A stretch of DNA of 52,262 bases, from contig CACDXJ010000004.1 of assembly GCA_902556855.1 (NCBI GenBank), forward strand, positions 1-52,262, given 5' to 3'. Below the pieces are notes generated by a model. That model ran no database searches, had not been told where the DNA came from, and saw nothing but the letters and a program-made list of their open reading frames with translations. Source of the DNA: an uncultured Pelagibacteraceae bacterium. GTDB lineage: Bacteria; Pseudomonadota; Alphaproteobacteria; Pelagibacterales; Pelagibacteraceae. Every line of letters begins with the position of its first letter. The first letter of the stretch is position 1. Shown here in pieces: positions 1 to 52,262 of this stretch. A program made the position numbers and the translations under genes.

Positions 1-170
1 TAAGCGAGAATGATGAAATACTGTTATCTACAGATAAAGGGAGCATGATGCGTTGTGCAGTTAAAGAAATTAGAATTGCAGGAAGAAATACTCAAGGTGT
101 TAGGATTAAAAAATTATCTGGATCTGAAAAAGTTGTTTCAGTTATCAAGATAGAGGATAATATTCAATAA
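1..170 (+). CDS. gyrA: DNA gyrase subunit A, C-terminal end (partial)
   Basis: The first in-frame codon is at position 3 and the TAA stop is at 168-170; the gene continues off the left edge. The 55 visible residues include LLSTDKG, AVKEIRIAGRNTQGVR and SGSEKVVSVIKI, which match the last beta-propeller blade of GyrA (the TxGR-type repeat with TQGV). This C-terminal domain wraps DNA so that the GyrA2B2 complex can introduce negative supercoils. The stop codon directly abuts the ATG of coaD with no spacer, so the two genes are probably co-transcribed. The identity rests on one domain only, but the motif is distinctive. Confidence 0.88.
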   Translation, partial: SENDEILLSTDKGSMMRCAVKEIRIAGRNTQGVRIKKLSGSEKVVSVIKIEDNIQ

Positions 171-658
171 ATGAAAATCGCAGTTTATCCTGGTACTTTT
201 GATCCAATCACTTTTGGACATATTGATGTTATTAAAAAATCCTTAAAAATATTTGATAGATTAATAGTTGCAGCAACAGAAAATATTGATAAAAATTATT
301 TTTTCGAACTTGAAGAAAGAATAGATATCATTAATAAATCTTTATTTAAAGATTTAAAATTAAGTAAAAAAAAAATTAAAGTCATATCTTTTAGCAATTT
401 AACAATTGATCTTTGTAAAAAGTATAAAGCTACAGCTATAATTAGAGGGCTAAGAGCCGTATCTGACTTTGAATACGAATTTCAACTAGCCGGCATGAAC
501 AAAAAATTAAACTCTCAAATAGAAACTATGTTTTTAATGTCTGATGTAGAAAATCAAATTATCTCATCTAAATTTGTTAAAGAAATAGCTAATTTAGGCG
601 GAGATATTGAAAGATTTGTAACAAAAAATACTGTTAAAATGTTAAAAAATAAATACCG

Positions 659-662
<4 letters not shown>
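171..662 (+). CDS. coaD: Phosphopantetheine adenylyltransferase
   Basis: The enzyme transfers AMP from ATP to 4'-phosphopantetheine to make dephospho-CoA, the fourth step of cytosolic coenzyme A synthesis. At 163 residues it has the usual CoaD length. The N-terminal nucleotidyltransferase motif YPGTFDPITFGH (residues 6-17) carries the TxGH signature, IIRGLRAVSDFEYE sits mid-protein, and ISSKFVKEIA near residue 133 corresponds to the family ISST-x-R motif, here with Lys-Phe in place of Thr-x. The start ATG follows the gyrA stop directly, and the stop overlaps the next gene by 4 bp (ATGA), so this is part of an operon. Confidence 0.95.
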
Positions 663-2334
<1,672 letters not shown>

Positions 2335-2377
2335 ATATTTGAATTTTTTGAAATAAAATGTAAAAGATCGTTCTTGA

Positions 2378-2453
2378 GGGCCCTTAGCTCAGTTGGTAGA
2401 GCACCTCCCTTTTAAGGAGGGTGTCGATGGTTCGAGTCCATCAGGGCTCACCA
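2378..2453 (+). tRNA. tRNA-Lys (anticodon UUU)
   Basis: A full cloverleaf is visible. The acceptor stem pairs 2378-2384 (GGGCCCT) with 2443-2449 (AGGGCTC, one G-U pair). There is a D-arm with AGTTGGTA, the anticodon stem CCTCC/GGAGG (2404-2408 with 2416-2420), and anticodon TTT at 2411-2413. The T-arm contains GGTTCGAGTCC, and CCA is genome-encoded at 2451-2453. The gene follows tgt by about 43 bp, and the convergent peptidase gene stops only 6 bp beyond it, leaving almost no room for a terminator. Confidence 0.97.
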
Positions 2454-2459
2454 ATAATT

Positions 2460-3293
2460 TTAAAGTTTTATTGGTGGGTAATCAATCATTACTTCATCTA
2501 TCCAACCCCTAAGATTTTCAATCCTTTTAGAGCTACTAGGATGTGTGCTTAAAAACACAGGTGGTTCTTTACCTTTATTCTTTTTAGCCATTCTCTCCCA
2601 AAGTTTTACAGACTCTCTAATATCGTATCCAGATAAAGATGAAAAAATTAAACCTAAATAATCAGCTTCACTTTCTTGTTTTCTTCCAAAAGGGTTCATT
2701 ATTCCTATTCTATAGATATCCATTCCAGTCGCTTGTCCGACTTGATTACGAGCATTACTAATTGCGCCTCCAGTAAAAATATCACCTACCATAGTAGCGA
2801 CTCCAAGAGTCATTTGTTGACTAGCTCTTTCTACAGAATGTTTAGCAACAGCATGTGCAATTTCATGCCCCATAACTATGGATAATGCATCTATATTTTT
2901 AGTAACTTTAAGTAGTCCTGTATAAACTGCAATTTTTCCTCCTGGCATACACCAAGCGTTTACCACTTTATCATTATCTACTAGAATATAATCCCATCCA
3001 AAATTTTTAGTTGGATCTTCGCCCCCTTTTTTAGAAAAAAATGCGCTAACAGCAACTTCCATTTTTTTACCGATTTCCCTAACTTTATTCAATTCTGAAC
3101 CACTTGTAATAAGTTTAGTTTTTCTTCTAAATTTTTCATAAGCAACAGCTGCTTGCTGATTTATTTTTGACTCAGGGTATATAGTTAATTGTTTTCTTTC
3201 TGTAATTGGGACTGTTGAACAAGAAGGCAGTATCAATGAGCAACAGCTACAACTAATTAAGCCAAGAAATTTTCTTCTATTTATGTTATACAT
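2460..3293 (-). CDS. M48-family zinc metallopeptidase, predicted lipoprotein
   Basis: The 277-residue protein has the zinc-binding motif HEIAHAVAKH near residue 143 and a third ligand Glu in ESEADYLGL about 60 residues later, as in M48 peptidases of the YcaL/LoiP/BepA type. The N-terminus carries an RRKFLG stretch, a hydrophobic segment and a lipobox-like LPSC, suggesting export and lipid anchoring; the RR motif could hint at Tat export. The likely role is quality control of periplasmic or outer-membrane proteins (inference from the family). It is monocistronic, convergent with tRNA-Lys. Confidence 0.9.
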   Translation of the reverse strand: MYNINRRKFLGLISCSCCSLILPSCSTVPITERKQLTIYPESKINQQAAVAYEKFRRKTKLITSGSELNKVREIGKKMEVAVSAFFSKKGGEDPTKNFGWDYILVDNDKVVNAWCMPGGKIAVYTGLLKVTKNIDALSIVMGHEIAHAVAKHSVERASQQMTLGVATMVGDIFTGGAISNARNQVGQATGMDIYRIGIMNPFGRKQESEADYLGLIFSSLSGYDIRESVKLWERMAKKNKGKEPPVFLSTHPSSSKRIENLRGWIDEVMIDYPPIKL

Positions 3294-3303
3294 TTATGGA
3301 TTC

Positions 3304-3381
3304 ATGATTTTAAATAATAAAATACTAATTGCAATTTTTATATTAATCGTAATATTTATAGTTTATTCAAGCTATTCTTAA
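3304..3381 (+). CDS. Possible 25-residue hydrophobic peptide
   Basis: A short ORF (ATG 3304, TAA 3379-3381) encodes about 25 residues that are almost entirely one transmembrane helix (IAIFILIVIFIVY). It ends 3 bp before the ATG of the DUF502 protein gene. Its position on the same strand and its uniformly hydrophobic content suggest a real membrane micropeptide, but in AT-rich DNA such ORFs also arise by chance. No homologue is recognised. Confidence 0.3.
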   Translation: MILNNKILIAIFILIVIFIVYSSYS

Positions 3382-3384
3382 AAA

Positions 3385-3999
3385 ATGGATAAAAAAGATA
3401 TCAAAAAATCGACATTTTCTAAAATTAGAAATAATTTCATAGCTGGAATAGTAGTTTTAATACCAATAGGTATAACTTTATATCTCACATTATTTTTTAT
3501 TCGGGTTTCAGGTAAAATTATTCCTAAAGAAGTTAATCCAAACAATTACCTTCCATTTAATATCCCCGGAGTTGAAATATTGATAGCGCTAATTTTCATT
3601 ACTTTTATTGGTTGGTTATCATTATCTTTTTTAGGAAAAAAGTTTTTTGAATTATTTAATAATATTTTAAAAAAAATACCGATCTTAAGAACAATTTATT
3701 CTGCTATAGGTCAAATGACTGAAACTTTTACTAAAACTGAAAATAAGCAAAAAAGCGTTGTCTTATTGGAGTATCCTAGAAAAGGTATTTGGGCTGTTGG
3801 GTTTGCAACAAAAGAAAACAAGGGTGTTATCAGAGATAAAATTAATGAAGATGTTATAAATGTATTTGTGCCAACTACTCCAAATCCAACAAGTGGTTTT
3901 CTTCTTATGGTTCCAAAAAAAGATTTAATTTATTTAGAGATATCGTTTGAACAAGCGTCGAAATTTATTGTCTCTGCTGGAACTACAGAAATAAACTAA
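3385..3999 (+). CDS. DUF502 family inner-membrane protein
   Basis: The 204-residue protein starts with a basic segment and has two strong transmembrane helices (around residues 18-40, FIAGIVVLIPIGITLYLTLF, and 60-80). These are followed by the conserved DUF502 stretches IPILRTIYSAIGQMTETF, VVLLEYPRKGIWAVGFAT and VFVPTTPNPTSGFLLMVPK. The family is widespread in proteobacteria and has no established biochemical function. It is convergent with recG, overlapping it by 4 bp so that the two stop codons interlock. Confidence 0.88.
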   Translation: MDKKDIKKSTFSKIRNNFIAGIVVLIPIGITLYLTLFFIRVSGKIIPKEVNPNNYLPFNIPGVEILIALIFITFIGWLSLSFLGKKFFELFNNILKKIPILRTIYSAIGQMTETFTKTENKQKSVVLLEYPRKGIWAVGFATKENKGVIRDKINEDVINVFVPTTPNPTSGFLLMVPKKDLIYLEISFEQASKFIVSAGTTEIN

Positions 4000-6047
4000 A
4001 CTTCTTTTATATTTATTATTTCTGCTCTATCATATAATTTTAAAAGAAAATTGTATTTTTCTTGATTAATATTGTCTATTTTTAAAATAAAACTTTCAGC
4101 GAGTTTAAATAAATCATCATGTATTACGGGATCTGCAAATCTAAAATTTTTTAATCCACTTTGTTGATACCCCGTTAAATCTCCGAAACCCCTTAGCTTT
4201 AAATCTTCTTCTGCTATAAAAAATCCATCATCTGAATTTTTAAGAATTTTTAATCTTTTTACAGCATTTTGACTTAAACTTTCTTTAAATAGAAGAATAC
4301 AAATTCCCTGATTTTTTCCTCTACCAACTCTCCCTCTTAATTGGTGTAACTGAGCTAATCCAAATTTATTAGAATTTTCGATTATTATTATGTTTGCATT
4401 TGGAAAATCAATTCCAACTTCAATAACTGTAGTTGAGACCAAAATATAAATCTCCTTATTTAAAAACTTTTTTAAAATTGTTTCTTTTTCATCTTTATTC
4501 ATTGCACCATGAATTAAACCAACTTTGTTAGGAAATTTTTTAGATATAATGTCAAATTTTTTCTTAGCTGAAGAATAATCTAAAAATTTTGAATCATTAA
4601 TTAAAGGACAAACCCAAAAAATTTGATTTTCGTTTCTAATTTGTTTTTCTAAGTAAGGCCATAATTCGTCAATTTTTTTTTCAGGCTTACTAAGTGTTAT
4701 AGTTTCTTTTCTCATAGAAGGTTTATCTTTTATTTTTGAAATATCCATATCTCCATAAATTGACATCATCATAGTTCTTGGTATTGGTGTAGCTGACATC
4801 AATAATACGTCGCAGTTTTTTCCTCCTTTAATCGCAAGATCTGATCGTTGCTTTACACCAAATTTATGTTGTTCATCAATTACTATATATCCTAACTTTT
4901 TAAATACTATTTTTTTTTGGAACAAAGCATGAGTACCGATTAATAAATCTATTTTACCTTTTTCCAAACTAAACAATATTTTTTTTCTCTTTTTGGGTTC
5001 AGTTTTCCCTGATAAAAATTCGATATTAAGATTTAAATCTTTGAAAATTTTTTTTGCTAATTGAAAATGTTGATTGGCAAGAATTTCAGTTGGGGCCATT
5101 AATGCACATTGATAATTAGACTCAATAACATTTGCTATAGATAATAAAGAAACAATAGTTTTTCCTGAACCTACATCTCCCTGTAAAATTCTAAACATTC
5201 TTAGATCACTTTTTAAATCTTTATTAATTTCTTTCAAAGCAAATTGTTGACCTTTAGTAAGCCTAAAAGGAAGGATATCAAGTATTTTCAAATAAAAAAA
5301 TTCATTAAATTTTTTTATTTTTTTTATCTTTTTAATTCTATTCCTATTTTCAGATAGAGTTAGAAAATTTGCGCAAATTTCATCAAAAACAATTCTCCTA
5401 AAACTTTTTGATTGATTATTTTTGGACTCATCTGAATTATGTAATTTTTTGATTGCTTCATTCCAGTTGAGCATCTTATTTTTATTTAAAAACTTTGTAT
5501 CTATCCAATCATTTATATGAGGTAAGTTTTGAATAACTTGCTCACTAATTCCTCTATATTTTTTCTCATTAATTCCTTTTGTAAGATTATACTTAGGTAG
5601 GTTTTTCAATACATAATCTTTATTATTCAATGTTGTCACATAATCTGGATTAGATATTTGATATTTATCTCTATAAAAATTTATTTTTCCACTTATTATA
5701 ACCCAATTATTTAATGGAAAAATTTTTCTCAAATAACCCTCTCTGCTATTGAAATAAACGATATCTATTTTTCCAGTTTCGTCTTCACATTGAATTTTAT
5801 TAGGAAGCTTTCTTATTCTTGGAAAGTTAAGTTTTTTTACAATTACTTTAATAGTTTGTATTTTTCCAATTTCAAGATTATTTAATTTAGTGATAACTGA
5901 TCTATCGGTTTCTGAATATGGTAAACTAAATAAAATATCTTTAATTTTTTCAATTTTTTTATTCTTAAGATACCTTGATAATTGAGGACCTACACCTTTT
6001 AACTTATTTACACTTTGAAAGATATAGTCTTTTTTTATTAACCTCAT
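3996..6047 (-). CDS. recG: ATP-dependent DNA helicase RecG
   Basis: RecG drives branch migration and regression of stalled forks. The 683 residues fit the family. A wedge/OB domain fills roughly residues 50-150. The helicase core has Walker A GDVGSGKT (290-297), motif II DEQH in VIDEQHKFGVKQR, motif III MSATPIPRT and motif VI QLRGRVGRG. The C-terminal block FGDLTGYQQSG near residue 640 is the usual RecG end region (family GxxQSG). It is divergent from sdhE with only 23 bp between the two start codons, so both promoters must lie in or next to coding sequence. Confidence 0.96.
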   Translation of the reverse strand: MRLIKKDYIFQSVNKLKGVGPQLSRYLKNKKIEKIKDILFSLPYSETDRSVITKLNNLEIGKIQTIKVIVKKLNFPRIRKLPNKIQCEDETGKIDIVYFNSREGYLRKIFPLNNWVIISGKINFYRDKYQISNPDYVTTLNNKDYVLKNLPKYNLTKGINEKKYRGISEQVIQNLPHINDWIDTKFLNKNKMLNWNEAIKKLHNSDESKNNQSKSFRRIVFDEICANFLTLSENRNRIKKIKKIKKFNEFFYLKILDILPFRLTKGQQFALKEINKDLKSDLRMFRILQGDVGSGKTIVSLLSIANVIESNYQCALMAPTEILANQHFQLAKKIFKDLNLNIEFLSGKTEPKKRKKILFSLEKGKIDLLIGTHALFQKKIVFKKLGYIVIDEQHKFGVKQRSDLAIKGGKNCDVLLMSATPIPRTMMMSIYGDMDISKIKDKPSMRKETITLSKPEKKIDELWPYLEKQIRNENQIFWVCPLINDSKFLDYSSAKKKFDIISKKFPNKVGLIHGAMNKDEKETILKKFLNKEIYILVSTTVIEVGIDFPNANIIIIENSNKFGLAQLHQLRGRVGRGKNQGICILLFKESLSQNAVKRLKILKNSDDGFFIAEEDLKLRGFGDLTGYQQSGLKNFRFADPVIHDDLFKLAESFILKIDNINQEKYNFLLKLYDRAEIINIKEV

Positions 6048-6070
6048 TAATTTATATATAATATAAAATT

Positions 6071-6328
6071 ATGAATGAAAAATTAGAAATTTTGAAAAAA
6101 AAAATTTTATACAGAGCTTTATACAGAGGTACTAAAGAAATGGATATTTTATTAAGTACATTTGTAAAAAAATACATTGATAAATTTAGTAAAAAACAAT
6201 TAGAAGACTTAGAAGTCTTTTTAAAGTTCGAGGACGAAATAATATTCAACTTTTACAATTATAATATCATCAAAAAAAACATTGATAAAAATGGAATTTC
6301 TAAGATATTTAAAAATTTTAAGATATAA
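6071..6328 (+). CDS. sdhE: Succinate dehydrogenase FAD assembly factor SdhE family
   Basis: This is an 85-residue all-helical protein with the SdhE/DUF339 signature RALYRGTKEMD near residues 16-26 (family RGxxExD; here the Glu is followed by Met-Asp), followed by LEDLEVFLKFED. SdhE helps covalent attachment of FAD to the flavoprotein subunit of succinate dehydrogenase in the cytosol. No sdh genes are in the window. The stop codon (6326-6328) directly abuts the 3' CCA of the opposing tRNA-Ser gene with zero spacing. Confidence 0.85.
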   Translation: MNEKLEILKKKILYRALYRGTKEMDILLSTFVKKYIDKFSKKQLEDLEVFLKFEDEIIFNFYNYNIIKKNIDKNGISKIFKNFKI

Positions 6329-6418
6329 TGGCGGAGAGGGTGGGATTCGAACCCACGAACGAGTTGCCCCGTTGCTGGTTTTCAAGACCAGTGCTTTCAA
6401 CCGCTCAGCCACCTCTCC
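6329..6418 (-). tRNA. tRNA-Ser (anticodon UGA)
   Basis: Read on the minus strand, the acceptor stem GGAGAGG (6418-6412) pairs with CCTCTCC (6339-6333), followed by discriminator G and encoded CCA (6331-6329). The anticodon stem-loop CTGGT-CTTGAAA-ACCAG gives UGA, and a long variable arm (AACGGGGCAACTCGTT region) marks a class II tRNA. The T-arm has GGGTTCGAATCCC. It is convergent with sdhE and abuts its stop codon. Confidence 0.97.
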
Positions 6419-6511
6419 AGTGATCAAACTGCACTATTTATTACTATCAAAGTAAGTAAATAACAATAATTAAGTATTCAGATTTCTAATACTAGTTAAT
6501 AAATTATAAAT

Positions 6512-7525
6512 ATGATAATTATAAAAATGTCCAAAATAATTGGTTTAATACTAACTATAAATATTTTCTTTATATTCAATGCCAATTCAAATGATCATTC
6601 ATTTGATATTTGGTTGAAAAATTTCAAAATTGTCGCTGTAAATTCAGGTATTTCGTCATCTGTTGTAAGCGATGTCATGGACGATGCTAGATTTTTACCA
6701 AAAGTAATAGAATACGATCGTTACCAACCAGAATTTTATGAAGATACATTTACTTATATTAAAAAAAGAACTTCAAAAAAAAAATTAAATGAGGGATTAA
6801 GATTATATAAAAAAGAAAAAAAAATTATTGATAAAGTAGAAATAGAGTTTCAGGTTGAAAAAGAATTATTGTTAGCTTTAATGGGTATTGAAACAAATTT
6901 TGGAAAATATCTTGGTAAAATGGATATAATATCATCTTTAGCAACTTTAAGTTTTGATAAGCGGAGAAGTGAATTTTTTACAAAAGAATTATTAATACTA
7001 CTTAAACTTGTAGATAAAAATATAATAAGCAAAGAAATTTTATTTGGTTCATGGGCTGGGGCATTTGGAAATTTTCAATTTATGCCAAGGACAATTCAAA
7101 ACTATGCAATTGATTTTAATAATAATAAAACTATAGAACTAAAAAAAACAGAAGACTCGTTTGCATCTGCCGCGAATTACTTAAAAAAGATTGGATGGAA
7201 AAAAAATCAACCATGTTTTTTTAAAGTAAGTTTAAAAAAAGACGTTCCGTTAAAGTATTTAAATTCTTCTGCAAGAGCTATTAAAAATAAAAAAAAAGCT
7301 ATCTATTTCAAAAAGTATATTGAAAATTTTGAGCAACTTAATTTCAATAAAAATTTAAGAGTTGCGTTAATTATACCTGACAAAGACATTATCCCAGGTT
7401 CAAAAACACTTTCTCCTGCTTTCTTAATTTTTGAAAATTATGAAAAAATTTTAAATTGGAATAGATCTTTAAGATTTGCACTTGCAGTCTGTACTTTAAA
7501 GCAAAATTTTAAAAATGAAATTTAA
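6512..7525 (+). CDS. MltB-type lytic murein transglycosylase
   Basis: The 337-residue protein has a signal peptide (LILTINIFFIFNANS) and a slt-like domain of the MltB/Slt70-related family. The catalytic Glu lies in MGIETNFGKYLG near residue 127, followed by GSWAGAFGNFQFMPRTIQNYA, both diagnostic. It should cleave peptidoglycan glycan strands to 1,6-anhydro-muropeptides in the periplasm. No lipobox is evident. An alternative start is the ATG at 6527, which puts the signal peptide closer to the N-terminus. The gene heads a chain of overlapping genes; its end overlaps the next gene by 11 bp. Confidence 0.9.
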   Translation: MIIIKMSKIIGLILTINIFFIFNANSNDHSFDIWLKNFKIVAVNSGISSSVVSDVMDDARFLPKVIEYDRYQPEFYEDTFTYIKKRTSKKKLNEGLRLYKKEKKIIDKVEIEFQVEKELLLALMGIETNFGKYLGKMDIISSLATLSFDKRRSEFFTKELLILLKLVDKNIISKEILFGSWAGAFGNFQFMPRTIQNYAIDFNNNKTIELKKTEDSFASAANYLKKIGWKKNQPCFFKVSLKKDVPLKYLNSSARAIKNKKKAIYFKKYIENFEQLNFNKNLRVALIIPDKDIIPGSKTLSPAFLIFENYEKILNWNRSLRFALAVCTLKQNFKNEI

Positions 7526-8252
7526 AATTTTAATCATAGTTTTATTTCTATCTTCTTGTGCTTCAAACACAACAAGTTTTAAGAATAAACTTCCATATAA
7601 TTCAAAAGGGTTCGCATACATTTACAATGATAAAGATTTTGAAGATAAAGTAATTAGTGGAAAATTAAATAATTCAATATTACAAGTTTCTCAAAAAAAC
7701 TTGAAAACTAACGCTTTAATAAAAATAATTAATCCAAAAACAAATGATTCTATAGTTTTACAAAATTATAAAAAAATAAATTACCCTGATTTTTATAAGA
7801 TTTTAATTACAACTGAACTTTCAAAAAAACTTAATCTTGATCCTAAATTACCTCTTGTAGAAATCTTAGAAATAAAAAAAAATAAATCTTTTGTTGCAAA
7901 AAAAGCAAAAATATTTAATGAAGAAAAAAAGCTTTCTTCAAACGCTCCTGTTGCATCTGTTGAGATATCTAATATATCAAAAAAAAGGAATATTAAAACA
8001 AATAAAAAAAAAGATGAGATTTATATAATAATTGCTACTTTTTACTCTAGTGAGGTTGCAAATTTTTTAAAACAGAGAATCAACAAAGAAATACCAAATT
8101 ATGATATTAATAAATTGAAAGTAAGAAAAAAAAGTAATAAAGAAATAATGTTAATATCAGGCCCTTATTATACTATTAATTTTTTGAAAAATGATTACAT
8201 TCAACTTAAAGCCTTTGGATTTGAAGAATTGGATATAACTATTAATGAATAA
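7515..8252 (+). CDS. RlpA-like lipoprotein with C-terminal SPOR-like region
   Basis: The N-terminus is a signal peptide with lipobox SSCAS, so it is probably an outer-membrane lipoprotein. Residues about 25-115 resemble the double-psi beta-barrel of RlpA (GFAYIYN start, ALIKIINPKTNDS strand, LSKKLNLDPKLPLVEI end). The last 75 residues (from DEIYIIIATFYSS) look like a SPOR peptidoglycan-binding repeat. Position between a lytic transglycosylase and a D,D-carboxypeptidase supports a cell-wall role. The His (AAH) and Asp (NDRGP) expected in active RlpA are not seen, so catalytic activity is doubtful. The family call is moderately sure. Confidence 0.65.
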   Translation: MKFKILIIVLFLSSCASNTTSFKNKLPYNSKGFAYIYNDKDFEDKVISGKLNNSILQVSQKNLKTNALIKIINPKTNDSIVLQNYKKINYPDFYKILITTELSKKLNLDPKLPLVEILEIKKNKSFVAKKAKIFNEEKKLSSNAPVASVEISNISKKRNIKTNKKKDEIYIIIATFYSSEVANFLKQRINKEIPNYDINKLKVRKKSNKEIMLISGPYYTINFLKNDYIQLKAFGFEELDITINE

Positions 8253-9393
8253 AATAATCTTAATATTTTTTCTATATTTAAATTTAATTTCTTACAGTTT
8301 TGCAAATCCTAATATCAATGCACGTACTGGTATTTTAGTTGACTATCACTCAGATGAAATTTTATATGAATTAGATGCTGATGCTCAAATATATCCTGCG
8401 TCAATGACTAAAATTATGACATCAATAATTGCATTTGATCTCCTAAAAAAAAATAAACTATCTTTGGATGATCTATTTGTAGTTTCTGAAAATGCTTGGA
8501 GGCTGTCACAAAGTGGTTATTCATCTATGTTCATAATGATCAATGATGAAGTTTCAGTAGAGGATTTGCTTAAAGGAATTATCATAGCTTCTGGCAATGA
8601 CGCTTGTGTAGCCTTAGCAGAGGGTATAGCTGGTTCAGAAGAAAACTTTGCAGAAATGATGAATGAAAAAGCATCTGAAATAGGCATGATGTCCACAAAT
8701 TTTACAAACTCTTCAGGAATTAATGATCCAGATAATATTTCTACTGTAAGGGATATAGCGATAATGTCTAAATATTTAATTTCAAATTACCCAAGTTTTT
8801 ATGAAATATTTAAGGAAAAAACATTTACTTGGGATCGAACTGGTGGTGATCCAATTAAACAAGGAAATAGAAATCCGTTATTGTATAAAAAAGTTGGTGT
8901 GGATGGAGTTAAGACTGGTTATTTAGCTGTAGAGAAATATTCATTAGCTAGCTCAATGAAAAAAAATGATAGAAGATTGATAGCAGTAGCATCAGGTTTT
9001 CAAACTAAAAATTTAAGAAGTTCTGAGTCTTTAAAATTATTAAATTGGGGCTTTAGAAATACAAATACTTTTGAAATTACAAAAAAAGATAATTCTATTT
9101 TTGAACTAGAAACTTGGTTGGGAAAAAAGAGTAAAATTAAGGCTGTATCTAAAGAGGACTATTATTTGACTATTAACAAAAAAGATATACGAAATTTAAA
9201 TGTAATTTTAAACTACCAAGGTCCTATAGTAGCTCCAGTTCAAAAAGGGGAAAAAGTTGCTAGCTTAGTAATTACAAATAAAGGTCAAAAAATAAAAACT
9301 GTTCCTCTTTACGCCGCAGAAGACCTTAAGAAAGTCAACTTTTTTAAGAGCTTAATCACTTCAATAAATTATTTGATTTGGGGTGATGTATAA
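8245..9393 (+). CDS. Serine D-alanyl-D-alanine carboxypeptidase (penicillin-binding protein)
   Basis: The 382-residue protein has a cleavable signal peptide (to about ...YSFA) and the three active-site motifs of class S11 peptidases: SMTK with nucleophile Ser53, SGN at 116-118 and KTG at 223-225. A C-terminal PBP5-type beta domain follows, and the end is weakly hydrophobic, suited to membrane association. It trims the terminal D-Ala from peptidoglycan stem peptides in the periplasm. It overlaps the upstream lipoprotein gene by 8 bp and the downstream tmk gene by 8-11 bp. DacA/DacC/DacF cannot be told apart here. Confidence 0.94.
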   Translation: MNKIILIFFLYLNLISYSFANPNINARTGILVDYHSDEILYELDADAQIYPASMTKIMTSIIAFDLLKKNKLSLDDLFVVSENAWRLSQSGYSSMFIMINDEVSVEDLLKGIIIASGNDACVALAEGIAGSEENFAEMMNEKASEIGMMSTNFTNSSGINDPDNISTVRDIAIMSKYLISNYPSFYEIFKEKTFTWDRTGGDPIKQGNRNPLLYKKVGVDGVKTGYLAVEKYSLASSMKKNDRRLIAVASGFQTKNLRSSESLKLLNWGFRNTNTFEITKKDNSIFELETWLGKKSKIKAVSKEDYYLTINKKDIRNLNVILNYQGPIVAPVQKGEKVASLVITNKGQKIKTVPLYAAEDLKKVNFFKSLITSINYLIWGDV

Positions 9394-10033
9394 AAAAAAA
9401 CCCTTTTTTATAGTTTTTGAAGGAGTAGAAGGGTGTGGAAAATCTTTTCAAAGTAAAAAACTTTACTTAAAATTAAAAAAAAAAAAAATTCCAACTATTA
9501 TAACAAGAGAACCTGGTGGAACTAAGAGTGCTGAATTAATAAGAAATTTGATTTTAAAAGATTATTTTAATAAATCACAAAAAGATAAATTTGATAAATA
9601 CACTGATACACTATTGTACCTAGCTTCCAGAAATGAGCATGTTAAAAATAAAATTACACCTGCTTTAAAAAAAAAATATGTAGTAATATGCGATAGATTT
9701 GTTGATTCAACAATAGCTTATCAAGTTTTTGGAAAAAAAATAAATAAAAATTTAATTGATATAATTCATAAACACATACTAGATGGATTAAAACCTAATT
9801 TGACTTTTATCCTTAAAGTATCTTCATCAACTTCAAGAAAAAGACTTTTAAAAAGAAAGTCGAAAAATAGATATGATAATTTTTCTCAATCCTTTTACAA
9901 TAAAGTTCAAAAATATTTTCTTAAGATAGCTAGAAAAAAAAATAATTATTTTATTTTGAATTCTTCAAAAAATGACAATTCGTTAGAACAGGAAATATTT
10001 AAAATTACTTCAAGATTTTTAAATTTAAGATGA
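9383..10033 (+). CDS. tmk: Thymidylate kinase
   Basis: It phosphorylates dTMP to dTDP with ATP. The 216 residues contain the P-loop GVEGCGKS (near residue 15), the TREPGGT motif, and DRFVDSTIAYQ, the DRX motif plus substrate-binding segment; a LID-like KRKSKNRYD stretch follows. The start is either GTG at 9383 or the adjacent in-frame ATG at 9386. Both lie inside the end of the carboxypeptidase gene, which implies translational coupling. Its TGA overlaps the holB start. Confidence 0.94.
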   Translation: MMYKKKPFFIVFEGVEGCGKSFQSKKLYLKLKKKKIPTIITREPGGTKSAELIRNLILKDYFNKSQKDKFDKYTDTLLYLASRNEHVKNKITPALKKKYVVICDRFVDSTIAYQVFGKKINKNLIDIIHKHILDGLKPNLTFILKVSSSTSRKRLLKRKSKNRYDNFSQSFYNKVQKYFLKIARKKNNYFILNSSKNDNSLEQEIFKITSRFLNLR

Positions 10034-10962
10034 TGTTAAACGATTTATTTGATCCAAGAAAATCTCTAAATCTATTTGATTTAAAAGAAAAATTCATTGC
10101 TCTTAAACAACTAATAGTTCAAAACAAACTTCCTAAAGTTCTAATGCTAACTGGAGATAAAGGCCTCGGTAAATCAACTCTTATATTTCATTTAATGCAT
10201 TATTATTTTGATAAAAATAACTACGATGAAATTAATAATAAAATTAATAATTCATCCTTTCATTATGAATTTTTAAACAATCTTTTCCCAAATATTATTT
10301 ATTTAGGCAATCAAAACTTAAATAACCTAAAGATAGAAGATGTTCGTAAATTGAAAAACGACATTTCAAAATCATCTATAAGTAAAAAAAAAAGATTTAT
10401 TATTTTAGATGATATAGAAACGCAAAGTGTAAATAGTCTAAATGCATTACTAAAATTAATAGAAGAACCATCTGAAAATAATTATTTTATTTTAATTAAT
10501 AATAAATCACAGAAAATCTTAGAAACAATAAAATCTAGAGCTATTGATATTCAAATAATTCTAAATGATCAAACTAAGAATAAAATTACAAAATCTTTAC
10601 TTAATTATTATAATCAAGAAAGTTCATTAAGTATTGATATTGTTAAATTGTCACCTGGAAATTTTTTAAAATTTAATTATATATTAAATGAAAAAAAAAT
10701 AGATATTAACGATTCTTTTTTAATAACAATCAAAAAAATTTTAAATATTTATAAAAAAGAAAAGAATTTATTATATAGGGATTTATTATTATTTCATACA
10801 GAATATTATTTTCAAAATAAAAACATCAAAAATAATTTTGATCAAAAGAAATTTATTGAAAAAAAATTATTTTTATTTAAGAATATTCACGAATTTTTCT
10901 CATATAATTTAAACCATAATACTTTTTTAAATTCTATCGAGAGCAGATTTAATTATGACTAA
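10030..10962 (+). CDS. holB: DNA polymerase III clamp-loader subunit delta'
   Basis: The 310-residue protein has an AAA+ P-loop in LTGDKGLGKSTLIFHL (near residue 42), a Walker B-like RFIILDDIETQSVNSLNALLKLIEEP (the LLKxLEEP box typical of gamma/delta') and the sensor ILETIKSRA. This box is normally SRC; here the Cys is Ala. It pairs with tau/gamma and delta to load the beta clamp. The tmk-holB-metG-tatD-MBL order is the common proteobacterial one. Two ATG codons occur in tandem at the start (10030, 10033); the first overlaps the tmk stop. Confidence 0.9.
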   Translation: MMLNDLFDPRKSLNLFDLKEKFIALKQLIVQNKLPKVLMLTGDKGLGKSTLIFHLMHYYFDKNNYDEINNKINNSSFHYEFLNNLFPNIIYLGNQNLNNLKIEDVRKLKNDISKSSISKKKRFIILDDIETQSVNSLNALLKLIEEPSENNYFILINNKSQKILETIKSRAIDIQIILNDQTKNKITKSLLNYYNQESSLSIDIVKLSPGNFLKFNYILNEKKIDINDSFLITIKKILNIYKKEKNLLYRDLLLFHTEYYFQNKNIKNNFDQKKFIEKKLFLFKNIHEFFSYNLNHNTFLNSIESRFNYD

Positions 10963-12496
10963 AAATTTTTACATAACTACACCGATTTATTACCCGTCTG
11001 GTAAACCCCATATGGGACATGCATATTCAAGTATTATTGCTGACATATTTGCAAGATTTAAAAGAATTGAGGGTTATAATGTTTTATTTTTAACAGGAAC
11101 TGATGAACATGGTCAAAAAATCCAAAAAGAAGCAAAAAAGAATAATAAAGATCCTAAAAAATTTTGCGATGAAATTTCTGAAACGTTTAGATCATTAACT
11201 AAAATATTAAATTTAACTAATAATGATTTTATAAGAACTACTGAACATAGACATTTTAAGTCAGTAAATGAAATTTGGAGCAGACTTATAAAATCTGGAG
11301 ATATTTATTTAGATAAATATAGTGGTTGGTATTCTGTTTCAGATGAAGCTTATTACGACTCAGAAGAAATTCAAGAAGTAGATGGTAATAAAATAGCAAA
11401 AACATCAGGTTCACCAGTCGAATGGGTGGAGGAAGAGTCTTATTTTTTTAAATTATCTTCATTTCAAACAAAATTATTAGAACATTATAAAAAAAATAAA
11501 GATTTTATTTTACCTCAGTCTAGAAGAAATGAGGTAGTAAGTTTTGTCGAAAAAGGTTTAAAAGATTTATCAATAAGTAGAACTTCTTTTTCATGGGGGA
11601 TACCAGTCCCAGAAAACAAAAAACATGTTATATATGTTTGGCTTGATGCTTTAACTAATTATTTAAGTGCACTTAATTTTCCAGATACTAAGGATGAAAA
11701 ATATAGATCTTTTTGGCCTGCAGATGTCCATATTATTGGTAAAGATATTTTAAGATTCCATGCAATATTTTGGCCAGCATTTTTACTTGCTGCAAATCTA
11801 CCATTACCCAAACGAGTGTTTGGACACGGTTGGATACTTTCAGATGATAAAAAAATGTCAAAATCGCTTGGCAATATTTTAGATCCTATAGAAATAATTA
11901 AAAACTATGGTACAGACCAATTAAGATACTATTTGGTTAAAGAGGTTTCTTTAGGAAATGATGGGAGTATATCGATGGAAAACCTTAGAAATTGCATTAA
12001 TAACGATCTTGCGAATAATTATGGAAATTTATGTCAAAGAGTTTTTTCTTTCATTAAAAAGAATTGTAATAATAAAATTCCAAAAATTAATAATTTTAAT
12101 GAAAATGACATTAATTTGATAAAGAATATTAAAAGTAATATTCCGAAACTTGTTAATCTTATTAATAATCAAAATTTAAATGAATATATCAAAATGGTTG
12201 TAAATTTTTCTTTCGAAGCAAATAAATATTTTAACGATTCCGAGCCATGGACATTTAAAAATAAGGATCCAGAAAGGATGAATACAATTTTATTTACTAT
12301 TGTGGAACAAATTAAAAATATATCAATTCTATTAAATCCGATTATACCTTCCTCAACTAAAAAAGTTTTAGATACAATAAATATATCTGATAAGGATATT
12401 TCAATTGAAAGTATCAAAAAAGACGATATTTTAGATTGTAGTTTAGAATTAAAAACTTTAGATATTCTATTTAAAAAAATCGAAAATGATAATTGA
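10955..12496 (+). CDS. metG: Methionyl-tRNA synthetase
   Basis: This class Ia synthetase charges tRNA-Met. The N-terminal motif TPIYYPSGKPHMGHAY contains the HIGH-equivalent HMGH, GTDEHGQKI follows, and the KMSKS signature is in DDKKMSKSLGN near residue 300. The connective region SGWYSVSDEAYY lacks zinc-binding cysteines, placing it in the zinc-free short form. The 513-residue length means no C-terminal tRNA-binding domain is attached. It overlaps holB by 8 bp and tatD by 11 bp. Confidence 0.97.
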   Translation: MTKNFYITTPIYYPSGKPHMGHAYSSIIADIFARFKRIEGYNVLFLTGTDEHGQKIQKEAKKNNKDPKKFCDEISETFRSLTKILNLTNNDFIRTTEHRHFKSVNEIWSRLIKSGDIYLDKYSGWYSVSDEAYYDSEEIQEVDGNKIAKTSGSPVEWVEEESYFFKLSSFQTKLLEHYKKNKDFILPQSRRNEVVSFVEKGLKDLSISRTSFSWGIPVPENKKHVIYVWLDALTNYLSALNFPDTKDEKYRSFWPADVHIIGKDILRFHAIFWPAFLLAANLPLPKRVFGHGWILSDDKKMSKSLGNILDPIEIIKNYGTDQLRYYLVKEVSLGNDGSISMENLRNCINNDLANNYGNLCQRVFSFIKKNCNNKIPKINNFNENDINLIKNIKSNIPKLVNLINNQNLNEYIKMVVNFSFEANKYFNDSEPWTFKNKDPERMNTILFTIVEQIKNISILLNPIIPSSTKKVLDTINISDKDISIESIKKDDILDCSLELKTLDILFKKIENDN

Positions 12497-13262
12497 TTCA
12501 CATTGCCATTTAACTTACGAACCAATGTCGAAAGCATTGAATGAAACTATAAAGAGAGCTAATAAAGATGGTGTTAAGTACATGCTTACGATTTCTACTG
12601 AAGACAAAAGTTTTGATAAAATAATTAAAATTGTAAAAGAATATGACAGTGTTTACGGTACTTATGGAATTCATCCTCATGAAGCTAAGTTACATCAAAA
12701 TATTAAAAGTAGAGATATAATTAATAAAGTAAATCAGAATAAAAAAATTATTGGAATTGGAGAAACAGGTCTTGATTTTTATTACAACCACTCTGAAAAA
12801 AAAGATCAAATAAATTCCTTTGAGGAACATATAGCTGCTGCACAAGAAAAAAACTTACCACTCATTATACATACTAGATCAGCAGAAAAAGATACATACG
12901 AAATATTAGAAAAATGTTTGAAAAGAAAAAATATTAAAATATTAATTCATTGTTTTACCGGAACAAGAGAATTTGCATTTAAGTTGTTAGACTTAGGAGC
13001 TTATATTTCAGCTAGCGGTGTTGTCACTTTCAATAAATCTCAAGATTTAGCAAATACTTTCAAAGATATACCTAATGAGAGGATTTTGGTTGAAACTGAT
13101 GCACCTTATCTTGCTCCTGTACCTTTGAGAGGTAAATCAAATGAACCAAGCTACATAATACATACAGTTAAGTTTTTATCTAAAATTAAAAAATTATCTT
13201 TTGATGATTTCTCAAACATCACTACGAACAATTTTTTCAATTTATTTGGAAAATTAAATTGA
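12486..13262 (+). CDS. TatD-family metal-dependent hydrolase/DNase
   Basis: The 258-residue TIM-barrel protein carries the TatD signatures: DSHCHL at the N-terminus (metal-binding H-x-H), GIGETGLDFYY (Glu ligand), IIHTRSAEKDTYEIL, HCFTG, and ETDAPYLAPVP with the final Asp ligand. Members are 3'-5' DNases or phosphodiesterases in the cytosol. It sits between metG and a metallo-beta-lactamase-fold hydrolase, the common arrangement for YcfH-type members. Overlaps are 11 bp upstream and 4 bp downstream. Confidence 0.94.
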   Translation: MIIDSHCHLTYEPMSKALNETIKRANKDGVKYMLTISTEDKSFDKIIKIVKEYDSVYGTYGIHPHEAKLHQNIKSRDIINKVNQNKKIIGIGETGLDFYYNHSEKKDQINSFEEHIAAAQEKNLPLIIHTRSAEKDTYEILEKCLKRKNIKILIHCFTGTREFAFKLLDLGAYISASGVVTFNKSQDLANTFKDIPNERILVETDAPYLAPVPLRGKSNEPSYIIHTVKFLSKIKKLSFDDFSNITTNNFFNLFGKLN

Positions 13263-14026
13263 AAAATAAATTTACAATTTTAGGATGTGGAAGTTCTCTT
13301 GGGTCACCATGGATAACTAATTACAATGGAAAACTTCGAAAGAGTTCTAAAAATCTTCGGACTAGATGTTGTGCACATATTCAAAAGGGAAATTTATCAG
13401 TTCTTATTGATACTTCTCCAGATATTAAATCCCAATTTTTAAAAAATAAGATTAAAAATTTAGACTCCATTATTTACACTCATGAACATGCTGATCAGAC
13501 CGCTGGAATATTTGAAATGAGGCCATTCTTCTGGAAAAATAAAACAAAAATACCTATCTATGGTAGCAGAAGAACGATAAAGGCATTAAAAAAAACCTAT
13601 AGATTTTGTTTTCAAGAGGAACAAGGATATAAGCCAATAATGAAAGCAAATATAATTAATAAAAAATTTTCAATTAGAAAAAATAACAACGTCCTATCTA
13701 TTAAAGCATTTGATGTAACTCACGGGCTAATTAAATCTACTGGATATGTAATTGATAAAATTGGATATATTAGTGATTGTAATAAAGTTCCTAAACAAAA
13801 GCTTAAATATCTTAAAAGTCTTAACTACCTAATTTTAGATTGTTTGAAAATTGATAAACATCCATCTCATTTTAATTTTGATGAAGCTATAAATTTGATC
13901 AATCTAGTTAAACCTAAAAAAGCTATACTTACTAATTTACATACTGATTTAGATTATTTTAAATTAAAAAAAATATTACCAAAAAATATAATCCCAGCTT
14001 ACGATGGATTAAATTTTAATTATTAA
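13259..14026 (+). CDS. Metallo-beta-lactamase-fold phosphodiesterase, PhnP-like
   Basis: The 255-residue protein shows the MBL-fold metal motif THEHADQ (residues about 75-81), further ligands in DVTHG and the C-terminal NLHTDLDY, and the N-terminal GCGSSLGSPW, as in PhnP/RNase Z-like hydrolases that act on cyclic phosphates. Neighbourhood with tatD is conserved in alphaproteobacteria. It starts with TTG at 13259, inside the tatD stop (TTGA overlap), which fits translational coupling. It is convergent with the glutathione peroxidase gene, overlapping 4 bp. The substrate is unknown. Confidence 0.85.
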   Translation: MKNKFTILGCGSSLGSPWITNYNGKLRKSSKNLRTRCCAHIQKGNLSVLIDTSPDIKSQFLKNKIKNLDSIIYTHEHADQTAGIFEMRPFFWKNKTKIPIYGSRRTIKALKKTYRFCFQEEQGYKPIMKANIINKKFSIRKNNNVLSIKAFDVTHGLIKSTGYVIDKIGYISDCNKVPKQKLKYLKSLNYLILDCLKIDKHPSHFNFDEAINLINLVKPKKAILTNLHTDLDYFKLKKILPKNIIPAYDGLNFNY

Positions 14027-14559
14027 ATTAAATCCTCTATTAAATTTAAAAACTTTTTGGATGAAGGATTGGTTATTGAAGAAAATGTTTTTACAACTTT
14101 GCCATTTTTACCTACTATAATTTTATGAAAATTCCACTTAGGAATAGCACCGATCCCATAGTCTTCTCTAGCCCACTTATAAAAGGGGTGGGAATTTCTA
14201 CCGATCACATCAATCTTTTCAGTCATAGGGAATGTAATTCCAAAATTAGTTTCACAAAAATCTTTAATTTCTTTATTAGTACCTGGTTCTTGTCTAAAAT
14301 TATTCGTTGGTACACCTAAAATTATAAGATTTTTATTTTCATATTTTGTCCAAAGCGACTGGAGTGCTTCATATTGAGGAGTATAACCACATCTACTAGC
14401 TACATTTACAACCACAATCACCTTACCTTTAAATTGGCTCAACTTTATTAAATCTCCATTTATTCCATTAAATTCATAATTATATGCAGTTCCGTTGTTT
14501 ACAGCCGACAATTTTGAGAAAAAACTAAACATAAGTAAAATAATTAAAATCTTTTTCAT
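14023..14559 (-). CDS. Glutathione peroxidase family thiol peroxidase, exported
   Basis: The 178-residue protein has a signal peptide (ILIILLMFSFFSKLSA) and the GPx signatures VNVASRCGYTPQYEAL, with peroxidatic Cys57 in place of selenocysteine, LGVPTNNF (Gln tetrad region altered), and KWNFHKII with the conserved Trp. It reduces peroxides, probably with thioredoxin-like donors as in other Cys-GPx, and the signal peptide places it in the periplasm. It is the last gene of a minus-strand operon with an Fe-S scaffold gene and nhaA; the ATG overlaps the upstream stop by 4 bp. Confidence 0.92.
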   Translation of the reverse strand: MKKILIILLMFSFFSKLSAVNNGTAYNYEFNGINGDLIKLSQFKGKVIVVVNVASRCGYTPQYEALQSLWTKYENKNLIILGVPTNNFRQEPGTNKEIKDFCETNFGITFPMTEKIDVIGRNSHPFYKWAREDYGIGAIPKWNFHKIIVGKNGKVVKTFSSITNPSSKKFLNLIEDLI

Positions 14560-14957
14560 AATTTAAGTGCTTTAACTACTGCATCAAAAGGCAAAAATAT
14601 ACAATTAAATCTGTTAAGATTGTCGCTATTTAATAGTTTCTTGAAGTCAGATAACCTTTTTGGCATTTCAATTTTTTTAAGTTTAGAAAGATTTTTAAGA
14701 ATTTCAAAGTCGTTTTTTATATCATTAATATTTATATTTATAATTTTTCTTGATAATAGGCTTGCTGAAGCCTCACAATATACACATGATACTGTTTCAT
14801 ATTTCATAGAACTTATCTTTTTTTTATCAACAATTAATTCTAAAGTAATTTTATCCCCACAGGTTTTATTTTTTAAAGAAATTTTGTGTGAATATTTATT
14901 TTTTAAACCTACATTTGAAGTATTAGAAGCTAATTTAATAATATCTTGATTAATCAT
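14556..14957 (-). CDS. IscU/SufU-like iron-sulfur cluster scaffold protein
   Basis: The 133-residue protein resembles NifU-N/SufU scaffolds. It has a first Cys in KNKTCGDKI, a CVYCEASASLLSR block matching the family GxGCxIsxASaS segment, and a third Cys near the end in RFNCIFLPFDAV. These three positions normally hold a nascent [2Fe-2S] cluster. No cysteine desulfurase or other suf genes are nearby, so its partner is not shown here. It lies between nhaA and the peroxidase with 4 bp overlaps on both sides. Confidence 0.8.
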   Translation of the reverse strand: MINQDIIKLASNTSNVGLKNKYSHKISLKNKTCGDKITLELIVDKKKISSMKYETVSCVYCEASASLLSRKIINININDIKNDFEILKNLSKLKKIEMPKRLSDFKKLLNSDNLNRFNCIFLPFDAVVKALKL

Positions 14958-16126
14958 TTTTTTGAGGAAAATAATAATAAAAAATAACCAAAAAGTGTAG
15001 ATAGAAGTGAGCCTGTTAAAACTCCAATTTTTACACCGTCCATATATTCTAAATTATTTGCAAAAGCAAGATTCCCAACAAATAAACTCATTGTAAATCC
15101 AATACCTGTCAAAATTGATACCGCATAGAAAGCTGGCCAAGTTGAACCAGAGGGTTTATCAGCAAATTTAAGTTTAACTGATATATAAGAAAGAACAAAT
15201 ACTCCAATTTGTTTCCCGAAGAATAAACCTAAAACAATTCCTAGTGGCACTGGATTGAGTAATGTAGCAAATGTTAATCCTTCTAGTGAAACACCAGCAT
15301 TTGCAAAAGCAAAAATTGGCATTATGCCAAAAGCTACGTAGGGAGATAAGCCGTGTTCCAATTTAATTAGCATCGACTCCTTAGTATTTTTTATATTATG
15401 AGGAATTGTAAGAGCCAATAAAACTCCTGCGATTGTTGCATGTATCCCTGATTGATGAGTAAAATCCCATAGAAAAATTCCTACAATTAAAAAAGGAATA
15501 AAACTTTTAATTTTATATTTATTTAATCCTATTAAAATTATTAATGAAACGAACATTAAAATCAAATATTTGATTTCAATATTTCCTGAGTAGAAAAAAG
15601 CGATAATTACAATTGCACCTAGATCATCAATAATAGCTAAAGCTGTTAAAAAAACTTTGAGTGATATGGGAACTCTTTTACCTAATAAAGATAAAACTCC
15701 AAGTGAGAAAGCAATATCAGTAGCAGATGGTATAGCCCAACCATTTAGTGTTGTACTATCAGAATAATTTATAATAATATAAAATAAAGCAGGAACCGCC
15801 ATTCCACCAACTGCGCCAATTATTGGTAGCATAGCTTGTTTTGGATTAGATAGCTCTCCTTGGACGAATTCTCTTTTTATTTCTAACGAAACAAAAAAGA
15901 AAAAAATCGCCATTAAGACATCATTTATCCAATGAAGAATACTTAGTTTTAAACCAAATTCTTTAGTGCCAAGCGTAATATATTTTTCAAGAGTGGTGAA
16001 ATAAATTTCACTAAAACTACTGTTACTAATTATAAGTGCTAATATTGCAGCAAATAACAAAACTAGCCCGGAGGCAGCTTCTAGTTTAAAAAAATATTTA
16101 AATGGTTTTGTAATATGCTGGATCAT
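14954..16126 (-). CDS. nhaA: Na+/H+ antiporter NhaA
   Basis: The 390-residue, multi-helix membrane protein matches NhaA length. The ion-binding aspartate pair is visible in ALAIIDDLGAI (Asp167, Asp168). Other family blocks are NDVLMAIFFFFVSLEIKREF, AIPSATDIAFSLGVLSLLG, FANAGV and GIGFTMSLFVG. It exchanges cytoplasmic Na+ for periplasmic H+ and fits a marine organism that also encodes a proton-pumping pyrophosphatase in this window. It is the first gene of the nhaA-scaffold-GPx operon; its promoter must lie in the 73 bp before tRNA-Pro. Confidence 0.96.
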   Translation of the reverse strand: MIQHITKPFKYFFKLEAASGLVLLFAAILALIISNSSFSEIYFTTLEKYITLGTKEFGLKLSILHWINDVLMAIFFFFVSLEIKREFVQGELSNPKQAMLPIIGAVGGMAVPALFYIIINYSDSTTLNGWAIPSATDIAFSLGVLSLLGKRVPISLKVFLTALAIIDDLGAIVIIAFFYSGNIEIKYLILMFVSLIILIGLNKYKIKSFIPFLIVGIFLWDFTHQSGIHATIAGVLLALTIPHNIKNTKESMLIKLEHGLSPYVAFGIMPIFAFANAGVSLEGLTFATLLNPVPLGIVLGLFFGKQIGVFVLSYISVKLKFADKPSGSTWPAFYAVSILTGIGFTMSLFVGNLAFANNLEYMDGVKIGVLTGSLLSTLFGYFLLLFSSKK

Positions 16127-16199
16127 TGGTATTATTTACTTCTATAGAGACCATCTTTCAATTGCCAAAATCGCTTAATTAACCTATAAAACAGACGTT

Positions 16200-16276
<77 letters not shown>

Positions 16277-16285
16277 ATATTATTT

Positions 16286-16570
16286 ATGAAAAAAGCAAAA
16301 ATTTATATTCCTGCAAAAACTGCGATGCAATCGGGTAGGGGGAAACTAAAATCTTGGGTATTGGAATTTGTTACTAAAGATCCCTCAATTAATCCACTTA
16401 TGGGCTGGGAATCTTCAACAGATACTTTAGAAGAAGTTGTTCTTAAATTTCCTTCAAAAGAAAAAGCAATTGAATACGCAAAAAAAAATAATATTTCTTA
16501 TAACGTTATTGAACCTAATAAAAAAGAATTTGTTATTAAATCATACTCAGACAATTTTCTTAAAGATTAA
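16286..16570 (+). CDS. NDUFS4-like NADH dehydrogenase (complex I) accessory subunit
   Basis: The 94-residue protein matches the ETC complex I subunit conserved region (NDUFS4/18 kDa family), which alphaproteobacteria share with mitochondria. Diagnostic pieces are IYIPAKTAMQSGRGKLKSWVLEF, PLMGWESSTDTLEEVVLKFPSKEKAIEYAKKN and YNVIEP. The protein binds the peripheral arm of complex I. The 9-nt leader after tRNA-Pro suggests co-transcription with, and release by processing of, the tRNA. It is followed 2 bp later by an SbmA-like gene with no obvious functional link. Confidence 0.9.
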   Translation: MKKAKIYIPAKTAMQSGRGKLKSWVLEFVTKDPSINPLMGWESSTDTLEEVVLKFPSKEKAIEYAKKNNISYNVIEPNKKEFVIKSYSDNFLKD

Positions 16571-16572
16571 AT

Positions 16573-17580
16573 ATGTGGAGAAGTTTTTTTAGAGATAAAA
16601 AGTGGTTTTACTGGTCCTACGGTGGGGGAACATTTATTATTACATTACTTATTTTACAAACTTATTTAGATGTTCTTTTTAATAGCTGGTATAAAGATTT
16701 TTACGATATACTTCAAACAGCTGAAGATCGCGAAATATCAGAATTTTGGGAATCAATAAAAAGATTTTTATATATAGCATTACCATATGTTACGCTTTTT
16801 GCTTTTACTAACTGGTTTACGAGATTATGGGCTTTTAGATGGAGGGAGGCTATGACATTTTCTTATATGCCATATTGGAGAGCAACAGAAGCTAAAGTGG
16901 AAGGATCTTCACAAAGAATTCAAGAAGATTGTATGAATTTTGCAAAAATAGTAGAATCTATCGGATTACAAGTAGTTAAAGCTATAATGACTTTAATAGC
17001 ATTCATTCCTATTTTATGGGTTCTTTCATCAAATGTTACTGTACCTTATTTAGATAATGTGTCTGGATCTTTAGTATGGGTGGCTCTTACTCTTAGTTTA
17101 GGCGGAATACTTATAAGCTGGTTGGTCGGTATAAAATTACCTGGTCTAGAATACAATAACCAAAAAGTTGAAGCAGCTTTTAGGAAGGAATTAGTGTACG
17201 GTGAAGATGACAGAAAAAATTACGTTCAAGCTCCTACAATTTTACAATTATTTACTGGTATAAAATTTAATTACCACAAATTATTTCTACACTACGGTTA
17301 TTTCGATCTCTGGGCTATATGGTACAGACAACTATTTGTAATTGTTCCCTTCTTAATAATGGCTCCAGGTTTGTTTACTGCAGCATTTACTTTGGGAGTG
17401 ATGATGCAAGTTGTTAATGCATTTGGTGAGGTAAAAGACGCATTTTCTGTATTTCTATATAATTGGACAAGAATTACTGAATTAAGATCTATACACAAGC
17501 GTTTAATGGAATTTGAAACTGCTATAAATTATAATACTAATAAGTTGAGAAAACCTCGAAAATCTGATGTAAGAGCTTAA
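16573..17580 (+). CDS. SbmA/BacA-family peptide transporter (short form)
   Basis: The 335-residue membrane protein clearly belongs to SbmA/BacA: FYDILQTAED, FRWREAMTFSYMPYWR, EGSSQRIQEDCMNFA, AIMTLIAFIPILWVLS, and NQKVEAAFRKELVYGEDD all have close counterparts in SbmA. The family uses the proton gradient to import antimicrobial peptides and related compounds. E. coli SbmA has about 70 more residues at its N-terminus; those extra membrane segments are missing here. The start ATG at 16573 follows the previous stop by 2 bp, so the short form appears genuine. Confidence 0.88.
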   Translation: MWRSFFRDKKWFYWSYGGGTFIITLLILQTYLDVLFNSWYKDFYDILQTAEDREISEFWESIKRFLYIALPYVTLFAFTNWFTRLWAFRWREAMTFSYMPYWRATEAKVEGSSQRIQEDCMNFAKIVESIGLQVVKAIMTLIAFIPILWVLSSNVTVPYLDNVSGSLVWVALTLSLGGILISWLVGIKLPGLEYNNQKVEAAFRKELVYGEDDRKNYVQAPTILQLFTGIKFNYHKLFLHYGYFDLWAIWYRQLFVIVPFLIMAPGLFTAAFTLGVMMQVVNAFGEVKDAFSVFLYNWTRITELRSIHKRLMEFETAINYNTNKLRKPRKSDVRA

Positions 17581-18479
17581 TGGAGCTCTACCTTAAATTA
17601 ATTGACGTAATTGCGCCTGTTTTTTTTGTTATAGGGATAGGGTATTACCTTGGAAGAAAAAACCCGGAAATTAGTACTGACTTCATAACGACATTTGCAG
17701 GTAATATTGGAACACCTGCAATGATTTTCTATACAATAACAACTACTGGTGTAACTTTAAGCGTTTTTACTGAATACTTCATTTATGCGTTAGTCATTAT
17801 TGGAGGTTTTTCAATAGTGGGTATTTTGTTTCTTCTTCTGCTCAAAAAAGATTTTATAAGTGAATTGCCACCACTTATTTTACCTAATACTGGAAATATG
17901 GGCATACCCATTTGCTTATTTGCTTACGGGACATCCGGGCTAGGGGTCGCATCTGCAATTGCATCGGTAATTATTCTTCTTCACTTTACGCTTGGGGTTT
18001 TATTAGCAAAAAAAAGTTTTTCATTAGAAATATTAATTAAAAATATGCCAATTTACGGAATAATTATTTCAGTAGTATTTTTATATTTTGAATGGGATGT
18101 TCCAGGGTATTTAGAAAACACGACATTTTTACTTACATACGCTACTATATTTTTAGTTTTGATGTCTTTAGGTATAGCCTTATCAAGACTAAAGGTCGTT
18201 TCATGGACCCATGCATCAATTCTAGGAGCGGTTAGAGTAATTATAGGACCTATAATAGGATTTGGATTAATTAAATTTTTGAATTTAAATGGTTTTGCTG
18301 CTGGAGTTCTCTTAATTCAATCATGTATGCCAAGCGCGGTTTTAACCTATTTAGTGGGCTTAATGTATTCAGAGAGAAAGGTGGTAGATAGTGTAGCTAG
18401 TGTTATAGTAACTTCTACTGTTATGTCATTTATTACTATTCCAATTGTCGTTTATATAAGTCTTAAATATTTTCAATAA
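17580..18479 (+). CDS. AEC (auxin efflux carrier) family transporter
   Basis: The 299-residue protein has about ten hydrophobic segments. The layout is typical of AEC permeases: an N-terminal GYYLGRKNPE, then LPNTGNMGIPICLFAYG with the conserved N-x-G-x-P motif, and a matching C-terminal QSCMPSAVLTYLVGLMY. Bacterial members move small organic acids or other anions; the substrate here cannot be read from sequence. The ATG uses the last base of the SbmA-like gene's stop codon (TAATG), indicating coupling. It ends the plus-strand unit that began at tRNA-Pro. Confidence 0.88.
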   Translation: MELYLKLIDVIAPVFFVIGIGYYLGRKNPEISTDFITTFAGNIGTPAMIFYTITTTGVTLSVFTEYFIYALVIIGGFSIVGILFLLLLKKDFISELPPLILPNTGNMGIPICLFAYGTSGLGVASAIASVIILLHFTLGVLLAKKSFSLEILIKNMPIYGIIISVVFLYFEWDVPGYLENTTFLLTYATIFLVLMSLGIALSRLKVVSWTHASILGAVRVIIGPIIGFGLIKFLNLNGFAAGVLLIQSCMPSAVLTYLVGLMYSERKVVDSVASVIVTSTVMSFITIPIVVYISLKYFQ

Positions 18480-18555
18480 ATACAGTAACTTAAAATAAAT
18501 AGTTAAAGTTATATATTAAGTAATAGGTAAGTATTATTTATATATTAAAGTAAAA

Positions 18556-18687
18556 ATGCAGATAAACATTGAAAAAAAATACTTATTAAAGCTTAGAAAC
18601 CTATTAAATAACTATAAATAGGAGCATAAAATCAGGGTTTTACTTGATAAATTACAAAAAATTAAAAATCGAAAGGTTAAAATTTAA
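18556..18687 (+). pseudogene. Small ORF interrupted by one in-frame amber codon
   Basis: From ATG at 18556 the frame reads 21 residues (MQINIEKKYLLKLRNLLNNY then K), meets TAG at 18619-18621, and then stays open for 21 more codons (EHKIRVLLDKLQKIKNRKV and so on) to TAA at 18685-18687. Read through, it would be a 43-residue, highly charged, leucine-spaced helix. A single C-to-T change (CAG to TAG) would explain the stop. It may be a decayed small gene, an intact 21-residue ORF, or chance in AT-rich DNA. No homologue is recognised. Confidence 0.3.
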
Positions 18688-18768
18688 CAAAATATAGTAT
18701 TTAGATCATTCTAAAAGTAGTAATTATCAATAATTTTATAAGCTTTGCAGTTATAGAATATAGCGTTT

Positions 18769-18794
18769 AAACGGCCATAGAGGGCGTTTTTTTT
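18769..18794 (+). terminator. Rho-independent terminator-like hairpin
   Basis: The arms AAACGGCC (18769-18776) and GGGCGTTT (18782-18789) form an 8-bp stem with one G-G mismatch and a 5-nt loop, followed directly by T8 (18787-18794, partly within the stem). It is the most GC-rich hairpin in this AT-rich gap. It lies 290 bp after the AEC gene stop, so it would end either that long transcript or a separate small RNA or small-ORF transcript. Confidence 0.6.
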
Positions 18795-18890
18795 GCAATT
18801 ATTGATTTTATAGTACAACTAACTGTTGTGTGGATAAAAAATAAAGTGAAATAGGGACCAATAGACCCAATCGCCCGTCAAATAAGAATT

Positions 18891-19166
18891 CTAGAGCCTT
18901 ATACCCTCTTTTTTTAACAAAAATCTCTTAGTTTTTAAGCCTCCTTTGCCTGAATAGCCTCCAAGCGTTCCGTCAGATCTAATAACTCTATGGCAAGGTA
19001 TTTTGGGCGCATATGGGTTTTTTCCTATAGCATTCGCCACAGCACGTACAGCAAGCGGTTTTCCTATGGCTTTTGCAACTTGAGAATAGGTTTTCACGCT
19101 TCCACGAGGTATTTTCCTCAAATATGTCCATACTTTCAGTTGAAATTTGGTGCCAACTAGCTTCAT
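18891..19166 (-). CDS. Stand-alone alkylguanine-DNA alkyltransferase catalytic domain
   Basis: The 91-residue protein consists only of the DNA-binding/active-site domain of O6-alkylguanine-DNA alkyltransferase. It has the HTH region GSVKTYSQVAKAIGKP with the arginine finger in AVRAVANAIGKNP, then IPCHRVIRSDGTLGGYSGG-type sequence with acceptor Cys58 in PCHR. Because Cys is kept, it is not a typical alkyltransferase-like (ATL) protein, where Trp replaces it. The usual N-terminal domain of Ogt/Ada is missing. It would repair alkylated guanine by irreversible self-alkylation. Its ATG overlaps the stop of the small membrane protein gene (TAATG). Confidence 0.85.
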   Translation of the reverse strand: MKLVGTKFQLKVWTYLRKIPRGSVKTYSQVAKAIGKPLAVRAVANAIGKNPYAPKIPCHRVIRSDGTLGGYSGKGGLKTKRFLLKKEGIRL

Positions 19167-19330
19167 TAGTCAAATATTAGGTAAATTGTTAAAGATATAC
19201 CTGTTATAAGGGCTGTAATTAAGCCCAAAGCTATCATTTTTTTTCCTTTTGAACTTGAATTGCTCCAGAAGTAAGAAATTCCATAAATTACAGCTATAAA
19301 TACCACTATAGGAAGAATTATTTTAATCAT
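19166..19330 (-). CDS. Small two-helix membrane protein, unknown
   Basis: A 54-residue ORF (ATG at 19330-19328, TAA at 19168-19166) has two hydrophobic helices, IILPIVVFIAVIYGISYFW and MIALGLITALITGISLTIYL, separated by the basic hinge SNSSSKGKKM. Its stop overlaps the ATG of the alkyltransferase gene by one base, a layout seen for coupled genes throughout this window. This supports it as a real gene too short for usual cut-offs. The function is unknown. Confidence 0.6.
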   Translation of the reverse strand: MIKIILPIVVFIAVIYGISYFWSNSSSKGKKMIALGLITALITGISLTIYLIFD

Positions 19331-19350
19331 AAGCTATAAAATTATATCGA

Positions 19351-19379
19351 TTGACATCTAAAATCACTTAATATATTAC
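19351..19379 (+). promoter_or_regulatory. Candidate sigma-70 promoter of the recombinase gene
   Basis: TTGACA at 19351-19356 is a perfect -35 box; TATTAC at 19374-19379 with a 17-bp spacer can serve as -10. It points at the recombinase gene (ATG 19413) from the divergent gap. An inverted repeat TGATAA-N7-TTATCA (19383-19401) lies just downstream, where an operator would block transcription. Both are sequence matches only; AT-rich DNA makes chance matches likely. Confidence 0.35.
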
Positions 19380-19412
19380 TAATGATAATTAATTGTTATC
19401 AATAGTAATATT

Positions 19413-20366
19413 ATGAATGAGTTATTAACAGATATAAAAAAACTTCATGAGGAAACTTTGGAAAACCTCAAAAGCTCTAAAGCCAATAACACGTTGAGAG
19501 CTTATAAATCTGATTTTAAAGATTTCGGTGCTTTTTGTGCTAAGCATGGATTTAATTCAATGCCTACTGAACCTAAGGTTGTATCACTATATCTAACACA
19601 TCTTTCTGCAAATTCAAAAATAAGTACTCTAAGACGGAGGTTGGTCTCTATTAGCGTAGTTCATAAGCTTAAAGGTCATTATTTAGATACTAAGCACCCA
19701 ATTATAATTGAAAATTTAATGGGTATAAAAAGAAAAAAAGGAAGCATTCAAACAGGAAAAAAACCTATATTAATCAATCATTTAAAACAAATTATTAATG
19801 TTATTGACGAACAAAAAATTGCAAAAATTAAAAAATTAAGAAATAGAACTTTAATACTCATAGGTTTTGGAGGAGGTTTTAGACGTACAGAATTAATTTC
19901 TATTGATTATGAAGACTTAGATTTTGTTGAAGAAGGTGTAAAAATAACTCTTAAAAGGTCTAAAACAGATCAATTTGGGGAGGGTTTGATGAAAGGACTA
20001 CCCTATTTCACTAATGAAAAATATTGTCCAGTAACGAGTTTAAAAAATTGGATTAATTTGTCGAAAATAAAAACTGGTGCAATATTTAGAAGATTTTCAA
20101 AAGGCTCAGCACTTACTGCAAATAGGCTTACAGACCAATCAGTAGTATTAATAATTAAAGATTGTTTAAAATTAGCAGGTATAGAAAATCAAAATTTTTC
20201 AGGTCATAGTTTAAGATCAGGTTTTGCTACAGTAGCCGCAGAGTCTGGCGCAGACGAAAGAAGTATTATGGCGATGACGGGACATAAAACTACACAGATG
20301 GTAAGAAGATATATAAAAGAAGCAAATATTTTTAAAAATAATGCTTTAAATAAGGTAAAAATTTAG
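19413..20366 (+). CDS. Tyrosine recombinase / phage-type integrase
   Basis: The 317-residue protein has an N-terminal SAM-like core-binding domain (residues about 5-105, including NTLRAYKSDFKDFGAFC) and a C-terminal catalytic domain with the full set: Arg157 (GFRRTEL), Lys184 (SKTDQFG), His265 and Arg268 (HSLRSG), His291 (TGHKT) and nucleophile Tyr300 (RRYIKE). It looks like a site-specific integrase rather than the housekeeping XerC/XerD pair. It stands directly in front of glycosyltransferase genes, consistent with a mobile or recombining island. No att repeats could be identified by eye. The next gene starts right after its stop. Confidence 0.92.
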   Translation: MNELLTDIKKLHEETLENLKSSKANNTLRAYKSDFKDFGAFCAKHGFNSMPTEPKVVSLYLTHLSANSKISTLRRRLVSISVVHKLKGHYLDTKHPIIIENLMGIKRKKGSIQTGKKPILINHLKQIINVIDEQKIAKIKKLRNRTLILIGFGGGFRRTELISIDYEDLDFVEEGVKITLKRSKTDQFGEGLMKGLPYFTNEKYCPVTSLKNWINLSKIKTGAIFRRFSKGSALTANRLTDQSVVLIIKDCLKLAGIENQNFSGHSLRSGFATVAAESGADERSIMAMTGHKTTQMVRRYIKEANIFKNNALNKVKI

Positions 20367-21254
20367 ATGAAAAAAGAAAAAAAAAATTTAAATGATATAA
20401 CAATAATAATTGTAACATACCAAAGTCAAAATAAGGTATTAAAATTTACAAAAAAAATTCCAGAAAAAATTCCAATAATTATTGTAGATAATTCAAAAGA
20501 TTATGTACTTAAAAAAAAAATGAGCAAAAGAAACAATGTTCAAGTTTATTTAAGAGAAAAAAATCTAGGATATGGATCATCAGTAAATTACGCGGTTAAA
20601 AAGGTAAAAACAAATTACTTCTTAGCTGTACAGTGTGATGTAGAGGGCATAAATAAAAAAAGCTTAGAAACTTTTTTTTATTATGCCAAACTTCTAAAAG
20701 ACAAGTTCTCTATGATGGGGCCAAGATTTATAGACGCTCCTGTTAAGGGACACATCCAAACAAATAAAAAATATGATCACAAAAAGATTTTTTGTGTTCA
20801 TGGTTCAACTCTATTTATAAATAAAAAGAATTTTAAAAAAATAAATGGTTTTGATGAAAATTACTTTTTATATTGGGAGGAAAGAGATTTAGCCAAAAAG
20901 TTTGATAAAGTTGGATTGAATTGTTTCCAAATTAATAAAATTTGCGTAAGACATAAAAAAGGTGAATCTGTGTATACAAAATATAATCAAGAAAATATAA
21001 AATTAAATCATTTATATTCATGGCATTTTATTTGGTCTAAATACTATTTTTTTAAAAAAAATTTTGGACAATTTTTTTCAATTTTATATTTTACACCAAT
21101 AATATTAAGAGTCTTATCACGAATATTTATAACAAAATTATTTTCAGATAATAAAAAAAAACAAAAATATTTAATTAGATGGCACGGGTTAAAAACTTCC
21201 TTACTTGGAAGAAAATCTTACATAAGATTAGATAATATTAAATCAATAATATAG
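20367..21254 (+). CDS. GT2 family glycosyltransferase (rhamnosyltransferase-like)
   Basis: The 295-residue protein has a GT-A fold start (ITIIIVTYQSQNKVLKF), a nucleotide-sugar region IIIVDNSKD, the NLGYGSSVNYAVKK segment, AVQCDVEG at the DxD position, and GFDENYFLYWEERDLAKKF with the catalytic-base-like acidic pair. These are features of rhamnosyl- and related transferases acting on the cytosolic side of the membrane in glycan assembly. Its ATG follows the recombinase stop without a gap, and it is convergent with the RfbH-like gene (12 bp overlap). Confidence 0.9.
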   Translation: MKKEKKNLNDITIIIVTYQSQNKVLKFTKKIPEKIPIIIVDNSKDYVLKKKMSKRNNVQVYLREKNLGYGSSVNYAVKKVKTNYFLAVQCDVEGINKKSLETFFYYAKLLKDKFSMMGPRFIDAPVKGHIQTNKKYDHKKIFCVHGSTLFINKKNFKKINGFDENYFLYWEERDLAKKFDKVGLNCFQINKICVRHKKGESVYTKYNQENIKLNHLYSWHFIWSKYYFFKKNFGQFFSILYFTPIILRVLSRIFITKLFSDNKKKQKYLIRWHGLKTSLLGRKSYIRLDNIKSII

Positions 21255-22445
21255 TTTAATAAATTTCTCTATATTAGTTTTAATAAATTTAATATCATTT
21301 TCAGATAGCCCATGATGACAGCCGATTAAAATCCCATTTTTCATTATATTGTTAGCATTTATTGAAGCTTTAGGATGTTTTTTAAATTTCTTTTTTCTCA
21401 TTATAGGTTGTCTTAAAATATTTCCAGTAAAAATAGTTCGCGTTTGAATATTTCTTTTTTCTAAATAAATTTGTAAATCCTTTCTTTGAAATTTCAATTT
21501 ATCTTTAAGTATTATAGGGTATGCTAACCAACCAGTTTTAATATCTTTATTTTGATCGGGTAAATCAAATATGTTGTTAAATTTTAAAAAAAATTTTTTA
21601 AGACTCAGAAAATTTCTTTCACGTAAAGATATATTTTTATTAAGTTTTTTTAATTGCACAAGTGCAAAAGCTGCAGATAATTCAGAAGGTAAAAAATTAT
21701 ACCCCATTTCAGAAAAAATATATTTTCCATCATATGGAATACCATCTACTTTTTTGTTGAATCTTAATCTTATTCCTTCAGACTCGTTGAAAGTCGCTGA
21801 GGATCTCCCCCAACCTCTTAATAATTTAGCTCTTTGATATAATTTAAAATCATTAAAACAAACTATTCCACCGAATCCAGCACCTGTAATTATATGAGAA
21901 GCATACATACTATTAGTTACTACGTCACTACAATCACCAAAATTTTTATTCTTTTTATACTTATAACCTATGGTATCAGCAGAGTCCTCAATAACTTTAA
22001 GTTTATATTTTTTTGCAATTTGTTTAATTTTTTTCCAGTTTGGTAGGTTTCCTAGCAAATTTGGTATTATTATAGCTGAGGTATTCTTATTAATAGATTT
22101 TTCAATCTGATTTGTGTTTGCTACAAAACTTTTTTCTTCAACATCTATAAAGTGAGGTACTAATCCTAATTGATATATTGGAGATACAGTTGTAGAAAAA
22201 GTTAATGTCGGAGTTATTATTTCACTTCCTTTTTTTAGGTTTAGTGAGTCCAATGCTAGTAGATTTGCAGACGATCCCGAATTAACCATAAGTCCGTATT
22301 TTTTTCCAAAAAGCCTTGCAATTTTATATTCAAGTTCTTTAACACTAGGTCCATCAATCAAAGATAAAGATTTTTTCTTTAATACATTAATTGCAGCATT
22401 AATTTCCGCTTTTCCATATACAGCTTTTCCATAAAAAATTTTCAT
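21243..22445 (-). CDS. RfbH/ColD-like PLP-dependent sugar enzyme (DegT/DnrJ/EryC1/StrS family), His for Lys
   Basis: The 400-residue protein has the aspartate aminotransferase-like fold of DegT sugar enzymes: NSGSSANLLALDSL, ITPTLTFSTTVSPI, VIEDSADTIG. At the position of the PLP-anchoring Lys it has His184 (SMYASHIITGAGFGG), as in the 3-dehydratases ColD and RfbH/DdhC/E1. The block RGWGRSS to YIFSEMGYNFLPSELSAAFAL aligns with the RfbH type, but the cysteines of the E1 [2Fe-2S] site are absent. Likely role: C3 deoxygenation of a nucleotide 4-keto-6-deoxysugar for surface glycan (inference). Partner dehydratase and reductase genes are not in the window. Confidence 0.85.
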   Translation of the reverse strand: MKIFYGKAVYGKAEINAAINVLKKKSLSLIDGPSVKELEYKIARLFGKKYGLMVNSGSSANLLALDSLNLKKGSEIITPTLTFSTTVSPIYQLGLVPHFIDVEEKSFVANTNQIEKSINKNTSAIIIPNLLGNLPNWKKIKQIAKKYKLKVIEDSADTIGYKYKKNKNFGDCSDVVTNSMYASHIITGAGFGGIVCFNDFKLYQRAKLLRGWGRSSATFNESEGIRLRFNKKVDGIPYDGKYIFSEMGYNFLPSELSAAFALVQLKKLNKNISLRERNFLSLKKFFLKFNNIFDLPDQNKDIKTGWLAYPIILKDKLKFQRKDLQIYLEKRNIQTRTIFTGNILRQPIMRKKKFKKHPKASINANNIMKNGILIGCHHGLSENDIKFIKTNIEKFIKLYY

Positions 22446-23305
22446 TAATGAGCTCTATTATAAAATTTATTTACTATAATCAAATATAAAAAACTTATTT
22501 TACATTTTAAAAAATCATAATAATACGTAAAACTTTTTGTTGGTGTAGATAATTCTCCTTTAAAAGGCAAATCTGATTTTAAGTAATGTTTTTTAAAGAA
22601 CTTAATAGATATACCCCATTTCATTAGAAACGTCTTAGCTCCATCATTCCACGCTTTTTTTCTTAAAGAAAGCGAGGAAAAATGATAAACTCTACAATTA
22701 CCTAATCCTTTGAAAAGCCTCACTCCAATTTTCCAAAGTTTCATATTAAAATCTGGATCAGATCCTAGCCCAGGTGTAAATTCTTCACTAAAACCTTCTA
22801 CTTTATTCCATGTTTTTAGAGGTATTAACGATGGTTGCCAATGAGTTCCCTGAAAGTTTTCGAATTGGATTTTTGGCAATTCTTTTAAAAGTTTTTCTTC
22901 ATTAAAATCTTTAATGTTATTCCCGCAGTCAAGGTTGATGTAAGATTTAAATGGTTGAACCATTGTTCCCGATAAAAAAAAATCATAATTTTTTGGTAAT
23001 TTCTTTAATTCATCTTCAAAAACCACATCCCATTTTGGGCAAAAATACATATCATCATGAGCTAAAATTATATACTCTTTCGTAGCTTTTTTTACTGCTT
23101 CATTAAAAGCTACACAAACGCCAGAATTTTTTTTACTAAATGTTGTCTTATAATTCTGTGATTTTAAAAATTCTAATGTTCCATCTATTCCTTCATTTAT
23201 ATGAATAATTATTTCATGGTTATATTTAGAGTTTTTTCTTATACTCATTAAACATAACCTTAGATAATCTAAGTTATTAAAAGTTGGAATTATGATTGAA
23301 AACAT
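22445..23305 (-). CDS. GT2 family glycosyltransferase
   Basis: It starts with the GT-A hallmark MFSIIIPTFNNLDYLRLCL and continues with HEIIIHINEGIDGTLEFL, GVCVAFNEAVKKATKEYIILAHDDMYFCP (acidic metal-binding DD) and EGFSEEFTPGLGSDPDFNMKLW. The ATG at 23305 shares one base with the upstream stop (TAATG) and is preferred over an in-frame TTG at 23317. It probably transfers a sugar in the same glycan pathway as its neighbours. The sugar donor and acceptor cannot be read from sequence. Confidence 0.88.
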   Translation of the reverse strand: MFSIIIPTFNNLDYLRLCLMSIRKNSKYNHEIIIHINEGIDGTLEFLKSQNYKTTFSKKNSGVCVAFNEAVKKATKEYIILAHDDMYFCPKWDVVFEDELKKLPKNYDFFLSGTMVQPFKSYINLDCGNNIKDFNEEKLLKELPKIQFENFQGTHWQPSLIPLKTWNKVEGFSEEFTPGLGSDPDFNMKLWKIGVRLFKGLGNCRVYHFSSLSLRKKAWNDGAKTFLMKWGISIKFFKKHYLKSDLPFKGELSTPTKSFTYYYDFLKCKISFLYLIIVNKFYNRAH

Positions 23306-25434
23306 TAATATTCCCAAAAATATTTTTTATTTTTTTTAAAATCTAAACATTTATTGATTATAAATTCTGCTACTAAATTAGAATTAAAATATTTCATATA
23401 TTTAGCCTTTCCTTTTTGAGCAATAGACTTCCTCAATTTATCATCATTCGCTATTCTTTTTATTTTTTCTGATAAATCATTAATATTTTTGTAAAAAACC
23501 ATTTCTTTATTATTAAAAAAATTTCGATATTGCGTTTTCTCGTCTATAAGACACACTAAACCATTGCCTACAATTTGAGTAATTCTATCACTACTATAAT
23601 ATTTTATAGTTTCTCCCCTACTCAAATTTAAACCCATTTTAGCATTGGAAATTGTTTTAAAGTAATGATCAGCCCAAATAGGCTGAATTTTGCCAATTCC
23701 ATATATATCAAATTTTATATCGGGTGTTTTATTTGTAAGATTATTCAAAAAAGTTATTCTATCATCAGTTTTTCCAGATTTTAAAACTCCTCTATGAACC
23801 CCATGACTTAAAGCAAAAAAAACATCTACATTACAAGATTTTTTAAAATTATCTAAAATTTCAAATGACTTATCTGATGGATTAGGAATATAAAAACTTT
23901 TTTTATTTTTAAGAAAATTTAGAACATCAGGGCTTGTTGTAAGGAAAGTGGAGTCAACAACATTTATCTTGTCAAGTATTCTATCTTTATTTCTTTCATA
24001 ATCAGGGCCTTTTTTATTTAAAGGATCTAAAAACCATTGTCCAAATCGTGCATTAGGATAATCCTCTTTTAACTCTCGAATTTGATCAGCAGAAATTAAA
24101 TCTGCATGACCAAGAATTATTAAATCTGGTTTGTAATTGTAACAGGTTTTTTTTAATTTATTATTTAAAGTTTTAGCTCCTTTCAGATCACCTAAACCTT
24201 TATAATATTTTTGGATATCTCGGTCACTAAAACCTAAAACACTGTGTCCTAGTCTTATAAAACCATTATTAATTCTTCTTCCTGTATTAAAAAATAGTCT
24301 ACCGTCTAATCTTTCATTAAAATTTGTAATATGTAAAATTCTAAGATTTTCTAGATTTTTTTTCGTATTAAAAAAATTAATATTTTGAAATTTTTCAGAT
24401 CTAAAATTATCTATTTTTTTTGTTATAAACTCATGAGTTAAATAAAAATTTTTTAAAGATAATGTTTGAAGACTCTTCCTTAACTTATTATTTTTGATCA
24501 AATTTGATATAGTGTTTTCTAAATTTTTTACAGAGAGTTTTTTTAAAATTTTTGCGTTTGTAACAGTTTCGGGAAGCCCACCTTTATCAGTTATAATCAC
24601 TGCACATCCATTAGCAGAAGCCTCTAAACTTGTTCTACCAAAGGGCTCTTCCCATCTAGAGCAAGCAACTGCTATACTAGTCTTTTTAAATATGTCTAAA
24701 ACCTTTTCATGATTTAAAAATCCAAGTATATCAGCATTTTTATGATCCAAAATAATCTTTTCTCTTTTTTCATCACCTATAACTTTTGCTTGCCAATTAG
24801 GAAATCTATTTAATATTTTTTTAATTGATTTAGCAAAAATATCATAACCTTTTGCAGAATTAAGTTTACCTACAAATGTAATCCATTTTTTTTTTTCTTT
24901 AATTATAGAGGGATTGTTTTTTTTTGCAGATTGAAAAAAAACGACAAGTTTTTCACTATTAACAAATTTATTTTCAAGTCCATCAAGGAATCTTTTTTTA
25001 GACCAATTACTATTGAAAATAATCTTATAACAATTCTTTAGTAAATTTTTTCTATCTTCAATTGTTTTAGAACCATCCATAGATAATGGATCGTTGTGAA
25101 AATAAAGTGCTAATACTTTATTATCAATTTTTTTTTTTAACAAATTAATATAACTTGGTCTATTGTGAACTTCAATAATTGAAAAATTAAATTTATTTTG
25201 TAGTTGAATAAATTTATTTACATATGCTTTAGTTTGACTTCTAAAAGGATTATTAAATAAATTTATATTTTCGTATTTAAGATTAAACTTTTTTTTAAAA
25301 GAAGTATTTCCAAAAACAGTAATATCTTTCTTGAATTTACTATTTATACTTGTCTCATTCACGAAAAGAGAAACTGCCCCAGGGTAATCTGGTGAAAAGT
25401 TTTCTTTATAAGGTAACAAAATCGCTATTTTCAT
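23305..25434 (-). CDS. Two-domain glycosyltransferase: GT4 domain fused to CgeB-like GT-B domain
   Basis: The 709 residues fall into two GT-B units. Residues 1 to about 345 are a GT4 transferase: FVGKLNSAKGYDIF in the hinge, then SRWEEPFGRTSLEASANGCAVIITDKGG with the E-x7-E motif. From about residue 370 (LRILHITNFNERLDGRLFF) a second unit resembles CgeB/YkvP-like transferases: PDLIILGHADLI, FGQWFLDP, YIPNPSD, GLNLSRGETIKYYSSDRITQIVGNG. Such fusions usually add two successive sugars or one sugar plus a processive step. It starts 4 bp inside the end of the GIY-YIG gene. Confidence 0.85.
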   Translation of the reverse strand: MKIAILLPYKENFSPDYPGAVSLFVNETSINSKFKKDITVFGNTSFKKKFNLKYENINLFNNPFRSQTKAYVNKFIQLQNKFNFSIIEVHNRPSYINLLKKKIDNKVLALYFHNDPLSMDGSKTIEDRKNLLKNCYKIIFNSNWSKKRFLDGLENKFVNSEKLVVFFQSAKKNNPSIIKEKKKWITFVGKLNSAKGYDIFAKSIKKILNRFPNWQAKVIGDEKREKIILDHKNADILGFLNHEKVLDIFKKTSIAVACSRWEEPFGRTSLEASANGCAVIITDKGGLPETVTNAKILKKLSVKNLENTISNLIKNNKLRKSLQTLSLKNFYLTHEFITKKIDNFRSEKFQNINFFNTKKNLENLRILHITNFNERLDGRLFFNTGRRINNGFIRLGHSVLGFSDRDIQKYYKGLGDLKGAKTLNNKLKKTCYNYKPDLIILGHADLISADQIRELKEDYPNARFGQWFLDPLNKKGPDYERNKDRILDKINVVDSTFLTTSPDVLNFLKNKKSFYIPNPSDKSFEILDNFKKSCNVDVFFALSHGVHRGVLKSGKTDDRITFLNNLTNKTPDIKFDIYGIGKIQPIWADHYFKTISNAKMGLNLSRGETIKYYSSDRITQIVGNGLVCLIDEKTQYRNFFNNKEMVFYKNINDLSEKIKRIANDDKLRKSIAQKGKAKYMKYFNSNLVAEFIINKCLDFKKNKKYFWEY

Positions 25435-25679
25435 TTACTTTTCTTTTTTAATTTGGTTCTTAATTTTCTATTCTTCTTTATATAATATTCTCGAGAAATT
25501 GCCTCTTTTTTTGAATAAAGTTTTTCTTTATATATAAGTTTCCATTTTCTACCTCTTGTAAATTTCGCTCCTTTTCCTGTGTTATGAAGTTTGATTCTTT
25601 TTTTTAAATTATTTGTGTATCCAACATAAGTAACAGGACGCTCGCTCATTGACTTGAGCATATAAACATAGAAAGTCAT
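25431..25679 (-). CDS. GIY-YIG domain protein (UPF0213-like)
   Basis: The 82-residue protein is a single GIY-YIG nuclease-like domain: YVYMLKS (GIY position), TYVGYTNNLKKRIKLHN (YIG position with the family Arg) and a conserved Glu in SREYYIKK. Its charged C-terminus is lysine-rich. Stand-alone members of the YhbQ/UPF0213 type are common and mostly uncharacterised; some cut DNA. It lies between the aldolase gene (5 bp away) and the large glycosyltransferase on the minus strand, at the edge of the glycan island. Confidence 0.82.
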   Translation of the reverse strand: MTFYVYMLKSMSERPVTYVGYTNNLKKRIKLHNTGKGAKFTRGRKWKLIYKEKLYSKKEAISREYYIKKNRKLRTKLKKKSK

Positions 25680-25684
25680 TATTA

Positions 25685-26476
25685 TTAATAGCCTTTAGCG
25701 TCAGAGCCTTTTTTTAAACCTTTTACTTTTTCTATAGCGCTCTTTGCGCCTGCACTCATAAATCTTTGATCTGATCCAACCGTAACTAAATTAAAGCCTT
25801 TTGAAATCATCTTTTGTGCATACTCAGCTGATCCATTGTGTATACCTGTAAATAAATTTCTTTTTTTTGCTGCTTCTAAAATTTTAAGTATTTCCTTATA
25901 AACTCTTGTGTCTTCAGGTTTATCAAAACCAGGCTCCTCGCCTAGTGCTAAACTTAAATCTGCAGGTCCTATATAAATACCGTCAAGGTTAGGTGTATCT
26001 AGTATTTCTTCAAGTTTTTCTAAAGCCTCTTTTGTTTCAATCATAGCTAATTTTAAAATTTCATCATCTGCATGTTTTGCGTAATCAGTACCACCGTACA
26101 ATAATCCTCTAATTGGCCCAAAACTTCTATAGCCTTTGGGCGGGTATAAACAAGCCTGTACAAAATTTTCAGCTTCTTTTTTATTGCTTACCATTGGACA
26201 AATAATACCATAACAACCTGCATCAAGAATTTTCATTATTTGACCGGGTTCATTCCAATTTACTCTAGCTAAAGGGGTAACATTAGTAGTTGAAATAGCT
26301 TGAAGCATATTTAAAGAATTTGAATAATCTATTACTCCATGTTGCATGTCTATTGTGCAGGAGTCCCATCCTTGATTAACCATTACTTCTGCTGAAAAAG
26401 CACTTGGTATTTGCAACCAACCATTTACAATTGGTTTTCCTTCTTTAAACATTTGTTTTAATTTATTTTTTCTCAT
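25685..26476 (-). CDS. HpcH/HpaI family class II aldolase
   Basis: The 263-residue TIM-barrel enzyme has the family blocks IDMQHGVIDY, PLARVNWNEPGQIMKILDAGCYGIICPMV, the metal-ligand Glu in AMIETKEAL, IYIGPADLSLALG with Asp ligand, and the GFNLVTVGSD end. Members cleave 2-oxo-4-hydroxy acids to pyruvate and an aldehyde with a divalent metal. It overlaps the aldehyde dehydrogenase gene by 4 bp (ATGA), so aldolase and dehydrogenase probably act in sequence. Beside iolD/E/G, it may cleave a cyclitol-derived keto acid (inference). Start at ATG 26476. Confidence 0.9.
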   Translation of the reverse strand: MRKNKLKQMFKEGKPIVNGWLQIPSAFSAEVMVNQGWDSCTIDMQHGVIDYSNSLNMLQAISTTNVTPLARVNWNEPGQIMKILDAGCYGIICPMVSNKKEAENFVQACLYPPKGYRSFGPIRGLLYGGTDYAKHADDEILKLAMIETKEALEKLEEILDTPNLDGIYIGPADLSLALGEEPGFDKPEDTRVYKEILKILEAAKKRNLFTGIHNGSAEYAQKMISKGFNLVTVGSDQRFMSAGAKSAIEKVKGLKKGSDAKGY

Positions 26477-27918
26477 TCGTATGAAATACCGAAGTGAGTA
26501 TATTTAATATTTAAATAATCTTTAATCGCCATTGATCCACCTTCGCGTCCATAACCAGTTTGTTTTATTCCACCAAATGGTGCCTCCGCAACAGCCACAG
26601 CCGGTGTATTAACAGCTACACACCCAGTTTCTAATATTTCTGACGCTTCGTTAGCTTTTTTAAGGTCGGTTGTATAAACGTAACTACACAATCCTAAATC
26701 ATTGTTATTTGCTCTTTTCATGACCTCATCAAAATTTTTAAATGTTAATATTGGCACTATTGGACCAAAAGGTTCTTCCTTCATTATAGTAAAATTATCT
26801 TTAACATTATCAAATATTGTAGGTTCATAATAATACCCTTTATTAAAATTAGCCGCTCTTTTACCTCCAAGCAATAATCTTCCACCCTCTTTTTTTGTAG
26901 TTTCAACTAATTTCTCTACACCCTCAAGTCTTTGTTTGGTGCATAATGGACCAAGTAAAGTATCTTTGTCCATACCATTGCCTATCTTTAATTTTTTTGT
27001 TTTTTTAACCATTAAATCTGCAAATTCATCTTTTTTCTTTTCATGCACATAAAATCTGTTTGGAGAAATACAAACTTGACCATTATTTCTAAATTTCGCA
27101 GTAATAGCCATATCAGTAACCTTATTTAGATCAACATCATCGAACACTATGAATGGTGAATGACCACTTAACTCCATTGTTACTCTTTGCACTTTATCAG
27201 CAGCTTGTTTTAATATTAATTTACCAACTCTAGTAGAACCTGTAATTGAAATTTTTTTAATTATATCCGATTTAATAAGTTCCTCTGATATACCTGCTGG
27301 ATCTCCTGATAACAAATTTACTACTCCTGGAGGAACTCCTGCTTCTCTACAAATATCTACAATTTCCATTACACATCCAGGTGTTATAACATCAGGTTTA
27401 ACAATCACCGAACAACCAGCAGCTAACGCTGTGGAGATTTTTCTAGAAGCCAGGACAACTGGAAAGTTCCATGGAACTAATGCTGCAACAACTCCAACTG
27501 GTTGGTATATTACGTGTATACGAGTGTTAGGAAAACGACTTTGATTTATTTCCCCAAATATTCTTTTGGTTTCTTCTGAATTCCATTCAAAAATATCTGC
27601 TGCACCCCCTACTTCTCCTGGTCCTTCTGTTAAAGGTTTTCCAACCTCTAGAGTTAACCACTTAGATAAAATATCTACTTTTTGTCTCATCAATTCTGAA
27701 ATTCTTCTTATTATTTTCGCTCTTTCCCATGGAGAAGTGTTTCGCCAAATCTCTAAACCTTTTTCTGCTGATTTTAGTGCTCTTTGAACATCTGAATTAT
27801 TAGCCTTAGAAGCTTTTCCTAAAAGTTCTTCAGTAGCTGGGTTGATGACGTCATAAGTCTCACCGCTAGCAGATTTTTGCCACTTACCATCAATGAACTG
27901 TCCGAATTTATCGTACAT
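26473..27918 (-). CDS. NAD(P)-dependent semialdehyde dehydrogenase (GabD-like)
   Basis: The 481-residue protein has the ALDH signatures PWNFPVVLASRK, VIVKPDVITPGC (usually KP-S/A-E), SITGSTRVGKLI, MELSGHSPFIVFDDVDL (general-base Glu) and RNNGQVCISPNRF with the nucleophile Cys. It resembles succinate-semialdehyde and related semialdehyde dehydrogenases. It lacks the motif expected of CoA-acylating methylmalonate-semialdehyde dehydrogenase (IolA). It is first in an operon with the aldolase and divergent from iolD, so it probably oxidises the aldehyde product of that aldolase. Confidence 0.92.
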   Translation of the reverse strand: MYDKFGQFIDGKWQKSASGETYDVINPATEELLGKASKANNSDVQRALKSAEKGLEIWRNTSPWERAKIIRRISELMRQKVDILSKWLTLEVGKPLTEGPGEVGGAADIFEWNSEETKRIFGEINQSRFPNTRIHVIYQPVGVVAALVPWNFPVVLASRKISTALAAGCSVIVKPDVITPGCVMEIVDICREAGVPPGVVNLLSGDPAGISEELIKSDIIKKISITGSTRVGKLILKQAADKVQRVTMELSGHSPFIVFDDVDLNKVTDMAITAKFRNNGQVCISPNRFYVHEKKKDEFADLMVKKTKKLKIGNGMDKDTLLGPLCTKQRLEGVEKLVETTKKEGGRLLLGGKRAANFNKGYYYEPTIFDNVKDNFTIMKEEPFGPIVPILTFKNFDEVMKRANNNDLGLCSYVYTTDLKKANEASEILETGCVAVNTPAVAVAEAPFGGIKQTGYGREGGSMAIKDYLNIKYTHFGISYE

Positions 27919-27967
27919 AAATTATTGTTGAATAAAGAATATTAATTAAATAGTTTATATTGAATTT

Positions 27968-29812
27968 ATGAAAAATATTCAACTTACTTGTGCACATGCT
28001 TTAGTTAAATTTCTTATTGCCCAAAAAACTCTTATAGATGGAAAAAAAGTGCCCTTATTTCCAGGCGTGTTCGGAATTTTTGGTCATGGTAACGTTGCTT
28101 GTTTAGGTCAGGCTCTTCAAGAGAACCAAAAAGATCTTCCTACATGGAGAGGTCATCATGAACAAAATATGGCTCTTACAGGAATTGCATACTCTAGAGC
28201 AAAAAGACGTAGACAAATTTTTGTCGCAACATCTTCAGTGGGTCCAGGATCTACAAATATGATTACTGCAGCAGCTGTTGCAATGAGTAATAGGTTACCA
28301 ATTCTTTTTTTACCAGGCGATACATTTGCTAATCGAATGCCTGATCCAGTATTGCAACAAGTTGAACATTTCAATAATCCTGGCATTACGCAGAACGATG
28401 GATTTAAATCTGTCGTAAGATATTTTGATAGGATAACGAGACCTGAACAAATTATTTCAAGTTTACAACAAGCAATTCAAATTATGTTAGACCCTGCTGA
28501 TTGTGGACCAGCATGCATTTCTTTAAGTCAAGATGTACAAGGTGAAGTTTATGACTATCCTGAAGAATTTTTTAATGAGAGAATCCATACAATTAGAAGA
28601 CCAAGACCCGATGATTTTCAAATTAAAGAAGCTGCTGATCTAATCAAAAAATCCAAAAAACCAATCATTATAGCTGGAGGAGGTGTTTTTTATTCAGATG
28701 CTACTGAAGAATTAAGTGCATTTGCAAAAAAACACAATATTCCAGTAACCCAAACAGTTATGGGTTATTCATCTATTAAAAAAGACCACACTCATTATCT
28801 AGGAACAATTGGTGGTTTAGGTGGGAAAGCAGCAAATAATTTAAGCAAAGAGACAGATAGAGCAATAGCAATTGGAACTAAACTTGCTGATTTTACTACT
28901 GGATCTTGGGCTAACTTTGAAAATCCTAATTTTAAACTAGTCTCTATAAATGCAGCAAGATTTGATGCTAACAAGCATATGGCACAAGCTATTGTTGGAG
29001 ACGCTAAAGTTTCATTAGTTGAATTATCTCAAGCATTAGGCAATTGGAAGGCAGACGATAATTGGTATAAAAAATCAAGGGTAGAATTAAAAAATTGGGA
29101 AGCTTACGTAGAAAAAGAAAGTGGTCCTACTAATCAAAAACTACCAAGCTATGCTCAAGTTATAGGAGCGTGTTATAGAAATTCAGATCCTTCTGATATT
29201 GCTGTAACAGCAGCTGGCGGATTAGTTGGCGAAGTAATACAGGTTTGGAAGCCTAGAGAGTTAAACACTCATGAGACAGAATGGGGTTTTAGTTGTATGA
29301 GTTATGAGATTTCTGGTGCGCTAGGCATCAAAATGGCTAATCCAGATAAAGAAGTAGTCTCATTTATTGGAGATGGATCTTATCTACTTTATAATTCTGA
29401 TATTTATAGCTCAGTGATTACAAATAATAAATTAATACTTATTGTTTGTGATAATGGAGGTCATGCTGTAATTAATAGATTGCAATTATATAAAGGTGGT
29501 AAAGAATTTAACTGTCTATTAAAAAGCTCAAAGGCACCTAATCTAGTGCCTGTTGATTTTGCAGGTCATGCTAAGAGCATGGGAGCGTTTGGCGAACATG
29601 TTAATTCTATAACTGAATTAGAAGAAGCTTTTAAAAGAGCAAAAAAATCCAAAAAAACTTATGTTATATCAATACATACTGATGGATACCAATGGTTAGA
29701 GGGATCAGCTTTTTGGGAAAGCCCTACTCTAGGAATATCCTCAACTGAAGAAAATAAAAAAGCCCTAAAAGAACACATGGAGGGAAAGAAAAAGCAAAGA
29801 AAAGGTGTATAA
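27968..29812 (+). CDS. iolD: 3D-(3,5/4)-trihydroxycyclohexane-1,2-dione acylhydrolase
   Basis: This thiamine-diphosphate enzyme opens the ring of the IolE product to give 5-deoxy-D-glucuronate. The 614 residues match IolD more than acetolactate synthase. The N-terminal part includes GHGNVACLGQAL, THE-like GHHEQNMAL (the Glu that activates ThDP), and SSVGPGSTNMITAAAVA. The C-terminal ThDP fold has IGDGSYLLYNSDI..CDNGGHAVINRL. It is divergent from the aldehyde dehydrogenase (49 bp between starts) and followed by a Gfo/Idh/MocA gene 8 bp later. Confidence 0.93.
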   Translation: MKNIQLTCAHALVKFLIAQKTLIDGKKVPLFPGVFGIFGHGNVACLGQALQENQKDLPTWRGHHEQNMALTGIAYSRAKRRRQIFVATSSVGPGSTNMITAAAVAMSNRLPILFLPGDTFANRMPDPVLQQVEHFNNPGITQNDGFKSVVRYFDRITRPEQIISSLQQAIQIMLDPADCGPACISLSQDVQGEVYDYPEEFFNERIHTIRRPRPDDFQIKEAADLIKKSKKPIIIAGGGVFYSDATEELSAFAKKHNIPVTQTVMGYSSIKKDHTHYLGTIGGLGGKAANNLSKETDRAIAIGTKLADFTTGSWANFENPNFKLVSINAARFDANKHMAQAIVGDAKVSLVELSQALGNWKADDNWYKKSRVELKNWEAYVEKESGPTNQKLPSYAQVIGACYRNSDPSDIAVTAAGGLVGEVIQVWKPRELNTHETEWGFSCMSYEISGALGIKMANPDKEVVSFIGDGSYLLYNSDIYSSVITNNKLILIVCDNGGHAVINRLQLYKGGKEFNCLLKSSKAPNLVPVDFAGHAKSMGAFGEHVNSITELEEAFKRAKKSKKTYVISIHTDGYQWLEGSAFWESPTLGISSTEENKKALKEHMEGKKKQRKGV

Positions 29813-29820
29813 CCCTTTAA

Positions 29821-30978
29821 ATGCAAAAGATTTATAAAATTGGATTGATCGGCTGTGGTCATATTGCTGAAACATACTTTAGAGCCCATAAATATTTTAA
29901 TAATTTCAAAATAATTAAGTGTGCAGATATAAACATAAAGGCTGCTGAAAAATGTGCTAAGAAATATAAAATTGATTTTGCCTCCGTTAATGAAATACTC
30001 AATGATAAAAAAATTGAGATAATTTTAAATCTAACCATTCCTACAGCACATTACTCGGTAGCAAAAAAATCATTATTAAGTGGAAAACATGTTTATTCTG
30101 AAAAACCTCTAGCGGTAGACCTTAAAGATGGATTTGAACTTGTAAAAATTGCACGAAAAAAAAAACTTTTTATTGGAAATGCACCTGATACATTTTTAGG
30201 TGGAGGAAATCAAAAAGCAAGACAACTTTTAGATAAAAAAATTATAGGTAAAATAAAATTTGGAACAGCAATATTTGCATTCCCTGGAATTCAATCATAC
30301 CATCCTAATCCTGAGCCTTGGTTCAAAAAAAAAGGAGGTGGACCTGTTATTGATATGGGTCCTTACTATTTAACAGCTTTAGTTAACCTATTAGGTCCTG
30401 CTAAATTTGTTACTAGCACTTGTAATATTAATACAAAAAAAAGAATTATTGGCATTGGACCAAAAAAGGGGAAAAAAATTAAAGTAGAGTGTCCTACTAC
30501 TTATTTCTCCACTATAAGATTTCAAAATGGAACAATAATCAGATTAACTTTATCATTCGACGTAATTTCCCACTTAAGAAATCATATAGAATTATATGGA
30601 GAAAAAGGATCTATGATAGTTCCAGACCCAAATATGTTTGGTGGATCAGTATTATTAAGTAAGAAATTAGGAAGTAAATGGAAAAATTACAAAACTAATA
30701 AAATGGTTTTAGGAAAAATTAATATTAGAACTCAAAGCTCAAGAGCAAATGAATCTCCTACAAACGCAAATTATAGAGGCGTAGGACTTGCAGAAATGAT
30801 TTATTCAGTTAGAAAGAGGAAACAACATAGATGTAACGGCAATTTATCATTACATGTACTTAACATTATAGATGGAATTCATAAATCTGCTAGAAATGGT
30901 AAAAAATATTATTTTAATACAACATGTGAAAAACCACCCTATTTCACAAATAAAGAAATAAATTCAATTATCAAATAG
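29821..30978 (+). CDS. Gfo/Idh/MocA family oxidoreductase, Tyr-type active site
   Basis: The 385-residue protein has a Rossmann GLIGCGHIAETYF start and the EKP motif with Lys95 (SEKPLAVD). In the substrate site it reads GGGPVIDMGPYYL: Asp178 is present, but the residue that is His in inositol dehydrogenases is Tyr182, as in glucose-fructose oxidoreductase-like enzymes. It is NAD(P)-linked and likely oxidises or reduces a sugar or cyclitol. It is co-directional with iolD and convergent with the ROK gene, overlapping 8 bp. The substrate is unknown; cluster position suggests a second cyclitol or an isomer such as scyllo- or D-chiro-inositol. Confidence 0.9.
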   Translation: MQKIYKIGLIGCGHIAETYFRAHKYFNNFKIIKCADINIKAAEKCAKKYKIDFASVNEILNDKKIEIILNLTIPTAHYSVAKKSLLSGKHVYSEKPLAVDLKDGFELVKIARKKKLFIGNAPDTFLGGGNQKARQLLDKKIIGKIKFGTAIFAFPGIQSYHPNPEPWFKKKGGGPVIDMGPYYLTALVNLLGPAKFVTSTCNINTKKRIIGIGPKKGKKIKVECPTTYFSTIRFQNGTIIRLTLSFDVISHLRNHIELYGEKGSMIVPDPNMFGGSVLLSKKLGSKWKNYKTNKMVLGKINIRTQSSRANESPTNANYRGVGLAEMIYSVRKRKQHRCNGNLSLHVLNIIDGIHKSARNGKKYYFNTTCEKPPYFTNKEINSIIK

Positions 30979-31855
30979 AATTTAGTGTACTTAACATTGC
31001 TGCTCCACGTACTCCACTTGAGTCTCCATGTGCTGGATGAGTAAAAACTGTATTTAATGATTTTATTTCTAAATATTTTTTGCAAATATTTTTTATTTCA
31101 TTTAAATTTTTAATCTCATTTGATAAACCTCCACCAAAAACGATAACCTCGGGGTCTATTATATTTATAACAGAGGCTAATGAACGGCCTAATCTTTCTT
31201 TAAATAGCAATATAAATCTATTATTTTTTTTATTATTTAAAATTTGATGAGCTGTTTTCTTGATTTTAAAATCTTTTTTAAACAGACTTTCTAAACCTTT
31301 TCCTGAAATAAATTGTTGAGAAGAGAACTTATAGTCATATTTGATTTTTGTTTTTTTTTCATTTATTCCAAAACCTGGTAAAAAGTTATGGCCCCATTCA
31401 CCTGCAATATGATTTGACCCTCTAATTATTTTTTTGTTAATTACTAATCCTCCTCCTGTACCAGACCCTAGAATGATACCAAATACTGAGTTATAATTTT
31501 TAGCAGCTCCGTCCATTGCTTCAGAATAAGCGAAACAATTTGCATCATTTTCAAAAATTATTTTATTGGGGAGAATTGATTTAAGATCGTACATAATTTT
31601 TTTATTTTTAATCCATTTCATATTATAGGTGTTAAATACTCTTCCCTTTTGATCCATTGATCCTGGATGACAAATTCCTACATCTAGCTGTGTATTATAT
31701 TTATTTGATAAATTATTAATTATATCAGATATATTTTTTAATAATTTCTTATAATTGCTAGGAGTTTTTTCTCTTTGTCTTATAATTTCTGAGTTATTAT
31801 TATCAAGAAGAACGTACTCAATTTTTGTAGCTCCTAAATCTATTCCAATTTGCAT
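30971..31855 (-). CDS. ROK-family sugar kinase without the zinc-cysteine motif
   Basis: The 294-residue protein has the ROK ATP-binding start IGIDLGATKIEYVLLD, the catalytic Asp104 in FENDANCFAYSE, the GxGTGGG phosphate loop (ILGSGTGGGLV), and the ExGH motif GEWGHNFLPG (Glu153, His156). The usual CxCGxxGCxE zinc cluster after it is absent: residues about 173-182 read YDYKFSSQQF. The C-terminal VFGGGLSNE is typical. It should phosphorylate a sugar or keto-acid with ATP. It directly follows the ABC ATPase gene (1-bp overlap), so the substrate is probably what the transporter imports or a breakdown product. Confidence 0.88.
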   Translation of the reverse strand: MQIGIDLGATKIEYVLLDNNNSEIIRQREKTPSNYKKLLKNISDIINNLSNKYNTQLDVGICHPGSMDQKGRVFNTYNMKWIKNKKIMYDLKSILPNKIIFENDANCFAYSEAMDGAAKNYNSVFGIILGSGTGGGLVINKKIIRGSNHIAGEWGHNFLPGFGINEKKTKIKYDYKFSSQQFISGKGLESLFKKDFKIKKTAHQILNNKKNNRFILLFKERLGRSLASVINIIDPEVIVFGGGLSNEIKNLNEIKNICKKYLEIKSLNTVFTHPAHGDSSGVRGAAMLSTLNSI

Positions 31856-32649
31856 TAATTATTTGAAGCCCTATTCATTTCTTCAAGCTCGACTTCTAAT
31901 TTATTAAGTTCTTCACCTCCAGCCATCATGCTCAAAAGTTTTTCCCTTGATATATTTTTCTTTTCATAGGTTCCTAAACTTTTACCTCTATTTAATACCG
32001 TAAAACTGTTTCCAACAGGATAAGCATGATGGACATTATGTGTAATTAATATTACTGCTAAACCTTGAGATGCAGCTTTTACTATATATTTCAAAACGAC
32101 AGATGCTTGATGTACACCTAAAGCAGAGGTTGGCTCATCCAAAACTAGCACTTTAGCCCCAAAATATATTGCTCTACTAATTGCCAAACATTGTCTTTCT
32201 CCACCAGACATTGTTCCAACCGCTTGAGATGGATCTCGAACGTCAATACCTATTTGTCCCATTCTTTCCGCAGCTATTTTGTTTGCTTTTTCAATATCAA
32301 AAGTTTTTAAAAAAGGAGGACCCTTCATAGGCTCTCTTCCCATAAAGAAATTTCTTGTTACACTCATTAAAGACACCAAAGCAAGGTCTTGATAAACAGT
32401 AGCTATACCCATATCCAATGCATCTTTAGGGCTATCAAATACTGTTTTTTTTCCTTCGACTATAATTTCACCTTCATCAGGTTTGTGTACACCAGCTAAA
32501 GTTTTTATTAATGTTGACTTTCCTGCACCATTATCCCCTAGAAGACACATAATTTCCCCTTTTTTTAATTTCATAGTTACATCTTTCAATGCAATTACTT
32601 TCCCAAAAAATTTACTTATGTTATTAAATTGGACTAAATATTCAGACAT
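31855..32649 (-). CDS. Sugar ABC transporter ATP-binding protein (FrcA type)
   Basis: This single-domain ATPase of 264 residues has Walker [13 protein letters not shown], signature [15 protein letters not shown], Walker [13 protein letters not shown] and the H-loop [11 protein letters not shown]2 transporters mostly use double-length ATPases (RbsA/XylG); the half-size form matches FrcA of the fructose/inositol class. It is translated in a chain: 1-bp overlaps with the permease gene upstream and the ROK gene downstream. Confidence 0.94.
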
Positions 32650-33776
32650 TACTTACTTTCCGTTACTTTTCTTCTTATATAATTATTAAATATTACTGCG
32701 ATCAACATCATTGCACCTAAGAAAACTTTAAACCAGTCTGTATCTACATCGGTATAAAATATTCCCATTGATACTGTACCAAAGATCAAGGCACCAAATG
32801 CTGCACCTATGGCAGATCCATATCCACCAGTCAACAAGCAACCTCCAACTACAGCTGCTGCAATAGCTTCTAATTCTTTTAAAGTTCCTCGCATAGTATC
32901 TGCAGATCCTGCATCTAAAACTTGGATAGTGGCAAAAATAGTAGCTGCTACCGCAGTACCAATAAACAGACTTATTTTTACTCTACCGACTGGAACACCT
33001 ACGTTGTTTGCCCCATTTTTATCTCCACCAGATGCAAAAATCCAATTTCCATATCTAGTTTTCATCAAAATCCAAGTTGTAATTATCGCTAATGCAATAA
33101 ACCAAATTACCGACGGCGGTATTCCTGTTGCAAGAGGCGTGCCATCGGTTCTAAGCGCAATTAGATTCATTGAACCTAACCAAGTAAATATCCATTTAAA
33201 CGAGTCTGTTGCGAATATCCAAGCTATTGGATCGTTTTCAATTAAAACTCTTAATCCAGGTACTTGAGTCCGTCCAGTAATTAATCTAGTAATAGCCAGC
33301 GTTGCACCTCTTAAAATAAATAACATTGCAAGAGTAACAATGAAAGAAGGTAAACCAGTTCTTACAACTAAAATCCCATTAAAATAACCGACTAGTACAG
33401 CCATCGAAAAAGCAAATATGATACTCATCCATAAAGGCCATCCCCAATAAATAGCCGGAATAGCTATACAAATTCCAGCAAAACCGATCATTGAACCAAT
33501 AGATAAGTCGAATTCTCCACCTATCATTAGCATAGCAGCAGCTATTGCAATTATTCCTAGGTTTGCAGAAACGTCTAGAAAATTTAAAACACCATAAGCA
33601 CTAAACATTCCAGTATCTCCAGCAACTATACCAAAAAAAATAAATACTAGAATTGCTCCACCCAAAGCACCTAACTCTGGTCTATTAAGTAATAATCTTA
33701 ACTTAGAAACTTTTTTAAGTCTTTCATCCTGATTAAAATCAGTTTTTTCTTCTATACTTTTAGACTTTGCAGACAT
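32649..33776 (-). CDS. Sugar ABC transporter permease (FrcC/RbsC type)
   Basis: The 375-residue membrane protein has eight to ten hydrophobic segments. It carries the CUT2 permease signature [18 protein letters not shown], the [25 protein letters not shown] block, and [30 protein letters not shown] (the EAA-like loop). The charged N-terminal 25 residues are cytoplasmic. It follows the binding-protein gene across a strong stem-loop (33794-33827) and overlaps the ATPase gene by one base. Confidence 0.94.
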
Positions 33777-33793
33777 AATAAAAAAACTTAAAA

Positions 33794-33827
33794 AAAAAGG
33801 CCCAGTGAAAACTCACTAGGCCTTTTT
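33794..33827 (-). terminator. Stem-loop between binding-protein and permease genes
   Basis: The arms 33794-33808 (AAAAAGGCCCAGTGA) and 33813-33827 (TCACTAGGCCTTTTT) pair over 15 positions with a single C-A mismatch and a 4-nt loop. On the minus strand the hairpin follows the binding-protein stop codon by about 10 nt and ends in a long T-run. It probably acts as a partial terminator or 3' mRNA stabiliser, keeping binding-protein mRNA more abundant than permease/ATPase mRNA. The A/T ends make it potentially bidirectional. Confidence 0.8.
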
Positions 33828-33837
33828 AATATATATT

Positions 33838-34761
33838 TTATCTATAACCTTGAGCAGCCCATTTAATTACACTCTTAGCGTTTTTAGGTGTAACAAAACC
33901 AGGTCCTGTCATAACTACACCAGCTGGCATAGTTCCATATCTCATATACTGAGAAAATATAGCTATAGGTAAGTAACCTTGCAAGTACTGTTGTTGGTCA
34001 ATTAAGAATTCAACTTTTCCAGCAGCAGCAGCTTTAAGCATTCCTGGAGACATATCAAATGTTCCTAGTTTAATGCTTCCAACTTTTCCAGCTGACTCTA
34101 ATGCTTTTAGAGCAGCTTCACCTGCTAAACCAGCTCCTAAAGTAAGAATAGTGTCGTATCCACCACCTAACTTAGCAGCTACAGCTTTTTGAATTTCAGT
34201 TGGGTCATTAGATGTTCCCAAAATATCGACAGAACCTCCAAAACCTTTTTTGAAACCAGCACATCTTCTATCTAAAGCGACGTTACCAACTTCGTGGTTA
34301 ACACATAATGCTTTTTTTCCACCAGCAGCTTTCATCTTTTGTCCGCCACCTACTCCTGCTTCAAATTCAGTTTGACCAACGTGAGCGCTTATTCCTAGCT
34401 TCATGTAGTCATCTGAACCTGAGTTCATAGAAATTACTGGAATTCCAGCTGATATTGCAGCTTTAACAGATTTACCTAAAGCGGCAGCATCCGGTAAAGT
34501 TATTACAATACCTTTTGGTTTTTGTGAAACAGCATTATCTATTAGTTTAGCCATTTCAACCATGTCAAATGTTGCTGGAGCAGTATATTTGCAAGATACT
34601 TTCATATCTTTACAAGCTTTATCAACTCCATTTTTGGCAACAGACCAGAAAGGGTCATTTGCTTGTCCGTGAGAAACAACAATAATATCTACAGCTAAAG
34701 CAGCTACTGACATCATCGCCCAACTCATTAGAGCAGCAATTGTTAAGTATACTTTTTTCAT
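33838..34761 (-). CDS. Periplasmic sugar/cyclitol-binding protein of ABC transporter
   Basis: From ATG 34761 the protein begins with a clear signal peptide (KKVYLTIAALMSWAMMSVAALA) and continues as a type I periplasmic-binding protein: IIVVSHGQANDPFWSVAKNG, PKGIVITLPDAAALGKSV, GIPVISMNSGSD, GTFDMSPGMLKAAAAGKVEFLIDQQQYLQGYLP. It resembles FrcB/ribose-class receptors. A GAGGGA Shine-Dalgarno 7 nt upstream of 34761 decides this start over an in-frame ATG at 34797. Context (iolD, iolE, iolG) suggests myo-inositol or another cyclitol as ligand; the sequence alone does not prove it. Confidence 0.93.
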   Translation of the reverse strand: MKKVYLTIAALMSWAMMSVAALAVDIIVVSHGQANDPFWSVAKNGVDKACKDMKVSCKYTAPATFDMVEMAKLIDNAVSQKPKGIVITLPDAAALGKSVKAAISAGIPVISMNSGSDDYMKLGISAHVGQTEFEAGVGGGQKMKAAGGKKALCVNHEVGNVALDRRCAGFKKGFGGSVDILGTSNDPTEIQKAVAAKLGGGYDTILTLGAGLAGEAALKALESAGKVGSIKLGTFDMSPGMLKAAAAGKVEFLIDQQQYLQGYLPIAIFSQYMRYGTMPAGVVMTGPGFVTPKNAKSVIKWAAQGYR

Positions 34762-34767
34762 GATTAT

Positions 34768-34774
34768 TTCCCTC
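34768..34774 (-). promoter_or_regulatory. Strong Shine-Dalgarno of the binding-protein gene
   Basis: On the minus strand GAGGGAA lies 7 nt before the ATG at 34761. Few genes in this window have a comparable purine-rich site; most starts are overlapped or short-spaced and AT-rich. It both fixes the start codon and suggests high translation, as expected for an abundant periplasmic receptor. Confidence 0.65.
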
Positions 34775-34828
34775 ATTTGTTTGTTAATTTTGCGCAATTA
34801 AAACAAAAAAATAATTAAAATTCAAAAG

Positions 34829-34864
34829 GAAAAAAAAATTATACAACTGTAGGTAGTTACAGTT
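34829..34864 (-). terminator. Possible terminator after the inositol dehydrogenase gene
   Basis: AACTGTA (34845-34851) and TACAGTT (34858-34864) form a perfect 7-bp stem with a 6-nt loop, overlapping the iolG stop codon. On the minus strand a run of nine T follows after about six bases (34829-34838). The stem is AT-rich and weak, and the T-run is not directly attached, so termination may be inefficient. Confidence 0.4.
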
Positions 34865-35858
34865 ACTTTAATTTTATTACTCTTTTCATAATTAAAGATT
34901 TATATGCAGCATTAGCAATTTTTAATGCTAAATAACCATCTTTAAAAGTTGATCTTGGTTTTATTCTTTTTTTATGAAGAGAAATAAGATCATTTAACTG
35001 AAGATCATAGGCATCTTTATATCTTTCAATAAAAAAGTTTAAAAAAGGTTTTTGAGAATGAGTTTGATTTGAATTAAAAATTTCTGTGGCGTTACTTTTT
35101 GGATTTCCAGAAAAAAGCATTCCTCTTTTTCCAAATAATTCAACTCTTTGATCGTAGCCAAAAGAGCAGTGCCTAGAATTAGTTATTATACAAATTACTC
35201 CTTTTTTTGATTTCATAGTTACTGTTGCTAACTCATAATCTTTAATTTTTTTGTAAAACGGTTCAAAAGAACTAGCTGATGCACTAATTTCAGAAATTTC
35301 ATCATTTTTTAAGTAATACCTACATAAATCAAAATCGTGAATCATCATATCTCTAAATATACCACCAGACGATTTTAGATAAGTTTTAGATGGTGGAGCT
35401 GGGTCTCTACTAGTTATAATTATTTTTTCTAATCTACCAATCTTTTTTTTATCTAAATCAATTTTTATAGAATGATGACCTGGATCGTATCTTCGATTAA
35501 AACCAAGTTGTATTTTTGATTTCTTTTTTTTTACTCTTTTAAAAGTCTTAATAATTTTGCTAATTTTTAAGTCTAAAGGTTTTTCACAAAATATAGTCTT
35601 CTTAAATCTAATACCCTCTTCTATAAATTTTATATGAGTATTTGTAGGACTTGAGATAAAGATTATATCTACTTCTTTATCTGAAAAGATCTTTTTATAA
35701 TTTTTTTCGATTTTGCAGTTATAAAGTTTTTTAGCTTTTTTTCTTAATTTTGATAATTTTTCGAACACATATAAAAGTTTAAGGTTTTTATTTTTATTTA
35801 TATTTAAAGCATGCATTTGCCCTATTCTTCCAAAACCCAAAAGTGCTACATTGATCAT
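34863..35858 (-). CDS. iolG: Inositol 2-dehydrogenase-like oxidoreductase (Gfo/Idh/MocA)
   Basis: The 331-residue NAD-dependent enzyme has GFGRIGQMHALNI at the N-terminus, the EKP motif with Lys93, and a catalytic Asp170/His174 pair in GGIFRDMMIHDFDL, the pattern of myo-inositol dehydrogenases. It would oxidise myo-inositol to 2-keto-myo-inositol (scyllo-inosose), the substrate of IolE. iolE starts divergently 59 bp away, and the ABC receptor gene lies just downstream on the same strand. The specific substrate is inferred from context. Confidence 0.88.
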   Translation of the reverse strand: MINVALLGFGRIGQMHALNINKNKNLKLLYVFEKLSKLRKKAKKLYNCKIEKNYKKIFSDKEVDIIFISSPTNTHIKFIEEGIRFKKTIFCEKPLDLKISKIIKTFKRVKKKKSKIQLGFNRRYDPGHHSIKIDLDKKKIGRLEKIIITSRDPAPPSKTYLKSSGGIFRDMMIHDFDLCRYYLKNDEISEISASASSFEPFYKKIKDYELATVTMKSKKGVICIITNSRHCSFGYDQRVELFGKRGMLFSGNPKSNATEIFNSNQTHSQKPFLNFFIERYKDAYDLQLNDLISLHKKRIKPRSTFKDGYLALKIANAAYKSLIMKRVIKLK

Positions 35859-35917
35859 ATATTTTTTTGTAACTTTATTTTATATATTATACAAAATGAT
35901 ATTACTTTCTTAAAAAT

Positions 35918-36817
35918 ATGTCGATAAGATTAGGTATAGCACCAATTGCATGGAGTAACGATGATATGCCCGAATTGGGAGGCAAAACTCCATTAGAACA
36001 ATGTCTTAAAGAAGCTAGTTTAGCTGGCTTTACAGGGATTGAGTATGGTGGAAAGTTTGAGATGAGTTCAAAAGATCTTATTCCAAAACTTCATAAGGAA
36101 AATCTTAAATTATGTTCGGGTTGGTATGGTGCCCAACTTCTAAAAAGATCACCCAAAGAAGAGTTTAAACTAATGCAAAAACAACTTAAATTATTTAAAG
36201 ATTGTAGTTCTCCATGCATGGTATTTGCAGAAGTAACAAATTCTGTACAAGGAGACCCTATAACACCTTTATCAAAAAGACCTAAGCTAACAAATGATGA
36301 TTGGAAAAAGTTTACTTATTCAATAAATGAGATAAGTAAAATGATGATGGATGAAAATATGCCACTAGCATATCATCATCATATGGGAACAGTCATTGAA
36401 ACAGAGCAAGAAACGAGCAGACTTATCGAAAGCACTCAAGACACTGTAAAACTACTGGTTGATACTGGTCATATGCTTTTTGCTAAAGGAAATTCAATTA
36501 ATTTAGTTGAAAACTTTCACGAAAGAATAATTCATGTGCACTGTAAAGATATTAGGAAAAATATATTGGAAAAATCTCTTAAAAATGATGCAACTTTTAG
36601 ACAAGCATTTTTAGATGGAGCGTTCACAGTACCTGGTGATGGTTGTATCGACTACATTCCTTTTTTAAAATCATTAAACAAAAAAAATTATTCTGGATGG
36701 CTTGTAGTTGAAGCTGAACAAGATCCAGCAAAAGCAAATCCATTTGAATATGCTAAAATTGGATTTAATTATCTAAATAAGACTGCCAGAGAGTGTGGTT
36801 TTGATATAATAGATTAA
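35918..36817 (+). CDS. iolE: myo-Inosose-2 dehydratase
   Basis: The 299-residue xylose-isomerase-like TIM-barrel protein matches IolE. The N-terminus reads LGIAPIAWSNDDMPELGG, followed by GFTGIEYGGKF, LAYHHHMGTVIET with metal ligands, LLVDTGHMLF, HVHCKDIR, and FTVPGDGCIDYIPFLKSL with VVEAEQDP near the end. It dehydrates 2-keto-myo-inositol to 3D-(3,5/4)-trihydroxycyclohexane-1,2-dione. It is divergent from iolG and convergent with the unknown membrane protein gene (4-bp stop-codon overlap). Confidence 0.94.
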   Translation: MSIRLGIAPIAWSNDDMPELGGKTPLEQCLKEASLAGFTGIEYGGKFEMSSKDLIPKLHKENLKLCSGWYGAQLLKRSPKEEFKLMQKQLKLFKDCSSPCMVFAEVTNSVQGDPITPLSKRPKLTNDDWKKFTYSINEISKMMMDENMPLAYHHHMGTVIETEQETSRLIESTQDTVKLLVDTGHMLFAKGNSINLVENFHERIIHVHCKDIRKNILEKSLKNDATFRQAFLDGAFTVPGDGCIDYIPFLKSLNKKNYSGWLVVEAEQDPAKANPFEYAKIGFNYLNKTARECGFDIID

Positions 36818-37323
36818 CGGTATACAGAAACTAACTCATTATTACCTGCGGCAACACAAGGTGATTTAATACAAGTGCCAACAATCCACTCAGACCCTGC
36901 TTCAGACTCAAAATTGCTAGAAGAAACAAAAATAATACCTTTGTCCGTAGATTGACCAGCTTTTCCTTCAGCTTGTATTCTAGGATCTTGAGATGTTTGT
37001 ATTAAAGGTTTTTTTGTTGAGTAAGGATTTTTTAAATCAATATTAGATATTACATAATTTACTATCTTTTCTGAGGTCCAGACAGAATCGCATTTTTCTC
37101 CCCAAGAGGTTAATCCCTCATTATTTGAACTACAATTATTAACTTCATCATTTAAAAAATCAATTACAGACTTATGATTTGATTTAATATCATTTGCTTT
37201 TTGTAAAACTTCTGATCTTGTTGAAGCTGTCCATAATAGCATTACAACTACGTATGCTATTGAACTCAATACTAAAGCCTCTAAAGGTCCAAAATTTTTT
37301 AATTTTCTCTTTAAATCAATCAT
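36814..37323 (-). CDS. Unknown single-pass membrane protein with four cysteines
   Basis: I do not recognise this 169-residue protein. It has a short basic N-terminus (IDLKRKLKN), one hydrophobic helix (residues about 15-31, LEALVLSSIAYVVVMLLW) and a soluble, probably periplasmic, remainder with cysteines at 64, 78, 151 and 156. The last pair is in GTCIKSPC. The layout recalls pilin-like or anchored periplasmic proteins, but no prepilin cleavage motif with Glu at +5 is present. It overlaps the upstream 2-hydroxyacid dehydrogenase gene by 4 bp and so shares its transcript. Confidence 0.75.
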   Translation of the reverse strand: MIDLKRKLKNFGPLEALVLSSIAYVVVMLLWTASTRSEVLQKANDIKSNHKSVIDFLNDEVNNCSSNNEGLTSWGEKCDSVWTSEKIVNYVISNIDLKNPYSTKKPLIQTSQDPRIQAEGKAGQSTDKGIIFVSSSNFESEAGSEWIVGTCIKSPCVAAGNNELVSVYR

Positions 37324-38276
37324 AATTTAACAATCATTGATTTATCAATCTTATTTTCAAAAAAATCAATTATATTTTTAGTTGTTTCAATACCCATTCT
37401 CGAAGTACATTCATCAGTGAAAGTAGCTGAATGCGGACTAAGAACAACTTTTTCATTTTTTAATAAAGGATTATTTAAATTAATTGGCTCTTTTTCAAAA
37501 ACATCTAAACCTGCTCCAAATATTAAATTTTCATTTAACGCTTTATCTAAATCAATTTCATTAATTATACCTCCCCTGGCTGTATTAACAATTATCGCAT
37601 TTTTTTTCATTTGTTTTAAAATTGAATAATCAATTAAATTTTTAGTATCTTTAGTTAACGGCATATGCAAAGATACATAATCAGCAATCTTAAGACCTTC
37701 AATAATTGAATTTACTTTTATTCCTCCATTATCTTTTATAATCTTTTCATCAACATAAGGGTCGTACACATATACTTTTGTGTCAAATGCCAAACATCTA
37801 GATATTAATTTTTTTCCAATTCTTCCAAAACCTGCAATTAAAATATTCTTATTTAACATTTCAAATGTTTTAATTTTTTTGGCATTAGATTTGAAGTTTC
37901 CATCTCTTACTTCTTTATCATATTTGTCTATAGACTTTGATATAGATAAAAACATGGAGATGACATGTTCAGCAACTGCTACTGCATTAGCTGTAGCAGT
38001 GACAAGTAAAGTAATGTTATTTTTTTTAATATAATTAAGGTCAACATTATCATAACCTACACCGTGTCTTGAAATTGCTTTTAATTTATTACAACTTTTT
38101 AAAATCTTTTCATCTAATTTTGAAACTCTTAATGTACAAGCATCAAATTGAGGTAGCTTGTTAATTAAGTTTTTTTCAGAAACATCACTTATTAATTCGT
38201 ATTCAAAATTAGGATGTTTATTTAGAAGTTCAATTCCATCTTTATGAATTTCTTCTATTATCGCAATTTTGTACAT
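37320..38276 (-). CDS. D-isomer 2-hydroxyacid dehydrogenase (phosphoglycerate dehydrogenase-like)
   Basis: From ATG 38276 the protein has about 318 residues. It has the NAD-binding GFGRIGKKL, SRHGVGYDNVDL in the substrate region, VYVYDPYVDEK, the catalytic ARGGIINEIDL (Arg), FEKEP (Glu) and LSPHSATFT (His). It lacks the ACT domain of long SerA proteins. An upstream ATG at 38330 would place the start inside tRNA-Glu, so 38276 is chosen. It begins 6 nt after the tRNA-Glu CCA end with no ribosome-binding site. The substrate is unknown; serine synthesis or glyoxylate/hydroxypyruvate reduction are options. Confidence 0.9.
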   Translation of the reverse strand: MYKIAIIEEIHKDGIELLNKHPNFEYELISDVSEKNLINKLPQFDACTLRVSKLDEKILKSCNKLKAISRHGVGYDNVDLNYIKKNNITLLVTATANAVAVAEHVISMFLSISKSIDKYDKEVRDGNFKSNAKKIKTFEMLNKNILIAGFGRIGKKLISRCLAFDTKVYVYDPYVDEKIIKDNGGIKVNSIIEGLKIADYVSLHMPLTKDTKNLIDYSILKQMKKNAIIVNTARGGIINEIDLDKALNENLIFGAGLDVFEKEPINLNNPLLKNEKVVLSPHSATFTDECTSRMGIETTKNIIDFFENKIDKSMIVKL

Positions 38277-38282
38277 ATATTT

Positions 38283-38357
38283 TGGCGGTCCCAAGGGGAA
38301 TCGAACCCCTCTTTGTTGGATGAAAACCAACTGTCCTAACCGATAGACGATGGGACC
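38283..38357 (-). tRNA. tRNA-Glu (anticodon UUC)
   Basis: On the minus strand GGTCCCA (38357-38351) pairs with TGGGACC (38293-38287), then G and encoded CCA (38285-38283). The D-arm contains TATCGGTTAGGACA, the anticodon arm GTTGG-TTTTCAT-CCAAC gives UUC, and the T-arm has GGGGTTCGATTCCCC. Its 5' part overlaps the last seven codons and stop of recJ, and its 3' end sits 6 nt from the next start codon. Confidence 0.97.
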
Positions 38358-40120
38358 GTATTTTTGACTGTCTTATTAACAGAAATATCATCGATAATAA
38401 ACTCTACATTTTTTTCACCCTGCCACTCATTTAGCGATAATTTACCTGCAATATTAAATAATTTTTTATCTTTTTTTAATAAATACGAGCCAATTTGATT
38501 TTCTACTGAATTAAAAGCAATAGTTTTTATTGAGGATCCCTCTAAACCCACAAGTACGGACTTTATATGCTTATCCTTTATAATTTTACTATTTACAGGC
38601 TTTACATTTTCAATAATAAACTTCGGCTCAGGGTTGCCTGACCCAAATGGTGCCAACATGTTTACTTTATTATAAAAGTCTAGATTTATAGCTGAAGGTG
38701 ATATTATACCATCTAAAAATAAAGGTTTATTATCTTTTAATTTTTGATTAATTTTTTTAAATTTCTTAAAAATAAATTCTTTAAATTTATTAATATTTTC
38801 AATTTTTATTGAAAATCCGCCAGCCATTTTGTGACCTCCACCTCTAATTAATATTTTTTCTTGCGTTGCAGCAATAATTGCTGAACCAATGTCAAAACCA
38901 ACGATTGATCTTGCTGAAGCTTTTCCAATATTTTTATCTAAGGATATTATTATGACAGGTTTATTATATTTATCTTTTAACCTAGAGGCAACAATACCTA
39001 TTACTCCCTCGTGCCAATTTTTCCCACTTAAAATAATTACCGGATCTAAAAGTTGATCATTACTTAAATCTAAAATCTTCTTTAATGTTTCGCTTTCTAA
39101 ATATTGACGTTCTTTATTGAAGTGATCTAATTCAGATGCTAATTTATAAACTTCTTTTGGATTGTTACTTAATAATAAACTAGCTCCGTGAGATGATTTA
39201 CCAACTCTTCCGCCAGCATTAATACGTGGACCTAAAACATAACCCAAATGATAAGCATTTAGATTACTTCTTATACCACAAATATCAATTAAAGTTTTGA
39301 GACCTAGGTTTTTCTTTGCGCTTAAAATTTTTAAACCCTGACTTACAATAGCTCTATTCAATCCAATTAAAGGAACAACATCACACACAGTCCCTAAAGA
39401 AACTAAATCGAGAAACTCAATCAAATTTGGTTCGTTTATTTTATTTTTTTTAAACCAATCAATTGATCTTAATTCTTTATTTAATGAAATTAAAAACATA
39501 AATGTTACACCAGCTGCACATAGATATTTTAAATTTGATTTATCATCAAAACGATTTGGATTTATAATCGAATATGCAATTGGAAGATTTAAATCAGATT
39601 GATGATGATCTAAAACAATAACATCTACTTTATTTTTCTTTGCATATTCTATTGCTTCAAAAGATAAGGTACCACAATCAACAGTAAAGATTATATCAAC
39701 TCCACTATTAATCAATTTTTTAAAAGCTTCAATTGAAGGTCCGTAACCCTCTTTTCTTCTATCTGGTATATAAATTTCGAAAGGTAAATTCAGTAATGAA
39801 AAATAATTTCCCAAAACAGCAGCTGATGAAGCTCCATCTACATCATAGTCACCAAATATACCAAGTTTTTGCTTATCTTCTATTGCCTTAGTAATTCTTA
39901 AGGATGATCTTTTCATATCTAATAAAGTTTCAGGATTGGGAAGTAGATTTTTAATTGATGGATTTAAAAAGCTTAAAACTTCATTTTTATGAATTTTTCT
40001 AATAGAAAGAAGCTTAGAAGTAATTTCATCCAAAGAAAAATTTTCTTTGTAAAAGGAAACATCCTCGTCACTATAGGTTTTCAAAACCCAGTTCTTGCCA
40101 CTTACTGAAAGTGAGTTCAT
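38336..40120 (-). CDS. recJ: Single-stranded-DNA-specific exonuclease RecJ
   Basis: RecJ degrades ssDNA 5'-3' in recombination and mismatch repair. The 594 residues include the DHH-family motifs FGDYDVDGASSAAVL (motif I), VDCGTLS, VLDHHQSD (DHH, motif III) and, in the DHHA1 domain, IRGGGHKMAGGFSI. The C-terminal OB-like domain follows. Its TAG stop (38338-38336) lies inside tRNA-Glu, so the last residues (VPSSIG) are read from tRNA sequence. It overlaps glpX by 4 bp. Confidence 0.95.
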   Translation of the reverse strand: MNSLSVSGKNWVLKTYSDEDVSFYKENFSLDEITSKLLSIRKIHKNEVLSFLNPSIKNLLPNPETLLDMKRSSLRITKAIEDKQKLGIFGDYDVDGASSAAVLGNYFSLLNLPFEIYIPDRRKEGYGPSIEAFKKLINSGVDIIFTVDCGTLSFEAIEYAKKNKVDVIVLDHHQSDLNLPIAYSIINPNRFDDKSNLKYLCAAGVTFMFLISLNKELRSIDWFKKNKINEPNLIEFLDLVSLGTVCDVVPLIGLNRAIVSQGLKILSAKKNLGLKTLIDICGIRSNLNAYHLGYVLGPRINAGGRVGKSSHGASLLLSNNPKEVYKLASELDHFNKERQYLESETLKKILDLSNDQLLDPVIILSGKNWHEGVIGIVASRLKDKYNKPVIIISLDKNIGKASARSIVGFDIGSAIIAATQEKILIRGGGHKMAGGFSIKIENINKFKEFIFKKFKKINQKLKDNKPLFLDGIISPSAINLDFYNKVNMLAPFGSGNPEPKFIIENVKPVNSKIIKDKHIKSVLVGLEGSSIKTIAFNSVENQIGSYLLKKDKKLFNIAGKLSLNEWQGEKNVEFIIDDISVNKTVKNTVPSSIG

Positions 40121-41058
40121 TTGTTATATATATTAGTAATTATTTTATTAATTTTTTTACTTTTATGTAATGCAAAAGTAGTAACTTCATATTCATTACC
40201 GAGATCTTTTACACCTTTAGCCAGATCACCGTCTGTTACTCCTGTAGCACAAAAAATAACATCTCCCTTAATAATATCATCTATATTATATTTCTTATCG
40301 AAATCTTTGATGCCTAATTTATTAGCTCTAATTTTTTCCCCTTTATCTAAAACTAATCTTCCCTGAATTTGACCCCCATAACACGATAAAGCGGCTGCAG
40401 CCAATACCCCTTCTGGCCCACCACCAGTGCTATAATAAATATCATTTTGAGGGTTTTCTCCAATTACACTTAAAGCACCTGCAATATCTCCATCAGTGAT
40501 ATAATTTATTTTTACATTCATTTTTGTTAGTTCATTTACAATATTTTCATGTCTTGGCCTTTTCATTACACAAGCCTTCAAATCCGAAATCTTCTTATTT
40601 TTAGCTTCAGCTAATAGCTTAAAGTTTTTTTTAATGCCATAATCAATATCTAATAAGTTTTTCGGAAGATTATTTCCTATAGCTATTTTTTCCATGTAAG
40701 TATCTGGGGCGGATAACAAATCTCCTTTTTGAGCAATAGCTATCACAGAAAAAGCATTAGGTTGATTATTTGCAGTAAATTTTGTCCCTTCAAGAGGATC
40801 AACAGCAATATCAAATTTAGGCCCTTTTAGAGTGCCAAGTTTTTCCCCAATATAAAGCATCGGAGCTTCGTCCATCTCTCCTTCTCCAATAACTATAGTA
40901 CCTTCCATATTTATCTTATTTAATTCTCTTCTCATTGGATCAACAGCCCCTTTATCTGCTGCAATTTTATCTTTTTTGCCGATAAATTTTGATGCACCTA
41001 TGGCAGCTTTTTCAGTAGCTTTGATAAATAGATTCAGAAATTTTGAGTCTATTGTCAT
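40117..41058 (-). CDS. glpX: Fructose-1,6-bisphosphatase class II
   Basis: The 313-residue enzyme matches GlpX: KDKIAADKGAVDPMR, IVIGEGEMDEAPMLYIGE (metal site), FDIAVDPLEGTKFTA (the DPLEGT lithium-sensitive phosphatase motif) and YSTGGGPEGVLAAAAL. It hydrolyses fructose-1,6-bisphosphate in gluconeogenesis. It lies between hom and recJ, sharing one base with the hom stop and 4 bp with recJ, an order I associate with alphaproteobacteria. Confidence 0.95.
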   Translation of the reverse strand: MTIDSKFLNLFIKATEKAAIGASKFIGKKDKIAADKGAVDPMRRELNKINMEGTIVIGEGEMDEAPMLYIGEKLGTLKGPKFDIAVDPLEGTKFTANNQPNAFSVIAIAQKGDLLSAPDTYMEKIAIGNNLPKNLLDIDYGIKKNFKLLAEAKNKKISDLKACVMKRPRHENIVNELTKMNVKINYITDGDIAGALSVIGENPQNDIYYSTGGGPEGVLAAAALSCYGGQIQGRLVLDKGEKIRANKLGIKDFDKKYNIDDIIKGDVIFCATGVTDGDLAKGVKDLGNEYEVTTFALHKSKKINKIITNIYNK

Positions 41059-42344
41059 TAATTATCGTGTATTCGAATTAATTTTGATTCTTTTAAGATG
41101 TATTTTTTTTTATTTATAGTTTTCAAAATCTTATCTAAATAACTATTTTTTGAATTATGCGTTATAATCACTATTGAAGATGACCCTTTATTCTTATTCG
41201 GGTTTTGAATTAATCTCTTAATCGAAACTTTGTTTTTGGAAAAAATATTTGTGATATTCGACAAAACTCCCTGTTTATCTAGAACCTCAAATCTAAAATA
41301 TGCTGAAAAAAATCTATCTGATATTTTAGCAAAAGATAGTTTCTTTCTCTCACTATTTGATATTGAAAATGGGAATTTAGTATTCCCTCTTAAAATTGAG
41401 GAAATATCTGATATTAATGCTGAAGTAGTTGCAGCTGGACCAGCACCTTCTCCTTGAATTACACTTTGTCCTACAGGATTTCCATTAACAATAACTGCGT
41501 TTAAAACTCCATCTATACTTGCAACGTACGAGCTTTTTTTAATAAGTGTCGGATGCACTCTTTGATATATTTTTTTGTTTATAAGCTCTGCAAAACCAAG
41601 TAATTTAATTTTATAACCAAGCTTATTTGCGTTGTCTATATCAATTTTATCTATATTCAAAATTCCCTCGACATGAATATTGTTATTTAAAAATGAATTA
41701 AAACATAATGATGTTAAAATCTTCAATTTAGCAGAGACATCATTCCCATTAAGATCAGCTGAAGGATTAGTTTCTGCATAGCCTAATTGCTGAGCATCCG
41801 TTAATACCTCCTTAAAATCTTTATTTAACTTATCCATTGATGAAAGAATATAATTTGAGGTTCCGTTGAATATTCCGTAAATTTTAGAAATTTTATTTGC
41901 TATCAATCCTTCTTTAAGCGATCTTATAATAGGAACACCACCACACACAGAAGCCTCAAATTCTAAATTAACTTTATTTTTTTCTGCAATTTTAGCTAAT
42001 TGATCTCCATATTTAGCTATAAGAGCTTTGTTAGCCGTAACAACATGTTTTTTATTTTTTAAGGCACTGAAAACTAATTTTTTCGCTGCTCCCTCCGATC
42101 CTCCTATAAGCTCAACTATTAAATCAATATTTTTATTTGTTGTGGCATGCATATAATTCTTCAACCATTTCTTTTTAGAAATCTTAATTTGCCTTTTTTT
42201 ATTTTTAGTTTTTGCAGATACATAAGTAATATTTGGAACACAGTTGTTTTTTTTGGATAATATTTTTTTATTTTTATTGAGATATTTATATAAATAACTC
42301 CCAATATTACCTAGTCCGATAATTGCTATATTTATTTTTCTCAT
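41058..42344 (-). CDS. hom: Homoserine dehydrogenase
   Basis: It reduces aspartate semialdehyde to homoserine for threonine and methionine synthesis. The 428 residues begin with the Rossmann motif IIGLGNIGSYL. VTANKALIAKYG, GGVPIIRSLKEGL, GIFNGTSNYILS, DLNGNDVSAKLKIL and GEGAGPAATTSALISD follow, all standard Hom blocks with the catalytic Lys/Asp region. A C-terminal ACT domain (FRFEVLDKQGVLSNITNIF) suggests feedback control by threonine. It heads the hom-glpX-recJ-tRNA-Glu unit. Confidence 0.96.
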   Translation of the reverse strand: MRKINIAIIGLGNIGSYLYKYLNKNKKILSKKNNCVPNITYVSAKTKNKKRQIKISKKKWLKNYMHATTNKNIDLIVELIGGSEGAAKKLVFSALKNKKHVVTANKALIAKYGDQLAKIAEKNKVNLEFEASVCGGVPIIRSLKEGLIANKISKIYGIFNGTSNYILSSMDKLNKDFKEVLTDAQQLGYAETNPSADLNGNDVSAKLKILTSLCFNSFLNNNIHVEGILNIDKIDIDNANKLGYKIKLLGFAELINKKIYQRVHPTLIKKSSYVASIDGVLNAVIVNGNPVGQSVIQGEGAGPAATTSALISDISSILRGNTKFPFSISNSERKKLSFAKISDRFFSAYFRFEVLDKQGVLSNITNIFSKNKVSIKRLIQNPNKNKGSSSIVIITHNSKNSYLDKILKTINKKKYILKESKLIRIHDN

Positions 42345-42356
42345 AAAAAAAAAAAT

Positions 42357-42473
42357 TTACTGTCTAATTGTAATATCTGGAAATTTTTTTTTCTTTCCTT
42401 CTTTAATTAAATATTTAGATATCTCATCAATACTACATTTTTCTATAATTGTACAAACATCCTCAACGAGCAT
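42357..42473 (-). pseudogene. Likely detached C-terminal segment of the lipoprotein gene
   Basis: In the +1 frame relative to the lipoprotein, the codons from the A-run near 42490 stay open through MLVEDVCTIIEKCSIDEISK and YLIKEGKKKKFPDITIRQ to TAA at 42359-42357, just 12 bp before hom. Composition changes from low-complexity to an ordered, amphipathic helix with two cysteines, like the two in the N-terminal part (CGDHVC). It could instead be a separate 38-residue gene starting at ATG 42473. A sequencing error in a homopolymer would also explain the break. Confidence 0.45.
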
Positions 42474-42483
42474 CTTATTCTTA

Positions 42484-42894
42484 TTAACATTTTTCTTTAT
42501 TCTTTTTTTCAATTCTATTATTTTTCGATAAATTTCTATTTTTTTTTACTTTATTATTAAGTTTTTTTTGCTTTTCCTTTTTTTTAACCTCAGTTTTAAT
42601 CGTATTTATTTCATTCAATGTTAAATCTTTGATTTTACTCTCAGTAGTATCTTTTTTTTGAATATAAATTTTCTTTTTATTGTTTGAATTATCTAAATTT
42701 AATTTAACTAAATCTATTTTATTTTTTTCTTTTGTATTGATAATTTTAACTTCTAATGAGAGATTTTCCTCAAAGTACATTTTAGCCTCCTTTTTATTTA
42801 CACAAACGTGGTCACCACAAATTAAAACAGTTTTTGGCTTTAAGGAACAACCTATCAATAATATAATAATAGAAAAAAAAAATAATTTATTCAT
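42484..42894 (-). CDS. Lysine-rich lipoprotein of unknown function, probably frameshifted near its end
   Basis: The 136-residue product starts with a signal peptide and lipobox (IILLIGCSLKP), then CGDHVCVNKKEAKMYFEENLSLEVKII, followed by a low-complexity Lys/Asn/Glu region. I do not recognise a known domain. The frame ends at a TAA at 42484, but the +1 frame carries on with a well-formed, cysteine-containing segment (42357-42473). An indel in the A-rich stretch therefore probably cut the real C-terminus off. It overlaps argC by 4 bp. Confidence 0.7.
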   Translation of the reverse strand: MNKLFFFSIIILLIGCSLKPKTVLICGDHVCVNKKEAKMYFEENLSLEVKIINTKEKNKIDLVKLNLDNSNNKKKIYIQKKDTTESKIKDLTLNEINTIKTEVKKKEKQKKLNNKVKKNRNLSKNNRIEKKNKEKC

Positions 42895-43928
42895 TTTAGA
42901 CCTAGTGTTTCTTTGAAATTAAAAAGTATATTCATATTCTGTACTGCTTGACCTGAAGCTCCTTTAATTAAATTGTCGATAGCACAAAATATTACTATCT
43001 TGTTTTTAAATCTTGTTTCACATACCGATATTTCACAATTGTTTGTATTTAATACATTTCCAGAGCCTAATTCTGAATTTAATTTTAATATCTTAATAAA
43101 TTTTGATTTTTTATAAAATTTAATTAATTCATTCCTTAATTTTTTTGCATTTATAGATTTTTTTGTAATTACGTATATTGAAGACAATATTCCTCTAAAT
43201 GTAGGTAATAAATGAGGGTTAAAAGAATATGAAATTTTTTTTCTTATAAATTTTTTAAATTCTTGATCAATTTCGCAAATATGTCTGTGATTTTTAGTGC
43301 TATAAGCAAATGTAGATGTTAACAAATTTTTATGTTTAAATTTTTTCTCAAAATTTTTTCCTGCTCCAGAGTAACCCGATTTGGAGTCTATTGTAATATA
43401 ATTGTTTTCAATCATTCCTTTCTTTAAAAGTGGCATCAACGGAAGCTGAATTGATGTTGGATAACATCCAGGGTTAGCAATAATTCTATACTTTTTAATA
43501 CTATCTCCAACTAATTCACTTATAGAATAAATTGATTTTTTTATAAAATCCTTAGCCAAATGTTTTTTTTTATAATTTTTTAAGTAAACGTTAGAGTCAT
43601 TTATTCTAAAATCAGCTGATAAATCAATAAATTTTATATTTTTGTATTTATAAAAGTTATTTTTTATAATTTTTTGCGCTTCTCCATTTGGTAAAGATAG
43701 AAAAACTACGTCTAACAATTTCCAATTTAATTTTTGAAATGATGTAATTTTTGGTAATTTTTTTTTTATTCTTTTATCAAATAAAAAAATCTCCTTACCT
43801 ACGCTTTTTGAAGCACATAAATGTATGATTTTCACTTTTGGATGTTTAGATAAAATATAAACAAGATCTAAACCTGTGTAACCAGTTGCACCAATAACTG
43901 CTACTTTTATTTTATTCATTAATGACAT
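42891..43928 (-). CDS. argC: N-acetyl-gamma-glutamyl-phosphate reductase
   Basis: The 345-residue enzyme of arginine synthesis has the N-terminal GATGYTGLDLVYIL, LSLPNGEAQKII, FIDLSADFRI, the active-site Cys in NPGCYPTSIQLPL, KSGYSGAGKNF and HRHICEIDQEF. It reduces N-acetylglutamyl phosphate to the semialdehyde using NADPH. Start may be ATG 43928 or the in-frame ATG at 43919; the second is nearer to the usual N-terminus. The rpsI gene ends 43 bp upstream on the same strand, so it may be co-transcribed with the ribosomal genes. Confidence 0.95.
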   Translation of the reverse strand: MSLMNKIKVAVIGATGYTGLDLVYILSKHPKVKIIHLCASKSVGKEIFLFDKRIKKKLPKITSFQKLNWKLLDVVFLSLPNGEAQKIIKNNFYKYKNIKFIDLSADFRINDSNVYLKNYKKKHLAKDFIKKSIYSISELVGDSIKKYRIIANPGCYPTSIQLPLMPLLKKGMIENNYITIDSKSGYSGAGKNFEKKFKHKNLLTSTFAYSTKNHRHICEIDQEFKKFIRKKISYSFNPHLLPTFRGILSSIYVITKKSINAKKLRNELIKFYKKSKFIKILKLNSELGSGNVLNTNNCEISVCETRFKNKIVIFCAIDNLIKGASGQAVQNMNILFNFKETLGLK

Positions 43929-43971
43929 AATGATTTATATCATTCTCCTAGTTAAAATTAAATTTAAATGA

Positions 43972-44412
43972 TTATCGCTTAGAAAATTGGAAGCTTCTTC
44001 GAGCTTTTCTATGTCCGTATTTTTTTCTCTCGACAACTCTAGAGTCTCTGGTGGTTAACTTATCTTTCTTAAGATTTTTCTTTAAATTTTCGTCATGAGA
44101 TATCAACGCTTTTGAAATCCCTAATATAATTGCACCAGCTTGTCCTGATAGTCCCCCACCTTTTACAGAACACTTTACATCATAACTAGATGCAACTTCT
44201 GATATTTCCAAAGGTCTTGTTACTATAATTTGATGTACAGGTCTTTTAAAATACTCTGACATCTTTAATCCATTAACATGTATATTACCTGAGCCTTTTT
44301 TTACCCAAACTTTTGCTATTGATTTTTTTCTTCTTCCTGTAGCGTATTTACTGTCTTTAAAATCTAGTTTAATTTTTTTTGCTTTAATTTGAGAAGTATT
44401 ATTTTCCATCAT
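43972..44412 (-). CDS. rpsI: 30S ribosomal protein S9
   Basis: The protein ends in the S9 signature RDSRVVERKKYGHRKARRSFQFSKR-type tail (RVVERKKYG...RRSFQFSKR). It begins its conserved core with YATGRRKKSIAKVWVKKGSG, which together identify S9 with a 15-residue N-terminal extension. Two tandem ATGs (44412, 44409) overlap the rplM TGA, so the pair is translationally coupled. It acts in the small subunit, with its C-terminal tail contacting P-site tRNA. Confidence 0.97.
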   Translation of the reverse strand: MMENNTSQIKAKKIKLDFKDSKYATGRRKKSIAKVWVKKGSGNIHVNGLKMSEYFKRPVHQIIVTRPLEISEVASSYDVKCSVKGGGLSGQAGAIILGISKALISHDENLKKNLKKDKLTTRDSRVVERKKYGHRKARRSFQFSKR

Positions 44413-44867
44413 CTTACAATATTTTTCTTATTCATTTTTTCAAAATTTATAATCTTTGGTTTTTGTAACTCATGAGGATGCTTTTCACCATTGTAAATTT
44501 TTAATTTAGTTAATTGTTTTTTTGCTAATGGACCGCCAGGAAGCATTCTTTTTACTGCTAGTTTCAATATTTCCTCAGTTTTATTTTTCTCTTTAAGTCT
44601 TAGAGGAGAAATTTCTTTTATTCCTCCAGGATGACCAGTATGTCTAAAATATTTTTTATCTTTGAATTTTTTTCCTGTAAACTTAATTTTTCCCACATTA
44701 GTAACTACTACAAAATCTCCGTTATCTATATGAGGGTTATAAGTTGATTTATTTTTTCCTCTTAATACTTTGGATATAAATGAAGCCAGTCTACCTACAG
44801 AAATATTTTCTGCGTTTACTAGATACCAATCTTTTTTAATTTCTTTATTTTTAATAAATGGTGTCAT
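44409..44867 (-). CDS. rplM: 50S ribosomal protein L13
   Basis: L13 features are WYLVNAENISVGRLASFISKVLRGKNKSTYNPHIDNGDFVVVTN, KYFRHTGHPGGIKE and MLPGGPLAKKQLTKLKIYNGEKHPHE. The start at ATG 44867 gives the usual N-terminus; an in-frame ATG at 44888 would add 7 unusual residues. It precedes rpsI, the conserved bacterial L13-S9 pair. Confidence 0.96.
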   Translation of the reverse strand: MTPFIKNKEIKKDWYLVNAENISVGRLASFISKVLRGKNKSTYNPHIDNGDFVVVTNVGKIKFTGKKFKDKKYFRHTGHPGGIKEISPLRLKEKNKTEEILKLAVKRMLPGGPLAKKQLTKLKIYNGEKHPHELQKPKIINFEKMNKKNIVR

Positions 44868-44909
44868 AACGATTGGCGATAAATACATATAAACATTAAT
44901 AAAGTCAAT

Positions 44910-45932
44910 TTATTTTATTGTAGAATAATATAAGTTTAATGACCCTAATATTAAAATAATACTAAATATTTGATGTGCAGATGCTAAAACAATATTTAAA
45001 TTACTCAACAAAGTATAAACACCAAGTAATATTTGAAAAGTTAGAATGACTAATACGATTGTAATCGGTTTATACAAAGATTTATCTTTTGATAGAAATA
45101 TTTTTAATGCGATTAAAACAATATATATCGATATAATATAAGCCAAATTTCTATGGTAGAATTGAACCAAAGAATGAATGTCAAAATTTAATAGATCTTG
45201 CAAATGATTAAAATCAAAATCATCAGGAAAATAGCCTGTCCCCATTAATGGCCAAGATTGGTATATTCTTCCAGCATCTAATCCAGAGACAAATGCACCC
45301 AAAACAACTTGTATTAATAATAAAAAAAATAAAAAAATATAAGGAAATCTAACTATATCAAAAACAAAAAAATTTTTTAATTTATTGTTTCGAAGATTTA
45401 ATATTTGCCAAAAAATTATTGATAAAATTACAATAGCAGTAAGTAAATGTACTGAAAGTCTATAATGGCTAACTGTAACATCATTGACTAAACCACTCTT
45501 GACCATATACCAGCCCATATATCCTTGAAATAAAATTAAAATAAATACTAAATAATAGGGAGACAAAGACTTAAAACTTAATTTTTTGATAAATTGAAAA
45601 TATATTAAAAATAAAAGCGAAAAAATTCCAATTATTCTTCCCAATATTCTATGAATATACTCCCAGTAAAAAATAGTTTTAAATTCATCTAAGCTCATTA
45701 AAGGATTTGAAATTTGATATTGAGGTATTAGCTTATATAACTCAAAATATTGATCCCAAGACTTTTGATTTAATGGTGGTAGTATTCCTTTAAATAATTC
45801 CCATTCAGTAATTGATAATCCTGAATTTGTTAGTCTTGTTAGACCCCCAATTATAATCATCGAAAATAACAATATAAAAGTTATTCTAAGCCAATTAATC
45901 AATAGATAGTTATTTTTATTATTTGATAGCAT
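44910..45932 (-). CDS. ctaA: Heme A synthase (COX15/CtaA type 2)
   Basis: The 340-residue membrane protein has about eight helices and conserved motifs: IGGLTRLTNSGLSITEWELFKGILPPLN (the GxTRLTxSGLSxxEW block), FYWEYIHRILGRIIG with a heme-ligand His, HYRLSVHLLTA, GAFVSGLDAGRIYQSWPLMGTGYFP and QFYHRNLAYI. It converts heme O to heme A for cytochrome c oxidase. It is divergent from the chorismate mutase gene. The nearest upstream gene on its strand is distant, so it probably has its own promoter. Confidence 0.95.
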   Translation of the reverse strand: MLSNNKNNYLLINWLRITFILLFSMIIIGGLTRLTNSGLSITEWELFKGILPPLNQKSWDQYFELYKLIPQYQISNPLMSLDEFKTIFYWEYIHRILGRIIGIFSLLFLIYFQFIKKLSFKSLSPYYLVFILILFQGYMGWYMVKSGLVNDVTVSHYRLSVHLLTAIVILSIIFWQILNLRNNKLKNFFVFDIVRFPYIFLFFLLLIQVVLGAFVSGLDAGRIYQSWPLMGTGYFPDDFDFNHLQDLLNFDIHSLVQFYHRNLAYIISIYIVLIALKIFLSKDKSLYKPITIVLVILTFQILLGVYTLLSNLNIVLASAHQIFSIILILGSLNLYYSTIK

Positions 45933-45985
45933 TTTCCATAATATATATATTTAAATTGAAAATTTTTTAAGAATTTAATGTCGCT

Positions 45986-46264
45986 ATGGTAAATAAAAAT
46001 ATACTTAAAATAAGAGCTAAGCTGGATAAGCTTGATAATACATTTTTAGATTTAATAAAAAAAAGATCAAAATTGGTTGATGAAGTCCTTAAAAACAAAA
46101 AGTTTAAAAAAGATATTATAGATAATAAAAGAATAAAAGTAATTTTAAGAAATATAAATAAAAAATCTAAATTAAAAAAAATTGATCCAATAATAACCAA
46201 AAAAATTTGGCAAAGTATGATTAGAGCTTTTATTGATTACGAATATAGAAATTTCAAAAAATAA
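45986..46264 (+). CDS. Chorismate mutase, AroQ type
   Basis: The 92-residue all-helical protein has the AroQ pattern: IRAKLDKLDNTFLDLIKKRSKLVDEV, with the first Arg and the KKR helix that bind the carboxylates. KDIIDNKRIKVILRNI supplies further active-site positions and IWQSMIRAFIDYE closes the fold. It converts chorismate to prephenate for Phe/Tyr. As a stand-alone domain it matches the short alphaproteobacterial form. It is convergent with rpmG (2 bp gap). Confidence 0.85.
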   Translation: MVNKNILKIRAKLDKLDNTFLDLIKKRSKLVDEVLKNKKFKKDIIDNKRIKVILRNINKKSKLKKIDPIITKKIWQSMIRAFIDYEYRNFKK

Positions 46265-46266
46265 AT

Positions 46267-46458
46267 CTATTTACTATGTGGCGGAAGTTTCTTTTCGACA
46301 AAAAATTCGTGTTTTCGCGTATTAGGGTTATACTTTTTTAATTTAAGTTTATCTTTAGCCTTTTCTCCCTTTGTAGGTTTTTTTGCGTAGTAAATAAACT
46401 TACTGTCAGGATTACTTTCTGGAACCATTCTTACTTTAATGTGAGATTTTTTTGCCAT
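46267..46458 (-). CDS. rpmG: 50S ribosomal protein L33
   Basis: The 63-residue protein fits L33: MAKKSHIKVRMVPES start, FIYYAKKPTKGE, and LKLKKYNPNTRKHEFFVEKKL, the conserved PxxRKHxxxxE stretch. It has no zinc cysteines, so it is the C-minus form. Its first 23 bp lie inside the 3' end of the MerR gene, in a different frame, so the two genes are tightly linked. Confidence 0.93.
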   Translation of the reverse strand: MAKKSHIKVRMVPESNPDSKFIYYAKKPTKGEKAKDKLKLKKYNPNTRKHEFFVEKKLPPHSK

Positions 46459-46816
46459 ATTTTTTTAATTTATCTATTTTATCTAAAAGTTTATTTGTTT
46501 TTGTTTTTAATTCTAATTTATAATAGTCAGCTTTTAAACTATCAATTTTATCATCGTCAAGTTTATTTATATTTGATTTTAAAAGGTTTTTGACACCTTT
46601 AACTGTCATGCCTTTGTCTTTTAGGAAATATTTTATCATTTTTACTAATTCTAATTGTGAATGTGTGTAATATCTCCTTTTGTTTATAAATTTAGGTCTA
46701 ATTTGCGTAAACTCCTTTTCCCAATATCTCAAAATATGATTTTGTAGTTTAAAATTTTTTTTATCTATTAGATTTAATTTTTTTGATACTTCAGAAATAG
46801 TATAAAATTTTTTCAT
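46436..46816 (-). CDS. MerR-family transcriptional regulator
   Basis: The 126-residue protein starts with the MerR winged HTH (FYTISEVSKKLNL, HILRYWEKEFTQIRPKFINKRRYYTHSQLELVKMIKYFL) and the wing segment KDKGMTVKGVKNLLK, followed by a coiled C-terminal helix. No metal-binding cysteines are present. A MerR gene directly after ihfA is the usual alphaproteobacterial arrangement. The target is not known. It starts 5 bp after ihfA. Confidence 0.9.
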   Translation of the reverse strand: MKKFYTISEVSKKLNLIDKKNFKLQNHILRYWEKEFTQIRPKFINKRRYYTHSQLELVKMIKYFLKDKGMTVKGVKNLLKSNINKLDDDKIDSLKADYYKLELKTKTNKLLDKIDKLKKYGKKISH

Positions 46817-46821
46817 TCAAG

Positions 46822-47118
46822 TTAATTATTTAATTTTTTTTTAAGAACATCAGACGGTATAAAACTGACAGATTTTCTTGCCGTAATTACATATTTTATT
46901 TTATTCTTAGGGTTAATTCCTATTCTTTCTTTTTTATTTAATATTTTAAACGTACCAAAATTTTTTAAATTAATATTTCCTTTTTTAATTTGATTTTTTA
47001 GAATATTGATAAGGTCGTCAATTATCTTTTTAGCTGCAATATTGGATAGTCCAGTTTTGGATGCTAATAAAGCATATAAATCTTTTCTTTTAAAGTTATT
47101 TTGATTTTTTTGATCCAT
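46822..47118 (-). CDS. ihfA: Integration host factor subunit alpha
   Basis: The 98-residue HU/IHF-fold protein has KRKDLYALLASKTGLSNIAAKKIIDDLINIL, GNINLKNFGTFKILNKKERIGINPKN (beta-arm base with the conserved GxF and RxGxNP) and VSFIPSDVLKKKLN. IHF bends DNA as a heterodimer with IhfB. Its first 23 bp overlap the end of plsX, a long overlap that implies coupling. In many alphaproteobacteria fabH lies between plsX and ihfA; here it does not. Confidence 0.92.
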   Translation of the reverse strand: MDQKNQNNFKRKDLYALLASKTGLSNIAAKKIIDDLINILKNQIKKGNINLKNFGTFKILNKKERIGINPKNKIKYVITARKSVSFIPSDVLKKKLNN

Positions 47119-48142
47119 CCAAATGATTTAGGTTTTCTTTTATTTGATCCATTAACCTTCCCTTTATTATTTTATAACATAAATCAATTGAATAATAGAA
47201 ACCTAGCGCGTCAGTACCACCGTGACTTTTAACAACAGGTCCGTTCAAACCAAGAAAAATAGCACCATTATATTTTCTTGGATCTAATTTAGATTTAAAT
47301 TGTTTTAAAGAGAAGTAAGAAAAAATTAAAGAAATTTTACTAAAAAGATTTTTTGTTAAAGATTTTTTTAAATTATCTGTTATAAATTTTGCTGTACCTT
47401 CAGCAGTTTTAAGAGCGATATTACCAGTAAAACCATCTGTAACAATTACATTTGACTCACCATTCATTAATTCATTGCCTTCTATATATCCATTAAAAAT
47501 AAAATTATTTTCATTGCTTAATTCTTTTAATTTTGGAAAAGTTTTTTTTAAGATTTCCGTACCTTTTATTTCTTCTGAACCGACGTTTAATAATGAAACT
47601 TTTGGTTTTTCTTTAGGAAACAAAGATTTATATAAAGCTGACCCTAGTTCAGAAAAATCTATTAAATTACTTTCATCACATTCAATGTTAGCACCTAAAT
47701 CCAATACAACACTCATTCCTTTCTGATTTGGCCATAATGCCGCTAAAGCTGGTTTTGTTACCCCATTAATCATTTTCAATATCATTCTTGAAATAACTAA
47801 CAGCACTCCAGTATTTCCTGCTGATAAGCTTATATCGCTCTCTCCATCAATTTGAGATTTTATACAGTTCCACATGCTTGTATTCTTAGAGTTTTTTATT
47901 GCGGTAAGTGGTGTTTCATCATCAGAAATTACGGATATTGTATGTTTAATTTCTATATTTTTTTTATCTATGCCAAACTTATTTATTGATTTATTAATTT
48001 CATCAATATTTCCAAATAGATTTATTTTAAAATCTTTATTATTTTTATTATTTTTTATGAAGATACCAACACCTTCTATAGTTTTTTCAGGCGAGTTATC
48101 ACCGCCCATTGCATCAATTGCAATAGTTATTTTTTTATTCAT
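47096..48142 (-). CDS. plsX: Phosphate acyltransferase PlsX
   Basis: The 348-residue enzyme starts with ITIAIDAMGGDNSPEKTIEG, the PlsX hallmark, followed by VSLSAGNTGVLLVIS-type sequence (SDISLSAGNTG), ALWPNQKGMSVVLDLGANIEC, LLNVGSEEIKGTE, IEGNELM, VTDGFTGNIALKTAEG and GLNGPVVKSHGGTD. It makes acyl-phosphate from acyl-ACP, the first step of phospholipid synthesis by PlsX-PlsY. It lies 7 bp downstream of rpmF and overlaps ihfA by 23 bp. Confidence 0.96.
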   Translation of the reverse strand: MNKKITIAIDAMGGDNSPEKTIEGVGIFIKNNKNNKDFKINLFGNIDEINKSINKFGIDKKNIEIKHTISVISDDETPLTAIKNSKNTSMWNCIKSQIDGESDISLSAGNTGVLLVISRMILKMINGVTKPALAALWPNQKGMSVVLDLGANIECDESNLIDFSELGSALYKSLFPKEKPKVSLLNVGSEEIKGTEILKKTFPKLKELSNENNFIFNGYIEGNELMNGESNVIVTDGFTGNIALKTAEGTAKFITDNLKKSLTKNLFSKISLIFSYFSLKQFKSKLDPRKYNGAIFLGLNGPVVKSHGGTDALGFYYSIDLCYKIIKGRLMDQIKENLNHLDGSKKSK

Positions 48143-48149
48143 TTAAATA

Positions 48150-48323
48150 TTAGATGTCTAAAATTTTTTTACCGTTATAGTAACCAGACTTAAGATCTAT
48201 ATGGTGTGAAAGTTTATATTCACCACTTTTTTTATCCTCTATCACATTTGATGGGGATATTCGATGATGTGATCTTCTCATCCTTTTTTTTGAAATTGAT
48301 GTTTTTCTTTTAGGAACTGCCAT
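48150..48323 (-). CDS. rpmF: 50S ribosomal protein L32
   Basis: A 57-residue ORF (ATG 48323-48321, TAA 48152-48150) reads MAVPKRKTSISKKRMRRSHH, the invariant L32 start, then SGEYKLSHHIDLKSGYYNGKKI. The CxxC zinc motif found in many L32 proteins is absent, as in related alphaproteobacteria. rpmF directly upstream of plsX is a classic bacterial arrangement, which confirms it. Its 5' end overlaps the 3' end of the cytochrome chaperone gene by 14 bp. Confidence 0.95.
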   Translation of the reverse strand: MAVPKRKTSISKKRMRRSHHRISPSNVIEDKKSGEYKLSHHIDLKSGYYNGKKILDI

Positions 48324-48813
48324 AATTAAAATTATTCAACTCTCTTATCATATTATCAATAGGTAGTTCAAAACAAAAGTTATAGAAATCTTTAAAATAT
48401 AACTCAAATTCTGTGTGTTTTTTGCCGATTTTTTGATTTAAATCTTCGAAGTACTTAAATATAAGCTTTTGGTTTATTTCAAATTTTGAAGTTTCATTAA
48501 TTTCAATTTTTAGCAAAATATCATACAAAATTTTATTTAATTCTTTCATCTTCTTGTTTACAGAAACATCTCCCAATCCAAGTTCTCGCAAATTATTTTC
48601 AATACTATGGAATAAATTATCATAAGAATTTTGATCAAAATTTACATTTTTTTTTTTAAATATTATTAAGATTATAGAAAAATGAAAAAACATTAAATAT
48701 ATTCTAGTTTCAAATGTGTCAGGTAAATTCAATTTTTTATAAAAAAAGATATTCCTAGATAAAGATAATAATTTGTAATACAATTGATTATCATGCTTTT
48801 TTTTAAATATCAT
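48310..48813 (-). CDS. Ubiquinol-cytochrome c chaperone (CBP3-like)
   Basis: The 167-residue protein resembles the ubiquinol_cyt_C_chap family: LYYKLLSLSRNIFFYKKLNLPDTFETRIYLMFFHFSIILI matches the family's tyrosine-rich start and the PDTxxxR..L..H segment. LRELGLGDVSVNKKMKEL is the second conserved block (family GxGDxxvgkxmK). It probably helps assemble cytochrome b into complex III. A DUF177/YceD gene usually follows it in alphaproteobacteria; here rpmF comes next. It is divergent from bamE, with the coding starts overlapping. Confidence 0.85.
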   Translation of the reverse strand: MIFKKKHDNQLYYKLLSLSRNIFFYKKLNLPDTFETRIYLMFFHFSIILIIFKKKNVNFDQNSYDNLFHSIENNLRELGLGDVSVNKKMKELNKILYDILLKIEINETSKFEINQKLIFKYFEDLNQKIGKKHTEFELYFKDFYNFCFELPIDNMIRELNNFNYGSS

Positions 48814-49254
48814 AAAAAATTTTATTTAATTCTAATCTCTATTATTTTAATTGGGTGTCAGTTTCAAGAGCCTTTTAAAAACCATGGGATAACCTTTTTA
48901 AAAAACAGATCTGAAGAGCTTGTTCTTAATAGATCAAATAAAAATGATACGATTAAAGTGATGGGTCAACCACACTCAAAATCTATAAATGATGAAAATG
49001 AATGGATTTACATAGAAAGAGTCCTTTCTAAAGGAGAGTTTCATCGTTTGGGACAGAATATATTAAAAGAAAACAACGTTCTAGTTTTAGGTTTTAACAA
49101 ATATGGAGTGCTTATAGAAAAAAAATTTTTGGATAAAAATGATATAGAAGATATAACTTTTTCTAAAAAAACTACCGAAAATCAATTATCAAAGAAAAGT
49201 TTTATACAAAGTTTTTTACAAAGTGTTAAAACGAAAATGTATGGTAATAAATAA
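48793..49254 (+). CDS. bamE: Outer-membrane protein assembly factor BamE (SmpA/OmlA)
   Basis: From ATG 48793 the protein has a signal peptide with lipobox LIGCQ, so it is an outer-membrane lipoprotein. It then has the SmpA/OmlA core: SKNDTIKVMGQPHSKS-type segment (family V...GxPxxxxxxGxxxWxY), WIYIERVLSKGEFHRLGQNILKENNVLVLGFNKYGVL. It is part of the BAM complex. An in-frame TTG at 48784 is a weaker alternative start. It is convergent with hppA (4 bp gap). Confidence 0.88.
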   Translation: MLFFKYHKKFYLILISIILIGCQFQEPFKNHGITFLKNRSEELVLNRSNKNDTIKVMGQPHSKSINDENEWIYIERVLSKGEFHRLGQNILKENNVLVLGFNKYGVLIEKKFLDKNDIEDITFSKKTTENQLSKKSFIQSFLQSVKTKMYGNK

Positions 49255-49258
49255 ATTA

Positions 49259-51364
49259 TTAATGGGCTATAACAGCTAATAATAATAATGCAACGATATT
49301 TGTAATTTTTATCATTGGATTAACTGCTGGTCCCGCTGTGTCTTTATAAGGATCACCTACAGTATCTCCAGTAACAGCGGATTTATGCGCTTCTGATCCT
49401 TTACCTCCAAAATTTCCATCTTCAATGTATTTTTTAGCATTATCCCATGCCCCACCACCAGCGGTCATTGAAACAGCAACGAACAGACCAGTGATTATAA
49501 CTCCTAATAACATCGCTCCTAAAGAGGACAGAGCAGCTTCCATACCACCAATTTGTAAAATTATGAAATAAAGTATAATTGGAGATAGAACAGGCAATAA
49601 AGAAGGAATTATCATTTCTTTAATTGCTGCTTTAGTTAATAAATCTACTAATTTTCCGTAATCAGGTTTTCTTTTACCTTTCATAATGCCAGGGATCTTT
49701 TTAAATTGTCTTCTAACTTCAATTACAACTGCGCCACCAGCTCTTCCCACTGCTTGCATTCCCATAGATCCAAATAAATATGGCAACATACCACCTACTA
49801 ATAAACCTGCAACTACAAATGGATTTGAAAGATCAAAAGTTACATTAACACCCTCGAGAGCTGAACCACTAACTTTTGAAAAATAATTTATATCTTCAGT
49901 ATAAGCTGCAAACAACACAAGTGCTCCTAATCCTGCTGATCCTATTGCATAACCTTTTGTAACAGCTTTGGTTGTATTTCCAACAGCATCTAAAGCATCT
50001 GTTGTTTTTCTAACATTTTTGGGAAGTTTTGACATTTCAGCAATTCCACCAGCATTGTCGGTTACCGGTCCGTAGGCGTCTAACGCAACAACCATTCCTG
50101 TTAAAGCAAGCATTGCTGTAACCGCAATTGCTATACCATAGAGACCAGCTAAACTATTAGTGTATAAAATACCTGCTACAATTATTAGAGCAGGTATTGC
50201 TGTAGCTTCCATAGAAATAGCTAAGCCTTGTATTACATTTGTGCCATGACCAGTAGTTGATGATTTAGCGACAGTTCTAACAGGCCTGTAATCTGTTCCA
50301 GTGTAATACTCAGTGACCCAAATTAATAAACCCGTGATAATAAAACCAACTACTCCACAAATATAAAGATCTAAACCTGAAAAAATTGCACCTGCATTAT
50401 TATTGTATGTACTTTTAATTCCAATTATTGCATCAGTTACTGGGTACATTATCAATAATGATGTAACAGCTGTAACAATAAAACCTTTATACAAAGCACC
50501 CATTATATTTTTGCTTTTTCCTAGCTTAACAAACCATGTTCCAATTATAGAAGTAATAATACATGCTCCTCCTATTGCTAAAGGGTAAATCATTAAATTA
50601 TAATCTTGAGGCGAAAAAATCGAAGCCAAAACCATTGTTGCTACAATAGTAACCGCATATGTTTCAAATAAATCTGCAGCCATACCAGCGCAATCTCCAA
50701 CATTATCGCCGACGTTATCTGCAATTACCGCCGGATTTCTTGGATCATCCTCAGGGATTCCCGCTTCAACTTTACCAACTAAATCTGCACCAACATCAGC
50801 ACCTTTTGTAAAAATTCCACCTCCCAAACGAGCGAATATGGAGATCAATGATGCCCCAAATCCCAATGCAACTAGAGCATTGATAATTTCTCGATTATCA
50901 ACCTTTAAATTAATTAAAATAATATAGTAAATTGTGATAGCTAATAATGCTAAACCAGCCACTAGTAAACCAGTTATTGCCCCTGATTTAAAAGCGATCG
51001 TTAAACCAGATTGTAAACTTATTCTTGATGCTTCAGCAGTTCTCACGTTAGCTTTTACCGAGATAAGCATGCCTACATATCCTGCTACACCAGATAGAAA
51101 AGCTCCTATGAAATAACCTAAACCAACTAAAAAATTAAAAAAATAACTCACTATTGCTAAAACAATTATTCCCACTACCGCAATAGTTTTATATTGTCTA
51201 TTTAGATAAGCCTTTGCTCCAATTTGTATAGCTTCAGCTATTTCTTGCATCCTATTGTTACCTGGACTTGAAGAAATAATTTGACCAGACAGCAAGTAGC
51301 TGTAAGCTACAGCAAGAATTCCTGTGAAAGATATTAGATATAGAAGTTCTAAATAATTAGTCAT
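49259..51364 (-). CDS. hppA: Membrane-bound proton-pumping pyrophosphatase (K+-independent type)
   Basis: The 701-residue, multi-helix protein has the H+-PPase core [51 protein letters not shown] and [17 protein letters not shown]. The signature [10 protein letters not shown] has Lys (not Ala) followed by Thr, the marker of the K+-independent subclass. It uses PPi hydrolysis to pump H+ out of the cytosol, which suits an energy-limited marine cell and can supply NhaA with its gradient. Start at ATG 51364. Confidence 0.96.
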
Positions 51365-51433
51365 TATAATAATCGGATAAATGCCAAAAAAGGATTAAAA
51401 ACGCAAGCTAAACTTACTCTATTTTTCAACATT

Positions 51434-51838
51434 TTATTCATCTTTTCTAATAACTATAGATAATTTATCCAAAATTGCGTTTAAATAACCAATTTGTACT
51501 TTTTCTAAAAAATGTTCCGCGGTGATTAAATACTCGCTAATGATTACCTTTTTTGGATTGTTGTGTTTAAATAAGAGCTCGAATACAGCAGCAAACAATA
51601 TTATCTTAAGTATTTTATCGGTTCTCTTTAGATCAATATCACTTTTTAAATGTTTAAGAATGGTATCCTCAATCAATTCTAATCTTTCTAATGTTCCCGT
51701 AACTACGTCTTTAATAAACTTCTTATATTGGCTTTTAGGATATATTATTGGTTCGTCAGGATTCATTAAAGATCCATACAATTTTTGAATTATTTTAATT
51801 CTAGGGCTCAAGTTCTTTTTAGAATATATTTTGTTCAC
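51434..51838 (-). CDS. nusB: Transcription antitermination factor NusB
   Basis: The 134-residue all-helical protein is somewhat short for NusB but fits: KNLSPRIKIIQKLYGSLMNP start (family R..A.Q.LY), LERLELIEDTILKHL, RTDKILKIILFAAVFELLF, KVIISEYLITAEHFLE (the conserved V.I.EyVe.A..F). It binds boxA RNA with NusE in rRNA transcription. It overlaps ribH by 4 bp, the conserved ribH-nusB order. Confidence 0.9.
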   Translation of the reverse strand: MNKIYSKKNLSPRIKIIQKLYGSLMNPDEPIIYPKSQYKKFIKDVVTGTLERLELIEDTILKHLKSDIDLKRTDKILKIILFAAVFELLFKHNNPKKVIISEYLITAEHFLEKVQIGYLNAILDKLSIVIRKDE

Positions 51839-52224
51839 TTATTCTTAGGGTTCAAAACATCAAGAACAGCCTCGACTGCTTCTGAGCCTTTGTTAGATCT
51901 ATTCAAAGCTTGTTTAGAATTTAAACAAGTTAAAATTGAATTGCCTATTGGTTTTTTACTTAAAATAGATAAATTTATCAATCCATTAGTTATTGCTTGA
52001 GATATAAAATCAAAATTTGGAGTTTGACCTTTAATAATAATACCTATTGCGATAAATGCATCAAATTTTCTCAAATTTTTTGAAATTACCACCGGAATTT
52101 CAAATGCGCCATTAACTTTAATTATTTCCCATTTAATTTTTTTTTTAATTAATGTTTTTTTTGTTTTCTCTAATAAAAAATTTGTATTATTATACCTTGA
52201 AACAACAATTAATAATTTTTTCAT
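51835..52224 (-). CDS. ribH: 6,7-Dimethyl-8-ribityllumazine synthase
   Basis: The 129-residue protein has IVVSRYNNTNFLLEKT, the substrate loop NGAFEIPVVISK, AIGIIIKGQTPNFDFISQAITNG (usual GxTxHxDxIa; here Pro-Asn at the His region) and LTCLNSKQALNRS. It joins the riboflavin pathway pyrimidine with dihydroxybutanone phosphate. The usual catalytic His of the HFD motif is replaced by Asn (PNFDF), which is known in some homologues but worth noting. The start overlaps the preceding ribBA-like gene by 4 bp (ATGA). Confidence 0.9.
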   Translation of the reverse strand: MKKLLIVVSRYNNTNFLLEKTKKTLIKKKIKWEIIKVNGAFEIPVVISKNLRKFDAFIAIGIIIKGQTPNFDFISQAITNGLINLSILSKKPIGNSILTCLNSKQALNRSNKGSEAVEAVLDVLNPKNK

Positions 52225-52262
52225 TTGATAATCTCTTGCTTTTTTATTTTTAATCCAAAACC
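52221..52262 (-). CDS. C-terminal end of a riboflavin gene, probably ribBA (partial)
   Basis: Thirteen codons and a TGA (52223-52221) are visible: GFGLKIKKQEIIK. A GFGL-I type end just before ribH, with a 4-bp overlap, is what a ribBA-like (3,4-dihydroxy-2-butanone-4-phosphate synthase/GTP cyclohydrolase II) gene would give. The identity is inferred from position and this short tail only; the rest lies beyond the window. Confidence 0.5.
   Translation of the reverse strand, partial: GFGLKIKKQEIIK

Follow-up and report, generated by a model that had tools for sequence, protein, structure and literature searches.

A predicted Fe-S-free, histidine-type sugar 3-dehydratase in a glycan island of a SAR11 bacterium

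Removal of the C3 oxygen from CDP- and dTDP-sugars is described, in the accessible text of a 2022 review, as the work of Fe-S enzymes together with reductases, with Fe-S-free removal described for a GDP sugar (PMC8987622). E1, ColD and SpnQ are named there as well characterised, the CDP- and dTDP-acting ones being Fe-S proteins, and the Fe-S motif is said to be made by four cysteines, whose positions that text leaves unspecified (PMC8987622). One group was unable to reconstitute E1/E3 in vitro, and a dysfunctional cluster was the suspected cause (PMC7851689). For Campylobacter, a GDP-heptose pathway has been reconstituted from a 4,6-dehydratase, a glutamate-dependent C3-dehydratase, a C5-epimerase and a C4-reductase (PMC10440746). 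In this pathway to GDP-3,6-dideoxyheptose, PLP and glutamate are needed and 2-oxoglutarate is released, as far as the accessible parts of the two reports describe it (PMC10440746, PMC10680097), and by analogy we would regard it as the closest experimental parallel to the enzyme presented here. In the literature searched by title and opening lines, most of it outside subscription journals, neither a 3-dehydratase that acts on dTDP or CDP sugars without Fe-S nor a 3,6-dideoxy sugar in SAR11 was found.

In this study, a DegT-family gene from an uncultured Pelagibacteraceae bacterium was compared with these systems. Its product is proposed, with a probability of roughly 0.6, to be an Fe-S-free NDP-4-keto-6-deoxyhexose 3-dehydratase using PMP/PLP, which here would most likely act on dTDP-4-keto-6-deoxyglucose to provide a 3,6-dideoxyhexose for the cell surface.

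The glycan island and the active site of the enzyme

The window, which is the whole stretch of 52,262 nucleotides that was analysed, carries the enzyme gene in a small glycan island (19413-25434) with a tyrosine recombinase at one edge. The features of the island and of the enzyme gene are:

19413..20366, plus strand: tyrosine recombinase (Phage_integrase), marking one edge of the island
20367..21254, plus strand: family 2 glycosyltransferase, convergent with the enzyme gene; its rhamnosyltransferase match is weak (37 bits against a cut-off of 200.55)
21243..22445, minus strand: predicted Fe-S-free, His-type DegT-family 3-dehydratase, 400 aa with an ATG start, the subject of this study
21774..21818, minus strand: loop RGWGRSSATFNESEG, residues 210-224, the region in which E1/RfbH has three of its four Fe-S cysteines
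21894..21896, minus strand: codon CAT of His184, which replaces the PLP lysine and is preceded by Ser183 (from sequence and alignment)
22445..23317, minus strand: family 2 glycosyltransferase, immediately upstream of the enzyme gene on the same strand
23305..25434, minus strand: protein of 709 aa in which two glycosyltransferase regions were recognised (Glycos_transf_1 and Glyco_trans_1_2)

The recombinase and the adjoining family 2 glycosyltransferase recur at five related loci (L001, L002, L004, L005 and L009), with the other contents of the island varying. The nearest tRNA is about 3 kb from the island. A search for att repeats around it returned AT-rich partial repeats alone and nothing convincing, and positions 19000-25700 had no DNA match in a phage collection. 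In another genome of the SAR11 order (G011), a ColD-type His enzyme (L087, 9387-10619) occupies a recombinase-bearing island of a similar type, so Fe-S-free enzymes of the two classes seem to replace one another in the islands of SAR11.

In profile searches, the enzyme matched the Pfam family DegT_DnrJ_EryC1 (PF01041) with 237.6 bits. Its top NCBIfam model was RfbH (NF011936) at 299.3 bits, below the cut-off of 423, and a true RfbH from the SAR11 order (L086) scores 738.1 bits on the same model. Among solved structures, the closest in sequence are E1 (3bcx, 195 bits) and ColD (2gms, about 149 bits), followed in third place by a sugar aminotransferase at 126 bits. PDB entry 9wvy, which is named a putative NDP-4-keto-6-deoxyglucose-3-dehydratase, scored 100.6 bits against the enzyme and 172.6 bits against Fe-S RfbH, and by these scores appears to be closer to the latter. 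As for the marks of a sugar aminotransferase, the DegT/DnrJ/EryC1/StrS profile and the fold are present in the enzyme, and the Schiff-base lysine is absent, with His in its place.

The enzyme was then set in an alignment with 52 other rows. His184 falls in the same column as E1 His220 and the histidine of ColD, where the aminotransferases have their PLP lysine. E1 has Cys at all four of its columns 193, 251, 253 and 261, which we take to be the Fe-S ligands C193, C251, C253 and C261, and the enzyme has Ala156, Ser216, Thr218 and Ile225 at these columns. The initial annotation had read the protein as a histidine-type sugar 3-dehydratase, with His184 at the position of the PLP lysine and the Fe-S cysteines absent; the two residue-level claims hold in the alignment, which also supports the predicted type of enzyme.

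This pattern extends through the clade. The PLP position is His in 37 of 37 aligned clade rows and Lys in none, the Cys at columns 251, 253 and 261 are missing in all 37, and the Cys at column 193 is missing in 34, being retained by L040, L041 and L043. In the same alignment, all four Cys are present in 7/7 Fe-S RfbH rows and the PLP Lys in 5/5 aminotransferase rows. The combination of His and missing Cys in the clade is far beyond chance, and the enzyme is no stray mutant. A Ser precedes the His in 36 of the 37 clade rows, 4/4 ColD rows, 1/5 aminotransferase rows and 0/7 Fe-S rows, and after the His the clade carries one extra residue (IITGAGFGG versus HIT-MGEGG). Other Cys columns are frequent in the clade, at Cys196 (86% of the 37 rows) and Cys376 (92%) of the enzyme, and these are only two columns, therefore too few for a four-Cys cluster within one chain. 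The enzyme is very probably without an Fe-S cluster and very likely a 3-dehydratase.

An AlphaFold2 model of the enzyme was built from 14 SAR11 sequences (mean pLDDT 82.3, pTM 0.86), and its best structural match by Foldseek and VIA-align was E1 (Z 45.7, 362 aligned residues, rmsd 2.3). ColD (3b8x) reached Z 42.5 and was outscored by several aminotransferases, with Z up to 43.7, so the model confirms the superfamily but does not decide what the enzyme does. Prediction of the structure at the cluster site, which had been suggested as a check, thus returned E1 as the best match overall, but with a pLDDT below 50 at residues 213-222, where E1 has its cluster loop.

Descent and distribution of the clade

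In a tree of 50 rows, the enzyme fell in a clade of 34 rows with a support of 100/100, whose members come from SAR11, other alphaproteobacteria and two actinobacteria. The other groups were Fe-S RfbH (7 rows, 100/97), ColD (4 rows, 100/96) and the Lys aminotransferases (5 rows, 98/98), and a branch with 98/98 parted the 45 His-type rows from the five Lys aminotransferases. All four groups were kept in a second tree of 48 rows without the cofactor-loop columns, with the ColD group at 100/97. The clade rows L029 (partial), L023 and L012 were omitted from both trees, the second tree was also made without the long-branch aminotransferase rows L015 and L084_11856, and both gave long-branch warnings for some reference rows.

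The clade joined RfbH in the first tree (93/85) and, weakly, ColD in the second (88/65), and the branching order of the clade, RfbH and ColD was not fixed with the loop columns removed (AU p 0.26 and 0.22 for the two alternatives). Placement of the enzyme inside RfbH or inside ColD was ruled out by the scores and the trees. As the clade is separate in both trees, the enzyme is by descent neither RfbH nor ColD. The initial annotation had proposed an RfbH-like scaffold and had named a Lys at the PLP position, or a place within the aminotransferases, as findings that would speak against its reading. Neither was found. The RfbH-like scaffold is retained as a statement of nearest match, in sequence scores and in structure, but not of descent, because the trees do not order the three His-type groups.

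Matches at E <= 1e-60 were found in 20 of 147 sampled genomes of the SAR11 order. By alignment, 17 of these carry the new clade, two carry Fe-S RfbH (G124 and G125) and one carries a ColD-like gene (G011); the counts given below for the 17 carriers leave out these last three genomes, which are all counted among the 130 others. The named relatives of the enzyme are SAR11 single cells and MAGs (L001-L013). Plasmid matches with 41.6-49.4% identity (H1-H25) were found in Roseibium, Labrenzia, Leisingera, Ensifer, Sinorhizobium, Palleronia, Embleya and Rhodococcus, and clade membership was checked by alignment for seven of them (L037-L043). In a scan of the phylum at E <= 1e-70, at least 1 of 398 genomes, the enzyme's own, was positive. 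This count is a lower bound, because at most four candidates per genome were scored among the matches listed and the clade is present on rhizobial and other plasmids.

Two viral contigs (L103 and L106) encode, near position 5001, proteins with the His and without the loop Cys, as assigned by alignment rather than by tree placement. Two further viral contigs (L104 and L105, also near 5001) encode another divergent DegT protein of the His type, containing SFYVAHLLVTGVGG or SFYIAHLLVTGVGG, which was assigned to none of the groups defined here.

Gene neighbourhoods and the likely sugar carrier

At six loci of the SAR11 order (L006, L010, L075, L076, L077 and L089), the gene order is rmlB, rmlA, SDR, enzyme, rmlC, and a seventh (L007) has rmlB, rmlA, enzyme, rmlC without the SDR. 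These gene labels come from blastp clusters, and profile models were run on the L075 genes: RmlB scored 394.8 bits (over the cut-off), RmlA 358.4 against a cut-off of 360.65 and RmlC 176.6 (over the cut-off), and the SDR gave a good match to the general Epimerase family alone. RmlB also adjoins the enzyme in L081 and L083, with 45 and 69 bp between the matches, and rfbF, rfbG and the enzyme are consecutive in L084 (G064).

RmlB over the cut-off was found in 12/17 carriers compared with 43/130 other genomes (Fisher p 0.006), and within 10 kb of the enzyme in 8/17. The corresponding figures for RfbG are 9/17 compared with 36/130 (p 0.049), and 2/17 within 10 kb. RmlC (E <= 1e-20) is present in 12/17 carriers and lies within 10 kb in 9/17. 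RmlB or RmlC is within 10 kb of the enzyme in 12/17 carriers, and RmlB or RfbG over the cut-off in 10/17. RmlB is far off or on another contig in three carriers (G003, G028 and G119) and absent at the cut-off in three others (G086, G114 and G126). Neither dehydratase is over the cut-off in G086 and G126; the enzyme is at the contig end in both, and RmlC is 3 bp away in G086.

RmlD over the cut-off was found in 0/20 genomes. At E <= 1e-15, it was not found in G013, G048 and G062, which have a full rml operon around the enzyme, but in G096, where the operon is the same, there are two matches of 112 and 86 bits, under the cut-off. This is a hint, short of proof, that an rml operon with the enzyme differs from a simple rhamnose set.

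A stretch of 13 kb in G041 (L082) contains, on both strands, the enzyme gene together with rfbG, rfbF and an acetolactate-synthase-type TPP gene, and the TPP gene is 40% and 38% identical to the genes adjoining true RfbH in G125 and G124. In Yersinia, the TPP enzyme YerE acts after E1, and the arrangement in G041 fits the new enzyme standing in for RfbH in the same pathway. True RfbH with four Cys is present in the SAR11 order at L086 (2383-3690) and L088 (9679-10980), each time beside a TPP gene.

Outside the SAR11 order, rfbF-rfbG, which belong to the CDP-glucose pathway, precede the enzyme in five of the seven plasmid members. In the annotated clusters of Roseibium, Leisingera and Palleronia, the enzyme comes third, after rfbF and rfbG and before a class I methyltransferase and an NAD(P)-dependent oxidoreductase; the Roseibium methyltransferase has the C-methyltransferase domains PF08421 and PF08484, and its relatives in the Leisingera and Palleronia clusters are 77% and 58% identical to it. 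On the Ensifer and S. meliloti plasmids, tblastn gave the order rfbF, rfbG, enzyme, SDR, GT2. With the SAR11-order locus L084, the loci with rfbF/rfbG beside the enzyme are thus L037-L039, L042, L043 and L084. A relative of the Roseibium C-methyltransferase is close to the enzyme at two SAR11 loci, L080 (7977-9155, same cluster) and L011 (7868-9076, 29% identity), hinting at branched sugars there too.

In the 25-kb stretches from Rhodococcus and Embleya, none of the nine other query genes was found, so function may vary within the clade, and its actinobacterial members may have a different role. These members (L040, 11992-13215; L041, 12001-13188) stand apart from the sugar genes searched for, and the annotated neighbours in Rhodococcus include an inositol catabolism gene and regulators.

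In the enzyme's own genome, rmlB, rmlA, SDR and rmlC are consecutive on contig C6 (L099, from 6741 down to 3621), away from the contig of the enzyme. The rmlB gene scores 398.1 bits (over the cut-off), rmlC scores 144.8 against 155.75, rmlA is 83% identical to the gene of the genus-mate G108, and the short SDR scores 77.6 bits to RmlD, far under the cut-off. G108 has the same rmlB/rmlA/SDR/rmlC genes with the enzyme 4.8 kb from rmlB, and L002, among the nearest relatives of the enzyme, has rmlC directly upstream of it in the same type of island. At E <= 1e-40, rfbF and rfbG were not found in the own genome, whose assembly is 67.8% complete. Taking these observations together, dTDP is the likelier carrier in this genome, of which a third may be missing, and a dTDP substrate in the strain itself is somewhat favoured; the rml genes, being on another contig, could simply make rhamnose. 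Of the GDP or CDP substrates proposed at first, CDP is indicated for five plasmid members and a minority in the SAR11 order, but for the SAR11 order the substrate suggested by most of the gene neighbourhoods is dTDP-4-keto-6-deoxyglucose.

Proposed reaction and comparison with known systems

In the proposed cycle, PMP would condense with the C4 ketone of the sugar, His184 would remove the PMP proton and the C3 hydroxyl would depart. The enamine sugar would then be released, tautomerise and be hydrolysed to the 4-keto-3,6-dideoxy sugar and ammonia, while an amino donor, most likely glutamate, would convert PLP back to PMP, making a reductase unnecessary. In the own genome, RmlA and RmlB would supply dTDP-4-keto-6-deoxyglucose as the most likely substrate. 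After the dehydratase, RmlC could invert C5 and a short-chain reductase could reduce C4, giving an ascarylose- or colitose-like dTDP-3,6-dideoxy-L-hexose that the neighbouring glycosyltransferases would place on the surface glycan. RmlC, C-methyltransferases and C4 reductases require a C4 ketone; a transaminase would use up this group, and a dehydratase keeps it in place. A hydrolytic, donor-driven cycle after the example of ColD seems likely, since the cluster-binding residues of E1 are missing from the enzyme and the apparent downstream enzymes need the ketone.

Another possibility, which we consider improbable, is a C3-dehydratase on the E1 route, in which the 3,4-glucoseen-PMP adduct would be reduced directly by a separate ferredoxin or flavodoxin, with no cluster on the enzyme. 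E1/RfbH is indeed the nearest family, Asp157, Trp212, Arg214 and Arg228 of the enzyme are common to Fe-S RfbH and not to the four ColD rows, and SpnQ is described as able to use general ferredoxin or flavodoxin systems (PMC8987622). However, the loop cysteines are missing in every clade row, and an E3-like reductase is absent from the neighbours listed, in an incomplete gene table, for the three annotated rfbF-rfbG clusters. The E3-type FAD domain PF00970 was found in 0/20 genomes, but these include G124 and G125 (94-96% complete), which have true RfbH, so its absence does not discriminate and was dropped as evidence on the enzyme.

The enzyme could also be a lysine-less, aminotransferase-like protein that uses His184 for acid-base catalysis and produces a 4-amino or 3-amino sugar. 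Sugar aminotransferases have the same fold and belong to the same family, and SpnQ without its reductase is described as showing transaminase activity (PMC8987622). Nevertheless, the lack of Lys throughout the clade, the split of the His-type from the Lys rows in the tree, and the adjoining RmlC, methyltransferase and SDR genes, which suggest that the C4 ketone is retained, make this quite unlikely.

Just as doubtful is a GDP-4-keto-6-deoxymannose 3-dehydratase of a colitose-like pathway, a divergent ColD in function and mechanism, since the GMD-like genes (E <= 1e-40) that occur in 13/17 carriers (10 over the cut-off, and one below it in the own genome) lie within 10 kb of the enzyme in only 1/17 (G041, 6.5 kb away and below the cut-off) and within 2 kb in 0/17, compared with 10/17 for RmlB or RfbG within 10 kb, and since the new clade stands outside the group of the four ColD rows in both trees, even though a ColD-type gene sits in the similar island of G011.

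The Fe-S-free 3-dehydratase is therefore kept as the preferred reading. More broadly, there are even odds that the clade is a third class of B6-dependent sugar 3-dehydratases, Fe-S-free and outside ColD, with dTDP-4-keto-6-deoxyglucose as the substrate in most carriers of the SAR11 order and CDP-4-keto-6-deoxyglucose in other alphaproteobacteria. This would imply a SAR11 pathway to a dTDP-3,6-dideoxy-L-hexose, a glutamate-driven cycle in place of the E1-E3 chain, and a gene traded between glycan islands. If this holds, 3,6-dideoxy sugars could be made more simply, with an enzyme that acts on dTDP or CDP sugars and has no cluster. The surface sugars that a dominant ocean bacterium varies would also become easier to recognise, and this may bear on recognition by phages and grazers.

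As the Campylobacter parallel is of the ColD type, and the CDP- and dTDP-acting enzymes of the review are Fe-S proteins, an Fe-S-free class of its own, associated with dTDP and CDP sugars, is proposed from the sequences, with no characterised member found in the sources searched. It is like E1/RfbH/DdhC (CDP-4-keto-6-deoxyglucose 3-dehydrase, 3bcx) in giving its best sequence and structure match there, in having His at the PLP position and, for some members, in standing beside rfbF-rfbG. It differs in being without the Fe-S cysteines, in the one-residue insertion in its GAGxGG turn (MGEGG in E1/RfbH), in its score of 299 bits against 423 and in its separate clade. With ColD (GDP-4-keto-6-deoxymannose 3-dehydratase, 2gms), the enzyme shares His for Lys, the lack of Fe-S loop cysteines and the Ser before the His, but it falls outside the ColD group, has Asp157 where ColD has Glu, and is partnered mostly by RmlB, RmlC or RfbG and not by GMD.

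The last two systems were compared by description. The C3-dehydratase of Campylobacter jejuni HS:5 has a similar pathway logic, depending on PLP and glutamate and being followed by a C5-epimerase and a C4-reductase, whereas its substrate is a GDP-heptose and it is of the ColD type, 62-67% identical to two characterised GDP enzymes (PMC10440746). SpnQ (dTDP-4-keto-2,6-dideoxyglucose 3-dehydratase) is described as a His-type enzyme acting on a dTDP sugar, but it has the [2Fe-2S] motif and relies on reductases of the ferredoxin or flavodoxin kind (PMC8987622).
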